DNA from: Roseiarcus fermentans
GTDB taxonomy: Bacteria > Pseudomonadota > Alphaproteobacteria > Rhizobiales > Beijerinckiaceae
Assembly: GCF_003315135.1 (NCBI RefSeq)
Contig: NZ_QNRK01000002.1
Coordinates: 221,113 to 285,112, forward strand
DNA: 64,000 nucleotides
Reading direction: 5' to 3'
Part shown: one piece after another, positions 1-64,000 of the stretch
How positions within the stretch are numbered: position 1 is the first letter of the stretch
Layout: each line of letters begins with the position of its first letter
Position numbers and translations under genes: made by a program
The notes under the pieces: generated by a model
The model's input: the letters and a program-made list of their open reading frames with translations, nothing else
What the model was told of the DNA's origin: nothing
Databases searched by the model: none

Positions 1-67
1 GTGTCGCCGTCGCTCGGGCCGCCAACCCGAGGCGGCGACCGCCCGTCGGCGCGACAGTCACGCGGGC

Positions 68-106
68 GTCATCGCGAGGAGCGAAGCGACGTGGCGATCC
101 AGGGGG
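68..106 (+). repeat. Partial copy of a dispersed palindromic repeat
   Basis: The stretch GTCATCGCGAGGAGCGAAGC followed by a GATCCAGGG core matches the left end of the longer elements at 10614-10838 and 18697-18894. Only the left part is recognisable here and no complementary right end is seen nearby, so this is a fragment or a short relative. The rest of 1-180 shows no gene that I can support. Confidence 0.6.
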
Positions 107-180
107 GCGGACCAATGTTCGCCGTATGCCGGGCAGCCGCCGCGCTGCAACGTCCGCGCAGGCGGCCCCTCGGCGGCGCG

Positions 181-954
181 CTACCGCTTCGGCGCGACCA
201 GCGCGAACAGCGCGCCCTGCGGGTCGAACGCCTGGACGATCCACTGACCGCCCGGCACCTCCATCGGGCCGTTGGCGATCTGGCCGACCTTGGCCTTGAT
301 CCGCTCGACCGCCGGGTCGAGCGCGTCGACGTTGACGTAGTAGAGCCAGAAGGAAGCGGGCGTCTGCGGCATGCGGGTCATGATCCCGCCCGCCTCGCCC
401 GAACCCGTCTTGAACATGCGGTAGACGCCCATCGGCCCCATGTCCATTTCGCCCGTCTTCGTCCAGCCGAAGAAGCCGCAGTAGAAGTCGAACGCCTTGG
501 CGCCGTCGTCGCAGTGCAGCTCATGCCAGCCGATCGTGCCGGGCGCGCCCTGTGCGGGCGGCGGGGGCGGATTGCCGCCGGCGTCGCGGAACAGCATGAA
601 GGTCCCGCCACAGGGGTCGGCGACGACGGCGAAGCGGCCGACGTCGGGAATGTCGGACGGAGCCTTGAACACCTTGCCGCCGGCTTCCATCAGCTTCGGC
701 AGGGCGAGGTCGACGTTCTCGACCCAGATATAGCCGAGCCAGGCGGGCCGCGCGCCCATCGCCCTCGCGTCGGCCGGAATGGTCATCATGCCGCCGACCG
801 GATGGCCGCCGGCCGAGACGATCTGGTAGGGGAAGTCGGACATGCCGCCGTCCTCGGCGGTCCAGCCGACGACATGGGCATAGAAGTCGACCGCCGCCTT
901 CAGGTCGTCGCCCATGTATTCGTACCAGACGAATTTCCCGATCGGACCGCTCAT
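181..954 (-). CDS. VOC family protein with two glyoxalase/bleomycin-resistance-type domains
   Basis: A 257-residue cytosolic protein built of two vicinal-oxygen-chelate halves (about residues 1-125 and 135-257), the layout of the PhnB/glyoxalase-like proteins common in Actinobacteria and Alphaproteobacteria. The first half opens with GKFVWYEYMGDDLKAAVDFY and the second with a GTIGWHEL strand followed by KAFDFYCGFFGWT, both typical first beta-alpha units. The start is well supported: AGGAGG lies a few bases before the ATG. No substrate can be read from the sequence; relatives include glyoxalase-like and antibiotic-resistance-like proteins. It appears to be monocistronic. Confidence 0.85.
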   Translation of the reverse strand: MSGPIGKFVWYEYMGDDLKAAVDFYAHVVGWTAEDGGMSDFPYQIVSAGGHPVGGMMTIPADARAMGARPAWLGYIWVENVDLALPKLMEAGGKVFKAPSDIPDVGRFAVVADPCGGTFMLFRDAGGNPPPPPAQGAPGTIGWHELHCDDGAKAFDFYCGFFGWTKTGEMDMGPMGVYRMFKTGSGEAGGIMTRMPQTPASFWLYYVNVDALDPAVERIKAKVGQIANGPMEVPGGQWIVQAFDPQGALFALVAPKR

Positions 955-1107
955 GGTTTCCTCCTGAAGCGTTGGCGCGACGAGGCTACTGCGAGGGTGC
1001 GAAAAGATGAAGACGGGCGCGTCGAGTCCTCGCAGCGCAGCCCTCGCGCGCTCGAACGCGCCGGGGGGCGCCGATTCAGAGTGGCGCGCCGGGACAGCGG
1101 GGCCAGC

Positions 1108-1350
1108 TCAGGCGGCCTCGTCCGTCCGCGCGCGAACGTAGGCCCGCTCGCCGGTTCGGGCGCAGAACCAGACCTCGACGCCTTCGCCCGACCCCGGATC
1201 GACGAAGCGTTCGCCGGTGAACGTCCAGTCCCGACCCGGCGGCGCATCCAGCGGCCGGCGCTTGTAGCCGCCCGACCGGAACAGGAGCCAGATCAGAAAC
1301 AGCGCTGCGGGAACGCCGATCCAGACCGCCACGACGACGGCGCCGGTCAC
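1108..1350 (-). CDS. Small membrane-anchored protein coupled to YbjQ
   Basis: An 80-residue protein starting with GTG. One hydrophobic segment (about residues 3-25, AVVVAVWIGVPAALFLIWLL) is followed by a soluble tail of about 55 residues containing RDWTFTGERFVDP. Its GTG overlaps the TGA of the upstream ybjQ-like gene as GTGA, so the two are probably translationally coupled. I recognise no family. The overlap and the single N-terminal membrane segment are the reasons for choosing this start over longer in-frame alternatives, which run antisense through ybjQ. Confidence 0.6.
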   Translation of the reverse strand: MTGAVVVAVWIGVPAALFLIWLLFRSGGYKRRPLDAPPGRDWTFTGERFVDPGSGEGVEVWFCARTGERAYVRARTDEAA

Positions 1351-1670
1351 GACGCCGGTTCGATCACGGCGGCCGTGCCGTAGGCGACGATTTCGCTCAT
1401 CGTATTGCCGAGCTCGGCGCTGTCGTAGCGCATCATCAGAACGGCGTTCGCCCCCATGGTCGTGGCGTTCTGCACCAGCCGGTCGAGGGCGTGACGGCGC
1501 GCCTCCTCGAGAAGCTGGGTGTATTCGTGGATCTCGCCGCCGACGATCGCGCGCAGTCCTGCGACAAAATTGCCGCCGAGGCCGCGGCTGCGGACGACGA
1601 CGCCGAAACACTGCCCGAGGGTTTTCACCGTGCGATGGCCGGCGATATTTTCCGTGGTTGCGACGATCAT
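1347..1670 (-). CDS. ybjQ: YbjQ/UPF0145 family protein
   Basis: A 107-residue protein that fits the YbjQ (DUF74, putative heavy-metal-binding) family over its full length. Landmarks are the N-terminal TTENIAGH, the central RSRGLGGNFVAGLR with VGGEIHEYTQLLEEAR, and the C-terminal GANAVLMMRYDSAEL then MSEIVAYGTAAVI. The family forms homopentamers; the biochemical role is unsettled. It is followed without a gap by a small membrane-protein gene that it overlaps by four bases. Nothing in the sequence indicates regulation. Confidence 0.9.
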   Translation of the reverse strand: MIVATTENIAGHRTVKTLGQCFGVVVRSRGLGGNFVAGLRAIVGGEIHEYTQLLEEARRHALDRLVQNATTMGANAVLMMRYDSAELGNTMSEIVAYGTAAVIEPAS

Positions 1671-1810
1671 GGACGACCCCTGAGGTTCGCGCGCCCGCCG
1701 ACGCGGCGCGTTTGCGCGAGCCTATCGCGAATTCAACCGAACATGCCAGAACCGGGAAATCGCGCCGCGCGCCGCGCTCTGAATCCGGACATGCGGCCAC
1801 AGAGGGCGCT

Positions 1811-1831
1811 ATATGACTACATCAGTCATAT
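1811..1831. promoter_or_regulatory. Palindromic operator of the Phd/VapC-type module
   Basis: ATATGAC-N7-GTCATAT is a perfect inverted repeat with 7-bp arms lying 12 bp upstream of the antitoxin ATG. Antitoxins of this type autorepress by binding such palindromes, so this is the likely operator; it overlaps a TATATG that could be the -10 element. A GGGGA ribosome-binding site follows at 1834-1838. Confidence 0.6.
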
Positions 1832-1843
1832 GCTGGGGAACCC

Positions 1844-2086
1844 ATGCGCGAAATCCAGCTCAAGGACGCCAAGGCGAACCTGTCCGCGGTGGTCGACGAC
1901 GCGGTCCGCGGCGAGGAATTCGTCATCACCCGCCACGGCCATAAGGAGGCGGTCGTCGTCTCGTGGGAGACATGGCGGAAACTGTCCAACGTTCCGAGTT
2001 TTGGCCGCTTTCTGGCGGCCGCGCCGCTCGACGACGCAGACCTTGCGGAGCGTGACGAGACGCCGCTGCGCGACCCCGGCCTGTGA
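1844..2086 (+). CDS. Type II antitoxin, Phd/YefM family
   Basis: An 80-residue antitoxin. Residues 1-55 are the Phd/YefM DNA-binding fold, with LKDAKANLSAVVDDAVRGEE and then FVITRHGHKEAVVVS. The acidic C-terminal tail (about residues 60-80, rich in Asp and Glu) would be the toxin-neutralising segment. The toxin gene starts inside its stop codon (GTGA overlap at 2083-2086), the usual antitoxin-first coupled order. A palindrome at 1811-1831 is the probable autoregulatory operator. The family assignment is firm; cognate pairing is inferred from the overlap. Confidence 0.9.
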   Translation: MREIQLKDAKANLSAVVDDAVRGEEFVITRHGHKEAVVVSWETWRKLSNVPSFGRFLAAAPLDDADLAERDETPLRDPGL

Positions 2087-2523
2087 AGCACCTTGTCGAC
2101 ACGAACGTCATCTCGGCGCTCGCGCCGACCAGGGCCGAGCGGCCGGCGGCGCTGATCGACTGGCTGGATCGCCGCTCGGACGATCTGTTCGTGTCGGTGG
2201 TCACGGCCGCGGAAATCCGCGCCGGCGTCGCCAAGTCGGCGCGCGAAGGCGCGAAGCGCAAAGCGGAGGCGCTCGCCTCCTGGTGGGACGCCGTCGAGCA
2301 CCTTTACGGCGACCGCATTTTGCCGCTCGATCTCAGGGCCGCGACCATCGCGGGCGCGTTGTCGGACCGGGCGGCGGCGAAAGGACACGCGCCCGGCTTC
2401 GCCGACATCGCGATCGCGCCCATCGCCGAGGCGAACGCGCTCGTGCTGCTGACCAGGAACATGCGCGGCTTCGAAGGGGTCTGCGACCGGGTGGTCGATC
2501 CGTTCGAGGCGACGCCGAGGTGA
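2083..2523 (+). CDS. PIN-domain RNase toxin, FitB/VapC type
   Basis: A 146-residue PIN-domain ribonuclease. The acidic metal-binding residues are visible: D6 in LVDTNVIS, E44 in TAAEIRAG and D108 in GFADIAIA, with T124-R-N at the last strand as in FitB. Family members cleave RNA, often tRNA, when freed from the antitoxin. It starts with GTG overlapping the antitoxin stop codon by four bases. Length and motifs are complete, so the toxin looks intact. The precise RNA target cannot be predicted. Confidence 0.92.
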   Translation: MKHLVDTNVISALAPTRAERPAALIDWLDRRSDDLFVSVVTAAEIRAGVAKSAREGAKRKAEALASWWDAVEHLYGDRILPLDLRAATIAGALSDRAAAKGHAPGFADIAIAPIAEANALVLLTRNMRGFEGVCDRVVDPFEATPR

Positions 2524-2611
2524 AGAGGCGGCAGGCGTATGCCGTTTTCACAGGCGGCAGGGCTGATTCGACCGCTGCCGAAAGGGGGACGTTGGCGCGA
2601 GTTCGTCGCTT

Positions 2612-2965
2612 TCAGGGATATTCTTCCAACTGCGCCTCGATCGCCAACACTGCGGCCTTCAGCGGCGGCAAGTGATCTTGCACGACATTCCAGATCAGAG
2701 AATCCGAAACTCTATGGTACTCGTGTCGAAGGATGTTGCCGATCCCCGTGATTTGCGCCCAAGGAATGTCCGGCTGACTCGACTGGAGCTCCGGCGGAAT
2801 GCGCCTCGCAGCCTCGGACACAATTTCGACGCCGCGCTGGACGCCATGACGCAGGAGCCAATCCGCGCGAAATTCATCGAGCGTCTTTCCCCGCGTCGCG
2901 GTCTCGATGCCGTCGATCGCTTCGAGAATCGCGCGAAGGGCTGGACGAACAAGCCGCTCCGTCAA
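2612..2965 (-). CDS. HepT-like HEPN toxin (DUF86)
   Basis: A 117-residue, mostly helical HEPN protein of the DUF86/HepT family, partner of MntA-type nucleotidyltransferases. The C-terminal catalytic region reads IGNILRHEYHRV: the H-x-Y part is present at H81-E-Y83. The arginine usually five to six residues before the histidine is absent; R80 sits directly before it, as in the subfamily with this IGNxLRHEY wording. Characterised HepT proteins are RNases whose Tyr is AMPylated by MntA. The gene starts within the end of the nucleotidyltransferase gene (4-bp overlap), giving the order antitoxin then toxin. Confidence 0.85.
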   Translation of the reverse strand: MTERLVRPALRAILEAIDGIETATRGKTLDEFRADWLLRHGVQRGVEIVSEAARRIPPELQSSQPDIPWAQITGIGNILRHEYHRVSDSLIWNVVQDHLPPLKAAVLAIEAQLEEYP

Positions 2966-3258
2966 AAGACGCGCTCGGCGGAGGCCTCGATCCGCGCCCG
3001 AAGCAGCGGGTCGAGACTGTCTCGCGTCGTCAGGTCGACCGGAACGCCCAGCCGGCGCTCGAGCAACTGCTTGATCCCGACGAGATCGACAAGCGAGAAG
3101 CGGCTCAACTCATCGTAGTCAATGAAGAGATCGATGTCGCTTTCGTCGGCCGCCTCGTCGCGAGCGGTCGACCCGAACAGATAGAGAGCCTTGGCCCCGA
3201 GCGCCTTCGCGGCTTCGGCCTCGCTGCGGATTGCGGTGATCGCGTCTTCTCTGTTCAC
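2962..3258 (-). CDS. MntA-like minimal nucleotidyltransferase antitoxin
   Basis: A 98-residue minimal nucleotidyltransferase. The signature GSX10DXD is exact: G29-S30, then D41 and D43 in SDIDLFID, followed by a third acidic position near D47/D49. Characterised MntA proteins neutralise HepT by transferring AMP to its catalytic-site tyrosine. The start is GTG (3256-3258) with only a weak Shine-Dalgarno. It overlaps the downstream hepT-like gene by four bases, so the pair is one operon on the minus strand, pointing toward the VapC module. Confidence 0.88.
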   Translation of the reverse strand: MNREDAITAIRSEAEAAKALGAKALYLFGSTARDEAADESDIDLFIDYDELSRFSLVDLVGIKQLLERRLGVPVDLTTRDSLDPLLRARIEASAERVF

Positions 3259-3361
3259 GTTCCGACTCTACACCGGGCCTTTGTCGTCCGCCATCGCCCG
3301 CAGGCGCTGGTTGGCCGCCAAGGTGGGTGACGAGCGGCGGCGCCACCGCAGGACCCTCATG

Positions 3362-3437
3362 CCTCAAGTCTGTCGAAGGATGCTCCAGCGGGAGGGACCG
3401 TCCCTGCGCCCTGGAGAGTCCCTCGACAGGCTCGAGG
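3362..3437. repeat. Imperfect inverted repeat (dispersed palindromic element type)
   Basis: Two 27-bp arms (3362-3388 and 3411-3437) are reverse complements at about 22 positions; the left arm begins CCTCAAGTCTGTCGAAGGA and the right arm ends CCCTCGACAGGCTCGAGG. The 22-bp loop holds a second small palindrome, AGGGACCGTCCCT. The wording resembles the short CTGTCGA-containing palindromes scattered between genes in many Alphaproteobacteria. It lies in a gene-poor stretch full of relics. Confidence 0.6.
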
Positions 3438-3459
3438 TGCGAGGTCGAGGGCTTGGCGG

Positions 3460-3540
3460 TCACGGGCGGTCCGCGTCAACAGTCGGTGGCGCATCGTGTT
3501 CCGCCTCGACGACGGCGACGCCTTCGAGGTCGAGATCGTC
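3460..3540 (+). pseudogene. Relic of a HigB/RelE-type toxin C-terminus
   Basis: One frame over about 81 bases reads AVRVNSRWRIVFRL and then DDGDAFEVEIV. This closely fits the C-terminal strands of HigB-type toxins, where R-x-N-x-x-WRI-x-F-R-x-x-DGDA-x-x-VEIVDYH is characteristic. The normal DYH ending is missing: the sequence changes to a brnT-like segment right after VEIV. No upstream part of the toxin and no HigA partner are present. It is a fragment and probably not expressed. Confidence 0.6.
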
Positions 3541-3550
3541 GCCTCGGTCG

Positions 3551-3626
3551 GTCGATTTCGACGCCGACGAGGATGCGGCCCTTTCGCACAAGGCACGCCG
3601 TCTCGCTCGCATTCGGCGCCCATGTC
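3551..3626 (+). pseudogene. Frameshifted fragment of a brnT-like toxin gene
   Basis: Translation gives VDFDADEDAALSHK, then after a one-base insertion (AAGGCAC where the intact gene at 4278 has AAGCAC) HAVSLAFGAHV. This matches residues 3-27 of the intact BrnT (VEFDADKDAANLTK, KHGVSLAYGAHV). Similarity ends after GAHV, so about two thirds of the gene is missing. It abuts the HigB relic at 3460-3540, as if two dying toxin genes had been joined by a deletion. Confidence 0.7.
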
Positions 3627-3739
3627 CACTACCCGTCGCCCGATCAGCGTGTCACAATGAAGCCTAGTCTCGCCGCCTCGCGCCGATCGGTGGACGCCGT
3701 GTCGGGCCCGTGCGCCGAGCAAGAGCGGTTGGCGAGGGC

Positions 3740-3931
3740 ATGTCGGGATCGGGCGAATTCACGACTTGGGTCGTCTTGGCATTCGCCGCGATCGTGGCGG
3801 GACTATGCTGGATCGTCTCGTCCTCGCCTTTGGTCCTGATCCCGGCGGCGATCGCGGGCGGCTATCTCGGCTATCGGGCCGAACGCGCCGGCCGGCGCTA
3901 TCTCGCCCGCCGATTGGCGGGACGACCCTGA
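3740..3931 (+). CDS. Small hypothetical membrane protein
   Basis: A 63-residue reading frame with two hydrophobic stretches (about residues 9-24, WVVLAFAAIVAGLCWI, and 26-40, SPLVLIPAAIAGGYL) and a basic C-terminus ending RRYLARRLAGRP, as expected for a small two-pass inner-membrane protein with a cytosolic tail. I recognise no family. A GTG 30 bp upstream in frame is an alternative start; the ATG has a GGCGAGGG very close before it. It stands alone between relics, so it could be a chance frame. Confidence 0.45.
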   Translation: MSGSGEFTTWVVLAFAAIVAGLCWIVSSSPLVLIPAAIAGGYLGYRAERAGRRYLARRLAGRP

Positions 3932-3937
3932 CCTTTT

Positions 3938-4162
3938 CTACTCCGCCGCGTTTCTGCTCGCCTTCCCCTTCCGCGCCAGCACCGGCTTCAGATACGCCCC
4001 GATGTAGCTGCGCGGATTGCGCGCGATCTGCTCGGCGTGCCCGCCGCCACCACCTCGCCGCCGCCGTCGCCCCCTTCCGGCCCCATGTCGATGATCCAGT
4101 CGGCCGTCTTCACCACTTCCAGATTGTGCTCGATCACGATCATCGCGGCGCCCTGGTCGACC
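3938..4162 (-). pseudogene. Duplicated 3' end of uvrA (non-functional)
   Basis: About 223 bp (3940-4162) repeat the 3' end of the intact uvrA (4877-5100) in the same orientation. It encodes [20 protein letters not shown] and the final [17 protein letters not shown], but a one-base deletion after AAGTP shifts the frame, and several substitutions have accumulated (YIGAYL for YTGAYL, NPRS for NARS). No ATP-binding core is present. The two copies flank the BrnT/XRE module, which suggests the duplication arose with the insertion of that module or by an unequal exchange. Confidence 0.85.
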
Positions 4163-4250
4163 TGCCCGGTCCGCGCCGCGGGCTGGCCGGACGGGCGTGC
4201 CTTCATGCGCCCCGAATTGCTGGACAGGACCGCAAGTCACGCTGGCCTGC

Positions 4251-4269
4251 TATACGGCATTGCCGTATA
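4251..4269 (+). promoter_or_regulatory. Operator/promoter of the BrnT module
   Basis: TATACGGCA-T-TGCCGTATA is a perfect palindrome with 9-bp arms. Its right arm runs into TATACT (4266-4271), a good -10 hexamer only 6 bp before the toxin ATG at 4278. Transcription would then start at or next to the AUG, that is a leaderless message. The XRE-type partner is the natural candidate repressor. The -35 region is poor. Confidence 0.6.
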
Positions 4270-4277
4270 CTCCATTC

Positions 4278-4553
4278 ATGCAGGTGGAGTTCGACGCCGA
4301 CAAGGATGCGGCCAATCTCACAAAGCACGGCGTCTCGCTCGCATACGGCGCCCATGTCCTCGCCGACGCCCATCGGCTCGACCTCCTCGACGTTCGGTTT
4401 GATTACGGCGAGGAACGCTTCATTTGCTACGGTTCTGTCGAAGGCCGAATTTGGGTTTGCGTGTTCACCATGCGCGGTGAGATGCGCCGTCTCATCAGCG
4501 TGAGGAAAGCCAATGACCGAGAAACGCGACGATATCACGAAACCCCGAGGTGA
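4278..4553 (+). CDS. brnT: BrnT family RNase toxin
   Basis: A 91-residue BrnT-type toxin (RelE-like fold). The N-terminal VEFDADKDAANLTKHGVSL, central FICYGSVEGRIWVCVFTMRG and C-terminal ISVRKANDRETRRYHE are the family landmarks; the conserved Arg and His residues at the end are all present. BrnT cleaves RNA and is normally neutralised by BrnA, a ribbon-helix-helix protein. Here the overlapping second gene encodes a helix-turn-helix protein instead. No Shine-Dalgarno is seen; the probable promoter implies a leaderless transcript. The toxin gene comes first, as in brnTA. Confidence 0.9.
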   Translation: MQVEFDADKDAANLTKHGVSLAYGAHVLADAHRLDLLDVRFDYGEERFICYGSVEGRIWVCVFTMRGEMRRLISVRKANDRETRRYHETPR

Positions 4554-4803
4554 AGCGGACGCCGACGCGCCGTTGACCGACGATGAATTCGACCGGGGAT
4601 ACGGGGCCACTCTGGCGCGCCGGGCGCGCGCGGCCACCGGCCTGTCGCAGGTCGCCTTCGCCGCGCGCTACGGCATTCCGGCCGCGTCGTTGCGCGAGTG
4701 GGAACAGGGCCGTCGGGCGCCGGACGCCGCGACGCAGAGCTATCTGCGGGTCATCGCCCGCATGCCGGAAGCCGTCGCCAAGGCGCTGCACGACGCGGCC
4801 TGA
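4513..4803 (+). CDS. XRE/HigA-like helix-turn-helix antitoxin paired with BrnT
   Basis: A 96-residue protein: an acidic N-terminal tail of about 30 residues (DADAPLTDDEFDRGYG) followed by an XRE helix-turn-helix (about residues 43-82), with LSQVAFAARYGI, the recognition helix ASLREWEQGRRAP and TQSYLRVIARMPEAV. It overlaps brnT by 41 bp in another frame, a strong sign of a toxin-antitoxin pair. The partner type differs from the classical ribbon-helix-helix BrnA and resembles NadS/HigA regulators. It probably binds the palindrome at 4251-4269. Confidence 0.85.
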   Translation: MTEKRDDITKPRGEADADAPLTDDEFDRGYGATLARRARAATGLSQVAFAARYGIPAASLREWEQGRRAPDAATQSYLRVIARMPEAVAKALHDAA

Positions 4804-4874
4804 GTCCTGCATGGCCGCGCCGCCGCCCTCATCCAGCGCTTCGCGCCGCCTTCTCCGGCGAGCGGGCGAAGGGC

Positions 4875-7826
<2,952 letters not shown>

Positions 7827-7894
7827 GGGTCCTCGACCGAAACGCTCGAGCCTCGAGCGGGAATCGCGCTTGCGCGCGTCTGTCGCCGATGCTA

Positions 7895-7909
7895 GAACAA
7901 AAGTAGAAC
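7895..7909 (-). promoter_or_regulatory. LexA (SOS) box between uvrA and ssb
   Basis: On the minus strand the sequence is GTTC-TACTTTT-GTTC, an exact match to the alphaproteobacterial LexA consensus GTTC-N7-GTTC. It lies 69 bp upstream of the uvrA ATG and 285 bp upstream of the ssb ATG. Control of uvrA is the safest reading; control of ssb is possible by analogy with other bacteria in which the two genes diverge. Confidence 0.8.
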
Positions 7910-8193
7910 AAGGGGAAGGCGATCCGCCCCGGCTCACGCTTAAATAGGCGCGGCGGCGCGCTTTCCCAAGCGGCAGCCGCCCGCGTTTGTGGACAAGTGG
8001 CGTTCGAGCGCGTTTCCAACGCGTCGCTCCCGGCGCCTATGCGCTATGGAAGGCCGAGCGCGCGGCGCGCGAACCGCGCCGCCTCCGGCCGCGCCCAGAG
8101 GCGGCGGCGGCGACCCCGCCCTGCAAGGCGATGTTTTGACTGCGCTCGGAGCGCGGCGGGCGCGGGCGACCGCGCCATTTCGAGGAGGTCCCC

Positions 8194-8709
8194 ATGGCGG
8201 GCAGCGTCAACAAGGTCATTCTGGTCGGAAATCTGGGCAAGGACCCCGAGGTGCGCCGGCTCAATTCCGGCGATCCGGTGGTGAGCTTTTCGCTGGCGAC
8301 GTCGGAGAGCTGGCGGGACAAGACCAGCGGCGAGCGCAAGGAGCGCACCGAGTGGCACAACATCGTGATCTTCAACGAGAATCTCGGCAAGATCGCAGAG
8401 CAGTACTGCAAGAAGGGCGCCAAGGTCTATATCGAGGGGCAGCTCCAGACGCGCAAGTGGCAGGACCAGAACGGCGCCGATCGCTACACCACCGAGATCG
8501 TGCTGACGAAGTTCCGCGGCGAACTGACGCTGCTCGACTCGCGCAGCGGCGGCGGCGAGCGCGACAGCTTCCCGGAGGAAGGCGGCGGCGCGCGGCCGAG
8601 CTTCAACCGCGCCTCGTCCGGCGGCGATCGCCGGCCGGCCCTGTCGTCCGGCGGCGGCGGGGGCGGCGGGACGAGTTCGGGACCGATCGACGACGAGATC
8701 CCGTTCTAG
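8194..8709 (+). CDS. ssb: Single-stranded DNA-binding protein
   Basis: A 171-residue SSB. Residues 1-112 are the OB fold, with [57 protein letters not shown] and the YTTEIVL strand. A Gly/Arg/Ser-rich disordered linker (about 118-163) leads to the acidic tip DDEIPF, which binds partner proteins of replication and repair. GAGG precedes the ATG. It is followed by a clear hairpin terminator at 8747-8770 and diverges from uvrA. Confidence 0.97.
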
Positions 8710-8746
8710 TCAACACACTTTCTTTCTGTAACGAGAAATTCCACAA

Positions 8747-8770
8747 GGGCCGCAGACATGCGGCCCCTTT
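8747..8770 (+). terminator. Rho-independent terminator of ssb
   Basis: GGGCCGCA-GACA-TGCGGCCC forms an 8-bp perfect stem with a 4-base loop, followed by CTTT. It lies 38 bp after the ssb stop. The rest of the gap to 9036 shows no gene. Confidence 0.8.
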
Positions 8771-9036
8771 CGCATGACGTTCGCGTCGGCGCGGGCCTGT
8801 GGCGCAACCCGGACGATTTCCCAGCCGAGCGCCGCCACTCGTGACGCAGGCCGCAATCGCCGCGCCAATATCCGCATCCCCCACACGGGCCGGATCGATG
8901 GCGAGGCCTGCCGGCCGATCGCGCATCCTGCCGGCTTCAAGATGACGCAACTGACCTTGACGGAGAAAACGCGCAATACCACCCTCGGCCCAAAGTCAGG
9001 TCGAGACCGTCATCGCCCTGCAATTTTCGACCGAGG

Positions 9037-10029
9037 TCAAAGACATATTCTCGGAGAATTCTCTTCTCCTTCGGCAAGGAATCGCGCGCGATACTCGGTT
9101 GGACTGATCCCGATCCTCTTTCGAAAGTGGTGGCGGAGCGCATGAGGATTGCGGAAGCCCGATGCTTGCGCGATATCTTCCATGCTGGCGCGCTCCAAAC
9201 GAAGCAGCCGTTGGGCGGCGTCGACGCGTTCGCTGACCAGCCAGTCGCCGGGCGTCTGGCCGGTGGCTTCCTCGAAGCGTCTGATAAACGTGCGTAAACT
9301 CATCCGGCAGGTTACGGCCATGCTTTGTACGCTCCAGTCGGCGGCCAGATCGCTGCGAATGGCGTCAAGGAGCGGCGCGATCGCACTGGCCTGGCGTTGC
9401 GCGACGGGCCGCACCAGGAACTGCGCCTGCCCGCCATTGCGGTGCGCCGGCATGACGAGACGCCGCGCCACGGAATTCGCCGCCGCCGGGCCGAAATCCC
9501 GCCGCACCATTTCGATCATGAGGTCGATGCCGGCGGCGCTGCCCGCGGACGTGAAAATGCCGTTGTGCTCGCGGTAGAGCGAGGCGTCGTCGACCTGCAG
9601 ATCAGGGTGACGCGCCCGCAATTTGTCGGCGTAGCGCCAGTGGGTGGTGATCGTCCCGCCGGACAACAGGCCCGTTGACGCCAGAACAAAGGCGCCCGAG
9701 CAGATCGAGGCCAGCCGGGCGCCGCGCTCGTGCGCCTGTCGCAATCGGGCGATCAGCCCATCAGCGACGGCAATGTCCGCGCCCTTCCAGCCGGGAATGA
9801 CGACGATATTCGCCTGATCGATCAGATCGGGACCGCCATCGGCCACGAAAACGAGCCCGCCGTGCGCCCGCATCGGGCCATTGTCCACGGCGCAACTGGC
9901 GAACCTATACCAGTGCGGTCCCATCTCCGGACGGGACAGTCCGAAGATTTCGGCGACGATACCGAATTCGAAGGTGCAAAGCCCATCATAGACCAGGGCG
10001 ACAACGAGCGGGCCTGAAAGGTCTGGCAT
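9037..10029 (-). CDS. ftrA: FtrA/GlxA-type transcriptional regulator (DJ-1/PfpI + AraC)
   Basis: A 330-residue regulator. Residues 1-185 form a DJ-1/PfpI glutamine-amidotransferase-like domain (ALVYDGLCTFEFGIVAEIFG, RLASICSGAFVLASTGLL), and the C-terminal 100 residues are an AraC/XylS DNA-binding domain with two helix-turn-helix motifs (TCRMSLRTFIRRFEEATGQT and ASMEDIAQASGFRNPHALRHHFRKR). The pattern is that of FtrA regulators. It is divergent from a rhodanese gene 104 bp away, an arrangement often seen for ftrA, and probably regulates it. The start at MPDLSGPLVV is preferred over an ATG 33 bp upstream because of AAGG at suitable spacing. Confidence 0.85.
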   Translation of the reverse strand: MPDLSGPLVVALVYDGLCTFEFGIVAEIFGLSRPEMGPHWYRFASCAVDNGPMRAHGGLVFVADGGPDLIDQANIVVIPGWKGADIAVADGLIARLRQAHERGARLASICSGAFVLASTGLLSGGTITTHWRYADKLRARHPDLQVDDASLYREHNGIFTSAGSAAGIDLMIEMVRRDFGPAAANSVARRLVMPAHRNGGQAQFLVRPVAQRQASAIAPLLDAIRSDLAADWSVQSMAVTCRMSLRTFIRRFEEATGQTPGDWLVSERVDAAQRLLRLERASMEDIAQASGFRNPHALRHHFRKRIGISPTEYRARFLAEGEENSPRICL

Positions 10030-10133
10030 CAAGAGGCCTTGAGAGGGTTGGCATGATATCAACGGATACTGTCATTCACGCCAATTGAACAGACCTTCCG
10101 GACCGGCCATGTTGAGCGCGAAAGGAGATCAAC

Positions 10134-10535
10134 ATGGCCACATCGGTTACAGCCATCGCGCCAGCGCCCGGCGACCTCGCCCGCGAGCACTTTGCCAGCG
10201 CGTTCACCTTCGAGACCGACTGCTGGGACGTTCATGACGCACTTGAAAAGGAAGCTGATTTCGTCTTGCTCGATGTCCGTGGCCCGAGCCTTTTTGCGGC
10301 GGGGCATATTCCCGGCGCCATCAACCTGCCGCACGGCAAGATCACGCGCTCGAAGATGGCGGCCTGGCCGGAGGAAACCATCTTCGTGACCTATTGCGCC
10401 GGGCCGCACTGCAACGGCGCCGCGCGCGGGGCGCTGCGATTGGCCGAACTTGGACGCCCGGTCAAGATCATGGCGGGCGGCGTCGCCGGCTGGCTCGACG
10501 AGGGATTCACGCTGGCGACGACGGCGACCGGATGA
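10134..10535 (+). CDS. Single-domain rhodanese (sulfurtransferase)
   Basis: A 133-residue single rhodanese domain, likely cytosolic. The N-terminal FVLLDVRGPSLFAAGHIPGA and INLPHGKI are the CH2A-type landmarks; the active-site region reads TYCAGPHCNGAARGALRLAELG, with C88 and C93 as candidate persulfide cysteines. AAAGGAGATCAAC precedes the ATG, a strong ribosome-binding site. It diverges from ftrA, the probable regulator. Its stop overlaps the ATG of the broken acetyltransferase gene (ATGA), so the two once formed an operon. Confidence 0.9.
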   Translation: MATSVTAIAPAPGDLAREHFASAFTFETDCWDVHDALEKEADFVLLDVRGPSLFAAGHIPGAINLPHGKITRSKMAAWPEETIFVTYCAGPHCNGAARGALRLAELGRPVKIMAGGVAGWLDEGFTLATTATG

Positions 10536-11216
10536 CGGCGCGGATTGGATCGGCGCTGCCATCTGACGCCGATGGACGGCTTGACCTGATCCTGCAGCAC
10601 GCGGCCTACGAACGTATCTCCCGAGCCGGCAGCGAACAGCGCCGTCATCGCGAGCGACCCCCGGGTCGAAGAGCCCGGGGGGAAGCGATCCAGGGCCGCT
10701 GGGCCGCTGTTGCGCCCTCTGATCGTCCCGCCGCCCTTCGTTGCGAGCAGAAGACGGAGCGATTGCTTCCGCAGGAGGCAAGCGGCGGCATGGGTTGCTT
10801 CGTCGCTTCGCTCCTCGCAATGACGGGGTTGGGAGTAACCTACGAACAGGCGGAGGCGAGCATCACGCTGGAGACGCTCGCCAATATCCTCGTGGCCGAA
10901 TCCCCGCCCACGCGGATAGTCGTCGCCGAATCTCGCGGGGTGCTGGTCGGCTATGCGGCGCTGACATTCGACTACTCCTTGTGGAGCGGCGAGTGCTACG
11001 CCCATCTCGACGGACTGTTCGTCCTTGAGACCTCGCGCCGCCAGGCCATTGGAAAACGGCTCTTTCATGAGATGCGCCGGACCGCTCGGGACGCCGGCGC
11101 ATCGCCTCGAATGGCAGACGCCGGCCTGGAATGAGGACGCGATCCGCTTCGGGCGAGCGAAGGCCATGATCGGCTGCGCCCAGCGGGCGAGGTCTCGGAT
11201 TGCGACGAACCGCTGA
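10532..11216 (+). pseudogene. GNAT acetyltransferase gene broken by a mobile repeat and a frameshift
   Basis: The start MTARIGSALPSDADGRLDL is followed at 10614 by a 225-bp repeat insertion. Removing the insert plus one copy of the 9-bp duplication CCTACGAAC restores the continuous GNAT frame ILQHAAYEQAEASITLETL. The acetyl-CoA-binding region is visible (HLDGLFVLETSRRQAIGKRLF). Near 11095 a one-base shift moves the frame to HRLEWQTPAWNEDAIRF, a typical GNAT ending, after which similarity fades (GRAKAMIG in place of a YRxxGA-like motif). The gene overlaps the rhodanese stop codon, so it was the second gene of that operon. It is certainly inactive as a full-length enzyme. Confidence 0.85.
10614..10838 (+). 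mobile_element. MITE-like element with 9-bp target duplication
   Basis: A 225-bp non-coding insert flanked by direct repeats CCTACGAAC (10605-10613 and 10839-10847). The ends are imperfect inverted repeats (TATCTCCCGA on the left, TTGGGAGTAA on the right). Inside lie an outer palindromic pair, GTCATCGCGAGCG near the left end and GCTCCTCGCAATGAC near the right end. A related copy lies at 18697-18894 and a fragment at 68-106. It encodes no protein, so a transposase would have to act in trans. Confidence 0.75.
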
Positions 11217-11353
11217 TTGTTTGGGCGCCGCTCGGGCCGATGTTCGGATAAGTTGACGGGCCGCCCCGCGCGGCCGGATCAACGCCGGGTTACGGTCCAA
11301 CCGGGCGTCTCTTCCGTATCAACCGGCGTCCCGCGCGCTTTTTCGGAGCCTCC

Positions 11354-11833
11354 ATGCCCATTCCGTCCGACATCCCCCTGAAGACCATCGACGGCAAAGC
11401 CGAGACGCTCGGCGATTTCGACGGCAAGGCGCTGCTGGTCGTCAATGTCGCCAGCAAGTGCGGCTTCACCCCGCAGTACGAGGGGCTCGAGGCGCTGCAC
11501 AAGCGCTTCCACGACCGCGGTTTCGCCGTCCTCGGTTTCCCCTGCGACCAGTTCGGCCATCAGGAGCCGGGCGACGAGGCCGAGATCGCCAATTTCTGCA
11601 AGCTCTCCTACGACGTCAGCTTCCCGATGTTCGCCAAGACCGACGTCAACGGCGCCAACGCACATCCGCTCTACAAGGCGCTGAAGAAGGCCGCGCCGGG
11701 GCTCCTCGGCACCGAGGCGATCAAGTGGAATTTCACCAAGTTCCTGCTCGACAAGAACCATGACGTGGTCCGCCGCTACGCTCCGACCGACAAGCCGGAA
11801 AGCATGGGCCTCGACATCGAGGCGGTGCTGTAG
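11354..11833 (+). CDS. gpx: Glutathione/thioredoxin peroxidase (GPx family)
   Basis: A 159-residue cysteine-type GPx. The peroxidatic cysteine is C36 in VASKCGFTPQYEGLEAL (Cys rather than selenocysteine). GFPCDQFGHQEPG carries the second cysteine and the catalytic Gln, and IKWNFTKFLLDK holds the Trp-Asn pair of the tetrad. It lacks a signal peptide and is cytosolic, reducing hydroperoxides with thioredoxin or glutathione. It is monocistronic and convergent with the ABC permease genes, with a hairpin between them. Confidence 0.95.
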   Translation: MPIPSDIPLKTIDGKAETLGDFDGKALLVVNVASKCGFTPQYEGLEALHKRFHDRGFAVLGFPCDQFGHQEPGDEAEIANFCKLSYDVSFPMFAKTDVNGANAHPLYKALKKAAPGLLGTEAIKWNFTKFLLDKNHDVVRRYAPTDKPESMGLDIEAVL

Positions 11834-11875
11834 CGGCGGGCGCAGGGCGGCCCGCGGTCGGGACGGTCCACGGAC

Positions 11876-11894
11876 GGGCGGCGCAGCGCCGCCC
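11876..11894. terminator. Hairpin between convergent gpx and aapM-like genes
   Basis: GGGCGGC-GCAGC-GCCGCCC is a perfect 7-bp stem with a 5-base loop, placed between the two converging stop codons. It lacks a clear T-run, so its efficiency is uncertain, but the position suits bidirectional termination. Confidence 0.5.
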
Positions 11895-11904
11895 CGCGCC
11901 GCCG

Positions 11905-12987
11905 TCAGCCGCGCCCGGCGGCGCGCAGGCGGCGCTCGAGCCAGCGGCTGTAGCGCGACGCGACGAAGCAGATCGAGAAGAAGACCAGCCCGGCGACGAA
12001 ATAGGCGGTGGTGAAGCACCCGGGCCAGTCCTGCTCGTGGCTCGCCGCCTCGCGCACCGCGCTCAGGAAATCGGTCATGCCGATCACCGCCACCAACGGC
12101 GTCGACAGGAGGACGCCGATGCCGAGATTGACCAGCGCCGGGATCACCGCCCTCAGCGCCTGCGGCATGAGGACGAGTTGCACCGTGCGCCAGTAGCTCA
12201 AGCCCAGGGCGGCCGCCGCCTCGGTCTGCCCGCGCGGCAGCGCCTGCAGCCCGGCGCGGACGATCTCCGCGAGATAGGAAGCGACGAACAGGATCAGCGC
12301 CGTCTCGACGCTGACGAACAGGTTGATCTCGAGGCCCGGCGCCGTCATCGGCACGATGAAGCGGCTGACGTAAAGCGCCACCAGCATCGGCACGCCGCGC
12401 ACGAGCTCGATCACGACGATCGCCGCGGTCCTGAGGCCGCCCATGTTCGAACGGCGCGCCAGCGCGAGCGGAATGGCGATGACGAACGCGCCGGCGTAGG
12501 CGATCATCCAGACGAGCAGCGTCAGCGGCAGCCCGCCCCATTCGTTGGTCGAGACCGGCCGGCCGCCGAAAGCGCCGGACAGGAGGACGCAGACGAGCGC
12601 CGGCACGGCGCCCCAGGCGAGCGCGAGCCCGAGGCTCCAGAGGCGGGGGATCATGCTGGCCGCGATCAGCGCGGCCATCAGCGCGAGGCTCGCGGCCGGC
12701 CGCCACAGCAAGTCCTGCGGATAGACGCCGAACGTCATCAATTGCGCGTTCGCCCGCACGAACGGCCAGCAGGCGCCGGCGTGGACGCGGCAGGCCTCCG
12801 CCCCACCCAACCAGGCGGCGTCGAGAACCGCCCAGCGGAAGAAGACCCAGAAGGCGGCCGCGATCAGGCAGGCGACGACCACGGTTACGGCGGCGTTGAC
12901 CGGCGACGAGACGAGCCCGGCCGCGGTCCTCCGCCACCCCTCGGCTTTCGGCGGCGCGGTCGGCGCGCCTTCGAGCAGGATCGTCAT
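11905..12987 (-). CDS. aapM: Polar amino-acid ABC transporter permease, AapM-like
   Basis: A 360-residue inner-membrane permease of the general L-amino-acid (AapJQMP) type. It has an N-terminal membrane segment (about residues 35-55), a long periplasmic insert, and a C-terminal HisM-like permease core with the EAA loop (GQTEAAAALGLSYWRTVQLVLMPQALRAVIPAL). The ending SRWLERRLRAAGR is typical. Its ATG overlaps the stop of the aapQ-like gene (ATGA). No binding protein (AapJ) or ATPase (AapP) gene is adjacent: upstream lies rsmE and downstream gpx. Confidence 0.85.
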   Translation of the reverse strand: MTILLEGAPTAPPKAEGWRRTAAGLVSSPVNAAVTVVVACLIAAAFWVFFRWAVLDAAWLGGAEACRVHAGACWPFVRANAQLMTFGVYPQDLLWRPAASLALMAALIAASMIPRLWSLGLALAWGAVPALVCVLLSGAFGGRPVSTNEWGGLPLTLLVWMIAYAGAFVIAIPLALARRSNMGGLRTAAIVVIELVRGVPMLVALYVSRFIVPMTAPGLEINLFVSVETALILFVASYLAEIVRAGLQALPRGQTEAAAALGLSYWRTVQLVLMPQALRAVIPALVNLGIGVLLSTPLVAVIGMTDFLSAVREAASHEQDWPGCFTTAYFVAGLVFFSICFVASRYSRWLERRLRAAGRG

Positions 12988-14171
12988 GACGCGACCGCCC
13001 CGCGGCGCGCCAGCACGCGGTTGTAGGCGTTGATCGCCGCCGACACCGGCAGGCTGATCGCGAGAAACACGACCACCAGCACGAGAATCGTCTCGACCGC
13101 GTTGCCGGTGTTGTTGGCGCTGGTCTTGATGACGGCGGTGACCTCGGTGAAGCCGATCAGCACGCCGAGCGTCGTGTCCTTGGTGAGGTCGAGCCAGCTC
13201 GATGTCATCAGCGGCGTGATCACCCGCATCGCCTGCGGCAGCACGACCAGCTGCAGAATGCGCGCGCGATGCAGTCCGAGCGCCCGCCCCGCCTCCCACT
13301 GCCCGTGCGTGACCGACTGCAGCCCGCTGCGCACGATCTCGGCGATGTTGGCGGCGTAGTAGACCGAAAGGCCGGTGAGCATCGCGGCGAATTCCGGCGT
13401 GAGACTGATCCCGCCGACGATGTTGAAGCCCCGGAGCGCCGGCAGGTCGGCGGACAGGCGCACGCCGTCCGCCCAGACCCAGAAGGCCGGGACGAGGAGC
13501 GCCGCCGCCGCGGCGAACCCCCATTCCGTCGCCGACAACGGCCGCCCGAGTCGCTTGTGGATCTCGTGGACGACGAGCGCGACGAGCAGCAGGAAGGCGG
13601 CGATCGGCCACACCGCCCCGCTCTCGACCGTCAGCCCCGGCAGGTAGACGCCGCGCACCGACAGATAGGCGTGCGGCAGCGGCTGAAGCGCCTGCCTGAC
13701 CGGCGGCAGCGCGCGGGTCAGCGCGATCCAGAAGAACAGCTGCAACACCAGCGGCGTGTTGCGCGCGAGTTCGACGTAAGCCGCGACGAGCCGGGCGAGC
13801 AACGGATTGCCGGCGGCGCGCAGGAGGCCGAGCGCGACCCCGAGGACGGTGGCGAGCGCGCAGCCGGCGACGGCGAGCTTCAGGGTGTTGAGCAGACCGA
13901 CGAGAATCGCGCGGGCGTAGGGGTCGCCGGCGCGGTAGACGATCAGCGATTCCGAGATGTCGAAGTTCGCCGGCTCGGTCAGATAGGTCAGGCTCGGCGC
14001 CATGCCGAACCGATGCATGCTGGCGAGCACGTTCGCCGCGAGAACCGCCAGCACGAGGGCGGCCGCGCCGAGGCCGACGCCTTGCGCGAGCCCGTGCGGG
14101 CCCCACCAGCGCCGGAGCGCGGCGAGCCGCGTGTCGTCCGCCGGAGGCGGCAGCGCGGATGAGTCCGTCAT
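12984..14171 (-). CDS. aapQ: Polar amino-acid ABC transporter permease, AapQ-like
   Basis: A 395-residue permease, partner of the AapM-like protein. It has an N-terminal membrane segment (GLGAAALVLAVLAANVLASM), the conserved FDISESLIVY and YARAILVGLLNTLKLAV of AapQ/YhdX proteins, and a C-terminal EAA motif (GQWEAGRALGLHRARILQLVVLPQAMRVITPL) that contacts the ATPase. Together the two would form the membrane channel of a broad-range amino-acid importer. The binding protein and ATPase must be encoded elsewhere. The ATG at 14171 is the start best aligned with the family; its Shine-Dalgarno is weak. Confidence 0.85.
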   Translation of the reverse strand: MTDSSALPPPADDTRLAALRRWWGPHGLAQGVGLGAAALVLAVLAANVLASMHRFGMAPSLTYLTEPANFDISESLIVYRAGDPYARAILVGLLNTLKLAVAGCALATVLGVALGLLRAAGNPLLARLVAAYVELARNTPLVLQLFFWIALTRALPPVRQALQPLPHAYLSVRGVYLPGLTVESGAVWPIAAFLLLVALVVHEIHKRLGRPLSATEWGFAAAAALLVPAFWVWADGVRLSADLPALRGFNIVGGISLTPEFAAMLTGLSVYYAANIAEIVRSGLQSVTHGQWEAGRALGLHRARILQLVVLPQAMRVITPLMTSSWLDLTKDTTLGVLIGFTEVTAVIKTSANNTGNAVETILVLVVVFLAISLPVSAAINAYNRVLARRGAVAS

Positions 14172-14320
14172 CGAAGTCGAGTTCGCCTCGTCATGTCGCG
14201 ATCCATTACCCCTGCCGGCGCGCTCGTCGCCACGCCTTACGCGACGATCTTGATCCGGTGAAGAAGCGCGCGCCGGGGATCCAGCCGTCGCAATCGGCGC
14301 CGGCTCCGAAAACCGGGTCC

Positions 14321-15085
14321 TCACGCGGCGCCGGCGACGCGCGCGGGCGACCAGTCGCCGAGCGTCGCCTGGACGAGCGCCAGCGCCGCCACCGCCGCCG
14401 TGTCCGCCCGCAGCACGCGCGGGCCGAGGCTCACGCGCAGGACCTGCGGCAGTCGCAGGATCGCTCCCCGCTCGGCCTCGTCGAAGCCGCCTTCCGGGCC
14501 GATCAGGACGGCGACGCCACCGTTCCTGCGCGCGCGGCCGAGCGATTCCAGCGGCGAGGCCGCCGGCGCCGCTTCGTCGCAGAAGACGAGCCATCGCTCG
14601 GCCGGCCACGCGCCGAGCGCCTTGTCGAGCGATTCCAGCGGTGACACCGCAGGCGTCCACACGGCGCCGCACTGTTCTGCGGCCTCGATCGCGTTGGCCT
14701 CGAGCCGCTCCAGATTGAGCCGCGCGACCTGCGTCCGCCGCGTCGTCACCGGCCGCAGCCGTCCGGCCCCCATCTCGACCGCCTTTTGCGCGAGATAGTC
14801 GAGCCGCGCGTGCTTCAGGGGCGCGAACAGCAGGTCGACGTCGGGGGCGGGCTCCGGCGCCCGGGTGCGGCGGGTCGGGGCGAGCGTCAGACCCTTCCTG
14901 CCGACGGCGACGATTTCGGCGAGATACTCGCCGTCGCGGCCGTTGAACGCCAGCACCCGCGCGCCCGCGCCGAGGCGCAGCACGTTGGCCAGATAATTGA
15001 CCTGTTCCGACGACAGCGCCGCCGTGGCCCCGACCGCGAGCGAGGTTCCGACATGCAATCGTGGGGCGCGGAGGTCGTCGGCCAT
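14321..15085 (-). CDS. rsmE: 16S rRNA m3U1498 methyltransferase
   Basis: A 254-residue SPOUT methyltransferase that methylates U1498 of 16S rRNA in the 30S subunit. An N-terminal PUA-like part (LSSEQVNYLANVLRLGAGARVLAFNGRDGEYLAE) is followed by the trefoil-knot SAM site: VAVLIGPEGGFDEAERGAI and SLGPRVLRADTAAVAALALVQ. The start at MADDLRAPRLHVG matches the family; an in-frame ATG 45 bp upstream is less likely. It lies upstream of the aapQ-like gene in the same direction with about 150 bp between, so it need not be co-transcribed. Confidence 0.95.
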   Translation of the reverse strand: MADDLRAPRLHVGTSLAVGATAALSSEQVNYLANVLRLGAGARVLAFNGRDGEYLAEIVAVGRKGLTLAPTRRTRAPEPAPDVDLLFAPLKHARLDYLAQKAVEMGAGRLRPVTTRRTQVARLNLERLEANAIEAAEQCGAVWTPAVSPLESLDKALGAWPAERWLVFCDEAAPAASPLESLGRARRNGGVAVLIGPEGGFDEAERGAILRLPQVLRVSLGPRVLRADTAAVAALALVQATLGDWSPARVAGAA

Positions 15086-15286
15086 GCGGGCGCTCGCAGA
15101 TCCAGGCGAGCGGAACTCCAGCGGCCGCATCGCCTGCGGGAGGCGAGCGGCGCCGGACTTCCCCCGCCTTCAGGGAATCGCCGGCGGCGCCACGCCGCCA
15201 GCGTCGAGCGACCCGTAACAAGCTTCGGCGTCGCAGCGAAACAGGAAAAACGGCGCCTCCCGGCGCCGCTCGCGGAGACGATCCCG

Positions 15287-15985
15287 ATGAGTCGAACATT
15301 CCCGTTTCTCGCTGCGCTTCTGCTCGCGCAGTCCGCCACCGTCGCCGCGGCGCTCGCCGCCGACGCCGCGCGCCCGACCGTGGTGGAGCTGTTCCAGAGC
15401 CAGGGCTGCTCCTCCTGCCCGCCCGCGGCGGCCAACGTGCGCGCGGTCAGCGACCGTTCCGACGTGCTCGCCCTCTCGTTCGAGGTCGACTATTGGGATC
15501 GCCTCGGCTGGAAGGACACCTTTTCCAAGCCGGAATGGACGGCGCGTCAATACGCCTACGCGCGCGCCATGGCGCGAGACGGCGTCTATACGCCGCAGGT
15601 GGTGGTGAACGGCCGCGCCGAGGGCGACGGCATCGAGGCCAGCGGTCTCGCCGACCTGATGCGCCGCGGCGAGCGGGCGGGCGGACCCGAGGTCGCTTTC
15701 GCCGGCGGCGCGGTGACGGTCGGGGCGGGACCTGCGCCGGCCGGCGGCGCCGACGTCTGGATCGTCCGCTACGATCCGCGTGTCGTCGAGGTCGCGGTGA
15801 GGCGCGGCGAGAACGCCGGCCGCACCCTGCCGCACAAGGACGTGGTGCGCGAGATGGCGTTGCTCGGTCGCTGGGACGGGCGGGCCGCGTCGTTTCCGGC
15901 GCCCGCGGCCCCGTCCGGCCTCGCCGAGGCGGTCCTCGTCCAGGCGGCCGGGACCGGCCCGATCCTGGCGGCGGCGAGGAAGTAG
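15287..15985 (+). CDS. DUF1223 thioredoxin-fold exported protein
   Basis: A 232-residue protein with a signal peptide (about residues 1-25, FLAALLLAQSATVAAALAA). The mature part begins with a thioredoxin-like fold in which C41-S-S-C44 (SQGCSSCPPAA) is the CxxC pair, followed by ALSFEVDYWDRLGWKDTFS and YTPQVVVNGRAEGDG, the landmarks of DUF1223. Members are periplasmic thiol proteins of unknown partner. A GCGGAGACG precedes the ATG. Just upstream a hairpin (CGGCGCC-TCC-CGGCGCCG, about 15251-15268) may end or regulate transcription from the left. Confidence 0.85.
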   Translation: MSRTFPFLAALLLAQSATVAAALAADAARPTVVELFQSQGCSSCPPAAANVRAVSDRSDVLALSFEVDYWDRLGWKDTFSKPEWTARQYAYARAMARDGVYTPQVVVNGRAEGDGIEASGLADLMRRGERAGGPEVAFAGGAVTVGAGPAPAGGADVWIVRYDPRVVEVAVRRGENAGRTLPHKDVVREMALLGRWDGRAASFPAPAAPSGLAEAVLVQAAGTGPILAAARK

Positions 15986-16290
15986 CCGGCGCAACGCCTG
16001 CTTGCCCTGGACCCGATCGCGGGCATAGACTTGTCGCGGCGGGGTCCAGTCGCAGTGTATCGGCGCGCGTTCAAGCAAGATCCCGCGCGAAGGCGCCCCA
16101 GCAAAGGCCGATCGAGGACTCGATAACGCTGATAACCCGCCCGTCTCCAAGGACGACGGGAAAGTGAACGCGCTATTGGAGCGGCGTTGCGGGGCGTTGC
16201 TGGAGACGCCGTCGCCGTGGCGGCGACCCGGACGCCGGCGGAGACAAGGCGCGTCCGGCGGCGACGGGTCGATCAACGAGGAGGCGCCCG
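15986..16290. other. Gap without a recognisable gene
   Basis: 305 bp between the DUF1223 gene and treA. I see no supported reading frame, tRNA or strong hairpin. It must hold the treA promoter unless the two genes are co-transcribed; the AACGAGGAG just before 16291 is the treA ribosome-binding site. Confidence 0.5.
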
Positions 16291-17925
16291 ATGCGTGTCC
16301 GCCGGTTTCCCTCCGCCCGGGCGCTCGCCCTCCTTCTTCTGCTCCTGTCGCCCGAGGCGCGCGCCGACGCGTTCTCGACCGCATGGCCGGCGCCGCCGTC
16401 GATCGCCTTCGGCGACCTCTATAGCGCCGTCGAGATGAGCGGCCTGTTCGCGGACCAAAAAACCTTCGCCGACGCGATTCCGAAAGAGCCGCCACACGAC
16501 ATACTGGCGGCCTGGGAACGGGAGAAGGCGCTGCCGGACTTCGATCTGCGCGCCTTCGTCGACCGGCATTTTTCGCCGCCGACCCGCCATCTCGTCGCCT
16601 TCACGCCCCGGCCCGACGAAGGCGTGCGCGCCTATATCCGCGACACGTGGGACACGCTGACGCGCACGCCGGATGTCGCCGAGCCGTTCTCCTCGCTGCT
16701 GCCCCTGCCCCGCCCTTACGTCGTTCCCGGCGGTCGCTTCAGCGAAATCTACTACTGGGACAGCTACTTCGTCATGCTCGGCCTGATCGAGGACGGGCGG
16801 GCCGATCTCGCCCGCGACATGCTCGACAACATCGCCTCGCTGATCGCGCGCTACGGCCACATGCCGAACGGCAACCGCAGCTACTACCTCAGCCGCTCCC
16901 AGCCGCCGTTCTTCTCGCTGATGGTCGAGCTTCTCGCCGCGCACGAGGGGGACGCGGTCTTTGTCCGCTATCTGCCGCAACTCCAGGCCGAATACGACTA
17001 CTGGATGGACGGCGCCGACACGCTCGCGCCCGGTTCGGCCGCCCGCCACGTCGTGCGCCTCGCGGACGGGACGCTGTTCAACCGCTACTGGGACGATCGC
17101 GCGGCGCCGCGCGACGAGTCCTATCGCGAGGACGTCGAGACGGCGAAGCGGTCCGGCCGTCCGGCGCAGGACGTCTACCGCGATCTGCGCGCCGGCGCCG
17201 AGAGCGGCTGGGATTTCGGCTCGCGCTGGCTCGCCGACGGCCGGACGCTTTCGACCATCCGCACAACCGACATCGTCCCCGTCGATCTCAACGCCGCGAT
17301 GGGTCATCTGGAAGCGACGCTCGCGACGGCCTGGCGGCTGAAGGGCGACCCCGAGGCGGCGCGGCGGCGGCGGGCCGACGCGGACCAGCGGTCCGAGGCG
17401 ATCCGGCGGCTGCTCTGGAACGGCCGGGACGGGTTCTTCGCCGACTATCTGTGGCGCGAGGGGCGGCTGAGCGACGCGCTGACCGCGGCGACGGCGGCGC
17501 CGCTCGCCTTCCGGATCGCAGCCCCGGAGCAGGCGCACGCGGTGGCGGACACGATCCGGAAGCGCCTTCTCGGCGCGGGCGGCCTCGACACGACTCTGAC
17601 GGAGACCGGTCAGCAATGGGACCGGCCCAACGGCTGGGCGCCGATCCAATATCTCGCCGTGGAAGGCCTGCGCGTTTACGGCGAACCCGATCTTGCGCGC
17701 GAGATCGCGCGGCGCTGGATCGCGACCAATGTCGCAAGCTACGCCGCGCTCGGGGTGCTGGCGGAGAAATACGACGTGGACCGGCCGCCCGCGGCCGGCG
17801 CGGCGGTCGGCAGGGGCGGCGAATACGGGCTGCAGGTCGGGTTCGGCTGGACCAACGGCGTTCTCGCCGCGCTCATGGCCGACTATCCGGACCTCGCCGC
17901 GGAGGCGGAGCGCAGGAACCCGTGA
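16291..17925 (+). CDS. treA: Periplasmic alpha,alpha-trehalase (GH37)
   Basis: A 544-residue GH37 trehalase that splits trehalose into two glucose molecules. A signal peptide (about residues 1-25, ALALLLLLLSPEARA) places it in the periplasm. Both family signatures are exact: PGGRFSEIYYWDSY (146-159) and QWDRPNGWAP in the C-terminal half. RNRPSY-type sequence is seen as MPNGNRSYYLSRSQPP. AACGAGGAG precedes the ATG. It is monocistronic, ending before a hairpin at 17968-17992. It would allow use of external trehalose or processing of osmolyte leaking to the periplasm. Confidence 0.97.
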   Translation: MRVRRFPSARALALLLLLLSPEARADAFSTAWPAPPSIAFGDLYSAVEMSGLFADQKTFADAIPKEPPHDILAAWEREKALPDFDLRAFVDRHFSPPTRHLVAFTPRPDEGVRAYIRDTWDTLTRTPDVAEPFSSLLPLPRPYVVPGGRFSEIYYWDSYFVMLGLIEDGRADLARDMLDNIASLIARYGHMPNGNRSYYLSRSQPPFFSLMVELLAAHEGDAVFVRYLPQLQAEYDYWMDGADTLAPGSAARHVVRLADGTLFNRYWDDRAAPRDESYREDVETAKRSGRPAQDVYRDLRAGAESGWDFGSRWLADGRTLSTIRTTDIVPVDLNAAMGHLEATLATAWRLKGDPEAARRRRADADQRSEAIRRLLWNGRDGFFADYLWREGRLSDALTAATAAPLAFRIAAPEQAHAVADTIRKRLLGAGGLDTTLTETGQQWDRPNGWAPIQYLAVEGLRVYGEPDLAREIARRWIATNVASYAALGVLAEKYDVDRPPAAGAAVGRGGEYGLQVGFGWTNGVLAALMADYPDLAAEAERRNP

Positions 17926-17967
17926 CGGGGGAACTTCGCCGCACGGGCGCGGCCGGCGCCCGACCGT

Positions 17968-17992
17968 CGGCGGCCCCGCATGGGGGCCGCCG
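17968..17992. terminator. Bidirectional hairpin after treA
   Basis: CGGCGGCCCC-GCATG-GGGGCCGCCG is a perfect 10-bp stem with a 5-base loop, between the stop of treA (plus strand) and the stop of the 28-codon gene (minus strand). No long T-run follows on either strand, but position and stability suit a shared terminator. Confidence 0.65.
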
Positions 17993-17998
17993 ATATGA

Positions 17999-18085
17999 TC
18001 AGTGGTGCCAGAACAGCGCCAGCAGGATGATCACCGGGATCGGCACGCCGATCAGCCACAGCAAAGCGCCTCGCCCAAAACCCAT
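17999..18085 (-). CDS. 28-residue single-pass membrane protein
   Basis: An 87-bp gene coding for 28 residues: a short basic start (MGFGRGALLW), one hydrophobic segment (LIGVPIPVIILLALF) and a WHH end. GAGGAGG lies at good spacing before the ATG, and a strong hairpin follows, so it has full gene signals despite its size. Very similar tiny membrane proteins occur in other Hyphomicrobiales as I recall, but no function is known to me. The Pro-containing membrane helix suggests a regulatory or assembly subunit of a larger membrane complex, which is only inference. Confidence 0.7.
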   Translation of the reverse strand: MGFGRGALLWLIGVPIPVIILLALFWHH

Positions 18086-18696
18086 GACGTCCTCCTCGAC
18101 AGACAGTCCCCGACGGACCTGCATGCAAAACGTCTTTCACCCCAAATGGTTCCCGGATTTGCGCCGTCGAACGGGGGCGACCGGCCCGCACGCTGGCGCC
18201 GGGCGGCGCCGCCCGTTCTCGATCAGCGGGCAGGCGGACGTCGTTCAGGGCTCGCTGTTGCGGCGGCGGCGATCGGCGGCCTGCGCAGAGCAACTTATTT
18301 ACTTTTTCAGAAATATCGACTACTGTTCTTCCATAACGGGGCAGCGGAGCGGACCGTCAGCGGAGCGGGGCCGACATTGGACGCAGCCGGGTTCGGGGCG
18401 AATTCTTTGGCCGGTGTTAGGATGGAGTTTGTCGCGCCGAAGGCGGCCGGCCGAAGACGGCGGGATGACGTTCCGCCCTGTCGCGCGGAGCGATCCGGAA
18501 CCGGGGACGCGCCGAACCAGGAATCGCTTCGGCGGCGGCGCCCGGATCGCTTCGCTCGCGGCGTCGGAGCGGGCGCGTCCGTCGCCGGCGGGGATTCCCG
18601 CCCGGAACACCCAACCCGCCGTCCTCGCCCTCGCCTCGGTGTCGACGACCGCCCGTCATTCCCAAGGCGCGCCAAGGCTTGAGTTGCAACCGCCCG

Positions 18697-18894
18697 TAAC
18701 TCCCAAGGCGGGGTGAAGAACGCCGTCATCGCGAGCGAAGCGAAGCGATCCAGGGCCGCTGGGCCGCTGTTGCTCCCTCTGATCGTCCCGCCACCCTTCG
18801 TCGCGAGCAGAAGACGGAGCGATTTTTTCCGCAGTGAGCAACCGGCGGCATGGGTTGCTTCGTCGCTTTGCTCCTCGCAAAGACGGGGTTTGGC
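18697..18894 (+). mobile_element. Second copy of the MITE-like repeat
   Basis: A 198-bp copy of the element at 10614-10838, sharing the left end TAACTCCCAA, the GTCATCGCGAGCGAAGCG segment, the core GATCCAGGGCCGCTGGGCCG and the right part GGGTTGCTTCGTCGCTT. It is flanked by the 14-mer GTTGCAACCGCCCG on both sides (18683-18696 and 18895-18908), consistent with a target duplication or insertion within a repeat. Its right end is more degraded than in the other copy. Confidence 0.65.
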
Positions 18895-18902
18895 GTTGCA
18901 AC

Positions 18903-18954
18903 CGCCCGGGAATCTCGCCGTAAGTCATTGATAACGCTCGAAACCGGCCCGGAC
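18903..18954 (+). repeat. 52-bp direct repeat, copy 1
   Basis: Starts CGCCCGGGAATCTCGCCG and ends CTCGAAACCGGCCCGGAC; matches copy 2 at 19031-19082 at most positions. The two are 128 bp apart, start to start. It begins inside the right flank of the MITE-like element. Confidence 0.6.
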
Positions 18955-19030
18955 ATGCTGGCCGGAGGGCGCGACGGCGCGCTTCGGGCTCCCGTTGGCG
19001 GCGCAGGGCGCTGTCCCTGGGAGGGAATCC

Positions 19031-19082
19031 CGCCCGGGAATCTCGTCGCAAGATCTTGAGAAAGCTCGAAACCGGCCCGGAT
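19031..19082 (+). repeat. 52-bp direct repeat, copy 2
   Basis: Starts CGCCCGGGAATCTCGTCG and ends CTCGAAACCGGCCCGGAT; the central third has diverged from copy 1 (18903-18954). Together they look like a tandemly amplified intergenic unit. Confidence 0.6.
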
Positions 19083-19263
19083 ATCGCGGAGCGCGAGGGC
19101 GCGCTCGGTTGGTGCCGGCCCGCCGGGCAGTCCGGCCTTGCGCCACGGTGTCGCGGCTGGGCTCGATTCCTCGCGCGATGATTGTCCCCATCAACTTCGC
19201 GCTTGCCTTCCGCGTCACGTTCTGCAAACGTTCTTTCGAGGCGGGCAATCCCGGGGGCGGGAC

Positions 19264-20802
19264 ATGGTGGCGCGCGTATCGACGGTGGCGTTCGAGGGAG
19301 TCGAGGCGAGGCCGGTCGATGTCCAGGTGCATGTCGCCTCGGGCAACGTCGTGTTCAACATCGTCGGCCTCGGCGACAAGGCGGTGCGGGAATCGCAGGA
19401 GCGCGTCCGCTCCGCCCTGATCGCCTCCGGTCTCGCCCTGCCGGCCAAGCGCATCACCGTCAATCTGGCCCCGGCGGACATGCCGAAAGAGGGCAGCCAT
19501 TACGACCTGCCGATCGCGCTCGGCGTGATGGCGGCGATCGGGGCCATCCCCATGGATGCGCTCGAGGGCTACGCAGTGATCGGCGAACTGGCGCTCGACG
19601 GCGCGGTCAGCGCGGTCGCCGGCGTCCTGCCGGCCGCCATCGCCGCCAATGCCGCCGGCAAGGGGCTGATCTGCCCGGCGTCCTGCGGTCCGGAGGCGGC
19701 GTGGGCCTCGGCCGACCTCGACATCCTGGCGCCGCGCTCGCTGATCCAGCTCGCCAACCACTTCAAGGGCACGCAGGTGTTGTCGCGGCCCGAGCCCGCC
19801 GTGCGCGCGCCGGGCGGCCCACACCCGGACCTGCGCGACATCAAGGGGCAGGAAAGCGCCAAGCGCGCCCTCGAGGTCGCGGCGGCCGGCGGCCACAACC
19901 TCTTGATGAGCGGCGCGCCGGGAGCCGGCAAGTCGATGCTGGCGCAGCGCCTGCCCTCGATCCTGCCGCCGCTCACCCCCCGCGAACTGCTCGAAGTGTC
20001 GATGATCCATTCGATCGCCGGCGCGCTCGCCGGCGGGGCGCTGACCGATCGGCGGCCGTTCCGGAGCCCGCATCACTCCGCCTCCATGCCGGCGCTGGTC
20101 GGCGGCGGCGTCCACGCCAAGCCCGGCGAGATCTCGCTCGCCCACAACGGCGTGCTGTTTCTCGACGAGCTTCCGGAGTTCCAGGCCCAGGTCCTGGACT
20201 CGCTCCGCCAGCCGATCGAGACCGGCGAGGTCGCGATCGCCCGCGCCAACCACCGCGTGGTCTATCCGGCCCGTTTCCAGCTCGTCGCGGCGATGAATCC
20301 CTGCCGCTGCGGCTCGGCCAACGAGCCGGGCTACGCCTGCAAGCGCGCGCCCAACGAGCGCTGCGTGGCGCAATATCTCGGGCGCCTGTCGGGGCCGCTG
20401 CTCGACCGGTTCGACCTCGTCGTCGACGTGCCCTCGGTGTCGGCCGCGGACCTGATGCGGCCGCCGCCGCGCGAAGGCTCGGCCGAGGTTCTGGCCCGGG
20501 TCGTCGCGGCGCGGGCGCTCCAGATCCGGCGCTACGCGGAGCTGGGGCTCGACCGCGTGACGTGCAACGCCGCGGCGCCGTCGAGCCTCGTCGAAGAGAT
20601 CGCCGGCGCCGACGAGTCCGGGCTGCGCCTGCTGCGCGACGCTGCCGAGCGCCTGAGGCTTTCCGCGCGGGGTTTTCACCGCGTGCTGAAGCTCGCGCGC
20701 ACGCTCGCCGATCTCGACGGCGGCGGGCCGGTCCGCCGCGCCCACCTAGCGGAGGCCCTGTCCTACCGCGGCGCCGCCGACCGCGCCGCGGCGGCCGCCT
20801 GA
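19264..20802 (+). CDS. comM: YifB/ComM family Mg-chelatase-like AAA+ ATPase
   Basis: A 512-residue protein of the ComM/YifB family. An N-terminal Lon-protease-like S5 fold (VDVQVHVASGNVVFNIVGLG, GSHYDLPIALGVMAAIG) is followed by an AAA+ Mg-chelatase ChlI-like domain with Walker A GAPGAGKS (217-224), the Walker B region GVLFLDELPEF and a C-terminal lid ending in LSARGFHRVLKLARTLADL. A zinc-like cluster CRCGSANEPGYACKR is present. ComM is a branch-migration helicase acting in natural transformation in Gammaproteobacteria; the role in Alphaproteobacteria is less clear. It has an ATG start with GGGGGCGGGA ahead. Confidence 0.92.
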   Translation: MVARVSTVAFEGVEARPVDVQVHVASGNVVFNIVGLGDKAVRESQERVRSALIASGLALPAKRITVNLAPADMPKEGSHYDLPIALGVMAAIGAIPMDALEGYAVIGELALDGAVSAVAGVLPAAIAANAAGKGLICPASCGPEAAWASADLDILAPRSLIQLANHFKGTQVLSRPEPAVRAPGGPHPDLRDIKGQESAKRALEVAAAGGHNLLMSGAPGAGKSMLAQRLPSILPPLTPRELLEVSMIHSIAGALAGGALTDRRPFRSPHHSASMPALVGGGVHAKPGEISLAHNGVLFLDELPEFQAQVLDSLRQPIETGEVAIARANHRVVYPARFQLVAAMNPCRCGSANEPGYACKRAPNERCVAQYLGRLSGPLLDRFDLVVDVPSVSAADLMRPPPREGSAEVLARVVAARALQIRRYAELGLDRVTCNAAAPSSLVEEIAGADESGLRLLRDAAERLRLSARGFHRVLKLARTLADLDGGGPVRRAHLAEALSYRGAADRAAAAA

Positions 20803-20974
20803 CCGGAGTCGGGTCAGGTTGGAGATGACGTCGCAGGGCGTTGAAATCTTGAAACACCGGGTTGGAACGGGCGCGCTCCGCGCCGCCCCTCGAAAGGTTT
20901 CAACCTCACACGATCCGGGAAGGGAATCTCAACGGCGCTGCGCGAGGCTCGGCGTCTCGACAGGCGAGGCCTCG

Positions 20975-22654
20975 ATGGATATCGGCGCGGTCAATACGGT
21001 TTTCGCTCAGATCGGCGCCGTCGCGTTGCTGGCGGCGTCGCTGTGCAAGCGCGCGCGAACCAGGACGGAAGAGCACGCCCGCCGCGGCGGGCGCGACCGA
21101 TCCGCGAGCCTGGACGAGGCGCGCTTTCTCGCCACCCTGAGCCACGAGATGCGCACGCCGCTCGCGGGCATTCTCGGGATGGCGGATCTCTTGCGTCTCG
21201 CGGGCCTCAGCCCTGAGCATACGTGCTACGTCGAGGCCATCCGCCGCTCGGGCGCAGCTCTGATCGCCCTGATCGACGAGACCCTCGATCGCTCCCGCAT
21301 CGAAGCGGGCCGGCTCGCGCTGGTGGCGGACGCCGTCGATCTTGCTCGCCTCGTGGAGGACGTGGTCGAACTGCTGGCGCCCTGCGCCCAGGGCAAGGGC
21401 CTGGAGATCGCCGCCTCGATCGGCGCCGACGCGCCGAAGGTCGTGCGCGCCGACGCCATGCGCTTGCGGCAGGTTCTGCTGAACCTCGCCGGCAACGCGG
21501 TCAAGTTCACCGAGCGCGGCGGGGTCTGCGTCGCCGTCGAGCGCGGCGAGGGCGATGCGCTGCGTCTTGCGGTGATCGACACCGGCCCCGGCGTGCCGCC
21601 GGACCGGCGCGAGGCGATCTTCGAGGACTACCAGCAGGGGGACGGCTCGTCCGGCCGGCGTCTCGAAGGCGCCGGCCTCGGGCTGCCGATTTCCCGCCGG
21701 CTCGTCGCGCTCATGGGCGGGACGCTGTCGCTTTCGGACACGCCGGGCGGCGGGTCGACCTTCGCCTTCACGATTTCCGCGCCGGCCTGCGAAGGCGCGG
21801 CTCCCGACCCGAATCCGGGCCTCCCTCCCGGCGCCCGGGCCGTGATCGTCGCCAATTCACCGTTCGAAGCGCCGGCCATCGCCCTTCGTCTCGCCGAGAT
21901 CGGCGTGACGGTCGCGCGCGCCGAGGGGCTGGCGTCCGGATTGGCCGCGCTCGCGGGGCGCGACCGCCCGGACGTCGTGATTGTCGATTGCGCCCTCGGT
22001 CCCGAGGCGACCGGCCGCCTCGCGGAGGCCGCGCGAGAGGCGGGGGCGCTCAAGACCCTGGCGCTGTTCTCGCCGTTCGAACGACGGGCGTTCGGCCAGA
22101 GGTCGCTCGACGGATTCGACGGCTGGCTGGTGAAGCCGGTGCGGGCCCGTTCGCTCTATGAACGGCTCGCGGCTGAGGTTCCGGCAGCGCCGCAGCGCGC
22201 GCGGCGCGCCGCGCCGGACGACCCCCCGCCGCGCCGGGCGCTCGTCGCCGAGGACGCCGACATCAACGCGCTGATCGCCGAAAAGGCCTTGCGCCGTCTC
22301 GGTTTCGAGCCGGTTCGGGCGAGAGACGGCGTGGAGGCGGTTCGTCTGGCGTCGCCCCGAGGCCAGGGCGCGCCGCCGCCCTTCGACCTGATCCTGATGG
22401 ATCTCAGGATGCCCCGCATCGACGGCTTCGAGGCGGCGCGTCGCTTGCGTCGCTGGGAGCGGCAGGCGGGCGCGCGGCCGACGCCGATCGTCGCCCTCTC
22501 CGCCGACCGCTTCGCCAGGGACCTTGGGCGCGCCCAGGAGCATTTCGACGCCCTGCTGACGAAACCGTTCGATGTCGAGGATCTCGCCAACGCGGTCGAT
22601 CGCCTTTGCCGTCAGGGCCGGACGGCGGCGGGGGGGCTTTCCAAAGCGTCATAA
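20975..22654 (+). CDS. Hybrid sensor histidine kinase with two receiver domains
   Basis: A 559-residue protein. A short N-terminal hydrophobic stretch (VFAQIGAVALLAASLCKRA) is followed by HisKA with phospho-acceptor His in LATLSHEMRTPLAGILGMAD, an HATPase domain (NLAGNAVKFTERG, DTGPGVPPDRR, GLGLPISRRL), a receiver-like domain (about 300-405) lacking the usual acidic pair, and a complete C-terminal receiver (VAEDADIN, LILMDLRMPRIDGFEA, LLTKPFD). No PAS, HAMP or periplasmic sensor domain is present. The start is set by GGCGAGG before ATG 20975. It lies 15 bp before the OlsB-like gene. The signal and output partner are unknown. Confidence 0.9.
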   Translation: MDIGAVNTVFAQIGAVALLAASLCKRARTRTEEHARRGGRDRSASLDEARFLATLSHEMRTPLAGILGMADLLRLAGLSPEHTCYVEAIRRSGAALIALIDETLDRSRIEAGRLALVADAVDLARLVEDVVELLAPCAQGKGLEIAASIGADAPKVVRADAMRLRQVLLNLAGNAVKFTERGGVCVAVERGEGDALRLAVIDTGPGVPPDRREAIFEDYQQGDGSSGRRLEGAGLGLPISRRLVALMGGTLSLSDTPGGGSTFAFTISAPACEGAAPDPNPGLPPGARAVIVANSPFEAPAIALRLAEIGVTVARAEGLASGLAALAGRDRPDVVIVDCALGPEATGRLAEAAREAGALKTLALFSPFERRAFGQRSLDGFDGWLVKPVRARSLYERLAAEVPAAPQRARRAAPDDPPPRRALVAEDADINALIAEKALRRLGFEPVRARDGVEAVRLASPRGQGAPPPFDLILMDLRMPRIDGFEAARRLRRWERQAGARPTPIVALSADRFARDLGRAQEHFDALLTKPFDVEDLANAVDRLCRQGRTAAGGLSKAS

Positions 22655-22669
22655 AAGCTTCGGGCGAAC

Positions 22670-23611
22670 ATGGTTCTCCTTTGGATCGTGCATGATGGTG
22701 GAGACGCCGGGGTGGCGACGACGATTGGATCGAAGGCGGGGGCGAACGGCGCCGTGCGACCCTTGCTGCAAATATTTTCGCGCAGCTTCGACCTCGGCGG
22801 ATTGGGACCGTCGCTCGCCCAATCCGGTCCGCTCGAGGCGCGTCTCGCCACGGTCAGGGCCGATGTGCGCAAGGCGCAGACACTTCGTTATCGCGTGTTC
22901 TTCGAAGAGGGCGGCGCGACGCCGGATACGACGTCGCGGCTCATTCGCCGCGACGTCTGCCGGTTCGACCGGGTCAGCGATCATCTCGTGGTGGTGGACA
23001 GAGCCGCTCCCGACCGGGACGGCTCGCCACGAATCGTCGGCGTCTATCGCCTGCTGCGCCAGGAGGTGGCGGAACGGAATTTCGGCTTTTACAGCGCCTG
23101 CGAATTCGATGTCGACCCCCTGATCGCCCGACGACCGGCCACGCGCTTTCTCGAGCTTGGTCGCGCCTGCATCGCTCCGACCCATCGCGGCAAGCACGTC
23201 CTCGAACTGCTTTGGCGCGGCCTCTGGGCCTATGCGCGTCACCATCGGATCGACGCCATGATCGGATGCGCGAGCCTGCCGGGCGCCGACGTCTCGGTCC
23301 ACGCGCCGGCCATTCGCGCGCTGTGCGACCGCGGCGAAGCGTCCTGGCATGTCGCGCCGCGCGCCGACCTGGCCCGACTCTCGAGCGAGACCGACAGCGT
23401 CCCGCCCGCCGAACCGCGCACGCTGCTTCGGGTCCTGCCGCCGCTGGTCAAGGGCTACTGGCGGTTGGGCGCGACCTTCAGCCCGACTCCGGTCGCCGAC
23501 CGCGCCTTCAACACGACCGACCTGTTCGTGGTGATGCCGCTTGCCGACATCGAGGACCGCTATCTCGACTATTTCGGCGTGCAGGCGATTTCGTCGCCGC
23601 TCGCCGCGTGA
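22670..23611 (+). CDS. OlsB-like N-acyltransferase (ornithine lipid synthesis type)
   Basis: A 313-residue GNAT-type acyltransferase of the acyl-homoserine-lactone-synthase-like/OlsB family. The signature region is VRKAQTLRYRVFFEEGGA, then FDRVSDHLVVVD, IVGVYRLLRQE, FLELGRACIAPTHRGKHVLELLWRGLW and a C-terminal half with LPPLVKGYWRLGA. OlsB transfers a 3-hydroxyacyl chain from ACP to ornithine, giving lyso-ornithine lipid; OlsA then completes the lipid and is not in this window. It lies 15 bp after the histidine kinase gene, so it is probably co-transcribed. A GTG at 22712 is an alternative start. Confidence 0.75.
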   Translation: MVLLWIVHDGGDAGVATTIGSKAGANGAVRPLLQIFSRSFDLGGLGPSLAQSGPLEARLATVRADVRKAQTLRYRVFFEEGGATPDTTSRLIRRDVCRFDRVSDHLVVVDRAAPDRDGSPRIVGVYRLLRQEVAERNFGFYSACEFDVDPLIARRPATRFLELGRACIAPTHRGKHVLELLWRGLWAYARHHRIDAMIGCASLPGADVSVHAPAIRALCDRGEASWHVAPRADLARLSSETDSVPPAEPRTLLRVLPPLVKGYWRLGATFSPTPVADRAFNTTDLFVVMPLADIEDRYLDYFGVQAISSPLAA

Positions 23612-23702
23612 GAAGGGCGCAAGAAGGCCGCCGTTTGGGATTCCCATCGCCGATGAATTCGGCTATGGAGGGAGCGTGGGCGGCCCGGGCCGCCCACGCA
23701 AT

Positions 23703-23779
23703 GCGCCCGTAGCTCAGCTGGATAGAGCGTTGCCCTCCGAAGGCAAAGGTCACAGATTCGAATTCTGTCGGGCGCGCCA
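23703..23779 (+). tRNA. tRNA-Arg (anticodon CCG)
   Basis: A 77-nt cloverleaf: acceptor GCGCCCG pairing with CGGGCGC, D arm GCTCAGCTGGATAGAGC, anticodon stem-loop TTGCCCTCCGAAGGCAA with anticodon CCG (reads CGG), T arm CAGATTCGAATTCTG, and encoded CCA. The variable loop is short (class I). CGG is a common Arg codon in this GC-rich genome. Confidence 0.97.
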
Positions 23780-23856
23780 TTCCTTCTCAGATGATCATCG
23801 GCGTTTTCCGCGCTGAAGGAGCGCGCCGATCCCGCGTCGCCCGGCAACCGAAGCGG

Positions 23857-25182
23857 TCAGCCGCGCTCGCCTCCCGCATTCGACACCACGGAGCGCCTCG
23901 CTGCCGTCGGTCCCGCTTCGCCCGCCTCCAGCCTGCGCAGGTGCCGGTCGACGCCGAAGTCGGCGGCGACGCGGTTCGCCTCGTGCGCCGGGTCGATTCC
24001 GTAGCGGCGCAGGTAGGCGTAGAACGCGCCGCCGCCCAGGTCGACTTTGCGCGCGTGGCGGACCGCGACCGACCCGACCACGCCGACGCTGCCGGGGCCG
24101 AACGCCGCCCGGACCGCCGGCCCGAGCAGCAGGTCGGTCCCCCAGCCGCTGACCGTTTCGGAAAACGTCCAGCCCGCCGCCTCGAGCGCGCGGCGGCTCA
24201 TGATCGGCGCCATGATCTCGACCGACGACACCCGAAACATCGCCTGCGGCGCCTCGGGCCGCTTGAGGAATCCGAAGGCCGATTCGGAATCGGCGGTCAG
24301 GGCGGGCTGAGCGAGGTCGAGCCGGCTGCCCTCGAAGGCGGAGAACAGCGCGTCGATGTCGGACGCGCTCGTCTCCACGTCGTCGTCGAGGAAGAGGACC
24401 GCGCGGTGGCCGAGCAGGAGGTCGGGTCGCTCCGCGAGCAGGCGGCGAATCGCGGTCGTCTTGGTTCCCGTCTGGACGACCACTGTCTCCGCGCGCGCGT
24501 CGGTCTCGGCCTCCTCGAAATAGTTGAGCAACGCGTCGAAGCCGCGCGGGCCCTCGAGCCAGGGCGGATCGAAGTCGCGCCCGCATTGCACGAACACCAG
24601 CCGATCGCGCCCGCCGGCGGCGGCCTGCCGTTCGATGCGCAGGCGCGAGGCGGCGTAGAACCGTTGCTGGCGCGCGAACAATTCCTCGCGGCAGAGCGGC
24701 GGATCCATGTCGCCGTCGTGCGGCTTGGGATCGAACACGCGCATCGCGGCTTCCTCGATCGACCGTCCCCGGCCGCGGATCGCGTCGCGCACAAAGGCCA
24801 TGTCGATATCGGCTCTCGGGCGTCGTCCGCTCGCGAGGCCGATCTCGAGGAAATGCAGGAAGGGGTGCGGGTGGGTCACGCGCCAGTCCGGGTTTTCGGC
24901 CACGTACCAGGCGGGGTCGAATTGCGGCGATGGCGGAAGCGGTTCGACCGATGTCCGCGCCAGATAATGGTCGAGCAGGCCGCCGACCCGGGCGCCGAGG
25001 CCCGCGCGCTCGCGGTAGAAGCGCGGGTCGAAGAAGCCATTCGGCCGAAAACCCATCGCCTCGCCGGCGAGGGCGTAGTGGAGCGGCGCGAGGGCGGCCG
25101 CGCGCTCGCTGCCGAAGCGGCGGCGGGCGTAGGCGCGAGGCCAGAAGGCCCGGCGGGCGAGGGGCGAACCGAACAGGGCCAT
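23857..25182 (-). CDS. DUF707-type glycosyltransferase-like protein
   Basis: A 441-residue protein in two parts. The first 130 residues carry two copies of the FDPxxY motif seen in large bacterial glycosyltransferases (GFFDPRFYRE and QFDPAWYVAENPDWR). The remainder fits DUF707: VFVQCGRDFDPPWLEGPRGF, the acidic LFLDDDVETSASDIDALF, a GWTFSETVSGWGTDLLLG segment and VAVRHARKVD. DUF707 proteins are predicted nucleotide-sugar-dependent transferases. The gene starts 9 bp after lipB stops, so they are probably co-transcribed, although no functional link is obvious. Confidence 0.75.
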   Translation of the reverse strand: MALFGSPLARRAFWPRAYARRRFGSERAAALAPLHYALAGEAMGFRPNGFFDPRFYRERAGLGARVGGLLDHYLARTSVEPLPPSPQFDPAWYVAENPDWRVTHPHPFLHFLEIGLASGRRPRADIDMAFVRDAIRGRGRSIEEAAMRVFDPKPHDGDMDPPLCREELFARQQRFYAASRLRIERQAAAGGRDRLVFVQCGRDFDPPWLEGPRGFDALLNYFEEAETDARAETVVVQTGTKTTAIRRLLAERPDLLLGHRAVLFLDDDVETSASDIDALFSAFEGSRLDLAQPALTADSESAFGFLKRPEAPQAMFRVSSVEIMAPIMSRRALEAAGWTFSETVSGWGTDLLLGPAVRAAFGPGSVGVVGSVAVRHARKVDLGGGAFYAYLRRYGIDPAHEANRVAADFGVDRHLRRLEAGEAGPTAARRSVVSNAGGERG

Positions 25183-25191
25183 CGCGACGGC

Positions 25192-25935
25192 TCAGGCCGG
25201 GACCGTGGCCGGCGCCAGGATCGCCGTCGCGCCAAAAATCCGCTCGAACGAAGCGCGAAGGGCTGCGTCCACGTCCGCCATCGACGCGGCGCGGCCAAGG
25301 TCGGCGAGGCTCGTCACCCCGTAGTGTTGGGCGGCGATCCCGCACGGGACGATGCCGGAGAAATGGGAGAGGTCGGGCGCGACGTTCAACGCGACGCCGT
25401 GAAACGTCGCCCAGCGCCGGATTCTCACGCCGATCGCGGCGATCTTGTCCTCGGCCGTCGATCCGTCCGCAGCGCGCGGCCTGTCGGGTCGGGCGACCCA
25501 CACGCCGACGCGATCCTCGCGGGTCTCGCCCTCGACGCCGAAGGCGGCGAGCGCCCCGATCAGCCAGCTCTCGAGTGCGACCACATAGGCGCGCACATCT
25601 GGCCGCCGCCGCCTGAGGTCGAGCATGGCATAGGCCACGCGTTGCCCAGGCCCATGATAGGTGAACTGCCCGCCGCGGCCGGCGCGAAAGACGGGAAAGC
25701 GCGGATCGAGCAGGTCGGCCTCCCTGGCGCTGGTTCCCGCAGTGTAGAGCGGCGGATGCTCGAGGAGCCAGACGCGCTCGTCGGCTTCCCCCGCCGCGAT
25801 CGCCTCGGCCCGCGCCTCCATAGCGGCGAGCGCCTCCGGGTAGCCGGTCAGGCCCGGCGAGACGAGCCATTCGACCGGCGGGGCGCCGGGAGCGGCTAGG
25901 AAAGGCGGGCGGGGGGCGAGGCGGGAGGTCTGCAT
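25192..25935 (-). CDS. lipB: Octanoyl-ACP:protein N-octanoyltransferase
   Basis: LipB, 247 residues, moves octanoate from acyl carrier protein to lipoyl domains of 2-oxoacid dehydrogenases and the glycine cleavage H protein. Family landmarks: [42 protein letters not shown], the catalytic Lys K164 in [19 protein letters not shown] and the acyl-thioester Cys C198 in FSGIVPCGI. The length is normal. It is followed after 9 bp by the DUF707 gene. About 690 bp upstream of it contain only an IS relic. Confidence 0.95.
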
Positions 25936-26118
25936 GCGCCGTCACTCCTATCAGGACGGGGGCCACACGCGGAAGCCGGGATCGTGTTCCAGGGCTTGGT
26001 GTAGCTCGGATGGTAGCTAGCCGCAGAGATTTCCGGTCCGGGCCGGATTGGTCCGACGACCTTGGCCGGCAATCCGACGATCGCATCCCCGCGAAAGGCG
26101 GCCAAATGGTCTCCAGCG

Positions 26119-26493
26119 TCACGTAGGGGGCGCGCTCGTCCATGAAGCCGACGAGCTTGGGGAGTTTCGGCCGAAGCTGGTCTGCGCCCCTGCGCCTTGG
26201 CGGCCTGGGGGCTGTCCTGTTCGAAGGCGGTCGTCGTGAAGGCATGGACGACGCGCGGCCGCTCTTGCCGGCGTGGGCCAGCGCGTTGCGCAGGTGTGGA
26301 CGCGGCGACGCCGCCAGGCGGCGTTCATCGGCTTGCTGACGGAGGCCTTGATGCGCTCGTGGGCTTCGGGATGCGCAGCTCGACCGTGCCGGCGCGTCTC
26401 CCAGTCCGGGTCGCGACAGCCGGTGCGCCGGACGAGCCGGTCGGCGGACTTGTCGCCGAAAGCCGCGCCCGTCTCCGCGCCGACCTCCAGCAT
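26119..26493 (-). pseudogene. Relic of an IS256-family transposase gene
   Basis: Pieces in different frames fit IS256 (Mutator-type) transposases. Near the 5' end, DRLVRRTGCRDPDWETR then (shifted one base) RAGTVELRIPK corresponds to the conserved GYRxRDWETRAGTVELRIPKLR block. It then jumps to RNALAHAGKSGR and, in another frame, ADQLRPKLPKLVGFMDE, motifs that lie far apart in an intact protein. So an internal deletion and several frameshifts have occurred. No terminal inverted repeats were identified. The surrounding 25936-26626 holds nothing else that I recognise. Confidence 0.75.
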
Positions 26494-26626
26494 TGGTTAC
26501 GAGCGGGCCGCGCATCTCGACGGGCGACGCGGCCAGATAGGGCGTGTACATAACGTGGATCAGCGACGCGCAGCCGCCTGGGGCAATCGTCCAGGCCGCC
26601 TTATTTTTGATGTTCATCGGCTCGCC

Positions 26627-27655
26627 TCAGAATGAAAACAGGCCCAAGGCGTCGCGGACCTCGGTGTGGGTTGCTGTCGTGACATCGCGGGCATGGGAAG
26701 TCCCACTTCGCAGGATCTCCAACACGTAGCCGCGATCCCGTTCCAGCGTCATGCGGCGTTCGCGAATTGGCCCGATGATCTCGCACAGCACGGTCGCGAG
26801 ACGGCGTTTCACCGTCATGTCGCCGAGGCCGCCACGGATATAACGAGCCTTGAAATCGGCCACCGCTTCACGGTCGCTGTCGAACGCGTCGAGGTAAGTG
26901 AACACCACGTTTCCTTCGACCCGACCCGGATCGCTGGTCCGAATATGATCCGGATCGGTGTACATTCGAAGCACTGCGTCCGTAATCTCCGCATCAGTTG
27001 CAGATAAAGAAATCGTGTTTCCTTGAGACTTGCTCATCTTGGCCCGACCATCCAACCCTGGCAGCCGACCCATGGCCGGGATCAAGGCGCGCGCCTCGAC
27101 CAAAAGACCGCGCCCGACCTGCCGATTGATGCGGCGGACAATCTCGTTTGTCTGTTCGATCATCGGAGCCTGGTCCTCTCCGACCGGCACGACCGTCGCC
27201 CTGAAGGCGGTAATATCGGCGGCCTGCGCCGCCGGATAGCATAGAAACCCCGCCGGAATGTCACGACCGAAGCTACGGGCCTGGATTTCGTCCTTGATCG
27301 TCGGGTTCCTTTCCAGACGCGCGACCGTGACGAAGTTCAGGTAAAGCATCGTCAACTCGGCCAGCGCCGGCAGCGCCGATTGGACGCAGATGGTCGTGGC
27401 GTTCGGATCAATCCCGGCGGCGAGATAATCCAGCGCGACCTCCATCACGTTGCTACGCACCTTGGCCGGGTCATGAGCATTGTCGGTGAGAGCTTGCGCG
27501 TCGGCAAGTAGAAGGTATTGGCGATGGCTATGCTGGAGCGCAACGCGATTGCGGAGCGATCCGACATAGTGGCCGAGATGAAGCGGGCCCGTTGTGCGAT
27601 CGCCAGTCAAAATGACAGGGCGCTCATCGTTTGGAGGCGTTGCGTGCATGGACAT
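26627..27655 (-). CDS. trpS: Auxiliary tryptophanyl-tRNA synthetase
   Basis: A 342-residue class I TrpRS. The HIGH region is GPLHLGHY (about 23-30), KMSKS is exact at 206-210, and VGEDQAPMIEQTNEIVRRIN and LERNPTIKDEIQARSFG are typical. The wording PVILTGDRTTGPLHLGHYVG and the TDPDHIRTSDPGRVEGNVVF region resemble the TrpRS group common in Firmicutes and the auxiliary enzymes of other bacteria, rather than the usual alphaproteobacterial housekeeping TrpRS, so this is probably a second copy. Base composition is less GC-rich than its neighbours and an IS relic lies behind it, pointing to transfer. ATG 27655 has AGGAG 4 bp ahead inside a hairpin; ATG 27649 is an alternative. A Trp-codon leader peptide precedes it. 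Confidence 0.92.
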   Translation of the reverse strand: MSMHATPPNDERPVILTGDRTTGPLHLGHYVGSLRNRVALQHSHRQYLLLADAQALTDNAHDPAKVRSNVMEVALDYLAAGIDPNATTICVQSALPALAELTMLYLNFVTVARLERNPTIKDEIQARSFGRDIPAGFLCYPAAQAADITAFRATVVPVGEDQAPMIEQTNEIVRRINRQVGRGLLVEARALIPAMGRLPGLDGRAKMSKSQGNTISLSATDAEITDAVLRMYTDPDHIRTSDPGRVEGNVVFTYLDAFDSDREAVADFKARYIRGGLGDMTVKRRLATVLCEIIGPIRERRMTLERDRGYVLEILRSGTSHARDVTTATHTEVRDALGLFSF

Positions 27656-27774
27656 GGCTCTCCTTGAAGGAGCCGCCGCAATGTCAGACGTTCAGATAGA
27701 CCCTGCCTGCCAAAGTCGGCGGCGTTGGTCGTTGTATGACGACGACAGGCCGCTCCTCAGAAGGAGCGCCACCA
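27656..27774 (-). promoter_or_regulatory. Probable Trp-responsive translational attenuator of trpS
   Basis: Read on the minus strand. Tandem UGG codons (27774-27769) are followed at once by hairpin A, CGCUCCU-UCUG-AGGAGCG (27768-27751, 7 perfect pairs). Just before trpS, hairpin B, GGCUCCU-UCA-AGGAGAGCC (27674-27656), buries the trpS Shine-Dalgarno AGGAG. The 3' arm of A (AGGAGC, with a following GCC) can pair instead with the 5' arm of B (GCUCCU, preceded by GGC). A ribosome stalled on the Trp codons would cover the 5' arm of A and let A-3' bind B-5', freeing the AGGAG. No T-run follows hairpin B, which favours translational rather than transcriptional control. All pairings were read by eye. 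Confidence 0.75.
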
Positions 27775-27807
27775 GCAGGTAAGGGTGGGGAAAGCGAGCG
27801 AAGCCAT
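27757..27807 (-). CDS. 16-residue trpS leader peptide with tandem Trp codons
   Basis: The frame reads MASLAFPTLTCWWRSF and stops with TGA at 27759-27757. Two of sixteen residues are Trp, adjacent, and placed so that the 5' arm of the following hairpin encodes the last three residues. The upstream initiation signal is weak (AGGG close to the ATG), and a putative -10 box puts the transcript start near the ATG, so the leader may be leaderless. The 101 bp between its stop and trpS contain the alternative pairing partners. Such peptides act as sensors of charged tRNA-Trp. Confidence 0.75.
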   Translation of the reverse strand: MASLAFPTLTCWWRSF

Positions 27808-27814
27808 CGCCCTA

Positions 27815-27842
27815 TCTTTACATTGGCGGCCCGCGAAAGCAA
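27815..27842 (-). promoter_or_regulatory. Possible promoter of the trpS leader
   Basis: On the minus strand TTGCTT (27842-27837) and TAAAGA (27820-27815) are separated by 16 bp. The predicted start lies within a few bases of the leader ATG (27807). Matches to consensus are moderate, so this is tentative. Confidence 0.4.
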
Positions 27843-28373
27843 GGCGGCTTGCCACCGGCGGCTGAACAAGGACCATGGTCGTCGATCCATTTGGAATTGC
27901 GACGGAAGCGCCGCGGGCGTCGGTCCGAAGCGCCGCTCTCATCGCCGAGCCCACTGCGGCGCCGCCGGGCCGCGGTTGCCACGACCCTCGCCCTTGGACA
28001 CGTCATCGACCGGATCGAACTGCGTGCCCCCGCCTGTCGCTGACCGCGAACGGCGCCCTGGACGCCTCACTGACAACTGCCGATCCCGTCGCTGCGAGGG
28101 GCAACCCATGCCGCGCAGCGTCCTGCGGAGCGGATCGCCCCGCCTACGGTTCGCAACGCCGCCGCGGAGGACGGCGAGCGCGATCCGCAGCGCCGCGCCC
28201 CGTCGCCACGCCGAAAGCCGCAAGCAACCCGTCGAGGCGGACCGGCCGAACAATCAGCACTCGTCCCTCGATGCTGCCAACATCATGATATGGCACACAA
28301 TTTGCGGAACTCGCTCTTGCCGATCGGCGTTGACTGTGGCGCCATCGCTCCGTTCAACCTTTGGAGACACCGT
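27843..28373. other. Gap between divergent trpS leader and usg
   Basis: About 530 bp with no supported coding region on either strand. It must contain the usg promoter at its right side, where composition becomes AT-richer (around 28285-28370). The segment 28030-28250 is GC-rich and has no recognisable repeat or RNA. Confidence 0.5.
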
Positions 28374-28643
28374 ATGGTGAGCCTGGAGTTCCGCCGTCAG
28401 CTCGAAGGGTTCGGTCTGACGACCGCCAATATCCTCTACCGCCTGCCCGACCATCCCGGAATTCTGCAAACCTTCATCTGGCAGCAGCACGATCTGCATC
28501 CGCATTTCCCGGAGTTGAAGAAATTCCTCGACTTCTGGACGCGGGAGCTCGACGGACTGCTCCATTCCGTCACGGTTGCGCACGCCCGGCTCATCCGGCC
28601 GGCGGAGTTACGCTCCGTGGACGCGGAGTTCCGCCTGCACTGA
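28374..28643 (+). CDS. usg: Usg family protein
   Basis: An 89-residue protein matching the alphaproteobacterial Usg-like family from end to end: FRRQLEGFGLTTANILYRLPDHPGILQTFIWQ, HPHFPELKKFLDFWTRELDG, LHSVTVAHARLI and the ending DAEFRLH. The family name comes from genes near trp genes in some bacteria, but its function is unknown to me. GGAGAC lies 8 bp before the ATG; a longer in-frame start upstream is less likely. It is followed by a hairpin shared with the convergent HicA-like gene. Confidence 0.88.
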   Translation: MVSLEFRRQLEGFGLTTANILYRLPDHPGILQTFIWQQHDLHPHFPELKKFLDFWTRELDGLLHSVTVAHARLIRPAELRSVDAEFRLH

Positions 28644-28647
28644 CTTT

Positions 28648-28682
28648 GGGCGCCCGGACGCCCTGCGGGGCGGCGGGCGCCC
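28648..28682. terminator. Hairpin between convergent usg and the HicA-like gene
   Basis: GGGCGCCCG (28648-28656) pairs perfectly with CGGGCGCCC (28674-28682) across a 17-base loop that is itself GC-rich. It lies 4 bp after the usg stop and 14 bp before the other gene's stop, so it can serve both. No T-run is seen. Confidence 0.6.
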
Positions 28683-28696
28683 CGTTCGATCGAGAC

Positions 28697-28960
28697 TCAG
28701 GCGGGGAACGCCCCGACGGTCACGCCGCACGCCTCGAGAAATTTGCGCACCTCGATCACCTCGGCTCTCGACAGCGTGTGATTGGCGAGGTGTAGCGTCG
28801 TCTCCTTGCCGTGCAACTTGACCCCAACACGGTTCTTGGTGCGGACGTCCGTCTCGGCGCCGAGGCCATTGAACACCGCTGACACGTCTTTCATCTCGAG
28901 GTTGGCGTTGACCGGATGGGCGAAGATCGCATGCAGGATTTTGCGCTGGTGGTGGTTCAT
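28697..28960 (-). CDS. Small HicA-like protein of unknown function
   Basis: An 87-residue protein. The order beta (VSAVFNGLGAETDVRTKNRVGVKLHGKET), then TLHLANHTLSRAEVIEVRKFLEACG resembles the dsRNA-binding-like HicA (YcfA) fold, in which a strand-borne His and a final helix are typical. The N-terminal MNHHQRKILHAIFAHP helix is an extension. No HicB partner is adjacent, so it is probably not a classical toxin. A perfect Fnr/FixK-type palindrome lies about 75 bp upstream of its ATG. Fold assignment is moderate and function open. Confidence 0.7.
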   Translation of the reverse strand: MNHHQRKILHAIFAHPVNANLEMKDVSAVFNGLGAETDVRTKNRVGVKLHGKETTLHLANHTLSRAEVIEVRKFLEACGVTVGAFPA

Positions 28961-29027
28961 GGGGCCCGCTCCTTCGAAGGTCTTTCCGGAACGAAAGGTC
29001 AGTCTGCAGCCGAACGCCGCGGCTTTG

Positions 29028-29043
29028 TTTGACGGCCGTCAAA
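29028..29043. promoter_or_regulatory. Fnr/FixK-type palindrome
   Basis: TTTGACGGCCGTCAAA is a perfect 16-bp palindrome containing TTGAC-N4-GTCAA, the Crp/Fnr-family (FixK, Fnr, Dnr) binding pattern TTGA-N6-TCAA. It is centred 75 bp upstream of the HicA-like gene's ATG (minus strand) and about 250 bp upstream of the ABC exporter gene (plus strand). The former is the better target. Confidence 0.55.
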
Positions 29044-29284
29044 TCGTCGTCGCCGGGCGTCCCTTCGGCCGCGATCTCCGAACCGGCCTGCCGAGCCGTT
29101 GGCGGGATCGGCCGGATCGACAGAGCCGCGGCGAGTGTCCTTGGTCTCGTTTGTCTTGACCGAGGCGGCAATTTCCTGTTTGCGGGCGAGATGCTAAGAA
29201 CCCCGCGTTCGGCTGCGGAGAGGCGCCCGCCCGGTTTACTGGACGCCTCGTCAATCGCCCCGCGCCGGCGAAGGAGAACTCTTG

Positions 29285-31072
29285 GTGTTTTGGCGCGCGC
29301 TTCGCGATCGCATGGCTTCGTTTCTCGACGCCTCCTCCAACGCCACCGTGCGCCGGCTGCTGTCGGACCAGGGCGCCAAGCACTGGAAAGGCTACGCTTT
29401 CGCCTTCGCCATGATGGGCCTGATCGCCGCGACCACGTCGCTGTCGGCGTGGATCATCGGCAAGATCGTCGACAAGATTTTCGTCGCCCACAAGCTCGCG
29501 GCGGTCTGGGAGATCACCGCGGCCATTGTCGCGATTTACGTCGTCAAGGGGTTCGCCACCTACGGGCAGCAGGTTTCGCTGTCGCGGATCGCCAACAGCA
29601 TCGTCGCCGACGTCCAGACGCGCATCTTCGACAAGATGCTACGCATGAAGGTCTCCTATTACAGCCGGTCGCATTCGTCGGAATTCATCGCGCGGCAGGC
29701 GTTCATCGCCCAGTCGGCGAGCGGTGTCCTCAACCTTCTGATCACCACCTTCTCCCGCGACGCGCTGACCATCGTCGGCCTCGTGATCGTGATGGTGTCA
29801 CAGGACCCGCTCTTGTCGCTGCTCGCCTTGATGTTCGTGCCGATCGCCGCGGTCGGCGTGCGCCAGATCGGCCAGCGCGTGCGCAAGATCATGGCGACCG
29901 AGTTCCAGGGCGCGATGCAGATGATGGAGTCGCTGCAGGAGACGGCGCAGGGCGTGCGCATCGTCAAGGCGTTCACCCTCGAAGACTTCATGCGCCAGCG
30001 CCAGGGCGCCGCGATCCGGGGCTTCCAAACGGCGGCCAACAAGCTCGCCTCAGTCAGCTCGCGCACGAGCCCGATCATGGAGAGCCTCGGCGGCTTCGCC
30101 ATCGCCGCCGTCGTGCTCTACAGCGGCTACACCGTCATTCTGCGCGGCAACCAGCCCGGCAGCCTGTTCTCGTTCATCACCTCGGTCATCATGCTGTACG
30201 AGCCGATGAAGCGGGTCGCGCGCTTCCACGTCGATCTGTCCTCCTCGCTGTTCGGCGTCAGCATGCTGTACGACTTTCTCGACGCGCCCGAATTCGAGGA
30301 GGATCCGCCAGGCGCGGACGACCTCGTGGTCACGGCCGGCCGGATCGAGTTCCGCGACGTGGTTTTCGGCTATCGTCCGGAAGAGCGGGTTCTCCATTCC
30401 GTCAGCCTCGTCGCCGAAGCGGGCAAGACGACGGCGCTCGTTGGACGCTCTGGCGGCGGCAAATCGACGGTGATGAGCCTCATCTTGCGGCTCTACGACG
30501 TCGAATCCGGCCAGATCCTGTGCGACGGCGTCGACATCGCGACGGTGACGCGCGACTCGGTGCGCCGGCAGATCGGTTATGTCGCGCAGGAGAACTTCCT
30601 GTTCAAGGGCTCGGTGCGGGACAACATCGCCATGGGACGGCCGGGGGCGAGCGACGAGGAGATCGTCGCCGCCGCCAAGGCCGCCTACGCCCACGATTTC
30701 ATCATGGATTTCGAGCGCGGCTACGACACGCCCTGCGGCGAGCACGGGATGCAACTGTCAGGCGGCCAGCGCCAGCGCATCGCGATCGCCCGCGCCTTCC
30801 TCAAGGACGCCCCGATCATCCTGCTCGACGAAGCGACCTCGGCGCTCGATTCCGAATCCGAGCAGGCGATCCAGAAGGCGCTGCAAACCTTGTGCGAGGG
30901 CCGCACCACCCTGGTCATCGCGCACCGCTTGTCGACAGTCGCCCAGGCCGACGAGATTTGCGTCATCGACCACGGCCAGATCGTCGAGCGGGGCCGTCAC
31001 CGCGAATTGCTGGCCAAGGGCCATACCTACAGTCTGATTGCGCGGACCCAATTTCCGAGGGACGCAGCGTAA
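29285..31072 (+). CDS. MsbA-like ABC exporter (fused membrane and ATPase domains)
   Basis: A homodimeric-type exporter of about 595 residues: six membrane helices in residues 20-325, then an ABC ATPase with Walker A GRSGGGKST, Q-loop YVAQENFLF, signature LSGGQRQRIAIARAF, Walker B IILLDEATSALD and H-loop VIAHRLST. It resembles the MsbA/lipid-A-core flippase group, but substrate cannot be told. AAGGAG at 29271-29276 sits 8 bp before GTG 29285; TTG 29282 is an alternative start. It precedes the polysaccharide gene block, so export of a glycolipid is plausible. The 295 bp after it hold no gene. Confidence 0.88.
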   Translation: MFWRALRDRMASFLDASSNATVRRLLSDQGAKHWKGYAFAFAMMGLIAATTSLSAWIIGKIVDKIFVAHKLAAVWEITAAIVAIYVVKGFATYGQQVSLSRIANSIVADVQTRIFDKMLRMKVSYYSRSHSSEFIARQAFIAQSASGVLNLLITTFSRDALTIVGLVIVMVSQDPLLSLLALMFVPIAAVGVRQIGQRVRKIMATEFQGAMQMMESLQETAQGVRIVKAFTLEDFMRQRQGAAIRGFQTAANKLASVSSRTSPIMESLGGFAIAAVVLYSGYTVILRGNQPGSLFSFITSVIMLYEPMKRVARFHVDLSSSLFGVSMLYDFLDAPEFEEDPPGADDLVVTAGRIEFRDVVFGYRPEERVLHSVSLVAEAGKTTALVGRSGGGKSTVMSLILRLYDVESGQILCDGVDIATVTRDSVRRQIGYVAQENFLFKGSVRDNIAMGRPGASDEEIVAAAKAAYAHDFIMDFERGYDTPCGEHGMQLSGGQRQRIAIARAFLKDAPIILLDEATSALDSESEQAIQKALQTLCEGRTTLVIAHRLSTVAQADEICVIDHGQIVERGRHRELLAKGHTYSLIARTQFPRDAA

Positions 31073-31367
31073 AAAGAGCAGTGAGACCGCGCTCCGGAAT
31101 GCGGATTCGGGCCACGAACGCTCAGCCATTGAGGAGCGCCCAAGTGGCCCAAATGAAAGGGTGATGTTACGGATCAACGGCGCACGGACGGTGTCCTTCG
31201 CCGGGTTAGTAGCGCGGTGTGAGCGTAGCCCACGTAGATCGTGGCTCTTGGGTCGCCTGAACCAGCCCCCGCACCTTAAGCGTGGACAGACAGCCGAAGT
31301 TCAATTACGGACTGGCCACAACAAAGGTGCATTTGCCGGAGAGAGTCCATTGGGCGAGATCTATAAG

Positions 31368-34300
31368 ATGCAGAAGGCCGACGAGAAGCTCCGCTTCACT
31401 GGCGAGCGCGTGACTTTCGACACAGAGGGTCAGGCTGTCTATGAGCATCTTCATCGGTACTTTTTCGCGCGTGAGATTTGTCGTGGCCTCGACGTCCTTG
31501 ATGTCGCTTCTGGAGAGGGTTACGGAGGAGCCTATCTCGCTCAAACCGCCCGCTCGGTCGTAGGCGTCGACATCTCCGCGGAATCCGTTACGCACGCGGA
31601 CGAGTGCTACGCGACCTCCAATCTCCGCTATGAGGTTGGAAATGCGACGAGCCTTAATTTTGCGGACGCGTCGTTCGATGCGGTCGTCTCGTTCGAGACG
31701 ATTGAGCACCTCGACGATCAAAAGGCATTCCTGAAGGAAATTCGCCGAGTCCTCCGTCCGAAGGGCCTGCTAATTGTCAGTTCGCCGAACAGAGACTTGT
31801 ACTCGCCCGTCGATACGCCGCCAAATCCTTTCCACGTCCGCGAACTGACGCGCGATGAACTTCTCGCTGCGCTCGGCGCCGAGTTCCGCTTCTGCATGAC
31901 CTTCGCTCAGCGGCCCCTGACGGGAACGCTTCTCATCGCTGAGAGTGGGACCGAGAAGGACCACGTCGCCCACTTTAGAACGTTCGAAAGGCGCGGCCAA
32001 GCTCACTTCGAGTCATCGGAGGGTCTGGCGCGGCCTCTTTACTTTCTCGTTGTCGCATCAAACAGTAGCCAGGTGCCGCTGTTCAGCAGCGTGTACATCG
32101 AAACCGGAGACGTCGACGCCTCAATCCGGTATCGAGGGATCGTCGACGAACTGCGGAGCACGAGCAACGCCGCGGTGCAGCAGGCCCGAGAGGCGGCAGC
32201 GAATTCGGAGGCCGAGGCGGAGCGGTTACGAGGCAGACTCGCGAGCGCGATCGAACTTGGAAGAAAGTCGGAGCAAAACGCTGCCCAAAACGCGTGGCTG
32301 CATACGCAGATTAGGCTGCTCAGCGACGAGCGCGACAATGTCGCCCGAGAGCTTTCGAAGGCATATCGCCGACCTTGGCGACCGGCAAAGTATTTGATTT
32401 ACCACTACGTTCTGCGCGCGCTCAGCGCCGCAAGCGGCCCGTTTTCGCGAGAGATGGCGGCGCGGCTCAAACGATCCGCGCAGAAGCGAAGCCCCACGCG
32501 GTTCGACAGGAGCGGCCCTGGAGAAGTCGATGTGTCCGCGCCTGTGGGCCCGCTGCCCGTGATGCCGATCGTACGCGGCGGCAGGATCCTCACGCAGGAC
32601 GATGCGCGGCTGATCACTCGCGCGGACGTAGATGAAGTCAGTTTGCCCACGCACGAAACACCGCTCGTTTCGGTCATAATCCCGAGCTACGGCAAGGCAT
32701 GGCTGACCTTGCAGTGCCTTCGGTCGATCGCCGACAATCCGCCGTCGACATCTTTTGAAGTCATTGTCGTCGACGATGCTTCGGGAGATCCCGACATCGA
32801 ACTGCTGCGCTTGGTCAAAGGGCTCCGGCTCGAAATCAATACGAGCAACCTCGGCTTTCTGAGGTCCTGCAACCGCGCCGCCGAGGAGGCCAGAGGCGAC
32901 TACCTCTTCCTCTTGAACAACGACACTCTCGTGTGTACTGACTGGCTAGAACCCCTGCTGGCCGTTTTCCAAGCATTTCCCGATGCCGGGCTCGCCGGCT
33001 CCAAGCTGCTCTTTCCCGACGGGTCTCTTCAGGAAGCAGGCGGGATCGTCTGGAACGACGGCTCTGCGTGGAACTACGGGCGCTCGGACGACCCGGCGAA
33101 GCCTGAATACAACTACGTTCGGCAGGCGGATTACATTTCCGGTTGCGCGATTCTGGTGCCCCGGCCGCTTTGGCGCGAACTCCACGGATTCGACGAACAT
33201 TTCGTCCCTGGGTATTGCGAGGACACCGATCTGGCGTTCCGCATCCGGGCGGCCGGCAAGACCGTGTACTACTGCCCCTTCTCGGTTGTCGTGCATCTGG
33301 AGGGCGCGTCGCACGGGAGGGACCTCACGTCCGGAATCAAGGCCTATCAAGTCGTCAATACGAAGAAGTTGTTCGAACGGTGGCGAGAAACGCTGACGGC
33401 GGAACACTGGCCCAATGGCTCGCACATCATGCGCGCCCGAGATCGGAGCCGGAACCGGAAGATCGCGCTGATCGTCGACCATTACGTCCCCGAACCGGAC
33501 CAGGACGCCGGATCGCGCGCGATGATGGCGGTGATCCGAGCGCTGCTGGATTGGGGTTATGTCTTGAAATTCTGGCCTGACAATCTGAACTACAGCGCCG
33601 AATACACGCCGCTCCTCCAAGGCCTCGGCATCGAGACGCTGTACGGACACTACCGGTCGTTCGGCGACTGGATTCGGGAGAACGGCGAAGAGATTGCGCT
33701 CGCCGTCCTCAGTCGGCCAGATGTGGCCGCACGTTATGTTCCCGAGCTGCGTGCTCATTCCGACGCGACAATTGCATACTACGGTCACGACCTGCATTTC
33801 AGACGATTGGGCATGGAAGCAGAAGCGAAAGGCGATTCCGAACTCGCCGCCAAAGCCGCCGATATGGAGGCGCTGGAACGCTCGATCTGGCGCGCGGCCG
33901 ACATCGTTATCTACCTGTCCGAGGAGGAGGCTGCGGTCGCGCATCAGGAAAACGCTCGGGCGGCGGCAATCGTCCCCTACGCCTACGATGATTTCGCCAA
34001 TGCGCGCGTCCCACCGCAGGACCGCGAGATCATCTTCGTCGCCGGGTTCGGCCATACGCCGAACGCCGACGCCGCCGTATGGCTCGTCAATGAGATATTG
34101 CCGAAGATTGTCGATAAGGTTCCCGATGCGCGGCTGGCGATTGTCGGGTCCAATCCGACCGAGGCCGTGCGGGCGCTGGCGAGCGACCGTGTCGAGGTTA
34201 CAGGGCAGGTGAGCGAGGAGGAGCTCCGCGCCCGCTACGCCAGCGCGCGCCTTGCGCTGGTGCCTCTGTGTACGGGCGCCGGTGTCAAGTCCAAGGTGGT

Positions 34301-34547
34301 CGAGGCGCTCCGTGAAGGCTTGCCCCTCGTGACGACCAGCGTCGGGGTGCAAGGGCTGCCGGGCGTTGAGCATATCGTCGTCGTGGCAGATGACGCTCAG
34401 CGCTTGGCCGACGCAGGAGTGGAGTTGCTTCGCGACAATTCGCTTTGGGCGCAAGTGTCTCGCCAGCAGATTGAGTATGCTCGCGAAAACTTCTCTCTTG
34501 ACGCTTTTAGTCGTTCTCTCGAAAAAGCGCTTGGCAGATCGATATAA
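31368..34547 (+). CDS. Trifunctional methyltransferase / GT2 / GT4 glycosyltransferase
   Basis: A 1059-residue cytosolic protein in four parts. Residues about 1-230 are a class I SAM methyltransferase (VLDVASGEGYGGAYLA, FDAVVSFETIEHLDD, LRPKGLLIVSSPN). About 265-345 is an Ala/Glu/Arg-rich likely coiled coil. About 430-690 is a GT2 domain (VSVIIPSYGKAWLTLQCL, VVDDASGDPD, LLNNDTLV, EDTDLAFRIRAAG). About 710-1059 is a GT4-like domain (IALIVDHYVPEPDQDAGSR, GFGHTPNADAAVWLVNEILP, CTGAGVKSKVVEALREGLPLVTT). The order fits assembly and methyl capping of a surface glycan chain. Start ATG 31368 matches the beginning of the methyltransferase fold; upstream in-frame sequence is not protein-like. Confidence 0.85.
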   Translation: MQKADEKLRFTGERVTFDTEGQAVYEHLHRYFFAREICRGLDVLDVASGEGYGGAYLAQTARSVVGVDISAESVTHADECYATSNLRYEVGNATSLNFADASFDAVVSFETIEHLDDQKAFLKEIRRVLRPKGLLIVSSPNRDLYSPVDTPPNPFHVRELTRDELLAALGAEFRFCMTFAQRPLTGTLLIAESGTEKDHVAHFRTFERRGQAHFESSEGLARPLYFLVVASNSSQVPLFSSVYIETGDVDASIRYRGIVDELRSTSNAAVQQAREAAANSEAEAERLRGRLASAIELGRKSEQNAAQNAWLHTQIRLLSDERDNVARELSKAYRRPWRPAKYLIYHYVLRALSAASGPFSREMAARLKRSAQKRSPTRFDRSGPGEVDVSAPVGPLPVMPIVRGGRILTQDDARLITRADVDEVSLPTHETPLVSVIIPSYGKAWLTLQCLRSIADNPPSTSFEVIVVDDASGDPDIELLRLVKGLRLEINTSNLGFLRSCNRAAEEARGDYLFLLNNDTLVCTDWLEPLLAVFQAFPDAGLAGSKLLFPDGSLQEAGGIVWNDGSAWNYGRSDDPAKPEYNYVRQADYISGCAILVPRPLWRELHGFDEHFVPGYCEDTDLAFRIRAAGKTVYYCPFSVVVHLEGASHGRDLTSGIKAYQVVNTKKLFERWRETLTAEHWPNGSHIMRARDRSRNRKIALIVDHYVPEPDQDAGSRAMMAVIRALLDWGYVLKFWPDNLNYSAEYTPLLQGLGIETLYGHYRSFGDWIRENGEEIALAVLSRPDVAARYVPELRAHSDATIAYYGHDLHFRRLGMEAEAKGDSELAAKAADMEALERSIWRAADIVIYLSEEEAAVAHQENARAAAIVPYAYDDFANARVPPQDREIIFVAGFGHTPNADAAVWLVNEILPKIVDKVPDARLAIVGSNPTEAVRALASDRVEVTGQVSEEELRARYASARLALVPLCTGAGVKSKVVEALREGLPLVTTSVGVQGLPGVEHIVVVADDAQRLADAGVELLRDNSLWAQVSRQQIEYARENFSLDAFSRSLEKALGRSI

Positions 34548-34834
34548 AGGTTTTCATCACACGTGCTGCTACAAACTTGGCATAAGTCGCGCCACAAGAA
34601 AAGAGAAAGCTCAAACACAGATTTAAGACTTGCTGCCGGCTATACATAATACGACGCCGCTGGTGCTCTTTAGAGTCTGGGCTGGAGAGTCTAGGCTAGC
34701 GGTCCTTGATTCTCGGCCGGCATTTCTCCGCTAAAGGCGGACAAAGAGCAAGTGAAGATGTCCTATCCCGTGTATCGTTGGGAGTCGAAAGAAAGCGAAC
34801 AGATCGAGTCGGCCCCAACGAAGGTCACCATTCC

Positions 34835-35875
34835 TTATGCGTAATATTTCACCCATTCAGGGTCTTTAAGACGAACAGCTGTCGATGCTCTACGATTACG
34901 GTAAAATTTCTCTGGCCAACCTTCTTCCGCACTTTTCGTGAAATAAGCCAACATCAGGGTGGGCCTGATGCATCCTGCATCCAAGAGTATATCATTCAAA
35001 CGGCTCAGAAATTTTATCCACTCGACGTCTTCTGACTTGCTCACGTCGTAGGCGCGCCCATAGCCGCGATCAACGATCAGGTCGACGAAGCCGCCACAGC
35101 CAAGAAACTTGTACGGGTGGAAGCGCTCAAGTATGAGCGGGAGTACGTCCTGTGCGCGAATCCCCTCGAAGCCGTCGCTGGAGCAATCGTGGTCTGTGAA
35201 CGTGTCATCGAGGCGCTTGAGTTGGGCGTGCCATTTTTCGCTATCGCTAAGCATAGGCCAAAACGCTTTGATGATGGCGGCGGTCTCGGGCCAGCGCATA
35301 TGACCATTCCGGCCAATCATGTCGTTTGTTGCAAATATCCCCCGATCCCTAAGATGAGATTTCAAATAATCAAATATTTTCTCAAGCTCAACAATATGGT
35401 GCAAAGAATGGTTGGCCATGATCATGTCGAACCTGCGATCCGGCAGACTCAAATTCAAATCGACTTCGATTGTTTCAATATATTTGCCGAGGTTCTTTAA
35501 GTCTGCTTTTTTACGCAAGCGATCTAAGAGTATCGGAGACAAATCAGCGCATGTCATAACAAATTTACTTTCGCCTTTGCTGAGTAGATATTCTACTATA
35601 TCAAGTTCCACGCCCCCGTCTCCGCACCCTATGCTCAGAATCCTACCCGTATTGTTCATTAATCTACTAATAAATGCCGTATTCTTCTTTGTTTCCAGGT
35701 ACGCCTTGGCGTAGAATTCAGGGATAGTCGTAACCCCGAAAACCTCAACCAGCCCGGGATTGATGAAGCCGTGCGACCATATGTGAAACGCTTCTGGGAG
35801 GTCGTGGATGTTGTCACAATTGGCGTACTGTTCGATTTGTTGCTTCACGCGATCTTCGTACGACACCGAGCTCAT
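34835..35875 (-). CDS. SAM-dependent methyltransferase
   Basis: A 346-residue class I methyltransferase. The SAM-binding motif I is RILSIGCGDGGVELDIVEYL (about 77-96), followed by FVMTCADLSP (motif II), the DLNLSLPDRRFDMIMANHSLHHI region (motifs III-IV) and LRDRGIFATNDMIGRNGHMRWPETA. Substrate is unknown; neighbours suggest a sugar or glycan. The gene is markedly richer in A+T than those on either side and uses more AT-ending codons, a sign of recent acquisition. The 287 bp on its right (34548-34834) hold no gene that I can support. Confidence 0.82.
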   Translation of the reverse strand: MSSVSYEDRVKQQIEQYANCDNIHDLPEAFHIWSHGFINPGLVEVFGVTTIPEFYAKAYLETKKNTAFISRLMNNTGRILSIGCGDGGVELDIVEYLLSKGESKFVMTCADLSPILLDRLRKKADLKNLGKYIETIEVDLNLSLPDRRFDMIMANHSLHHIVELEKIFDYLKSHLRDRGIFATNDMIGRNGHMRWPETAAIIKAFWPMLSDSEKWHAQLKRLDDTFTDHDCSSDGFEGIRAQDVLPLILERFHPYKFLGCGGFVDLIVDRGYGRAYDVSKSEDVEWIKFLSRLNDILLDAGCIRPTLMLAYFTKSAEEGWPEKFYRNRRASTAVRLKDPEWVKYYA

Positions 35876-35940
35876 TGACTTTTCCCTTCTGCTGTGACGG
35901 CCGTTTCAGGATAGCAAGCCGATCGAGCGGCAGACGCGCG

Positions 35941-38289
35941 TTATGATGGCTGCGGTAGGCGACGTGTCGCTTTCTTCAGGGTTTTTAGTTCAGCGATCAC
36001 TGTTTCTAGCACAAGCTCCTCGGGGCCAACAGATAGCAGGTCAAAATTGTTCATCAGATCGAAAAATGTTAGACGTGAGATCGTTTCGGTCGAGTTGAAT
36101 CTGGGCGTGACGGGTGCCCGAATCCTCTTCCACACGACGGTCTGCGCATTACCCGCCTCAACAATTGTCTTGAATGACAAAGTCGGCATGAAATCGTGGA
36201 TGAACGCGATGACCTTGAAAACGTCTCCGTGCCAGGCGGGTCCGCTGCCGCCGTTCATCTCTCGGAACTTAATTGCCTCACCGTGATCTCTGAGGGAACT
36301 GAAGACATCGGACGGCAACACGTCATCGATCAGAATTACGGAGTTTGTATGCGTCATCGTCAGTACGGACATCAAGTCTCTTAAAGTCTGTTCATACGTG
36401 TGCAAGCCATCCAGAAAAACCAGATCGTAGACCCTCTTGTCGCCCTCCATTGAAAAAAACTCATCGCTGATGACAGGGAAAAAATCGATGCTCTTTTCGG
36501 CGAATTCTTTAGGATCGAACCTAAAATTGGGATCGACTCCAGTCTTTCGTTCTACGTTTACTCGGAAAAATGTTTCACCTCTTTCCACCCCAACTTCCAG
36601 ATAGGTCGTTGCCTTAAGACCCGAAGCAAGCGTGTTAAGTCTCCTGGCCGTGTGCGTTAAATTTGGCATATTTTCTCCTGACTCGACACCATGAGGCGCG
36701 GGGCCGGTATTAAGGAGGTCTCGTCCAGCAAGTCTTTGAATCGAACGGCGCAACGGCCTCGTCGCGCGACGAATGGACACAGCGGCTCCATTCAGTTTTC
36801 GTCCGAGCGGAGTCGCGAGCGAACTCTTTGGCTTCCCCTTTTGCATCTCGCGCTCAGTACTCCCGCGAGGCTCCGGAAGCGGCTCTCGCATTCTTTCAAA
36901 ATATGCAGCGGCAAATACGGCAAGTTCATCAAGTTTACGAAAATTGTAATTCTCGTGAAGAAGCGCTCGCTCCAGCTCGCTTGGGGGGCTTTCGCGTGTC
37001 TCGCTCACGTCTTCTATAAAGTCTTCCGGGATGTAGACAGGAGGAACGCCATCCTCGACTTGGCTCGCCACCCAAGGCGCAGGATTCAGCGCCAACGTTC
37101 GCGGGTTGGAGTGAACCAATCCCGGCACGCGGTGGAACCAGCCTAGCTTGTGCTGCACTGTGCCGTGATGGGAAAAATAGGCAGGAACGTATCGGCCACA
37201 AGCAACGCTGCTCCGGATGTCCAGTCCGGCAGTGACGAGGATTTTCTCTTCTATGCGAGGGACATCAGACAAGGCGTCCACTATCGATCTACCCAGCGCC
37301 AGATCGCCCTCCACCAGGCGCCTGTACTCGTCGCGGCTATAACTCGCATTTTCAAGAAAATCTGCGGGCAGAGAGTGCCCATCGAAGAAGAAGCTGGCGT
37401 CTGGGAGCGCGCGCAGTACCTCGCGGACAATTCCGACCACAGCCGGCACAAAATTCGTCGCCGTCCGATTGCGGGAGCGCAACGAGACGGCGTACGGCCT
37501 GCGAGCCTTACAAAAGGCCAGAGCCGTTGGATCGTTTCGCTCTGCGAACTCCTCACATAGCGTCTCAAGTTCGGCACGTATTTCTGAAGTCACGAGTGTG
37601 TTGCCGACAGCCACGAAGCGGGTGTGCGTTTGATTAAGCTTTTCAAGCTCGATATCGCGTACCGTACTGATCCGATCCGTTGACAGTCCGGTCAAAGTTG
37701 AAATTTTCCCGATCGGCTCGTGAGTAGCTACAACGACAAAATCTTTCGACTGTGCACCGATACTACGCAGCGCAGAGAGCTGATTCCAAATGAAATGCGC
37801 AAAATTCGAATCCCCCGTCAGAACCGTAACAACGTTGTTTGCAGCGGCCCGCGGTTCATACAAATTATGCATGTGCGGACGGAATTTCTCCAGAAGCTGA
37901 CGGTTGACGCCCCAAACTGGATCGCCAAGATTAAAACAGCATTGGCTGTCAATATCGATCAAACCTGTCAGCGGGAAGCCCAAAGAGAGATTTGTTGCGA
38001 TGACGGCGTAGTTATCAGATCCTTCTAACCGATACAATACTGATTTATCATCTACAACTATAGCTTCTCTTGCTGTATAACAGCCCAAATTAAATGCACC
38101 GTTGCAAATATATTCTGTTTGATAAGGCAGCGGATCCTTACGATTTCCAATGGCACTCCGAGCCGTCATTGCCTCACATAGTTTTTTTACTTTCGGCGGC
38201 AGTCCACTGATCGACTGCTGAACCTGGATGATCGAAAGATCATTACAAAACATCTTGAACCTTGGCGATGGAACGTAGGCAGATCTCAA
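35941..38289 (-). CDS. Large two-part protein with C-terminal methyltransferase
   Basis: A 782-residue protein. The C-terminal 270 residues are a class I SAM methyltransferase of the cephalosporin-hydroxylase/Methyltransf_24 kind: LEVGVERGETFF, VDPNFRFDPKEF, YDLVFLDGLHTYEQTLRDLMS and SVILIDDVLPSD. The N-terminal 430 residues are not firmly recognised; VVTVLTGDSNFAHFIWNQLSAL resembles the opening of GT61-like or capsular polysaccharide glycosyltransferases. A basic, Arg-rich linker (about 460-520) joins them. It is AT-rich like the next gene and transcribed the same way 65 bp upstream of it, so the two probably came in together. Confidence 0.7.
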   Translation of the reverse strand: MRSAYVPSPRFKMFCNDLSIIQVQQSISGLPPKVKKLCEAMTARSAIGNRKDPLPYQTEYICNGAFNLGCYTAREAIVVDDKSVLYRLEGSDNYAVIATNLSLGFPLTGLIDIDSQCCFNLGDPVWGVNRQLLEKFRPHMHNLYEPRAAANNVVTVLTGDSNFAHFIWNQLSALRSIGAQSKDFVVVATHEPIGKISTLTGLSTDRISTVRDIELEKLNQTHTRFVAVGNTLVTSEIRAELETLCEEFAERNDPTALAFCKARRPYAVSLRSRNRTATNFVPAVVGIVREVLRALPDASFFFDGHSLPADFLENASYSRDEYRRLVEGDLALGRSIVDALSDVPRIEEKILVTAGLDIRSSVACGRYVPAYFSHHGTVQHKLGWFHRVPGLVHSNPRTLALNPAPWVASQVEDGVPPVYIPEDFIEDVSETRESPPSELERALLHENYNFRKLDELAVFAAAYFERMREPLPEPRGSTEREMQKGKPKSSLATPLGRKLNGAAVSIRRATRPLRRSIQRLAGRDLLNTGPAPHGVESGENMPNLTHTARRLNTLASGLKATTYLEVGVERGETFFRVNVERKTGVDPNFRFDPKEFAEKSIDFFPVISDEFFSMEGDKRVYDLVFLDGLHTYEQTLRDLMSVLTMTHTNSVILIDDVLPSDVFSSLRDHGEAIKFREMNGGSGPAWHGDVFKVIAFIHDFMPTLSFKTIVEAGNAQTVVWKRIRAPVTPRFNSTETISRLTFFDLMNNFDLLSVGPEELVLETVIAELKTLKKATRRLPQPS

Positions 38290-38630
38290 CGAGATCCCGA
38301 CTTCGGCTAGCCTTGCAAGGCTATAAATAAAGGACCAATTAGATCAGCGACAGCGCCATGACAAGGGCGCATTCTGAATTCCGTCGGATCTTTCGTTGGG
38401 GCCTCGAGACATGGGTTGTTTGTGTCCTTGTGGTCCAAAAAATAAGGAGGGCGGGGCCTAATTTTTGGTCACCGCTACGACACCCTGCAAGCCGCTGCTA
38501 TTTCGAGTTCAGACCCATAGACACGCGCGGAAGGCGCGAAAGGCGGCGCAAATCCTGGTTGGACGCCGGGGCTCGCCGCTCACGGCGGAGCCGTCGCCTA
38601 CGCGCACCCGCCGGGGTGGGGAGGACGCAG
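38290..38630. other. Gap without a recognisable gene
   Basis: 341 bp marking the change from AT-rich (left) to GC-rich DNA (right). AT-rich sequence at 38280-38345 probably holds the promoter of the 782-residue protein. The GC-rich remainder shows no gene; a small reading frame from 38358 is not convincing. Confidence 0.5.
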
Positions 38631-39839
38631 TTACCGGGGGTTATCAGTCCGCTCCGCGCTCCCGCGAAACAGGGCGCCTCCCGCTTCCTCCGTATCGATC
38701 AGGTCCGCCAGCGCGCAGGTGATGTGGTACATCGAGCTTCCCGGCGCAGGCTCCTCTATCCAGCCGCCGTCGGCCCTGAGCTTGTCGCGCCAGGCCCCGC
38801 GCGCCGGCGTGTCGAAATACCGGAGCAGCCCGGCATAGGCGGCGGCGGCCTCGGCGCGCTCGTCGGCTTCGCCGGTGCGGCGGTAGCGGGCGACGGCCGC
38901 CTTCAGCCGCTCCGTCTGCGGCCACAGGCGCGCCGCCCGGTTGCGAACCGAGCCGTCGGTCAAAACCTCGTTGATCGTGATTCCTCGTTCCGCATCGATG
39001 CCGTGGCGGCGGCCGAAGCGCGCGAGCCGGTCCGAGATCGGCGCCGCATCGGCGACGCCCCACTGCCCCAGTCGTTCGAACAGCCAGGCCCACTCGAAGC
39101 AGTGCCCCGGCTCGACGACTCGGCCCTCCTCGCCCGCGACCGGCGTGAGGTCGGCGTCGAAATATTCGAGCAGCGCTCCGGTTTCGCGATGGAGGAACGA
39201 TCGCCGGCACAAGGCGGCGACGTGCTCCGCGTCGCGCCGCCAACGGGCATCGCCGGTCGCGTCGTAAAGCGCGATGAAGCTCTCCAGGAGATGCATGTGC
39301 GGGTTCTGGCGAAAGGGCGGGCAAACCGCGATATCGCCCTCGTGATATCCCCCGTGCGGCAGGCGCCATTGGGCGTCGAGCGCGTCATCGAGCGCCGCCG
39401 CCGCTTCGAACAGGTCCGGACGCCCGAGCGCGCGGCCCGCGTGGGCGAGCGCAAGCAACATGAAGGCCTGATCGTACAGGTCCGCCCGGGCGTCGAACAC
39501 GGCGCCGCGATGGTCGAAGCGGTGAATGTAGAGGCCGTCCGCACGGCGCCCGCGCTCGACGAGGAAGTCGACGTTTGTCTCGACCATCCCCCGCCACGGG
39601 CCGCTCCAGCCCAGGCGACCGAGTTCGCAGTAGGAAAAGACGTGGCGCGCCTGAACGAACATCCGATGCGGGCAGGCCTCCTTCTCGCCGTGAATCGACA
39701 TCCGTTCCGGAAAGAGCGGACCCTCCGGCTCGGCGCGCCAGAGCGGGGCGGCGTCCAGGAACAGCCAGTCTCGCGCATGGGCGGCCAGTTCGTTCAGCGT
39801 CGCCGTCGGGCCCGGCTTGGCGGCTCGCGCGGTATTCAT
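38631..39839 (-). CDS. AGE family sugar epimerase/isomerase
   Basis: A 402-residue (alpha/alpha)6-barrel of the N-acylglucosamine 2-epimerase/mannose isomerase family. Landmarks are CPHRMFVQARHVFSYCELG, DLYDQAFMLLALAHAGRALG, FRQNPHMHLLESFIALYD, the conserved His-containing VVEPGHCFEWAWLFERLG and RLWPQTERLKAAVA. Members epimerise or isomerise mannose, GlcNAc or related sugars; mannose-6-phosphate isomerase-like activity would fit supply of a mannose or heptose precursor. It overlaps the preceding nucleotidyltransferase-phosphatase gene by 4 bp, so they form an operon and probably one pathway. Confidence 0.88.
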   Translation of the reverse strand: MNTARAAKPGPTATLNELAAHARDWLFLDAAPLWRAEPEGPLFPERMSIHGEKEACPHRMFVQARHVFSYCELGRLGWSGPWRGMVETNVDFLVERGRRADGLYIHRFDHRGAVFDARADLYDQAFMLLALAHAGRALGRPDLFEAAAALDDALDAQWRLPHGGYHEGDIAVCPPFRQNPHMHLLESFIALYDATGDARWRRDAEHVAALCRRSFLHRETGALLEYFDADLTPVAGEEGRVVEPGHCFEWAWLFERLGQWGVADAAPISDRLARFGRRHGIDAERGITINEVLTDGSVRNRAARLWPQTERLKAAVARYRRTGEADERAEAAAAYAGLLRYFDTPARGAWRDKLRADGGWIEEPAPGSSMYHITCALADLIDTEEAGGALFRGSAERTDNPR

Positions 39840-41083
39840 CGAACGCTCTCCAGGGTCATGGACGCGCGCCGGAACCCGACCCCGTCAGCGAACCGCGGGA
39901 CGGATTGCAGGAACGCCAGAAGGTCGCCGCTGCGGAAGAGGGAACCGGGCAGCCCCGCGGCCTCCGCCGCCTCGATGTCGCTCGCCTTGTCCCCGATCAG
40001 GAAACTCCCTTCGCGCTCGACCGGCCAGCGATCAAGCAGGTCGACGATCATCCCGGGACTCGGCTTCCGCCAGTCGTGCGCGGCGCGATAGGCCTCGACG
40101 CTCCCCTCCGGATGGAAGGGGCAATAGCGCCAGTCGTCGATCGAAGCGCCGATCGACGCCAGTTCCTGCGCCATCCAGCGGTGAAGGGCGACGACGTCGG
40201 CCTCGCCGTAGAGCCCGCGGGCGACGCCCGCCTGGTTCGTGACGACAAAGACATAGTAGCCGGCGTCGTTGAGCGCCTTCACCGCCTGCCGGGCGCCGGG
40301 AACCCACTCGACCTGTTCCGGCGCGTGGACGTAGCCGTGATCGATGTTGAGAATCCCGTCCCGGTCGAGAAAGGCCGCCGGGCGGCGGCGCGGCAGGAGG
40401 TCGCCTTCGACTGCGGGAGCGTCCGGAACGGCGGCGTCGACGTAGAGCCCGGAATAGGCGTAGCCCCGCAACGCGCGGCGCGCCGCCAGCCCGGGCAGGA
40501 TGTCGTTCTCGAGCGACGAAGCGCCGTCGCACCCCTCGAGCATCCGACGGGTGAAGTAAGATACGCCGCCGTTGACGAGCGCCGACCCAGACCGCTCGTC
40601 GGGCGAATGGATCGTCGTCACCAGGCTTCCATCCAGGTCGACTGGACCGTATCGATCCGGGAACGCGGTCGCCCGCAAGGCCAGGGCCGCCCCGACGCGC
40701 TCCCGCCGGGCGCGGGCCATGAGGTCGAGCCAGTTGAAGTCGAACCACCCGTCGCCGTTCAACAGCAGGAAGTCGTCGCGCAAACGGTCCCGGGCGCGAC
40801 CGATCGCTCCGCCCGCGCCCGGCGCGGCCGGCTCCACCGAAAGCTCGACCCGACACGAGAAGCGTTCCTCGAGCCGGCGCTCGGCGACGAAGGCGGCGAC
40901 GGCCTCGCCGCCGCCCCCTGCGAGCAGCAGAAACTCGTCGAAGCCGCGCCGCCGCGCTTCGAACAACAGCGTTTCGAGCAATGCGCACCCTCCGGCCTCC
41001 GCAAGGGGCTTCGGCCCGGCGGTCGCCGTCTCGCCGAGCGCGGCTCCCGGTCCTCCGAGGAGAATGGCGCATTGATTGGGCAA
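39836..41083 (-). CDS. Fusion of sugar nucleotidyltransferase-like domain and GmhB-type phosphatase
   Basis: A 415-residue fusion. Residues 1-225 resemble HddC/GlmU-type sugar-phosphate nucleotidyltransferases (AILLGGPGAALGE, PKPLAEAGG, DDFLLLNGDGWFDFNWLDLMAR, VNGGVSYFTRRML). Residues 235-400 are a HAD phosphatase of the GmhB (heptose bisphosphate) type: AAFLDRDGILNIDHGYVH, VTNQAGVARGLY, CPFHPEGS, WRKPSPGMIVDLL and GDKASDIEAA. The nucleotide-binding loop, normally GGxGTRL, reads GGPGAALG, so the usual Thr and Arg are lost. It overlaps the AGE epimerase gene and diverges from hldE, pointing to heptose metabolism. Confidence 0.85.
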   Translation of the reverse strand: MPNQCAILLGGPGAALGETATAGPKPLAEAGGCALLETLLFEARRRGFDEFLLLAGGGGEAVAAFVAERRLEERFSCRVELSVEPAAPGAGGAIGRARDRLRDDFLLLNGDGWFDFNWLDLMARARRERVGAALALRATAFPDRYGPVDLDGSLVTTIHSPDERSGSALVNGGVSYFTRRMLEGCDGASSLENDILPGLAARRALRGYAYSGLYVDAAVPDAPAVEGDLLPRRRPAAFLDRDGILNIDHGYVHAPEQVEWVPGARQAVKALNDAGYYVFVVTNQAGVARGLYGEADVVALHRWMAQELASIGASIDDWRYCPFHPEGSVEAYRAAHDWRKPSPGMIVDLLDRWPVEREGSFLIGDKASDIEAAEAAGLPGSLFRSGDLLAFLQSVPRFADGVGFRRASMTLESVR

Positions 41084-41477
41084 GTCGAATCTCCCAGTGA
41101 AATCAGCCGCCTCGAGCCGCCTGCGGCGGCGAACGGCGTTCGGTCCCGTCCAAAGGTCGGGTCAGGCGCCGCTCGTACGCGGCGTCGGCCCCGCCGCGCA
41201 ATCTCTGCGTTGTGGCCGCCGCCCTCGCCCTTCAGCGGGCTGAGGATCGGCGCGCTCCTCTTCCGTGTAGCGTCGACCAATGATGAACCCAGACAACCGA
41301 ACGCCGCGCCTTCGGAGAAGCCCGCGCGCTGCCAGCCCGCCCGGTCGCAGCGCCCCGGGTCGGGGTCGCGTTCCGGAACAGAGATTCTCATTTACGGTGT
41401 TTTCCAAGCCAAGCCAACTGTGGTAGAGACGCGGCCGCAGGGTTGTTATCAGCTGTTGCGGTGAACCATTGAACGTC
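41084..41477. other. Divergent promoter region between the heptose genes
   Basis: About 390 bp separating two divergent gene sets of one pathway. I see no reading frame or RNA that can be supported. The AT-richer end (41385-41470) suits the hldE promoter. No clear operator palindrome was found. Confidence 0.5.
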
Positions 41478-42947
41478 ATGCAGGTTACAAACCCGTCCTG
41501 GGTATCGAGGTGGCGCGGATCCAGCGTGTTTGTCTTGGGCGACGTGATGCTCGACAAATTCGTGTACGGCCACGTCGATCGGATCTCGCCGGAAGCGCCG
41601 ATTCCGATCCTCCATCGCCAGTCCGAGACGGCGATGCTGGGCGGCGCGGCGAATGTCGCGAGAAACGTCGTCGCGCTGGGCGGCAAGGCCATTCTCGTCG
41701 GAGCGGTCGGCGACGACGCTGAGGGCGACCTGATCGCAGGACCGCTCGTCGACGGCGACGGAATCGTCGGGCGCTTCGTTCGGGCGGCGGGCCATCCGAC
41801 GACCACAAAGGTTCGCTACGTTTCGGGCGGCCACCAGCTCCTGCGGCTCGATATCGAGCGCCGGCTCCATCTCGGCCCGCACGACATCGACATGATCTGC
41901 GAGTGGCTGACGGAAGTCGCCGGCGAGATTTCGGCGATCGTTCTCTCGGACTATACGAAGGGCGTGCTGATTCCCGTCCTCGTACGCCGAATCATCGACA
42001 TCGCCCGCACGCACGGCATCCCCGTCGTGGTCGACACCAAGACCCGCGACGTCACGCGCTTCGCGGGAGCGACGGTCATGACTCCGAACGCCACGGAGGC
42101 GGCCATGATCACCGGCGTCGAGTGCGTGGACGATCATCACGCCGAAATCGCCGCGAAGATCCTGCACGAGCGGGCGAAAATCGACGCGGTGGTGCTCACG
42201 CGCGGCGCTGAGGGCATGACCATCTATCACCCGACCGATCCGGAAGGATCCGTCGTGCACGTTCCTACCCATGCGCTGGAAGTGTTCGACGTGTCCGGAG
42301 CGGGCGACACGGTGGTGGCCGCGCTGGCGCTGGCGCTCTCCGTCGGCGCCTCGATCATGACGTCCGCCCGCATCGGAAACGCCGCCGCCGGAATCGCCGT
42401 CGGCAAGCGCGGGACGGCGGCGGTGCGGGCGCGCGAACTCGCGACGGCGCTCGGCGGCGGCTCCGAAGGCGACCCGAAAATCGTCGACGGCGAAGCCGCC
42501 CAGGAAATCGTCGCGGATTGGAGGGCCCATGGCCTCAAGGTGGGATTCACCAACGGCTGTTTCGATCTGCTTCACCCCGGGCACGTCGAGCTTCTGAAGC
42601 GCTCGCGGGCCGCCTGCGACCGCCTGGTCGTGGCGCTCAACACCGACGCCTCGGTTCGCAAGCTCAAAGGCGACTCGCGCCCCGTGCAGAACGAACACGC
42701 GCGCAGCGTGGTGATGGCGGCGGTCGACAGCGTCGATCTCGTGACGCTCTTCGACGACGACACGCCGCTCGGCCTGATCGAGCTACTGCGGCCGGACTTC
42801 CTCATCAAGGGCGCGGACTATACGATCGAGACCGTGGTCGGCGCGGATCTGGTCGCGTCCTATGGCGGCCGCGTGCTGCTGGTGCCCATCGAACAGGGAC
42901 ACAGCACGACAGCGCTCATCGCCCGCGCCAACACGCGAGCCCGCTGA
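41478..42947 (+). CDS. hldE: Bifunctional heptose-7-phosphate kinase / heptose-1-phosphate adenylyltransferase
   Basis: HldE (RfaE), 489 residues. Residues 1-320 form a PfkB-type kinase (VFVLGDVMLDKFVYG, MLGGAANVARNVVALGG, catalytic VFDVSGAGDTVVAALALAL). Residues 350-485 are the cytidylyltransferase-like adenylyltransferase (VGFTNGCFDLLHPGHVELL, LNTDASVRKLKGDSRPV, LIKGADYTIE). The two activities give ADP-heptose precursors for the LPS core. The start at ATG 41478 is chosen; TTG 41469 is possible. It lies opposite the GmhB-like fusion, which would supply the intermediate phosphatase step between its two reactions. Confidence 0.95.
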   Translation: MQVTNPSWVSRWRGSSVFVLGDVMLDKFVYGHVDRISPEAPIPILHRQSETAMLGGAANVARNVVALGGKAILVGAVGDDAEGDLIAGPLVDGDGIVGRFVRAAGHPTTTKVRYVSGGHQLLRLDIERRLHLGPHDIDMICEWLTEVAGEISAIVLSDYTKGVLIPVLVRRIIDIARTHGIPVVVDTKTRDVTRFAGATVMTPNATEAAMITGVECVDDHHAEIAAKILHERAKIDAVVLTRGAEGMTIYHPTDPEGSVVHVPTHALEVFDVSGAGDTVVAALALALSVGASIMTSARIGNAAAGIAVGKRGTAAVRARELATALGGGSEGDPKIVDGEAAQEIVADWRAHGLKVGFTNGCFDLLHPGHVELLKRSRAACDRLVVALNTDASVRKLKGDSRPVQNEHARSVVMAAVDSVDLVTLFDDDTPLGLIELLRPDFLIKGADYTIETVVGADLVASYGGRVLLVPIEQGHSTTALIARANTRAR

Positions 42948-42958
42948 GCGGGGTATCC

Positions 42959-44215
42959 TCACCCGAGGCCCGTCCGTCGCTCGTCGGTCGGTGCGCCGCC
43001 CGACCCCGCGATCGCGGCGCTGTAACCGTCGCTGTCGGCGAGCCGATAGCCCGCCGCCACGACGGCGGCGCCGAACAAGCGCTCGGTCGCATGCTCGAGC
43101 CCGCCGTCGAGGAGGCCCTTCTCTTCCGGAAACTCAGCCGAAAGGGCCAGCGACCTCAGCGGCGCGAGCGCTTCCGGACGCACCCAGAACATGGTCCCGC
43201 CGAAGAAATCGAGACGGAAGCGGTCCCTCGGCACGCCCATTCTCTCCGCCAGCTCCAGCACCCGCTCCCTGTTGGTCGACCAGGACAGCGCCTCGGAATA
43301 GGTCCGGCTCGGCAACCGGAAGGCCCCCGGGCCCACCATGCCGATCGACGGGTCCCGCTCGAACAGGTCGAGAATCGATTGCGCGAGCCCGGGGGCGGCG
43401 AGCAGATCGAACAACAGCCGCCGCCGCCAGAGCGAGCCCATGTAGGACTTGCGCCCGCCGTCGGTGGATTTCTTGCCGTGGAGCTTGCAAACGTATCGGT
43501 AGCGGTCGAGCCTGCCGCGCTCGAGCAGCGTCAGGAACGGGCGCACGTCCCGGCCGCGATTGTCCATCACCTCGATCTCGGCGCGCGGGAACTCGCGGCG
43601 GATCGACTCGACGAGCCGTTCGCGCCCCGGCGTTGTGGTGACGATCAGGTCGAACGGAACGGAGAGGCGCCGCAGGACCCCGCCGATATCGCCCCATGTC
43701 TCCTCGTAATAGAGATGAACGACGATCGCGAGCGGATTGCCGACGGTCGGCCCGCCCCGGGCGCCCCGCGGCGCCGTCTCGTCGTCCCAGCCGTCGAGGA
43801 GTTCCGGATGAGCCGCGATCAGGTCGCCGTCGAGCGAAACGCCGATGTTGAACATGTGTTGATTGAAGGTGGTGAAGCGCTTGCGTTCGGGCTTCGGGCC
43901 GTAGCAGAACACCGAAAAATCCGGAAAGACGAGGGATTTCTTTTTCTTGAACAGCAGGGCGAGGCGCAGGCGCGCCCAGAGCGAGGTCAACGCGTCCAGC
44001 CGCTCGACCGAAAAATCCGCGGTCTCGATGACGAGGCCGCCGGCGCCTGCGGGAAGGGCGAAGTAACCGAGGCCGATCGAATAGGGCAGCAGCAGGTTCC
44101 GGGCCTCGTTGCGGCCCTCGACTCGAAGCTGCGCGATGTGGTCGTGCGCCTGCGGCTCGAGCGGACGCAGCCGGTACGCGCGCCGGAAGAACGATCGAAA
44201 ACGGCTCATCGACAT
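42959..44215 (-). CDS. RgpF-like rhamnan/polysaccharide synthesis protein
   Basis: A 418-residue protein. The C-terminal 250 residues match the rhamnan synthesis F (RgpF) family: IVVHLYYEETWGDIGGVLRR, FDLIVTTTPGRERLVESIRR, VMDNRGRDVRPFLTLLER, YRYVCKLHGKKSTDGGR and FFGGTMFWVRPEAL. RgpF proteins act in assembling rhamnose-type cell-wall or O-antigen chains and are predicted transferases. The N-terminal 150 residues are less conserved. It is convergent with hldE (11 bp apart) and divergent from the sulfatase gene. Confidence 0.88.
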   Translation of the reverse strand: MSMSRFRSFFRRAYRLRPLEPQAHDHIAQLRVEGRNEARNLLLPYSIGLGYFALPAGAGGLVIETADFSVERLDALTSLWARLRLALLFKKKKSLVFPDFSVFCYGPKPERKRFTTFNQHMFNIGVSLDGDLIAAHPELLDGWDDETAPRGARGGPTVGNPLAIVVHLYYEETWGDIGGVLRRLSVPFDLIVTTTPGRERLVESIRREFPRAEIEVMDNRGRDVRPFLTLLERGRLDRYRYVCKLHGKKSTDGGRKSYMGSLWRRRLLFDLLAAPGLAQSILDLFERDPSIGMVGPGAFRLPSRTYSEALSWSTNRERVLELAERMGVPRDRFRLDFFGGTMFWVRPEALAPLRSLALSAEFPEEKGLLDGGLEHATERLFGAAVVAAGYRLADSDGYSAAIAGSGGAPTDERRTGLG

Positions 44216-44318
44216 GCTGCTTCCCTAGCCGGGCCTTCCCGGCGCATCAACCTTGTCTCCGCGCTTGACCCGGTTGCGGAGGCCGCATAGCCAAGGCCGC
44301 CTTCCGATGGAGCGACCG

Positions 44319-45836
44319 ATGACCGCCGCCGCGCCGAACATCCTCCTCGTCATGGCCGACCAGATGGCGCCGGCGTTCCTGCCGTTCCATGGCGACGGCG
44401 TCACGCGCGCCCCGCACATGAGCGCGCTCGCCCGCGACGGCGTCGTGTTCGACGGCGCCTATTGCGCGAGCCCGCTCTGTTCGCCGTCGCGGGCGTCTTT
44501 CATGACCGGCCTCCTGCCCTCGCGCACCCGGGTCTACGACAACGCCGCCGAGTTCGCGTCCGACATCCCGACCTTCGCCCATTGTCTCAGGCTCCGCGGC
44601 TACCGGACGATCCTCGCCGGCAAGATGCACTTCTGCGGACCCGATCAGTTGCACGGGTTCGAGGCGCGGCTGACCACCGACATCTATCCCGCCGATTACG
44701 GCTGGACGCCCGACTGGGACCGTCCCGACGCGCGGCCGAGCTGGTATCACAACATGAGCTCGGTCGCCGAGGCCGGCGTGTGCGTGCGCACCAATCAGCT
44801 CGACTTCGACGACGAGGTCGCCTTCGCCTCGGAGCGGGCAATCTACGATATCGCGCGGGCGAAGGACCGGCGGCCGTTTCTGCTGGTCGCCTCCTTCACC
44901 CATCCGCACGACCCGTTCGCCGTGCCGCAGCGCTATTGGGATTTGCACCGCGACGAAGACATCGCCCTGCCGGACCCGACCGCGGCGGCCCTCGATCCGC
45001 ACGCGCGCCGCTTGCGTCATGTCTGCGCCATGGACGCCGAGCCGGTGACGGAGGCCCAGGTTCGCGCCGCCCGGCGCGCCTACCTCGGCGCGATCGCTTA
45101 CGTCGACGATCACGTCGGCCGGCTGACGGCCGCGCTGCGAGCGGCCGGGATGGCCGAGAACACGATCGTCGTCCTGACCAGCGATCACGGGGAAATGCTG
45201 GGCGAGCGCGGGCTCTGGTACAAGATGAACTTCTTCGAGGGCGCGGCGCGCGTGCCGCTGGTCATGGCCGCCCCCGGCCGCTTCGCGCCGCGGCGCGTCG
45301 CCGCCGCCGTCTCGCTCGTCGACCTTTTGCCCACGCTCGTCGACCTCTCGGGCGGCGACGCAGCCGCGCTCGCGGACCGAATCGATGGCCGCAGCCTGAC
45401 GCCGCATTGCGCCGGCCGCGCCGGCCATGACGAGGCGATCGGCGAGTACCTGGCCGAAGGCGCGATCGCGCCGATCGTGATGATCCGCCGCGGCCGGTTG
45501 AAGTTCATTCACTCGCCGCCCGATCCCGACCAGCTCTACGACCTCGGCGCCGATCCCGGCGAGCGCGACAACCTCGCCGCCGCATCCGCCCACGCCAAGA
45601 CCGTCGCCGCCTTCCGGGAGGAGGTTTCCCGCCGCTGGCGGCTCGACGCGCTCGACGCCGAGGTGCGGGCGAGCCAGCGCCGGCGCCGTCTCGTCGACGC
45701 CGCGCTCGCGACCGGCGCCGTCCGGGCGTGGGATTTCCAGCCGTTCCGCGACGCGTCGCGCGCCTACATCCGCAACGGCGTCGACCTCGACGATCTCGAA
45801 GCGATGGCCCGGTTCCCCCGCGTCGCGCGGCCGTAA
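44319..45836 (+). CDS. betC: Choline-sulfatase-type sulfatase
   Basis: A 505-residue cytosolic sulfatase in the alkaline-phosphatase superfamily. The formylglycine motif is C54-S-P-S-R58 in SPLCSPSRASFMTG, with metal ligands in ILLVMADQMAP and VVLTSDHGEMLGERGLWYK. The latter, with the ending WDFQPFRDASRAYIRN, is typical of choline sulfatases. Activity needs a formylglycine-generating enzyme encoded elsewhere. Product choline would feed glycine betaine synthesis, but betA/betB are not nearby. ATG 44319 is chosen because GGAG lies 6 bp ahead; ATG 44307 is possible. Confidence 0.88.
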   Translation: MTAAAPNILLVMADQMAPAFLPFHGDGVTRAPHMSALARDGVVFDGAYCASPLCSPSRASFMTGLLPSRTRVYDNAAEFASDIPTFAHCLRLRGYRTILAGKMHFCGPDQLHGFEARLTTDIYPADYGWTPDWDRPDARPSWYHNMSSVAEAGVCVRTNQLDFDDEVAFASERAIYDIARAKDRRPFLLVASFTHPHDPFAVPQRYWDLHRDEDIALPDPTAAALDPHARRLRHVCAMDAEPVTEAQVRAARRAYLGAIAYVDDHVGRLTAALRAAGMAENTIVVLTSDHGEMLGERGLWYKMNFFEGAARVPLVMAAPGRFAPRRVAAAVSLVDLLPTLVDLSGGDAAALADRIDGRSLTPHCAGRAGHDEAIGEYLAEGAIAPIVMIRRGRLKFIHSPPDPDQLYDLGADPGERDNLAAASAHAKTVAAFREEVSRRWRLDALDAEVRASQRRRRLVDAALATGAVRAWDFQPFRDASRAYIRNGVDLDDLEAMARFPRVARP

Positions 45837-45868
45837 GGGCGTCGCCTTCGAGCCGCGCGCCCCGCGAG

Positions 45869-45887
45869 CGGCGGCGTCCCGCCGCCG
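45869..45887 (+). terminator. Hairpin after the sulfatase gene
   Basis: CGGCGGCG-TCC-CGCCGCCG is a perfect 8-bp stem with a 3-base loop, 32 bp after the sulfatase stop. No T-run follows, so the call is tentative. Confidence 0.45.
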
Positions 45888-45992
45888 GACGCGCGACCAC
45901 GGGAGGCGCCGCAGCCCGCGCAGGAATCGGGCGGACGCGGCGCGGGCAATGGGGGTAGAAGCGCCGAATCGAAAAGAATCGTCAGGATTGCC

Positions 45993-46973
45993 ATGGGCGC
46001 GGCCCCTCAACGTCCGATGACCGCGCGCGAATGGGGCCTGCTCGCCTTGCTTTCGGCGCTCTGGGGCGGGTCGTTCCTGTTCGTCGGCGTCGCGGTGAAG
46101 GAACTGCCGCCGCTCACGCTCGTGGCCTTGCGGGTCGGGCTGGCTGCGGCCCTGCTCTGGGCGCTCGCGCCGATGCTCGGGATCGGGCCGCCCCGCAGCG
46201 TCGCGGCGGCGTCGGCGCTGCTGGTTCTCGGCTTCGTCAACAACGCCCTGCCCTTCTCGCTGATCGCCTGGGGCCAGACCCATCTGCCGAGCGGCCTCGC
46301 CTCGATTTTGAACGCGGCGACGCCGCTGTTCACCGTGGTCGCGGCCCACTTCCTGACCAGCAACGAAAAACTCAGCGGCCTCAAGCTCGTGGGCGCGCTG
46401 CTCGGCTTCGCGGGCGTCGCCGCCCTCGTCGGCCCGAACCTGCTCGCCGGCGCCGGCGTCGACCTTTGGGCCGAACTCGCCGTGCTCGCCGCTGCGCTGA
46501 GCTATGCGCTCGGGGCGATTTTCGCCCGGCGCATGCCCGGTCTCGGCCTGAAGCCGATCGACGTCGCTGCCGGACAGGCGACCGCCGCGGCGCTGTGGCT
46601 CGCGCCCTGCGCCCTCGTCTGGAACCGCCCATGGACCCTGCCCATGCCGGGCGCGGCGACCATCGCTTCGGTGCTGGCGATCGCGTCGCTGTCGACCGCG
46701 CTCGCCTACATCGTCTATTTCCGCATCCTGGCCGGGGCGGGCGCGACCAACGTGCAACTGGCGACGCTGCTGATCCCGGCCGTGTCGGTCGCGCTCGGCG
46801 CGCTGATCCTGGGCGAGCGCCTGGCGGCGCGGCAATTCCTCGGCTACGCCCTGATCGCGGCCGGCCTCGCCTTCATCGACGGCCGGCTGCCGGCGAAGCT
46901 GTTGCGCTTCAGGGACCGGCCCGATCGTCGGGCCGCCGATTCGCGACTCCCCACGCGCCGGATTCCGCGCTAA
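45993..46973 (+). CDS. EamA/DMT superfamily transporter
   Basis: A 326-residue inner-membrane protein with ten predicted helices arranged as two EamA repeats. Landmarks are LLALLSALWGGSFLFVGVAV, VALRVGLAAALLWA, INTALPFxLI-like NNALPFSLIAWGQTHLPSG, ASILNAATPLFTVVAA and, in the second repeat, STALAYIVYFRILAGAGATN with LILGERLAARQFLGYALI. Members export metabolites or amino acids; the substrate here is unknown. It is followed after 24 bp by a small hypothetical gene. Confidence 0.92.
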   Translation: MGAAPQRPMTAREWGLLALLSALWGGSFLFVGVAVKELPPLTLVALRVGLAAALLWALAPMLGIGPPRSVAAASALLVLGFVNNALPFSLIAWGQTHLPSGLASILNAATPLFTVVAAHFLTSNEKLSGLKLVGALLGFAGVAALVGPNLLAGAGVDLWAELAVLAAALSYALGAIFARRMPGLGLKPIDVAAGQATAAALWLAPCALVWNRPWTLPMPGAATIASVLAIASLSTALAYIVYFRILAGAGATNVQLATLLIPAVSVALGALILGERLAARQFLGYALIAAGLAFIDGRLPAKLLRFRDRPDRRAADSRLPTRRIPR

Positions 46974-46997
46974 CGTCGAGCGCGAAAGGGCCGGCCA

Positions 46998-47252
46998 ATG
47001 GCGATGGAGACCAGAACACCGGGCGACGTGGCGCGGCGCTCGGCCAGCCGGCGCGAGGCGCGCGTCGCCGCGATCGACAGCGCGTGGCGGCGCGAGACCT
47101 TTCGGCTGCCGCGGGCGGAGGCGCGCGCCAAGGCGCGCGAATGGTTCGAGCGCTTCCCCAAGGCTGCCTACATGACCGAGATCGAATCGTGGCGGGAACT
47201 CGCCGACGACGAGATCGAATTCGTCATGCGCCGCCTGCCGACCGCCGACTGA
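46998..47252 (+). CDS. Small hypothetical protein
   Basis: An 84-residue, highly charged, probably helical protein with the conserved-looking core AREWFERFPKAAYMTEIESWREL followed by ADDEIEFVMRRLP. I recognise no named family. GAAAGGG precedes the ATG and the gene follows the DMT transporter by 24 bp, so co-transcription is likely. Compositional bias toward Arg and Ala in the first half is usual for real genes here as well as for chance frames; the Trp/Phe-rich core speaks for a folded protein. Confidence 0.6.
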   Translation: MAMETRTPGDVARRSASRREARVAAIDSAWRRETFRLPRAEARAKAREWFERFPKAAYMTEIESWRELADDEIEFVMRRLPTAD

Positions 47253-47626
47253 TCCGCCGCGCGGGAGGCGCGGGAAAGCCGTCGTTGCGCGGCCGGCGGG
47301 CGCGCCAGCCCCTCCGCCGGCTCGTGGACGGCGCCGATACTCACGTTTAACACCGTCTTAACCATCAAGAGACGGCGTACCGGCGCTGATTAACCGTGAT
47401 CGTCTCCGAGTAATGAACCATTAGCAATAGAAACGCAAAGACTTCATTTCCATTTCCATATGAATACGTTTGCCACGGCGCTGCGGCTGAACTCCCTTGG
47501 AAAAGTTAGCCAAATCCGAGCGGGCCGTTACAGGAATCGTTATCCCTAATGCTTACCGTTGGAGCACGACCGGGAACGGTGTCAGCCGACCGGCGGGGAT
47601 GTTTCTTGGTGTTCGAGGAGACCACA
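47253..47626. other. AT-rich upstream region of the outer-membrane protein gene
   Basis: 374 bp with no gene. The part from about 47340 to 47560 is distinctly AT-rich for this genome and holds a CtrA-type box (47347-47362) and further TTAA/CCAT elements. A long untranslated leader for the barrel protein gene is likely. Strong promoters of abundant outer-membrane proteins often look like this. Confidence 0.55.
47347..47362 (+). promoter_or_regulatory. CtrA-type binding site
   Basis: TTAA-CACCGTC-TTAAC matches the CtrA consensus TTAA-N7-TTAAC exactly. It lies 265 bp upstream of the outer-membrane barrel gene. It also overlaps a small inverted repeat (CCGTCT and AGACGG), so the region may serve a second purpose. 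Confidence 0.5.
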
Positions 47627-48283
47627 ATGACCAGAGTCCTGATCGGCGCGCTGCTCGCCGGAGTGGCGAGCGCCGCGCTCGCGGCCGATCTTCCGCCGCG
47701 TCAGCCCTACAATTACTCGGCCCCGGTCTACGCGCCGGCGTTCACCTGGACCGGCGTCTATTTCGGCGTCAACGGCGGCGGCGGCTGGGGCGCCACCAGC
47801 AACGGCTCGTTCGGCAACCTGTCGGGCTGGACGTTCGGCGGCACGGTGGGCGCCAACTATCAGATCAACCAGTTCGTGATCGGCGCCGAAGGCGACTGGG
47901 ACTGGGCCAACGTCGGCCACACCCAGTATTTCACCTTCAGCTCCAACCAGATGAACGTCAACCAGACGCTGACGCTGAGAGCCCGCGCCGGCTTCGCCAT
48001 GGACCGCGCGCTGCTCTACGTCACCGGCGGCTACGCCGGCGTCAACGCCAACGCCAGCTTCTCGACCCCGCTCGCCGGCTGGGGCGGCTCGCAGAGCCAG
48101 TGGATCAGCGGCGGCGCGATCGGCGCCGGCGTCGAATACGCCTTCACCAACAACATCACCGCCAAGGCCGAATACCTCTACCTGCCGCTGTCGAGCACCA
48201 CTTTCTTCGGCTCGGCCCTGTATTCGACCCGCGCGCCGGTCGACCTGAGCCTGCTGCGCGCCGGTCTGAACTACAAGTTCTGA
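47627..48283 (+). CDS. Outer-membrane beta-barrel protein (Omp25/porin-like family)
   Basis: A 218-residue outer-membrane protein. A signal peptide (residues 1-20, LIGALLAGVASAALAADLPP) is followed by an eight-strand-type barrel with alternating aromatic and polar residues: FTWTGVYFGVNGGGGWG, GTVGANYQINQFVIGAEGDW, RARAGFAMDRALLYVTGGYA, GAGVEYAFTNNITAKAEYLY and the final LLRAGLNYKF, which ends in the C-terminal Phe required for barrel assembly. This is the Omp25/Omp31-like group of Hyphomicrobiales. GAGGAG precedes the ATG. Confidence 0.95.
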   Translation: MTRVLIGALLAGVASAALAADLPPRQPYNYSAPVYAPAFTWTGVYFGVNGGGGWGATSNGSFGNLSGWTFGGTVGANYQINQFVIGAEGDWDWANVGHTQYFTFSSNQMNVNQTLTLRARAGFAMDRALLYVTGGYAGVNANASFSTPLAGWGGSQSQWISGGAIGAGVEYAFTNNITAKAEYLYLPLSSTTFFGSALYSTRAPVDLSLLRAGLNYKF

Positions 48284-48292
48284 CCCGCCACC

Positions 48293-48316
48293 GGCCCGGC
48301 GCCGCGGCGTCGGGCC
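48293..48316. terminator. Hairpin after the outer-membrane protein gene
   Basis: GGCCCGGCGCC-GC-GGCGTCGGGCC forms an 11-bp stem with one G-T pair, a likely terminator 9 bp after the stop. It faces the convergent MarR gene, whose stop is 57 bp further. Confidence 0.65.
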
Positions 48317-48372
48317 GTTGGCCCGCTCGCCGCCGGCCGCCCTCCCGGCCTCAGCCTGCTCCGGTCGGCGCC

Positions 48373-48861
48373 TCACGAGCGGGCCGCCTCCTCCCCCATC
48401 GCCAGCATCGGCGCGCGGCTGAGGTCGTTGCAGCCGTCCACCGCCTTCGCCAGGAGGCGCATGAACTCGGCCGCTTCGCCTGTGTCGAGCCCGCTCAGCA
48501 TGACGCGCTGCGCCCGTTGAACCGCAGGCTCTATGCGCGCGACCAGGTCCGCCCCCTCGGCGGTGATCTCCAGCGCCCGCGCCCGCCGGTCCGACGGATG
48601 CGCGCGCCGGCTCACGAATCCCCGTTGCGCCAGCCGGTCGACCACGCCGCCGATCGTCGTGCGATCGAAGGCGATCAGCCCGGCGAGCGTCGCCTGATCG
48701 ACGCCGGGGTGCGCGACGAGCGCCGTCAGAACCGAATATTGCACTGGGGTGAGGTCGAAACCCGCCGCCGCGACCTCGGCGTGAAAAACCGCGACGGCGA
48801 TCTGCTGGAAGCGTCGCGCCAGGAAGCCCGGTTTTTGGGTCGGTCCGATGGTGTGATTCAT
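48373..48861 (-). CDS. MarR family transcriptional regulator
   Basis: A 162-residue winged-helix regulator. The core reads LTPVQYSVLTALVAHPGVDQATLAGLIAFDRTTIGGVVDRLAQRGFVSRRAHPSDRRARALEITAEG, covering the recognition helix and the wing with the conserved DRR. It diverges from an aromatic monooxygenase gene; an inverted repeat lies inside that gene's promoter (48899-48915), so it probably represses the monooxygenase until a phenolic ligand binds. The start at MNHTIGP (48861) is chosen over an upstream ATG that overlaps the promoter region. Confidence 0.92.
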   Translation of the reverse strand: MNHTIGPTQKPGFLARRFQQIAVAVFHAEVAAAGFDLTPVQYSVLTALVAHPGVDQATLAGLIAFDRTTIGGVVDRLAQRGFVSRRAHPSDRRARALEITAEGADLVARIEPAVQRAQRVMLSGLDTGEAAEFMRLLAKAVDGCNDLSRAPMLAMGEEAARS

Positions 48862-48890
48862 CCCGTTCCCTCGCCACGTTCTCCGACAGT

Positions 48891-48918
48891 TTGACAGCAT
48901 ACTGATTATAAGTATACT
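48891..48918 (+). promoter_or_regulatory. Promoter of the monooxygenase gene with embedded MarR operator
   Basis: TTGACA (48891-48896) and TATACT (48913-48918) are separated by 16 bp, close to the ideal sigma-70 type promoter. The spacer and -10 overlap the inverted repeat ATACT-N7-AGTAT (48899-48915), typical of a MarR operator that blocks polymerase. Confidence 0.75.
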
Positions 48919-48974
48919 GCCTATATGCCGGCGCCAAGGCCGGTCGAGACTCGCCGCCCAGGAAGGACACGCCC

Positions 48975-50882
48975 TTGCAGTTCTATCTCGACGCCTTCCG
49001 CACCGGCGATCCCGAACTCCTCCCGCCCAATCCCGATCCGGCCATGCTCGCCGACACGGACGCGCTGCCGGACGAGGTCGACGTGCTGATCGTCGGCTGC
49101 GGCCCCGCCGGCCTGACGCTCGCCGCCCAGCTTTCCCGCTTTCCCGCGATCAGGACCCGCATCGTCGAGCAGAAGGACGGCCCGCTCATGTTCGGCCAGG
49201 CCGACGGCATCGCCTGCCGGTCGATGGAGATGTTCCAGGCCTTTGCCATGCGCGAGCGCGTCGAGCGCGAGGCCTACTGGGTCAACGAGACGGCGTTCTG
49301 GAAGCCGAGCGCGGAGCGGCCGGGCGAGATCGTGCGCTCGGGCCTCATTCAGGACGTCGAGGACGGGCTCGCGCCCTATCCGCACGTGATCATCAACCAG
49401 GCGCGGGTGCACCAGTTCTTCCTCGACATCATGGCGCGCGCGCCGAACCGGCTCATCCCCAACTACCATCGCCGCTTCGCCGGCCTCGAGATCGGCGCCG
49501 ACGCCGTGACCGCGCGCATCGAACGGCTCGACGACGCGCATGAAGGCGAGATCGAGACGGTCCGGGCGCGCTACGTGGTCGGCGCCGACGGCGCGCGCTC
49601 GTCCGTGCGCGAGGCGCTCGGTTTCCGGCTGGTCGGCGACGCCGCCAATCAGGCCTGGGGCGTGATGGACGTGCTCGCCGTCACCGACTTTCCCGACATC
49701 CGCAAGAAGTGCGTCATCCAGTCGGAGCGCGAGGGCAACGTTCTCGTCATCCCGCGCGAGGGCGGCTACATGCTGCGCATCTACGTGGAGATGGACAAAC
49801 TCGCCGGCAACGAGCGCGTCACCGACCGCGCGATCGGCCTCGACGACATCGTGCGCGCCGCCGAGCGCATCTTCAGGCCTTACACGTTCGAGGCGAAATC
49901 GGTGTCCTGGTGGTCGGTCTACGAGGTCGGCCAGCGCATCACCGATCATTTCGACGACGCGTCGCCCACGCAAGGGGCGCGCGACCCGCGGGTCTTCATC
50001 ATGGGCGACGCCTGCCATACCCACAGCGCCAAGGCCGGCCAGGGCCTCAACGTCTCGGTCATGGACGCGTTCAATCTGGGCTGGAAGCTCGCCGCCGTGC
50101 TCGACGGGCGCGCGCCCGCGGCCCTGCTTTCGACCTATTCGGCCGAGCGGCGCGCGATCGCCCAGACCCTGATCGACTTCGACCGCGAATGGGCGGCGAT
50201 GATGGCGGCGCCGCTGAAATCGCCGGCGGTTCCGCACGGCGTCGACCCGGCCGAGTTGCAGGCCTATTTCGTCCGGCACGGCCGCTACACGGCGGGCGTT
50301 GCGACGCGCTATGCGCGATCCGCCCTGACCGGCGGGACCGAGCATCAGGCGCTGGCGAAGGGCTTCGAGATCGGGACGCGCTTCCACTCGGCGCCGGTCG
50401 TGCGGCTCGCCGACGCCAAGGCGATCGAACTGATCGAGACGATGGAGGCAGACGGCCGCTTCCGCCTGATCGCCTTCGCCGACCGCGGCGATCCAGCGGC
50501 GCGGGGCTCGAAAATCCGGGATTTCTGCGAATTCGTGGCCGAAACGCTCGCGCCGCGCTTCACCCCGCGGGGCCGCGACATCGACGCGATGTTCGATCTG
50601 CGCGCGGTGTTCCAGCAGGGCCATCGCGACCTCGACCTCAGGGCGATGCCGGCGCCGCTGCGGCCGGCGAAGGGCCCGCTCGGGCTCACCGACTACGAGA
50701 AGATGTTCTGCCCGCATTTCAAGTCGGGCGTCGACATTTTCGACCTGCGCGGCGTCGATCGCGAGCGCGGCGCCCTCGTCGTGGTGCGGCCGGACCAGTA
50801 CGTCGCGCACGTGCTGCCGCTCGACGCCCACGCGGAGTTGGCCGCCTTCTTCGCCGGGTTCCTGATCCCGGTCGCGGCGTGA
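48975..50882 (+). CDS. FAD-dependent aromatic monooxygenase (3-hydroxybenzoate 4-monooxygenase/phenol hydroxylase type)
   Basis: A 635-residue flavoprotein hydroxylase. FAD-binding motifs are VLIVGCGPAGLTLAA (residues 38-50) and RVFIMGDACHTHSAKAGQGLN, with the DG motif VRARYVVGADGARSSVR. The C-terminal 200 residues have the thioredoxin-like fold of phenol hydroxylase/MobA (YEKMFCPHFKSGVDIFDLRGVDRERGALVVVRPDQYVAHVLPLD). It adds an OH group to a phenol or hydroxybenzoate using NADPH and O2. It starts with TTG, preceded by GGAAGGA at 8 bp. It is controlled by the divergent MarR gene. Confidence 0.9.
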   Translation: MQFYLDAFRTGDPELLPPNPDPAMLADTDALPDEVDVLIVGCGPAGLTLAAQLSRFPAIRTRIVEQKDGPLMFGQADGIACRSMEMFQAFAMRERVEREAYWVNETAFWKPSAERPGEIVRSGLIQDVEDGLAPYPHVIINQARVHQFFLDIMARAPNRLIPNYHRRFAGLEIGADAVTARIERLDDAHEGEIETVRARYVVGADGARSSVREALGFRLVGDAANQAWGVMDVLAVTDFPDIRKKCVIQSEREGNVLVIPREGGYMLRIYVEMDKLAGNERVTDRAIGLDDIVRAAERIFRPYTFEAKSVSWWSVYEVGQRITDHFDDASPTQGARDPRVFIMGDACHTHSAKAGQGLNVSVMDAFNLGWKLAAVLDGRAPAALLSTYSAERRAIAQTLIDFDREWAAMMAAPLKSPAVPHGVDPAELQAYFVRHGRYTAGVATRYARSALTGGTEHQALAKGFEIGTRFHSAPVVRLADAKAIELIETMEADGRFRLIAFADRGDPAARGSKIRDFCEFVAETLAPRFTPRGRDIDAMFDLRAVFQQGHRDLDLRAMPAPLRPAKGPLGLTDYEKMFCPHFKSGVDIFDLRGVDRERGALVVVRPDQYVAHVLPLDAHAELAAFFAGFLIPVAA

Positions 50883-50925
50883 TCCCGGTCGCTTGCAGAA
50901 AACGGTAGTCCGCCGCCGGCGCTTC

Positions 50926-50974
50926 TGTAGCCGCGCTCGCTGCGCGCGGCGCCCGGCCAGCGGCCGCGCCTACA
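50926..50974. terminator. Hairpin between convergent monooxygenase and glycerate kinase genes
   Basis: TGTAGCCGCG and CGCGCCTACA pair at 9 of 10 positions around a GC-rich loop that itself can fold. It lies between two converging stops. Wording suggests it could be one of the small dispersed palindromes rather than a simple terminator. Confidence 0.4.
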
Positions 50975-50983
50975 CCGAAGCGG

Positions 50984-52117
50984 TCAGAACCCGCCGATCT
51001 TCAGCGTCGCGGCGACGTTGCGCGCGGTGCGGCGAAGGTTGCCCGCGGCGTCGGCGAGCGCTTCCGCCAGCGTGCACGGCCGCTCGAGCACGCTGAACAC
51101 GGCCGCGATCCCGTGCTCGTGGACGGCCTCGAACCCCGGGCCGAGGCTGCCGGCGATGGCGATCACCGGTTTGCCGCGCCGGCTGGCCGCGGCGGCGACG
51201 CCGATCGGCGTCTTGCCGTGGACGGTCTGGCCGTCGATGCGCCCCTCGCCGGTGACGACGAGATCGGCGTCCGCGACGATCCGGTCCATCCCCACCGCGG
51301 CCAACACGATCTCGGTCCCGGAGCGCAGGCGCGCGCCCAAGAACGCGTGCAGGGCCGCGCCCAAGCCCCCCGCGGCGCCCGCGCCGGGCATGTCGGCGAC
51401 CGATACGCCGAGCGTGCGCTCGATCGCCGCGGCGTAGCGGGCGAGGTTGGCGTCGAGAACCCGGACCATTTCCGGCGTCGCGCCCTTCTGCGGCCCGAAG
51501 ATCGCCGACGCGCCGCGTGGGCCGACGAGCGGATTGTCGACGTCGCAGGCAACCTCGATCGTGGACTCCGAGATGCGGGGATCGAGCCCGGACACGTCGA
51601 TTCGCGCGAGGGTTTCGAGCGCCCCGCCGCCGCGGGCGAGTTCGCCGCCGCTCGCGTCGAGAAACCGGACGCCGAGCGCCTGCAGCATGCCGGCGCCGCC
51701 GTCATTGGTGGCGCTGCCGCCGACGCCGACGATGAAACGGCGCCGGCCATCGTCGAGCGCGGCCCGGATCAGCTGGCCGACGCCGAAGGTGGTGGTCAGA
51801 AGCGGGTTGCGCCTGCCCGGCGGAACGCGTTCGAGCCCCGCGGCCGCGGCCATTTCGATCACCGCCGCGCCGTCGCCGGCGACGCCGTAAAAAGCCTCGA
51901 CTTCATCCCCGAGCGGGCCAGCGACCCGCAGCCCGACGCGACGCCCGCCCGTCGCCGCGACCAGCGCGTCGACCGTGCCCTCGCCGCCGTCGGCGACCGG
52001 CAGGAGGACATAGTCGGCGTCGGGAAAGACGGCGCGAAAGCCCGCGCAGATGGCCTGCGCGACCTCGACCGCGGTGAGGCTTTCCTTGAACGAGTCCGGC
52101 GCGATGACGATCTTCAA
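50984..52117 (-). CDS. Glycerate kinase (GarK/GlxK family)
   Basis: A 377-residue type I glycerate kinase that phosphorylates D-glycerate, by family to 2-phosphoglycerate. Signatures: MKIVIAPDSFKESLTAVEVA at the start, [39 protein letters not shown] and DLVVTGEGRIDGQTVHGKTPIG. The length is normal. It is followed in reverse order by a GST gene 9 bp upstream, so the two are co-transcribed. It is a metabolic enzyme of serine/glyoxylate use; a link to the glyceryl-ACP operon 3 kb away is conceivable but not supported by its product, which is the 2-phosphate. Confidence 0.95.
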   Translation of the reverse strand: MKIVIAPDSFKESLTAVEVAQAICAGFRAVFPDADYVLLPVADGGEGTVDALVAATGGRRVGLRVAGPLGDEVEAFYGVAGDGAAVIEMAAAAGLERVPPGRRNPLLTTTFGVGQLIRAALDDGRRRFIVGVGGSATNDGGAGMLQALGVRFLDASGGELARGGGALETLARIDVSGLDPRISESTIEVACDVDNPLVGPRGASAIFGPQKGATPEMVRVLDANLARYAAAIERTLGVSVADMPGAGAAGGLGAALHAFLGARLRSGTEIVLAAVGMDRIVADADLVVTGEGRIDGQTVHGKTPIGVAAAASRRGKPVIAIAGSLGPGFEAVHEHGIAAVFSVLERPCTLAEALADAAGNLRRTARNVAATLKIGGF

Positions 52118-52126
52118 CGCTGCGCT

Positions 52127-52735
52127 TCACCCCCTGAACCGGGTCTCCTCGAAGCTCGGCGTCGCCGCGGCGAACAGGTCGAGCCAGGCGACGAGGCCGG
52201 GATGGCGGGCGCGCCACGCCCCCTCGAACCGCAGGTCGAGATAGCCGAGCGCGCAGGCGAGCGCGATCGTGCCGATGTCGCTGAGCTCTTCCGGCAGCGC
52301 CGACTCGAAGGCCGACAGGCCGCGGGCGATCTTGTCCTGCTGGTAGGCGATCCACTTGTCGGAGCGCTTGTCGGGCTCGCGCCATACCGATTCGTAGCGG
52401 ATGAGCACGGCGGCTTCCATGATGCCGTCCGCCAGCGCCTGCTGGGTCAGCGAGCAGAAACGCTTCGGGCCGCCCGCCGGAATGATCTTGCCGCCGCCTG
52501 CGAGGGTGTCGAGATATTCGACGATCACCGCGCTGTCGTACACGACGGCGCCGCCTTCGAGCACGAGCGCCGGAATTTTCCCCAGCGGATTCTCCGTCCG
52601 CAGTGAATCGGCCGGATCGTTCGTGTCGGCCGGCACGACCTCGATCCGGTCGTCGAGCTCCAGCACGGCGGCGGCGATCCGCACCTTGCGCGCGAACGGC
52701 GACGGCGCGGCGGCTCTCAGGACAAGCATGGTCAT
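52127..52735 (-). CDS. Glutathione S-transferase
   Basis: A 202-residue cytosolic GST. The N-terminal thioredoxin-fold half has SPFARKVRIAA with the catalytic Ser/Cys-type position replaced by SPF, followed by NPLGKIPALVLEGG and YDSAVIVEYLD, the glutathione-binding motifs. The helical half contains IGTIALACALGYLDLRF. It resembles YibF-like GSTs with an unassigned substrate. It is upstream of the glycerate kinase gene with 9 bp between, same strand. Confidence 0.92.
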   Translation of the reverse strand: MTMLVLRAAAPSPFARKVRIAAAVLELDDRIEVVPADTNDPADSLRTENPLGKIPALVLEGGAVVYDSAVIVEYLDTLAGGGKIIPAGGPKRFCSLTQQALADGIMEAAVLIRYESVWREPDKRSDKWIAYQQDKIARGLSAFESALPEELSDIGTIALACALGYLDLRFEGAWRARHPGLVAWLDLFAAATPSFEETRFRG

Positions 52736-52882
52736 ACCCCTCTTTCACGGGCGAATGGGCGCGACCGGCCGCGCTTTCGCTCGCCTGCCCGTTGTAGCGC
52801 AATCGCGCCCCCCATATAAGGGCGTGAAACCAACGGCCTGCACGGGAACCGGCGCCGGCGGGAATTTTTCCAGGGGATCGCC

Positions 52883-53854
52883 ATGTCTTCTCATCACCCC
52901 CGGCGCGAGCGCGTGGTCATCGTCGGGTCGGGACCGGCCGGCTACACCGCGGCGATCTACGCCGCCCGCGCCATGCTCGAACCGCTCCTGCTGTCGGGAT
53001 ACGAGGCCGGCGGCCAGCTGATGATCACCACCGATGTGGAGAACTATCCGGGCTTCGCCGAGCCGATCCAGGGGCCGTGGCTGATGGAGCAGATGCGCGC
53101 CCAGGCCGAGCACGTCGGCGCGCGGATCGAAGGCGAAACCGTGGTCGCGCTCGATCTCGGGAGCCGCCCGTTCACGATCCGCTGCGACAGCGGCCGGACC
53201 ATTCTGGCCGACGCCGTGATCCTCGCCACCGGCGCCAAGGCGCGCTGGCTCGACCTGCCGAGCGAACAGACGTTCCGCGGCTTCGGCGTCTCGGCCTGCG
53301 CGACCTGCGACGGCTTCTTCTTCCGCGGCAAGTCGGTGATCGTGGTCGGCGGCGGCAATTCGGCGGTCGAGGAGGCGCTCTACCTCTCGCACATCGCGGC
53401 TGCCGTCACCGTCGTCCACCGTCGCGACGGGTTCCGCGCCGAGAAGGTCATGATCGAGCGGCTGCTCGCGCGGCCGAACGTCACGGTGCGCTGGATGAGC
53501 GTCGTCGACGACGTTCTGGGACAGGAGGAGCCGCGCGGCGTGACCCACGTCCGGCTCAGGAACGTCGCCACCGGCGCGGTCGAGGACCTCGCGACCGACG
53601 GCGTGTTCGTCGCGATCGGCCATGCGCCGGCGACCGAGCTCGTGCGCGGGCAGGTCGAGCTCAAGCCCAACGGCTATGTGAAGACCACGCCCGGGTCGAC
53701 CGCGACGAGCGTCGCGGGACTGTTCGCGGCCGGCGACGTCGCCGACGACGTGTTCCGGCAGGCGGTGACTGCGGCGGGGATGGGCTGCATGGCGGCGCTC
53801 GAGGCGGACCGGTGGCTGGCCGCGCAGGCGCCGGCGCGGCAGGCGGCGGAATAA
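52883..53854 (+). CDS. trxB: Thioredoxin reductase
   Basis: A 323-residue low-molecular-weight thioredoxin reductase. FAD motif VVIVGSGPAGYTAAIYAARA (11-30), NADPH motif VIVVGGGNSAVEEALYLS, redox-active C139-A-T-C142 in SACATCDGFF, and the C-terminal GLFAAGDVADDVFRQAVTAAGMG. It passes electrons from NADPH to thioredoxin. It lies 72 bp upstream of a LysR gene in the same direction; this trxB-lysR order is common in Hyphomicrobiales. GGGGATCGCC precedes the ATG. Confidence 0.97.
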   Translation: MSSHHPRRERVVIVGSGPAGYTAAIYAARAMLEPLLLSGYEAGGQLMITTDVENYPGFAEPIQGPWLMEQMRAQAEHVGARIEGETVVALDLGSRPFTIRCDSGRTILADAVILATGAKARWLDLPSEQTFRGFGVSACATCDGFFFRGKSVIVVGGGNSAVEEALYLSHIAAAVTVVHRRDGFRAEKVMIERLLARPNVTVRWMSVVDDVLGQEEPRGVTHVRLRNVATGAVEDLATDGVFVAIGHAPATELVRGQVELKPNGYVKTTPGSTATSVAGLFAAGDVADDVFRQAVTAAGMGCMAALEADRWLAAQAPARQAAE

Positions 53855-53926
53855 GGACGCGAAAGGGCGCGCGCCGGACGACGCTCCCCGCGACGATGCG
53901 ACCGGCAGGGCTCTTTGGAAAACGTC

Positions 53927-54820
53927 ATGGACTGGGACAAGTTGCGTATCTTTCAGGCCGCCGCCGACGCCGGGTCGTTCACCCACGCCGGCGAGACCCT
54001 CGGCCTGAGTCAGTCCGCGGTCAGCCGGCAGGTCGGGGCGCTCGAAGCCGACCTCGGCGCGCCGCTGTTTCACCGCCACGCGCGCGGCCTGATCCTCACC
54101 GAGCAGGGCGAGATGCTGCTCGGCGCGGTGCGCGATGTGGTGCTCAAGCTCGACGCCGTCAGGAGCCGCCTGATCGACAGCCGCGAGAAGCCGACCGGCG
54201 AACTCCGGATCACCACCACCCTCGGCCTCGGCGCCAACTGGCTCGCGCCCCGGCTCGGCGAATTCGTCGATCTCTATCCGGAGGTGAAGCTGCAGCTGCT
54301 GCTGTCCGACGAGGATCTCGACCTCGGCATGCGCGAGGCCGACGTGGCGCTGCGGCTGCGCGAGCCGAGCCAGCCCGACCTGATCCGCCGCCGGCTGTTC
54401 ACCGTGCATTTCCACGCCTACGCCTCGGCCGATTACCTCAAGAAACATCCGCAGCCGCGCAAGGTGGATGATCTCGACCATCACCATCTCGTCGCCTTCG
54501 GCGCGGCGACCGCGACGCATCTGCTCTATGACCTGAACTCGTTGCTCTCGCTCGGGCGCGATCCAAAGAACCCGCGCACGCCGCACATCGCCGTCAACAA
54601 CCTCAGCGCCATGGCGCGCGCAGTCGAGAACGGCGTCGGCGTCGCGGTGCTGCCGGACTATGTCGTGCAGGCCGGCTCGAATCTGGTGCGGCTCCTGCCG
54701 CAGGCGGACATGCCGGAGATGGACTGCTTCCTCGTCTATGCCGAGGAACTGAAGAACGTCGCGCGCGTGCAGGCGTTCCGGGACTTCCTGGTCGCCGCCG
54801 CGCAGCGCTGGCGCTACTGA
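53927..54820 (+). CDS. LysR family transcriptional regulator
   Basis: A 297-residue LysR regulator. The winged helix is in residues 1-60 (MDWDKLRIFQAAADAGSFTHAGETLGLSQSAVSRQVGALEADL shape), followed by the periplasmic-binding-like effector domain (GELRITTTLGLGANWLAPRL, GVGVAVLPDYVV). ATG 53927 is chosen over a TTG 12 bp upstream. It follows trxB with 72 bp spacing. The target genes and effector are unknown; position suggests redox control of trxB or of itself. Confidence 0.92.
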   Translation: MDWDKLRIFQAAADAGSFTHAGETLGLSQSAVSRQVGALEADLGAPLFHRHARGLILTEQGEMLLGAVRDVVLKLDAVRSRLIDSREKPTGELRITTTLGLGANWLAPRLGEFVDLYPEVKLQLLLSDEDLDLGMREADVALRLREPSQPDLIRRRLFTVHFHAYASADYLKKHPQPRKVDDLDHHHLVAFGAATATHLLYDLNSLLSLGRDPKNPRTPHIAVNNLSAMARAVENGVGVAVLPDYVVQAGSNLVRLLPQADMPEMDCFLVYAEELKNVARVQAFRDFLVAAAQRWRY

Positions 54821-54833
54821 TCGGCGGGCCCGG

Positions 54834-55232
54834 TCAGAGCAACTGGACGAATTCCACGATCACCCCGCGGGTCGCGGCGGGTCGCAGGAAATTGCAGAGA
54901 AACGGGCCCGCGCCCTTGACCGGCTCGGACTCCAGAAACGTCATGCCTCGGGCTTCGTAGTCGCGCATGGTCGCCATGAGGTCGGCAACCTCGAGGGCGA
55001 TGTGATGCAACCCGCCGGCGCCCTTGTTGAACCGCTCGAGCGGTCCGCCCCGCGGGACGACGAACTCGATCGGCGACCCCTTGCCCGCCCTGGCGAAGAT
55101 GCACAGAGCCGACCATTGCGGCACGAAGCCGCGATAGTCTTCCTCGAGGCCGAGGGTCGCCATCATCGCAAAGGCGTCTTCCTCGCTCGGCTGCACGATG
55201 CCGACGTGATGGAGCGGCAGTCCGGCGATCAT
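54834..55232 (-). CDS. VOC family protein, last gene of the acyl-transfer operon
   Basis: A 132-residue single glyoxalase/methylmalonyl-CoA-epimerase-like protein: LPLHHVGIVQPSEEDAFAMM with the first metal His, WSALCIFARAGKGSPIEFVVP with a metal Glu, GGLHHIALEVADLMATM with the second His pair, and VIVEFVQLL with the final Glu. All metal ligands for an active VOC enzyme seem present. It overlaps the SGNH-like gene by 4 bp (ATG with GAGGCGGGAAC ahead), so it belongs to the operon that starts with the acyl carrier protein. A role on a three-carbon hydroxyacyl thioester would fit, but this is inference. Confidence 0.85.
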   Translation of the reverse strand: MIAGLPLHHVGIVQPSEEDAFAMMATLGLEEDYRGFVPQWSALCIFARAGKGSPIEFVVPRGGPLERFNKGAGGLHHIALEVADLMATMRDYEARGMTFLESEPVKGAGPFLCNFLRPAATRGVIVEFVQLL

Positions 55233-56254
55233 GTTCCCGCCTCCCCGAGCCATTGCGCGACCGGCCCGACCAGCCAGTCGGTCAGCACCTCCGCGCCGTG
55301 ACGGGTGAGATGTCCGTAGTCGGCGTACCATTCCGCGTGCGTGGACAGGAATCCGGCGTTCAGCACCGGGCCATAGCGCTCGTACAGCGTCCGCTCCTGA
55401 ACGTCCGCGAGCGCGCTCGGGCCGGTGTAATACGGCAGGAACACGAAGGCCACCCGGACGCCGTTCTTCTGCGCCATCTCCGCGATCTTTCGGACATAGT
55501 GGCGCTCGTCGCCGAACTCCACGTCGGCTAGGCTCGCCGGCAGAAACGGCGGGTGGTTTCCGCCCTCGAGCTTTCTGACGCCGCGCACGAGTTCGTCGTG
55601 CGACGCCGGATTCTCGCCGTCCTTGACGTGTCCGTCCGGCAGGACGAGGCTGCCGGTCGTGTCGACCGACGGTCCCCGGTAGCGGGCGGGATCGAATCGC
55701 CTGGCGAGGCCGAACGCGTCCGGGAACCAGCCGGCGCCGAACAGGCGCATCTGCCGGAAGGGCAGGTAGATCAGGTCCGAGACGTAGTTGACGTCGGCGA
55801 GATAGCCCGGGTCGACGATGTCCCGGCGGCGGGCGAGGTATTTGTACGCCGAATGACCGTAACGGGACGGCTTCTCGATCACGCCGAGGACGAGCAGCTT
55901 CGGCTTTTTCGCCGCGAACAGTTGTTCCGCGACCGCCCAGTTGATGTTTCTCCCGGTCTCGGGCAGCGAAAAGTTGACCACGTTCGACGGCAGGCCGCGC
56001 GCCTCGAGCGCCTGCGCGAGCCGCGGCGCGTTCACCCCCGCCCCCATCCGCGACGGCCCCAGGAACACGACATCGATCGGCTTCGGATCGAAGTGGATGC
56101 GCTCGTAGATCCAGCGCGCGTTGGCGTGAATGGTGCCGTCGAGCAATTGCCAGCGCTGGTAGGGGTCGTCCGGCAGGAAGGCCGCGACGGCGGCCGAGGC
56201 GAGCGCCACGGCGAGGACGACCAGGATCTTCCGGAAGGCTCTGAGCGGGACCAT
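55229..56254 (-). CDS. SGNH-like membrane-anchored protein (DltD/AlgJ-like role)
   Basis: A 341-residue protein with one N-terminal membrane segment (about 10-27, ILVVLAVALASAAVAAFL) and a large periplasmic part. PIDVVFLGPSRMGAGVN is the block-I region in which the usual GDS/GSS serine is part of GPSRMG; the C-terminal YADYGHLTRHGAEVLTDWL carries the D-x-x-H pair of SGNH hydrolases. Such proteins partner MBOAT enzymes in transferring acyl groups outside the membrane (DltD, AlgJ/AlgX). It lies 8 bp after the MBOAT gene and overlaps the VOC gene. Confidence 0.8.
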   Translation of the reverse strand: MVPLRAFRKILVVLAVALASAAVAAFLPDDPYQRWQLLDGTIHANARWIYERIHFDPKPIDVVFLGPSRMGAGVNAPRLAQALEARGLPSNVVNFSLPETGRNINWAVAEQLFAAKKPKLLVLGVIEKPSRYGHSAYKYLARRRDIVDPGYLADVNYVSDLIYLPFRQMRLFGAGWFPDAFGLARRFDPARYRGPSVDTTGSLVLPDGHVKDGENPASHDELVRGVRKLEGGNHPPFLPASLADVEFGDERHYVRKIAEMAQKNGVRVAFVFLPYYTGPSALADVQERTLYERYGPVLNAGFLSTHAEWYADYGHLTRHGAEVLTDWLVGPVAQWLGEAGT

Positions 56255-56262
56255 CGGACGCC

Positions 56263-57819
56263 CTAGAAGTTGAAGTACAGGAACACCGCCTGCCCGCGCT
56301 GGATGAACGTCACCCCGAGGAACAGGACCACGCCGAGCGCGATCAGCCCGACCGTGTTCGGCCGCCAGGCGAAGGCGATCGGCGGCCGGGCGACGTCGCT
56401 CCACTCCTTCCAGTTGTAGGCCGGATCGAAGCGGGACATGATCTGCTGGGTGTTGGGAAAGAAGGCCACGATCGCGGCGCAGACGACGACCGTCGCGGCG
56501 ACGTCCCAGGCGGGCGCGCTCGCGAACCCGCCGCGCAGGCCCGCCATGCCGGTCCAGACGGTCGCCGCGGCGCCGACCGTCTTCGCCCGGAACACCACAT
56601 TGGCGGCGAGAATGGCGACCAGCGTCACGACCCGCGCCGCCGCGCGTCGCGCGGGTCCGGGCTCCGCGAGCTTCCTGCCCAGCTTGCGCAGCCGCCGCTG
56701 CAGCTTCGTCCGGCGCTCGCGCCAGATCTCGAACGCGCTGACGTAGACGGCGTGCATGACGCCGAACAGGACGAAGGTCCATCCCGCCCCGTGCCAGACG
56801 CCGACGATGACGAAGGTCAGAAAGGTGGGCAGGCCGACGCTGACGGCGAACGCGCCCCAGCCGGAGAGACCGAGCCGCCAGGTCGAGCGGATCAGCGACA
56901 GCGACAGCGGCTGGAACACATAGGCGTAGATCATGCGCTGCAGCGTCATGTGCCAGCGCCGCCAGTAGTCGGCGATGTTGGCCGCGCGCAGCGGGGAATG
57001 GAAATTGAGCGGCAGCTTGACGCCGAACATCCGGCCGAGGCCGATCGCCATGTCGGAATAGCCGGAGAAGTCGAAATAGACCTGAAAGGTGTACAGGATC
57101 GCCGCCAGCCATCCGGAGACGAAATCGACGGCGCCGCCCTTGTCGGCGACGAGAAAGAGCTGGTCCGCGTAGCCGCTCGCGGTGTCGGCGATCACGGTCT
57201 TCTTGGCGAGGCCGATCGCCATGATCGCCAGTCCGACGAGGAGGTTCCTCCCGATCAGACGGCCGAACAGCGGCCCCTGAAGCTGCGGAACGACCTCCTT
57301 GTAGTGCACGATCGGTCCAGCGATCAGTTGCGGGAAGAACGCGGCGAACAGCGTGAAGTCGAGCAGGCTCATCCGACGCGCTTCGCCGCGCGAGGAGTCG
57401 ACGAGATAGGCGATCTTCTGGAAGGTGTAGAACGAGATCGCGAGCGGCAGGACGATATGGTCGAGCGTCCAGTCGGCGCCGGTGAGCGCCCTGACGTTGT
57501 CGACGAAGAAATTGGCGTATTTGAAGTAGCCGAGCATGCCGATGTCGACGACGAGGCCGACCGTGAGCCACAGCCGCGACGCCTGCTGCCGCTTCGCCGC
57601 GACCGCCTTCTGGATCTGGTCCCCAACGAGGTAGTTGAAGGCGATCGAGAACAGCAGCAGCCACAGATAGACCGGCCGCCACCAGGCGTAGAACCCGAGC
57701 GAGAGAGCCGCGAGCGTCGCCTTGGCGAGCGTCGGCGTCGGCCGCCGGCCCGCCCAGTAGGTCAGGACCAGGGCGAGCGGCAGGAAGCCGAACAGGAAGG
57801 GAAACGAGTTGAACAGCAC
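56263..57819 (-). CDS. MBOAT family O-acyltransferase (AlgI/DltB-like)
   Basis: A 518-residue polytopic membrane protein. MBOAT landmarks: MLFNSFPFLFGFLPLALVLTYW at the start, FFPQLIAGPIVHYKEVVPQL, VYFDFSGYSDMAIGLGRMFG, NIADYWRRWHMTL (H290) and the catalytic-type H343 in VGVWHGAGWTFVLFG. It would move an acyl group from a cytosolic carrier across the membrane to a glycan or other acceptor. Spacing of 3 bp to the second methyltransferase gene and 8 bp to the SGNH-like gene shows one operon with the acyl carrier protein and FkbH-like loader. Confidence 0.92.
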   Translation of the reverse strand: MLFNSFPFLFGFLPLALVLTYWAGRRPTPTLAKATLAALSLGFYAWWRPVYLWLLLFSIAFNYLVGDQIQKAVAAKRQQASRLWLTVGLVVDIGMLGYFKYANFFVDNVRALTGADWTLDHIVLPLAISFYTFQKIAYLVDSSRGEARRMSLLDFTLFAAFFPQLIAGPIVHYKEVVPQLQGPLFGRLIGRNLLVGLAIMAIGLAKKTVIADTASGYADQLFLVADKGGAVDFVSGWLAAILYTFQVYFDFSGYSDMAIGLGRMFGVKLPLNFHSPLRAANIADYWRRWHMTLQRMIYAYVFQPLSLSLIRSTWRLGLSGWGAFAVSVGLPTFLTFVIVGVWHGAGWTFVLFGVMHAVYVSAFEIWRERRTKLQRRLRKLGRKLAEPGPARRAAARVVTLVAILAANVVFRAKTVGAAATVWTGMAGLRGGFASAPAWDVAATVVVCAAIVAFFPNTQQIMSRFDPAYNWKEWSDVARPPIAFAWRPNTVGLIALGVVLFLGVTFIQRGQAVFLYFNF

Positions 57820-57822
57820 CCG

Positions 57823-58785
57823 CTACGCCCGCTTCGCCGTCAGAACGCAACTGATCGGCAGTTGCTTGCGCAGCGCCCGGTCGAGCGTCGCGCCGGCGAC
57901 CGGGAACGCCGCGGCGCGGACGATCTCGAGGCCCGCCGAGCGCACGGCCTCTTCCGCCTCGGCTGGCGAGCGCAGCAGATACAGATGGTCCGGCGCCGGG
58001 CCGTTGGCCGGGACGTTGATCCACACCGTGCCGTCGGGGGCCAGCAGGTCGCGAATGCGCTCGAGAGCCAAATCCGGCCGTTCCAGATGTTCGAGCACTT
58101 CGCTGAACACGATCGTGTCGAAGCGCCCGCGGTTCTCGGTGAGCGCGCGATCCGAGGCGAGGTCCATCAACCTGACGTCGACGCGATCCGACTGCCCGAG
58201 CGTGGCGAGAACGCTTCGGACATGGCGGACCGAGGTCTCGCTCACGTCCCAGGCGGCGAGGCTCGCGAAGGACCCGAACCGCAGCGCCAGATGCAGCAGC
58301 ATGCCGTGACCCGGGCCGATCTCGAGATGCCGTCCGCCCGGCGCCGCCCGCGGCAGATACACCTTCGCGAAGTCGTTCATCGCGCTGGCGTGGTTGAACC
58401 ACAGCGCGTCCGACACGAACAGGCCGTTCATGTACGGGCCCATCACGGCCGGGTTCGAGTAGACCTCGCGGTCGGCCTCGGCGAACGTCGTCAGGCGATA
58501 GCGGCCCTCGCGCGCGAAGTGCAATTCCTCGGGATAGACGATCTTTTCGCAAAGGTGGCGATAGTCTGCGGCGAAGGACTCCAGACTTTTTCCGCTGGCG
58601 CGGGAGACGCGGGCCAGCAGGTCGGCGATGACCTCGGTCGTGTCGAGCAGGTCCGGCGAACGCCCGGCGAAGCTCGCCCGCAGGAATTTCTCGTGCTCGG
58701 GCCAGACGGAAACCACCGAATTCCAGACCGCCGAGGTGGCGGGCCCCGCGCCTTGCACGAACCCAGGATCAGGGGTCTCGATCAC
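57823..58785 (-). CDS. SAM-dependent methyltransferase, second tandem paralogue
   Basis: A 320-residue protein. The N-terminal 125 residues are a helical part shared with the neighbouring methyltransferase (WPEHEKFLRASFAGRSPDLLDT, EGRYRLTTFAEADREVYSN, LWFNHASAMNDFA). The rest is a class I SAM fold: HLEIGPGHGMLLHLAL, AAWDVSETSVRHVRSVL, FDTIVFSEVLEHLERPDLAL and GTVWINVPANGPAPDHLYLL. GTG 58785 has GGGAGG ahead. It follows its paralogue by 14 bp and precedes the MBOAT gene by 3 bp. Likely substrate is the ACP-bound or glycan-bound acyl unit, inferred from context. Confidence 0.85.
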   Translation of the reverse strand: MIETPDPGFVQGAGPATSAVWNSVVSVWPEHEKFLRASFAGRSPDLLDTTEVIADLLARVSRASGKSLESFAADYRHLCEKIVYPEELHFAREGRYRLTTFAEADREVYSNPAVMGPYMNGLFVSDALWFNHASAMNDFAKVYLPRAAPGGRHLEIGPGHGMLLHLALRFGSFASLAAWDVSETSVRHVRSVLATLGQSDRVDVRLMDLASDRALTENRGRFDTIVFSEVLEHLERPDLALERIRDLLAPDGTVWINVPANGPAPDHLYLLRSPAEAEEAVRSAGLEIVRAAAFPVAGATLDRALRKQLPISCVLTAKRA

Positions 58786-58799
58786 GCGCCGCCTCCCTC

Positions 58800-59747
58800 T
58801 CACTCGGGCCGGCCGACGACGGCGGCCGACACGCTGATCTTCTGGGCCAGGGCCGTTTCCACGGGCCTGCCCTGCGTGGCGTAGAGTTCGATCCGGTCGA
58901 TGCGATACCCGGCGCCCTCGACCAGCGCGACGACGTCCTCCCGCGACGAAAACAAGGCGAGGTGGTCCGGCGACGGGCTGTTGATCGGAACGTTGACGAA
59001 AATGCGCCCCCGCTCGGACAGCGCCGAGCGCAGGAAGCGCAGCGCCTCTCCCGGCGCCTCGAGATGCTCGAGCACCTCCGAGATGACCACGAGGTCGAAG
59101 CGCCGCTGCGCCGGCTCGGCCCGCAGGATGTCGGTGCGGACGAGGGCGACGGGCTTCGCCGCGCCGAGTTTCTTCAGCGCCGCCCGGGTCTCTTCGAGCG
59201 ATGTCGCGCTCACGTCCCAGGCCTCGAGCGAGCGGCAAAGGGGCGAGGCCGCCGCGAAAGCAGTCATCAGGCCGTGGCCCGGGCCGACCTCGAGATAGTC
59301 GAACGGCCCCTCCATCGCGCCGAGCACGCGCGCCAGGAACATTTCCGTCGTCGCCGCGTGGTTGAACCAGAGCGCCTGCGTCAGCAACAGCCCGCGCATG
59401 TAGCGGCCCATGTAGACGTCGTTCGAATAGACCTCGGCGTGGGCTTCGGCGAAAGTCGACAGGCGGTAACGGCCTTCGCGATGAAAGAAGATCTCCTCCT
59501 CGCGCAGCCGGTCGCAGGTCCAGCGATAATCCTCGCCGAAGCGCGCCTCCTCGCCGGCGATCAGCTTGAGGATCGCGGCGGACACGGTCTCGCTGGCGTC
59601 GAGCACCGCTGGCGACCGTTGGCCGAAGCTTCTGAGCAGGAACTTCTCGTGCTCCGGCCAGGCGGCGAGCGCGATCCCGGCGAGCGCCCGCGCCGACGGC
59701 CGGCCCGCGAGCGTCAGGTCGAGCGAGGCGGCGTGCGGCGCCGTCAT
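58800..59747 (-). CDS. SAM-dependent methyltransferase, first tandem paralogue
   Basis: A 315-residue protein with the same two-part plan as the gene behind it: shared N-terminal part (AAWPEHEKFLLRSFGQRSPAVL, EGRYRLSTFAEAHAEVYSND, LWFNHAATTEMFLARVL) and a class I methyltransferase domain (YLEVGPGHGLMTAFAAAS, EAWDVSATSLEETRAALK, FDLVVISEVLEHLEAPGEAL, RIFVNVPINSPSPDHLALF). The start overlaps the fkbH-like stop as ATGA, so it is coupled to the loader. The repeated N-terminal part, not a standard domain to my knowledge, may bind a common partner such as the carrier protein. Confidence 0.85.
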   Translation of the reverse strand: MTAPHAASLDLTLAGRPSARALAGIALAAWPEHEKFLLRSFGQRSPAVLDASETVSAAILKLIAGEEARFGEDYRWTCDRLREEEIFFHREGRYRLSTFAEAHAEVYSNDVYMGRYMRGLLLTQALWFNHAATTEMFLARVLGAMEGPFDYLEVGPGHGLMTAFAAASPLCRSLEAWDVSATSLEETRAALKKLGAAKPVALVRTDILRAEPAQRRFDLVVISEVLEHLEAPGEALRFLRSALSERGRIFVNVPINSPSPDHLALFSSREDVVALVEGAGYRIDRIELYATQGRPVETALAQKISVSAAVVGRPE

Positions 59748-61669
59748 GCCGCGGCGTTTTCCGGCGCGAGGAAGCCGTCGGCGACCGTCATCTCCAGCGC
59801 CGGCGCGACGAAGCGGTCGAGATCGAGCCGCCACGTCGTCGCGCCCCCGGATTCGTCCTCGAGCGCGAAGCCCAGGTTCCGGTAGTGATCCTTGACGATC
59901 GCGTTCCGGGGCGAGGGAATGTAACGGCCGATCAGCGCGCGCGCCCCCGCCGCCCGCGCCGCGCCCGCGAGATGCGCCAGGCACGCCTCCTCGACGCGCC
60001 GGCCGAGGACGCGGCAACTCATCAGCCAGGTGTCGATCGCCCAGGCGTCGGGGCCCTTGTCGGCGATCAGAACGGCGATGACGCCATTGTCGCCGAACCG
60101 GTCGACGAGGCGGACCTGGGCGACGTGACGGGCCGGATCGCGGATCGCGGCGGCGAGTTCGCCTTCCGACCAACGGCGGGTGGTCAGGTTGAACTGGTTG
60201 GACTTGTTGACGAGCTGCGCCACCCGGGCGCGCGTCATCTCGCTGACGGGGCCGATCGCGCACGCCATCTCGAGCGACGCCAGGTAGGCGCCGACGTCGG
60301 CGCTCGCGCTGAGCGCCGCGGCGCGCCGGGCGTTGGCCTGGTACATCTCGGCGCGCGCGCGGTCCTCCTTCGAGACCGACACGGCCTCGAAATAGCCGGC
60401 CGCAGCGAGCATGCGCGGGAAGAGCGCTGGGTCGTCGGGAAGCTCCGGCACGCCGACGAGCGGCAGTTCGCTTCGCACCTGCATCCGCTCGGCCGGGTTG
60501 TCGTCGAGCAGCACCAGCGCGTCGACGCCGATGTTCAGCGTCTCGGCGATGGCGCGCAGGTTGGCCGCCTTGTCGGTCCAGTTGGCCTGGAACACCGCGA
60601 TATGGTCCTCGCGCAGGAGCATGTCCGGGTGCTCGCGGAACGGCGCCCGGGCGGCGGCCTCCTCGTTCTTGCTGCACACGGCGAGCACGACGCCGCGCGC
60701 CCGGAGCGCGAGCGCCATGCGTTGCACGGCGAGATGGGCTTCTCCAGTCGCCGAGCCCTGGCCGATCACGATGCCGCCGAGGCCGTCGTCGCCGACCACG
60801 CCGCCCCACAGGGTGTTGTCGAGGTCGAGCACCAGGCACTTGCGCGACAGCCCGCGAACCGCGGCCATGGCGCGGGCGACCACGTCGGCATAGACCGGCA
60901 GGAGCGAGGGCGCGAAGCCGAGCTTCGCGGCGTGCCACTGGCCGGGGTCGTCCCAGGCTTCGAGGCCGACGCATTCGGCCAGATGCGCGACGTCGACCAG
61001 CACAACGCCGCCGTCCGCGGCCCAGTCCGCGACGCGCCGGTTGAAGGCCGCGGTCATCGACAGCGGCGAGCCCGGCTCGATGCGGTCGTAGCTGCCGAAC
61101 AGCGGCTCGAGCGGCGCCGCGACCGTCTGGACGAGAATGGCCGAGCCGATCGACGGCCTCAGGCCCTCGACCGTCCTCCGCACCTGCCCGAACGCGCGCT
61201 CGACCGTCTCGTCCGCGGCCGCGCGCGAAGCCGCCGGCCGGTCGAGCCCGAGGACGCGCGCGTCGCTGACGATCAGCGCCATGTCGAGGCCGGCCGACCG
61301 GACCGGGCCCGACGGGTCGAGCGCGTCGAGCGCCGCGCGATTGAATTCGCCGACGAAGGTGTCGACCGCCAGCCTGTGCCTGAGCGCCGTTCCGGCGATC
61401 GCCGGAGCGATGAGGGACAGCGTGCCGTCCCCGAACACGCCGAGTTTCACCGCGCTGAACGGCGCGGGCGCGGCGCCGGCGTCGCAAGCCCCGGCGGCGA
61501 GCCGGGCGAGGCTCACGAGCTGGTTTTCGTCCAGCGCATGATTGGCGAGCGCATAGAGCCTCATGCCGAGGTCGTCGCCGCGCCCGCCGCGCATCTCGCT
61601 CCGCAGCGCGCGCGCCTGATCGCGAAAATCGCCGGGCGCGGGTCGGAGCCAACTCAACGACTTCAACAT
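59744..61669 (-). CDS. FkbH-like HAD/GNAT protein (glyceryl-ACP loader type)
   Basis: A 641-residue protein of the FkbH (HAD-IIIC) family. An N-terminal SGNH-like part (about 70-270) is followed by the HAD phosphatase core with D282-x-D284 in CLVLDLDNTLWGGVVGDDG, AVCSKNEEAAARAPF and LVLLDDNPAERMQVR. A C-terminal GNAT-like domain (about 500-625) follows: TTRRWSEGELAAAI, FGDNGVIAVLIADKG, WLMSCRVLGRRVEEACLAHL. In polyketide pathways FkbH takes 1,3-bisphosphoglycerate, removes phosphate and loads a glyceryl unit on ACP. An ACP gene lies 51 bp upstream, which supports the same reaction here. It overlaps the first methyltransferase gene. Confidence 0.9.
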   Translation of the reverse strand: MLKSLSWLRPAPGDFRDQARALRSEMRGGRGDDLGMRLYALANHALDENQLVSLARLAAGACDAGAAPAPFSAVKLGVFGDGTLSLIAPAIAGTALRHRLAVDTFVGEFNRAALDALDPSGPVRSAGLDMALIVSDARVLGLDRPAASRAAADETVERAFGQVRRTVEGLRPSIGSAILVQTVAAPLEPLFGSYDRIEPGSPLSMTAAFNRRVADWAADGGVVLVDVAHLAECVGLEAWDDPGQWHAAKLGFAPSLLPVYADVVARAMAAVRGLSRKCLVLDLDNTLWGGVVGDDGLGGIVIGQGSATGEAHLAVQRMALALRARGVVLAVCSKNEEAAARAPFREHPDMLLREDHIAVFQANWTDKAANLRAIAETLNIGVDALVLLDDNPAERMQVRSELPLVGVPELPDDPALFPRMLAAAGYFEAVSVSKEDRARAEMYQANARRAAALSASADVGAYLASLEMACAIGPVSEMTRARVAQLVNKSNQFNLTTRRWSEGELAAAIRDPARHVAQVRLVDRFGDNGVIAVLIADKGPDAWAIDTWLMSCRVLGRRVEEACLAHLAGAARAAGARALIGRYIPSPRNAIVKDHYRNLGFALEDESGGATTWRLDLDRFVAPALEMTVADGFLAPENAAA

Positions 61670-61720
61670 CCGCGCCCTCCGAAAGTGATGACGACGACCG
61701 AGGTTCTCATGCTTACGCGG

Positions 61721-61972
61721 TCAGGCCGGCTGCTTGGCCTCCACCAGCGCGACCAGATCGCCGACCCGCCGCAACCGTTCGATCTCGGCGTTGGTGAACT
61801 TCACCTTGAACCGGCGCTCGACGGCGACGATCAGCCGAATGTGGCTCAGGCTGTCCCACTCCTCGATGTCGTCGGCAGTCGTGTCGGGGGTTACGACGAC
61901 GTCGTCGACGTCCATGTCGAACACGTCCGCCATGATCTCCCTGATGTCCCCAAGAATGACCTCGCGGCTCAT
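61721..61972 (-). CDS. Acyl carrier protein of the FkbH/MBOAT operon
   Basis: An 83-residue acyl carrier protein, first gene of the seven-gene operon. The phosphopantetheine attachment site is S41 in IEEWDSLSHIRLIVAVE; the flanking EEWDSLSH form resembles specialised carriers (DltC-like, FkbJ-like) rather than the fatty-acid AcpP, which has a DSLD motif. Helix I REIMADVFDMDVDD and the FTNAEIERL segment complete the fold. The promoter should lie in the AT-rich stretch 61980-62180. GAGCGAGG precedes the ATG. Confidence 0.93.
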   Translation of the reverse strand: MSREVILGDIREIMADVFDMDVDDVVVTPDTTADDIEEWDSLSHIRLIVAVERRFKVKFTNAEIERLRRVGDLVALVEAKQPA

Positions 61973-62183
61973 GCAACCTCGCTCACGCCTCGCGTGTCGT
62001 GTTTGAAAAAGATTTTACGATTATTTGGACGCCGACTCCGAAGGACCGGCGTTGCATTCCACCTGCCGAACTCCTGACACAGGGTCGGGCGGAAATCAAG
62101 TCTCGTACGGTTTACACTGTGAATAGACTGAAAAGAAAGATCAGCGCGAGGGTCACTATCCTATCTATTGACTATATATGCAG

Positions 62184-62218
62184 CCGCGCCGGCGTTCCGC
62201 GGCGGTGCGCCGGCGCGG
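62184..62218 (-). terminator. Terminator of msrP
   Basis: CCGCGCCGGCG and CGCCGGCGCGG form an 11-bp perfect stem around a 13-base loop, right after the msrP stop (minus strand). It separates msrP from the ACP operon, whose promoter must lie to its left in the AT-rich DNA. Confidence 0.65.
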
Positions 62219-62222
62219 ACCG

Positions 62223-63170
62223 TCACATGAACAGCGGCTCCTGCTCAAGGCCCTTGTAGAGCGACGCGACCTGGTCGCCGTAGCCGTTGTAGATCAGCGT
62301 CGGGCGCAACTGCCCGTCGTTGAGGAACGTCTCCTTCGCCTGGCTCCAGCGCGGATGCGGCACGGCCGGGTTCACGTTCGCCCAAAAGCCGTATTCGTCG
62401 GGTCCGAGCGTCTCCCAGAACGTCTCCGGCCGCTTGTCGACGAACGAGACGCGGACGATCGACTTGATCGACTTGAAGCCGTACTTCCACGGCGTGGCGA
62501 GGCGGATCGGCGCGCCCTGCTGCTTCGACAGCGGCTTGCCATAGGCGCCGGTGGCGACGAACGTGAGGTCGTTCGTCGCCTCGGCCATGGTCAGCCCCTC
62601 GACATAGGGCCACGGCATGAACGAGCGCTGCCCCGGCGCCATCTTCTTGTCGAGGAACGTCTCGAACCGGACGTAGGTGGCCGAAGACAGCGGCTTGGCG
62701 AACGCGACGAGCTTCTTCAGCGGAAATCCGGTCCACGGGATCGCCATCGACCAGGCCTCGACGCAGCGGTGGCGGTAGAGCCGCTCCTCGAGCCCCATCG
62801 CCTTGATCAGCGTGTCGATGTCGACCGTCTGCTCCTTCTCGACGAGGCCGTCGAGTTTGACCGTCCACGGCCGGATCTTCAGGGCGCTCGCGTCAAGGCG
62901 CTTGCTCGTGCTGAATTCGTAGAAATTGTTGTAGGTGAGATTGTACTTTTCCGGGGTCACGTCGCGGTCGAGCGCGTAGGCCGGATTGCGCGCGGCGGGG
63001 TAGAGCCCCGCCGACGGATCGGCGTCGTCGGCGCGGGCGCCCTGGCCGGAGAGCGCGAGCGCGCCGGCGGCGCCGAGCCCGGCGAGAAAGCCCCGCCGGT
63101 CGAGAAACAACGCCTCCGGCGTCGCCAGACGCTCCGGAATCTCCCAACCGTTTCGGCGGACGACATGCAT
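62223..63170 (-). CDS. msrP: Protein-methionine-sulfoxide reductase catalytic subunit
   Basis: MsrP (YedY), 315 residues, a periplasmic molybdenum-cofactor enzyme that repairs oxidised methionine in envelope proteins. A Tat-type leader is present (DRRGFLAGLGAAGALAL, residues 24-40). The Mo-binding cysteine is C136 in YRHRCVEAWSMAIPW; PWKYGFKSIKSIVRVSFVD and FWANVNPAVPHPRWSQA are family blocks. The heme membrane subunit gene msrQ, usually next in line, is not found after it: a terminator and the ACP operon follow. It may lie elsewhere. Confidence 0.95.
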   Translation of the reverse strand: MHVVRRNGWEIPERLATPEALFLDRRGFLAGLGAAGALALSGQGARADDADPSAGLYPAARNPAYALDRDVTPEKYNLTYNNFYEFSTSKRLDASALKIRPWTVKLDGLVEKEQTVDIDTLIKAMGLEERLYRHRCVEAWSMAIPWTGFPLKKLVAFAKPLSSATYVRFETFLDKKMAPGQRSFMPWPYVEGLTMAEATNDLTFVATGAYGKPLSKQQGAPIRLATPWKYGFKSIKSIVRVSFVDKRPETFWETLGPDEYGFWANVNPAVPHPRWSQAKETFLNDGQLRPTLIYNGYGDQVASLYKGLEQEPLFM

Positions 63171-63274
63171 GAGCCAACTCCTCGCGGCCTGGATACGGAG
63201 CCGACGCAGGCCCGGACTGCTATCAGCGCTGACTTTTCGGCGCGAGCGAGGCGGTTGTTACGCCGGAACCGCGC

Positions 63275-64000
63275 TCATTCCTTGTACCAGGTGATCTGGA
63301 CGCCGTTGGCGACGAGCCGTCCGTCGGGCGTCCAGAGGGCGCAGGTCTGATCCGCAAAACCATTGTGGAAGATCGCGGCGTCGGCCTCGCCGATCAGCGG
63401 GGTCGCGCCGGCGGCGGCGAGTTCGTCGCCGCCGACGTGGAAATAGGTGGTGAGCGAGACCGTCGCCATCGGCTGGAAGGTGCCGCGGGCGTGCATGATG
63501 CGCACGAAGAAGGCGTCGGAGAGCGCGGCCAGCGACAGGAAGTCGAGCGGCCGCGCGGGCGCGTCCTCGATCCAGGCGAGGCTGCGTGGACTCAGGATCC
63601 GCCCGTCGCTGCGCGGATAGCCGTCGAGGTCGCCCTCGACGAAGCGGAACGAATAGCGGCGCGTCCATTCCGGCCGCCCGGTCTTGCTCATCTCGGCGAC
63701 GGTCTCGCGCGGCGGCGCGGTCGGGCCCTTGACGGGATAGTGCGACCAGACGGGCTTGCGGGCGCCGCAGACGGCGCTCGCGGTGGTGCAGACCACCCCC
63801 TTCTGCTTCAGTTCCATCGACCAGTGCTGCGTGGTCCGGCCGCCGCGCTGGAGTTTGGTCTCGATCTCGAATTCGCCGTCGGCGATCGCGCCGCAGAAAT
63901 TGACGGTGAGCGCGATCGGATCGGCGAGGCGGCGCGGATCGACGAGGACCGCGTTCAAAAGCGCCGCCGCCGTCACGCCGCCGAACGGGCCCGCCATGTT
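63275..64000 (-). CDS. Acyl-CoA thioesterase family protein (5' end beyond window)
   Basis: At least 240 residues of a TesB-like double hot-dog protein: MAGPFGGVTAAALLNAVLVDP, LTVNFCGAIADGEFEIETKLQRGG, TQHWSMELKQKGVVCTTASAV and, in the second half, FFVRIMHARGTFQPMATVSLTTYFHV and GEADAAIFHNGFADQTCALW with final VQITWYKE. In relatives an NxxGPFGG motif is preceded by 20-30 residues, so the true start probably lies past position 64000. It lies 104 bp upstream of msrP in the same direction. Substrate unknown. Confidence 0.85.
   Translation of the reverse strand, partial: NMAGPFGGVTAAALLNAVLVDPRRLADPIALTVNFCGAIADGEFEIETKLQRGGRTTQHWSMELKQKGVVCTTASAVCGARKPVWSHYPVKGPTAPPRETVAEMSKTGRPEWTRRYSFRFVEGDLDGYPRSDGRILSPRSLAWIEDAPARPLDFLSLAALSDAFFVRIMHARGTFQPMATVSLTTYFHVGGDELAAAGATPLIGEADAAIFHNGFADQTCALWTPDGRLVANGVQITWYKE

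Follow-up and report, generated by a model that had tools for sequence, protein, structure and literature searches.

A heptose nucleotidyltransferase-phosphatase fusion in Roseiarcus fermentans with sequence decay in one domain, beside an AGE-family gene proposed to take the place of gmhA

In the ADP route of heptose synthesis, HldE supplies both the kinase and the nucleotidyl transfer, and HldD is the epimerase. GmhA has the SIS fold. One AGE-family enzyme, the type III phosphomannose isomerase of Rhizobium meliloti, converts fructose 6-phosphate and mannose 6-phosphate into each other. The GDP route has been described in Campylobacter: GmhA acts on sedoheptulose 7-phosphate as the isomerase, HddA as the C1 kinase, after which the 7-phosphate is taken off by GmhB and GMP is added by HddC (PMC10680097). 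For HddC, a second account gives GXGXR as the nucleotide-binding signature (10-GLGTR-14 in YpHddC) and has the nucleotide of YpHddC held by this loop together with Glu80 of EXXPLGTGGA (PMC6981941). Our literature search, with partial coverage of print, found no published HddC-GmhB fusion and no published link of a 2-epimerase with GmhA, heptose or sedoheptulose.

The gene studied here lies in a window of 64,000 nucleotides, the whole stretch of R. fermentans DNA that was analysed, and resembles two of these enzymes at once. Its N domain shares the nucleotidyltransferase fold of HddC (6jq8) at 20% identity and has the Lys, base-binding Glu and metal Asp positions, but reads GPGAA for the GXGXR of YpHddC and EPAAPGAGGA for EXXPLGTGGA. 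Across the C domain it is 40% identical to E. coli GmhB (2gmw/3l8e) with the HAD motifs intact; unlike that enzyme, the phosphatase is covalently joined to a nucleotidyltransferase domain, and its NCBIfam GmhB scores are below cut-off. The hddA-fusion-AGE operons of Xanthobacter agilis (L085) and Sphingomonas pokkalii (L111) are similar in architecture and in the adjoining AGE gene and are nearest on the tree, but they have an intact loop and hddA, whereas the window has hldE instead. The AGE gene stands in the same place in the operon as gmhA and, by our proposal, in the same place in the pathway, although its product is not homologous to GmhA and has the AGE-family fold. The type III phosphomannose isomerase reaction would be the six-carbon version of the one we propose; this likeness is one of described reactions, and that enzyme has another substrate and another context.

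The fusion gene and its surroundings

Features of the fusion locus (positions are those of the window)
Feature	Positions	Strand	Description and basis
HddC-like nucleotidyltransferase / GmhB-like phosphatase fusion	39836..41083	-	415 aa, TTG start; Pfam, NCBIfam
Fusion N domain	40409..41083	-	Residues 1-225, HddC-like nucleotidyltransferase, decayed, fold kept
Fusion C domain	39914..40384	-	Residues 234-390, GmhB-like HAD phosphatase; DRDG, TNQ, RKP, GDKxSD intact
Altered nucleotide-binding loop	41033..41056	-	GGPGAALG, residues 10-17
Likely ribosome-binding site	41091..41095	-	GGGAG, 7 nt upstream of the fusion's TTG start; sequence
hldE	41469..42947	+	Heptose-7-phosphate kinase / heptose-1-phosphate adenylyltransferase; NCBIfam TIGR02199, TIGR02198
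AGE-family (GlcNAc_2-epim) protein	38631..39839	-	402 aa; proposed sedoheptulose-7-phosphate isomerase; Pfam GlcNAc_2-epim

The original prediction of an HddC-like and GmhB-like fusion was borne out. The reading frame is open for 415 codons and its codon-position GC pattern is gene-like in both halves. Pfam places NTP_transferase at residues 7-183 (32.6 bits; cut-off 21.2) together with HAD-type domains, and the NCBIfam HAD-IIIA and histidinol-phosphatase-type domain models also score above cut-off. The NCBIfam HddC model gave 45.5 bits against a cut-off of 300; intact fusions (98.6-122.6 bits) fail this cut-off too, so that the failure is not decisive. The closest named relative is a Roseiarcus MAG contig (L084). 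The predicted structure had a mean pLDDT of 89.2 and a pTM of 0.91, and its best Foldseek match, over the N domain, was HddC 6jq8 with a GTP analogue (TM 0.83 by target length). In this model residues 12-21 have pLDDT below 50, and we give the low value at the loop no weight as evidence.

The position of the gene, opposite hldE and overlapping an AGE isomerase gene, was also as predicted: the fusion stop and the AGE start share a 4-nt ATGA overlap, and hldE runs divergently from a start 385 nt away. The adenylyltransferase model (TIGR02199) scores hldE above cut-off, and the kinase model (TIGR02198) gives 341 against 345. A megablast search with hldE found no match in plasmids. The hldD gene of this genome (C2:193935-194897; 349.3 bits, over cut-off) is on the same contig, 26 kb before the window start. 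The unusual pathway make-up that had been claimed was found as well, AGE standing beside GmhB and HldE in a genome in which neither gmhA (E <= 1e-15) nor hddA (E <= 1e-8) was detected. A more diverged gmhA would escape the first threshold, and since scoring in some genomes covered a share of the first-look candidates (12/20 and 15/20 in the two gmhA searches of G000), a missed gmhA is unlikely but possible. An hddA remnant beside the fusion was ruled out, two HddA proteins searched by tblastn against 35801-44300 giving one chance-level piece (E 0.59). The nearest relatives of the fusion (L085, L111, L113, L122 and L127) have hddA, an intact fusion and AGE.

One-domain sequence decay in the fusion

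The window's fusion was placed in a set of 92 distinct full-length fusions drawn from genome searches and a named-genome scan. Partial fusions (L016 and L017, for example) were excluded; L032 and L034, a divergent paralogue group, were kept in this set and also count among the 89 reference rows used below.

Where its relatives read GGxGTRLG, the window loop reads GGPGAALG. The loss of the loop arginine is thus confirmed: Arg15 is missing from this one fusion among the 92, and both loop glycines are kept (GPGAA for GXGTR). The same GAALG loop was looked for in homologues and is absent from the other 91 fusions, which rules out a common fusion variant. GXGXR is intact in 90/92 fusions and is broken, besides the window, in its sister L003 from a Roseiarcus MAG, whose loop GESDARQG (ESDAR) keeps the Arg and has lost both GXGXR glycines. 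Both sequences have Ala at the loop Thr/Ser position (14). The window N domain also keeps Lys25, Glu84, Asp111 and Asp216; because these and the loop glycines remain, residual or altered activity is possible. Within the base motif Glu84 is kept and Thr90 is lost. Thr90 is the telling position, because the P-L positions vary in intact fusions too.

Columns at least 95% identical in the 89 other fusions were taken as near-invariant. The window's N domain departs from six of 34 such columns (Arg15, Thr20, Phe35, Thr90, Ile217 and Gly218) and its C domain from none of 31. The sister L003 has 9/34 and 0/31 broken, its N-domain changes including the metal Asp111 (now Glu), Glu84, Asn171, Arg144 and the two loop glycines. 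With the HddC model L003 scores 44.8 bits, close to the window, against the range given above, which is that of six other fusions scored. The divergent paralogues L032 and L034 are broken in both domains (N 10-11/35, C 7/32).

Rates of change also differ between the two domains. Among the 92 fusions, the ratio of N-domain to C-domain identity is lowest in the window and L003. Trees were built separately for each domain from the 36 rows closest in the C domain; in these the end branch of the window measures 0.87 for N and 0.16 for C, about fivefold; that of L003 measures 0.59 and 0.45, and the stem common to the two 0.33 and 0.055. Pairwise dN between the window and L003 is 0.41 in the N domain and 0.20 in the C domain (ratio 2.07). 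The same ratio is 1.67 in the intact-fusion pair L004/L085, and among 12 other pairs one is higher, L117/L129, at 3.36 with few differences. The N-domain dN/dS of the window and L003 is about 0.32, a value in which dS is rough, synonymous differences being many; it suggests that some constraint is left on this domain.

The phosphatase half has kept the HAD motifs DxD, T/S, K and GDxxxD (DRDG, TNQ, RKP and GDKASD), and those examined are kept in L003 too. The NCBIfam GmhB models score the window at 145.5 (PRK08942; cut-off 178) and 132.4 (TIGR00213; cut-off 149.6), cut-offs that none of nine other GmhB-bearing proteins scored passes. With PRK08942 the sister reaches 150.5, compared with 129.6-146.5 in five of six other fusions, so that neither the window nor L003 scores lower here; the sixth, L023, has no match. 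PRK08942, the beta model, outscores NF050049, the alpha model, in the window (145.5 vs 88.8), but it also does so in fusions beside hddA and is thus uninformative about the anomer.

Two further genomes bear on this pattern. In the sister genome G167, which is of the window's genus and has the decayed N domain and an assembly 96% complete, no hldE was detected and no HldD scored over cut-off. Thus, redundancy with HldE is not the whole cause of decay there. The genome G180, of the window's own genus, carries the fusion L023, in which the N domain is intact (0/34 broken; HddC model 117.3 bits) and the phosphatase motifs are lost (16/31 broken; DRSA, GDS, REP and GASNGE; GmhB models short of E 1e-10). 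The hldE of this genome, which is read in two frames, is 71% identical to that of the window; hldD and a GmhB-like protein apart from the fusion are present as well. Judged by its motifs, L023 is the mirror image of the window fusion, with an apparently intact transferase and a presumably dead phosphatase.

The AGE gene and the distribution of gmhA

The AGE protein carries the GlcNAc_2-epim Pfam domain (219.4 bits). Its predicted model (pLDDT 94.6) has as top fold matches epimerases and isomerases of the AGE family, including D-mannose isomerase and YihS; ketose-aldose isomerisation is therefore known chemistry of the family. Arg65, His183, Glu186, His246, Glu249, Glu310 and His372, pocket residues that we take to be catalytic, are invariant in 40 aligned AGE sequences.

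Around the 92 fusions, neighbours were scored by fixed cut-offs: AGE at 100 bits or more within 6 kb and gmhA at 130 bits or more within 3 kb. AGE was found at 22 loci, gmhA at 45, both at none and neither at 25 (Fisher p 2e-8). Some of the 25 lie by a contig or stretch end, and L032 and L034 lie by a lower-scoring gmhA-like gene. The Fisher tests, here and below, ignore the shared descent of loci, and their values overstate independence: the fusion tree requires a minimum of three switches between AGE and gmhA, hence not 67 independent events. On the AGE tree the heptose-linked proteins are spread over several clades, and the clade of the window's protein holds those of the hddA-fusion-AGE operons of Xanthobacter agilis, Sphingomonas and Sandarakinorhabdus.

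We also compared the two genes in genomes with hldE. The family set comprised 298 genomes, 38 of them with hldE above 300 bits. Among these 38, AGE only was found in 23, GmhA (at least 160 bits) only in 12, both in none and neither in three (p 1.7e-7); with looser gmhA cut-offs both occur in two genomes at 130 bits (p 1.2e-5) and in four at 80 bits (p 3.7e-5). Within 5 kb of hldE, AGE occurs 19 times and gmhA six times, never together. The order set comprised 239 genomes, 31 with hldE, the window genome included. Here AGE is linked to hldE in five and gmhA in ten, again never together, but genome-wide both are present in seven of the 31, AGE only in 14, gmhA only in six and neither in four (p 0.25). 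Thus AGE is found in 14/18 genomes without gmhA compared with 7/13 with it, an association that is not significant. Of the genomes with AGE linked to hldE at this distance (5 kb), 0/19 in the family and 0/5 in the order have a GmhA that reaches 160 bits, the window genome being in both sets. In the sets examined the linkage data fit replacement, but outside the family the presence of an AGE gene as such does not; AGE paralogues with other work could perhaps explain the weak order-level pattern.

Two other contexts are informative. Four AGE relatives (L056, L057, L058 and L060) adjoin ManC-type nucleotidyltransferase genes, two recognised by Pfam and two by tblastn. This suggests a phosphomannose isomerase role for these relatives and fits AGE as an isomerase of ketose phosphates to manno-sugars. 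At L183, where HddC-like, HddA-like and GmhB-like genes are unfused, AGE is present and gmhA gave no match. We propose that AGE replaces GmhA without being homologous to it and would act on a heptose phosphate as a sedoheptulose-7-phosphate isomerase.

A model for the locus and its alternatives

Based on the sequence decay of one domain, the gene content and the gene order, we infer the activities and the order of events in the following model. We think it probable that the fused nucleotidyltransferase has decayed and is probably dead, that the phosphatase serves as the GmhB for HldE, and that AGE stands in GmhA's place. The ancestor would have been a working HddC-GmhB enzyme in a GDP-heptose operon (hddA, fusion, AGE), as in Xanthobacter agilis and Sphingomonas; both genes of the window, the fusion and AGE, have their closest relatives in operons of this kind. 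In the window lineage hddA would have been lost, with hldE now beside the fusion where hddA would be expected. HldE would phosphorylate heptose 7-phosphate and add AMP itself. Because HldE has its own adenylyltransferase, the fused HddC domain may have become superfluous and its NTP loop may have decayed. The N domain would persist as a folded, probably inactive appendage, and the C domain would still act as the C7 phosphatase. The putative route thus runs from AGE to the HldE kinase, the fused GmhB, the HldE adenylyltransferase and HldD, ending in ADP-L-glycero-D-manno-heptose.

The original prediction offered that the N domain had become regulatory or uses another substrate, and both ideas are less supported than loss, which the pattern resembles in that the breaks are confined to the N domain, fall at differing sites in the two sisters and include the sister's metal Asp. 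GMPPA is thought to control GMPPB, and a GMPPA structure is among the fold matches of the fusion model; the N domain might likewise be a pseudoenzyme that regulates the phosphatase and still binds a nucleotide or a nucleotide sugar. The retained fold of the predicted model, the residues that persist in the window (loop glycines, Lys25, Glu84, Asp111 and Asp216) and a dN/dS below one agree with such a role. However, given the changes in L003 at Asp111, Glu84, Asn171, Arg144 and two loop glycines, the pair has no common intact ligand site, and the N branch of the window is very long; we consider regulation unlikely. It is more doubtful still that the domain has stayed active as a transferase but has turned to another substrate or nucleotide. 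The loop glycines, metal Asp positions and Lys25 would permit it, but the loop Arg, Thr/Ser14 and Thr90 of EXXPLGTGGA have been lost together, none of the other 91 fusions has this loop, and a heptose nucleotidyltransferase is already at hand in HldE. A sequencing or assembly error in the loop, conceivable in a draft genome of 90 contigs, is rejected as very improbable, because the frame reads through without a break and the N domain of the sister genome carries alterations too, and different ones.

A further alternative concerns AGE and leaves the rest of the model untouched. AGE may not substitute for GmhA at all, but may catalyse C2 epimerisation of a heptose phosphate or serve mannose 6-phosphate synthesis, the isomerase being an undetected enzyme. 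Its solved relatives are epimerases and isomerases of other sugars, four relatives have ManC-type neighbours, both genes are missing from some hldE genomes, and at the order level AGE occurs in more than half of the gmhA-bearing hldE genomes (7/13). Yet AGE lies inside the heptose operon, is never found with gmhA at the 92 fusion loci, and never shares the 5 kb around one hldE with gmhA in either genome set. We regard this alternative as possible, but rather unlikely. We lean instead towards the view that sedoheptulose-7-phosphate isomerases come in two unrelated families, GmhA and AGE. AGE proteins would have taken over from GmhA on several occasions, across Alphaproteobacteria and in some further Pseudomonadota, and would have done so in GDP-heptose operons (hddA/fusion) as well as in ADP-heptose operons (hldE/gmhB). 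In the window, such a takeover would coincide with a switch of pathway that left the HddC half dead and the GmhB half alive, with the mirror image in the congener.

If replacement by AGE is true, it would explain heptose-making genomes without GmhA, and it names a specific candidate gene for the missing isomerase step. The fusion itself provides a clear natural case in which one domain of a bifunctional enzyme decays and the other stays constrained, with a mirror case in the same genus.

Fusion proteins with altered domains

The L023 fusion (G180:C45; also L053), from the same genus as the window, has an intact nucleotidyltransferase domain joined to a phosphatase domain without its motifs. 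Its phosphatase domain has lost 16 of the 31 sites that are at least 95% conserved in 89 other fusions. L023 is the mirror image of the window fusion, whose nucleotidyltransferase domain is the decayed one. In four fusions from Martelella and Ancylobacter (L138, L141, L151 and L163), the first aspartate of HAD motif IV (GDxxxD) is replaced by asparagine (GNxxxD).

Neighbouring genes in the window and the sister genome

No hldE was detected in the sister genome, G167. The genes in its place upstream of the fusion at L036 (G167:C41, 6401-8825) resemble, by eye, glucose-1-phosphate cytidylyltransferase and dTDP-sugar epimerase genes. A choline-sulfatase and an RgpF-like gene lie near the fusion in both the window and L036 (83% and 75% identity, respectively).

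Other window genes
Feature	Window position	Strand	Remarks
Choline-sulfatase and RgpF-like gene	42959-45836		Beside heptose genes; choline-sulfatase 791.3 bits, over cut-off
782-aa protein	35941-38289	-	Methyltransf_24 match at residues 607-657 only; elsewhere no Pfam family match at E 0.001
1169-aa ORF	31038-34547	+	Methyltransferase joined to glycosyltransferase-like parts, by eye

Candidate isomerase genes

At the cut-offs used, AGE and GmhA were both absent from the hldE-positive genomes G050, G038 and G154 of the family set and G359, G458, G465 and G496 of the order set. Thus, it is possible that these genomes use another isomerase or that their assemblies are incomplete. AGE-family genes adjoin ManC-type mannose-1-phosphate guanylyltransferase (NTP_transferase) genes, recognized by Pfam in L181 and L182 and by tblastn in L180 and L186. 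This adjacency suggests that the AGE genes of these four loci encode AGE-type phosphomannose isomerases.

Follow-up and report, generated by a model that had tools for sequence, protein, structure and literature searches.

An operon of Roseiarcus fermentans predicted to feed an MBOAT-SGNH pair with glyceryl units from an acyl carrier protein

Introduction

Which acyl unit would be handled, and where would it be delivered, by an operon that encodes an acyl carrier protein (ACP), an FkbH-like loader, two methyltransferases (MT1 and MT2), an MBOAT, an SGNH protein and a VOC protein? This question is raised by seven ORFs of Roseiarcus fermentans, which occupy positions 61972-54834 on the minus strand of the window (the whole stretch of DNA analysed, 64,000 nt), with gaps of 51, -4, 14, 3, 8 and -4 bp. 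An earlier note on this DNA had described seven genes in one direction with these gaps, and the ORF coordinates match that description exactly. It had also remarked that DltA is missing; indeed, Pfam and NCBIfam profiles revealed no AMP-binding (DltA-type) protein among the seven genes, FkbH being present instead. Our reading, to which we assign a probability of roughly 70%, is that the operon encodes a carrier-protein-fed MBOAT-SGNH pathway that would attach glyceryl or O-methylglyceryl groups to a surface glycan as esters, the acyl unit, its linkage and the acceptor all being predicted.

Results

The ACP (83 aa; 61721..61972, minus strand) scored 34.7 bits against PF00550 (cut-off 20.8), and its phosphopantetheine serine, S41 (codon 61850-61852), was present in 69/69 module ACPs. 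The FkbH-like glyceryl loader (641 aa; 59744..61669, minus strand) scored 296 bits against TIGR01686 (cut-off 147) and is the single copy over that cut-off in its own 6.8 Mb genome. In its HAD motif, D282xD284-N-T286, residues D282, D284 and T286 were each conserved at 93% or more, Cys552 (codon 60014-60016) was conserved in 66/66 sequences, and the match with PDB 3slr covers residues 73-434. Glyceryl-S-carrier thioesters are the products of FkbH proteins (PMC7489565, PMC8949500), so that comparison with the characterised family makes it very probable that glyceryl-ACP is formed here. This supports the loading step proposed in the earlier note, with the identity of the acyl deduced from the family. 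FkbH would remove phosphate from D-1,3-bisphosphoglycerate and place the D-glyceryl group on the pantetheine arm of ACP Ser41, probably via Cys552.

The MBOAT (518 aa, GTG start; 56263..57819, minus strand) scored 92 bits against PF03062 (cut-off 27), and His290 and His343 were both found in 46/46 sequences. Residues 513-518, FLYFNF (56266..56283, minus strand), correspond to the C-terminal FXYXXF motif, which is the acyl shuttle of PatA and DltX and whose mechanism has been described (PMC12148441). No separate DltX microprotein was found in the operon, where gaps do not exceed 51 bp and the motif lies at the MBOAT's own C-terminus. By analogy with PatA and DltX, the MBOAT (His290/His343) would take the acyl group over from the ACP and load it onto Tyr515 in its own shuttle. 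Against the DltB model TIGR04091 (cut-off 375) the MBOAT scored 156 bits, and the carrier-free AlgI-type MBOAT of the same genome scored 167 bits. Likeness to DltB was therefore rejected as evidence of a carrier-protein donor, since a carrier-free enzyme scores equally high. Furthermore, FkbH accompanied only 1/12 related MBOATs at ≤48% identity, so that the MBOAT family alone leaves the donor unfixed.

The SGNH protein (membrane-anchored, DltD-like, 341 aa; 55229..56254, minus strand) had no match in Pfam or NCBIfam and was assigned from residue conservation and a structural model. Residues S68, D312 and H315 were invariant in 11 sequences. In Foldseek, the three top-ranking matches of the model (pLDDT 91) were all DltD (E 1.7e-4 to 6.6e-4); the comparison of the model with DltD gave VIA Z values of 10.5-10.9 over 238-253 residues, with similar or higher Z values for PatB and other SGNH enzymes. 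Hence, of the Dlt-like transfer core claimed in the earlier note, the MBOAT/SGNH arm is supported by comparison, but the MBOAT is not specifically DltB-like, given its score of 156 bits and a fused shuttle that DltB does not have. Ser68 would accept the acyl group and hand it on to a polysaccharide hydroxyl, either in the periplasm or on an exported chain, and transfer in the envelope by the MBOAT and the SGNH protein is, in our judgement, highly likely. A polysaccharide is the predicted acceptor because operons of the same order adjoin exopolysaccharide genes, although the Roseiarcus operon itself lies outside such a locus.

The distribution of these genes was analysed in 50 fully covered loci, all of them found only through the methyltransferase with an alignment query; a search of the genome contigs with the single MT2 sequence gave no match. 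FkbH and ACP were both present in 43/50 of these loci, and the MBOAT was also present in 30/50, so that 13 of the 43 loci with FkbH and ACP carried no MBOAT. Compared with one FkbH in the whole Roseiarcus genome, this association argues that the grouping of the genes is not due to chance. The same gene order, with a single methyltransferase, recurs in Phenylobacterium and in Sphingomonadales, often beside exopolysaccharide genes, and the operon order was conserved in L042, L043, L052 and L107. Genes for an exosortase, Wzz, Wzy, a flippase, a pyruvyl transferase or glycosyltransferases were found near operons of the same type. The gene calls of L021 and L118 are unreliable, owing to a high G+C content and many antisense frames. 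The earlier note had known of no characterised system with this gene content; the set proved to be widespread and not singular. Its suggestion of a genome search for a conserved set was followed; FkbH, ACP and MBOAT stood together in only those 30 loci, which counts against our reading, as do two further cases: L059 carries MBOAT, SGNH, VOC and methyltransferase genes with FkbH and ACP absent within 10 kb, and G195 carries a MBOAT-SGNH pair with no FkbH.

Within the genus, the cassettes at one chromosomal site carry two methyltransferases, one or none, and the site may also lack a cassette altogether. In Roseiarcus fermentans this site is bordered by a LysR regulator that is outside the pathway (53915..54820, plus strand) and by a msrP-like gene, named by reading of the sequence (62223..63170, minus strand); in G005 only 16 bp separate the end of the LysR gene from that of msrP. 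The cassette of G004 keeps ACP, FkbH, MBOAT, SGNH and VOC together and has no methyltransferase. These variants define the five latter genes as the core and methylation as optional.

MT1 (315 aa; 58800..59747, minus strand) and MT2 (320 aa, GTG start; 57823..58785, minus strand) are class I SAM methyltransferases by Pfam, and in the case of MT2 also by its model (pLDDT 93.5, class I fold). The fold search returned only the generic class I fold, from which the methylated position cannot be distinguished. In the tree, MT1 grouped with the clade of the same-order operons (support 100/100) and MT2 fell in a different clade (support 99/90), which rules out a recent tandem duplication as the origin of the pair. 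The methyltransferases would O-methylate one or both glyceryl hydroxyls. That they act on the acyl unit is likely, the gene content being observed and the chemistry deduced from it, and a di-O-methyl product is a more tentative proposal. Evidence on this point comes from Campylobacter. In C. jejuni 414 the order is PseB-PseC-...-ACP-MT-VOC-FkbH-FabH-...-PseF-PseG, and the same families as in this MT-VOC-FkbH-ACP cluster of the DMGA type occur in L090 and L093. C. jejuni 11168 carries dimethylglyceric-acid pseudaminic acid, and strains 12664 (cj1302 is a pseudogene) and 12661 (no cj1301) are without dimethylglyceric acid (PMC7099621). These strains also differ in other genes. One methyltransferase of the same family seems to be enough for di-O-methylation in C. 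jejuni, by analogy with which two methyltransferases need not mean two positions. Thus, of the glyceryl or O-methylglyceryl product named in the earlier note, the O-methylated form gains support from the C. jejuni DMGA locus, but as an option only, as the G004 cassette indicates.

The VOC protein (132 aa; 54834..55232, minus strand) scored 66 bits against PF13669 (Glyoxalase_4; cut-off 27). Residues H9 (39/39), E56 (38/39), H77 (35/39) and E127 (39/39) were conserved, and we take them, from what is known of the VOC family, to be its metal site (two His and an acidic ligand). Against the methylmalonyl-CoA epimerase model TIGR03081 the protein scored 54 bits (cut-off 115). In operons of this type its gene counts among the conserved core genes, and the earlier note had given it no role. 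It would exchange the proton at C2, beside the thioester, so that the configuration is set or inverted; we regard such a C2 epimerase of an acyl thioester as an evenly balanced proposal.

Discussion

Our reading has to be weighed against others that redistribute the roles of the same genes. The methyltransferases might act on the sugar acceptor or on another metabolite, and plain glyceryl would then be transferred; the lack of any methyltransferase in the G004 core and the closeness of the generic MT2 fold to natural-product methyltransferases fit this idea, but the family occurs with FkbH and ACP in 43/50 loci, including the 13 without MBOAT, and in C. jejuni the O-methyl groups sit on the glyceryl unit itself, so that we consider it unlikely. 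It is improbable that another acyl derived from glyceryl-ACP, e.g., lactyl, pyruvyl or methoxymalonyl, is delivered. FkbH does feed methoxymalonyl-ACP in polyketide pathways, and the relatives L018 and L023 add a MaoC dehydratase and a reductase, but no MaoC, SDR or FkbI/FkbK-type dehydrogenase was found in the operon.

As happens in Campylobacter, the acyl group could also end up on a small molecule or a sugar nucleotide in the cytoplasm, with the MBOAT-SGNH pair performing an unrelated acetylation from acetyl-CoA. FkbH modules without MBOAT exist, and acyl-CoA is the donor in the published MBOAT-SGNH pairs, Dlt excepted (PMC12148441). The tight operon, the conservation of its order across several families, the cohesion of the five-gene core in the methyltransferase-free G004 cassette and the lack of a cytoplasmic acyltransferase gene in the operon make this quite improbable. 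Least probable is a small secondary-metabolite cluster in which the MBOAT acylates a lipid or a metabolite: polyketide and NRPS clusters often contain FkbH, ACP and methyltransferases, but no ketosynthase, condensation or adenylation protein was found among the seven genes, relatives lie in exopolysaccharide loci, the SGNH protein is membrane-anchored and the shuttle motif is present.

The preferred glycan-esterifying pathway may tentatively be extended to an ACP-dependent MBOAT-SGNH system with a fused Tyr shuttle that makes glyceric-acid esters on a Gram-negative envelope polysaccharide, in which the degree of O-methylation (none, one or two) follows the number of methyltransferase genes at one exchangeable locus. 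A broader form, just as tentative, is that of one transferase pair served by interchangeable loaders: FkbH, an aminoacyl-tRNA-synthetase-like ligase or no loader at all. This operon type appears exceptional and also widespread; it predicts glyceryl-ACP as acyl donor and an ester that can be sought on surface glycans. A literature search joining FkbH or HAD-IIIC with MBOAT found one unrelated paper and no relevant one. The gellan glyceryl ester was considered as a possible precedent of known character, but among the papers searched none ties that ester to these genes.

Comparison with known systems

The operon shares with teichoic-acid D-alanylation (DltA-DltB-DltC-DltD-DltX) a stand-alone carrier protein as predicted acyl donor, the catalytic His of the MBOAT, an SGNH protein, for whose model DltD is the best Foldseek match, and a Tyr shuttle motif. 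It differs in having FkbH as loader and no DltA, in a shuttle fused to the MBOAT in place of a separate DltX, in its Gram-negative setting and in the extra VOC and methyltransferase genes. With PatA-PatB and AlgI-AlgJ/AlgX it shares a MBOAT to whose C-terminus FXYXXF is fused and an SGNH partner encoded apart from it, but here an ACP and its loader are encoded in the operon; PatA uses acetyl-CoA, and these MBOAT-SGNH O-acetyltransferases work without a carrier protein (PMC12148441). Where the earlier note saw a Dlt-like system, the transferase has the PatA/AlgI architecture, in which the shuttle is fused, and its donor is predicted, from the ACP and loader genes of the operon, to be a carrier protein as in Dlt. 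The FkbG-H-I-J-K methoxymalonyl-ACP and tetronate glyceryl-ACP cassettes likewise contain FkbH and a stand-alone ACP, and the former also a methyltransferase; unlike them, the operon has no dehydrogenases, PKS or FabH-like enzyme, and a membrane transfer arm instead.

The C. jejuni flagellin-glycan cluster cj1299-cj1302 (ACP, methyltransferase, VOC 'epimerase' and FkbH) unites all four families as the operon does, and it is linked to di-O-methylglyceryl pseudaminic acid, whose acyl part is known to be an O-methylated glyceric acid. In contrast to the operon, it has no MBOAT or SGNH protein, it contains FabH, a second ACP and DUF2172, and the acyl group is on a nonulosonic acid. As C. jejuni acylates its sugar without a MBOAT step, the acyl module and the MBOAT could in principle act apart, which tells against our reading. 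The comparison also suggests how Campylobacter may make the di-O-methylglyceric acid of its flagellin: FkbH, the VOC protein and the methyltransferase would each have a part in this proposed biosynthetic route.

The seven-gene operon is conserved

The operon (ACP, FkbH loader, the methyltransferases MT1 and MT2, MBOAT, SGNH-like protein and the Glyoxalase_4-type VOC protein) is real and conserved. The coordinates and gaps claimed in the earlier note for its seven minus-strand genes (61972-54834) were both confirmed in the window, and the claimed families were assigned by profile search for six of the seven proteins. The SGNH-like protein had no match in the profile search; its assignment was borne out by a protein model (mean pLDDT 91.1), whose best structural matches were DltD structures, the only three with E <0.001 in Foldseek. 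By a second structural aligner, too, its fold was that of SGNH hydrolases: the alignments were longest with DltD (238-253 residues at a Z of about 10.5-10.9), and PatB scored Z 11.3 across 174 residues. The catalytic residues are kept: D282, D284 and T286 of FkbH among module relatives, Cys552 of FkbH in 66/66, Ser41 of ACP in 69/69, His290 and His343 of MBOAT in 46/46, and H9, E56, H77 and E127 of VOC in 39/39, 38/39, 35/39 and 39/39, respectively; Ser68, Asp312 and His315 of the SGNH protein are invariant within the operon type.

The window order with one MT was found in Phenylobacterium (loci L042 and L107) and Sphingomonadales (L043 and L052), and in these four complete loci FkbH was 56-66% and MBOAT 58-63% identical to the window proteins. 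Two further loci (L055, L075) agreed with this order but were interrupted by contig ends, and three (L026, L074, L140) had the same genes in altered order or number, the MBOAT of L074 being 47% identical. Several operon-type loci adjoin polysaccharide genes (exosortase EpsH, Wzz, pyruvyl transferase, Wzy, flippase, glycosyltransferases). No genes of such kinds flank the window operon, and the exosortase and three Wzy-type proteins of the genome are encoded away from it; synthesis of the acceptor would therefore occur in trans.

Recurrence of the gene set in public genomes

The earlier note had proposed a genome search for the conserved gene set, and in such a search the set recurred in many bacteria. 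The MT served as a survey marker independent of the other operon genes: an alignment query of public genomes with this family gave 80 loci, over all of which HMMs built from the first relatives were run, and co-occurrence was counted in the 50 loci whose flanks reached 7.5 kb or more in both directions. FkbH and ACP were present in 43/50, VOC in 31/50, FkbH, ACP and MBOAT in 30/50, and all four in 18/50; no FkbH was found near the MT in L059 and L068. The window's own genome carries one FkbH above the cut-off in 6.8 Mb, so that a chance level of ~0.3% per 16 kb is expected, and the binomial probability of the FkbH-ACP count is ~3e-101 if the loci, though related, are taken as independent. The same MT family also occurs in Actinomycetota (Streptomyces, L081 and L085; Marmoricola, L089), and the Marmoricola locus has FkbH, ACP, MBOAT and two VOC proteins. 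In addition, a MaoC dehydratase was detected in 13 of the 50 loci. It lies within FkbH-ACP-MT modules at L018:5385-6510 and L023:12450-12836, the former also with a short-chain dehydrogenase-like frame, and there it may convert glyceryl-ACP to pyruvyl- or lactyl-ACP.

Methyltransferases are optional at a variable site

The window cassette, with two MTs, lies between a LysR gene (53915-54820) and an msrP-like gene (62223-63170), and this gap (54820-62223) varies across the genus, holding a cassette with two, one or no MT, nothing, or two unrelated genes. G001 has one MT at a different position, its gene order being pieced from two contig ends (L027, L026) with the break inside the cassette. G004 (L140) has ACP, FkbH, MBOAT, SGNH and VOC beside msrP, with no MT in the cassette and none found elsewhere in the draft genome. 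In G005 (L138) the site is empty, LysR and msrP being 16 bp apart, and in G008 (L139) the two unrelated genes occupy it. Hence, ACP, FkbH, MBOAT, SGNH and VOC are constant and the MTs optional. MT1 and MT2 fall in separate well-supported clades (100/100 and 99/90), both with FkbH-linked members, which rules out MT2 as a recent copy of MT1; each may methylate a different position. In G006, of the same genus, an FkbH-ACP pair (L152:8533-10663; 46% and 43% identity) has no MT, MBOAT or VOC nearby.

The module in a flagellin-glycan locus

The flagellin-glycan locus of Campylobacter jejuni 414 (L093) reads PseB, PseC, DUF2172, AAC(3)-like, ACP, MT, VOC, FkbH, FabH, ACP, with PseF and PseG further along the same gene run. 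Strain 11168 carries di-O-methylglyceric-acid pseudaminic acid, for which Cj1295 is required (PMC3068675). In the passages of PMC7099621 used here, cj1302 (fkbH domain) is a pseudogene in strain 12664, cj1301 ('epimerase') is missing in strain 12661, and dimethylglyceric acid (DMGA) ions are absent from both. Gene status and ion absence are given separately there; the tie between DMGA loss and the ACP-MT-VOC-FkbH module is our own, and is correlational, with one strain each. By our arithmetic, the mass step 317.13 to 391.16 (74.03) fits acetyl replaced by dimethylglyceryl.

Comparison with known acyl-transfer systems

The donor cannot be told from membership of the wider MBOAT family. Among order-level MBOAT relatives (39-48% identity) FkbH with ACP was found in 1/12, and a genome with a 37% identical MBOAT and a 34% identical SGNH protein had no FkbH match anywhere. 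The DltB model score was rejected as donor evidence, since it was not discriminating. A second MBOAT in the window's own genome, accompanied by two AlgX-like SGNH proteins (L028:8971-12648, contig C8) and by neither ACP nor loader, appears to belong to a common O-acetylation set of the AlgI type. In another layout (L172:4346-8728, L173:6555-10666, also L179) MBOAT, ending in FLYYKF in L172 and L173, is followed by a relative of the amino acid:[carrier protein] ligase Bll0957 (PDB 3mey, E 2.5e-30) and then a carrier protein; this is Dlt-like, but the loader is aminoacyl-tRNA-synthetase-like, which suggests aminoacyl transfer onto an envelope polymer.

The operon most likely encodes a carrier-protein-fed MBOAT-SGNH pathway that would esterify a glycan of the envelope with glyceryl or O-methylglyceryl groups; the acyl unit, methylation sites, VOC role and acceptor are predicted. 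Gene content, conservation, residues, fold and genomic series come from this analysis, and FkbH chemistry, the Tyr shuttle and C. jejuni DMGA from the literature. In PatA the Tyr of an FLYFNF-type motif is auto-acetylated and the group is then handed to PatB, whereas in Dlt the same motif is carried by DltX (PMC12148441). The window MBOAT itself ends in FLYFNF. Of the Dlt-like character claimed in the earlier note, the donor side holds, and the transferase is of PatA/AlgI architecture. Since MBOAT-SGNH systems other than Dlt are described without a carrier protein (PMC12148441), the motif and the ACP together indicate that the operon unites a PatA/AlgI-type transferase with a Dlt-type donor.
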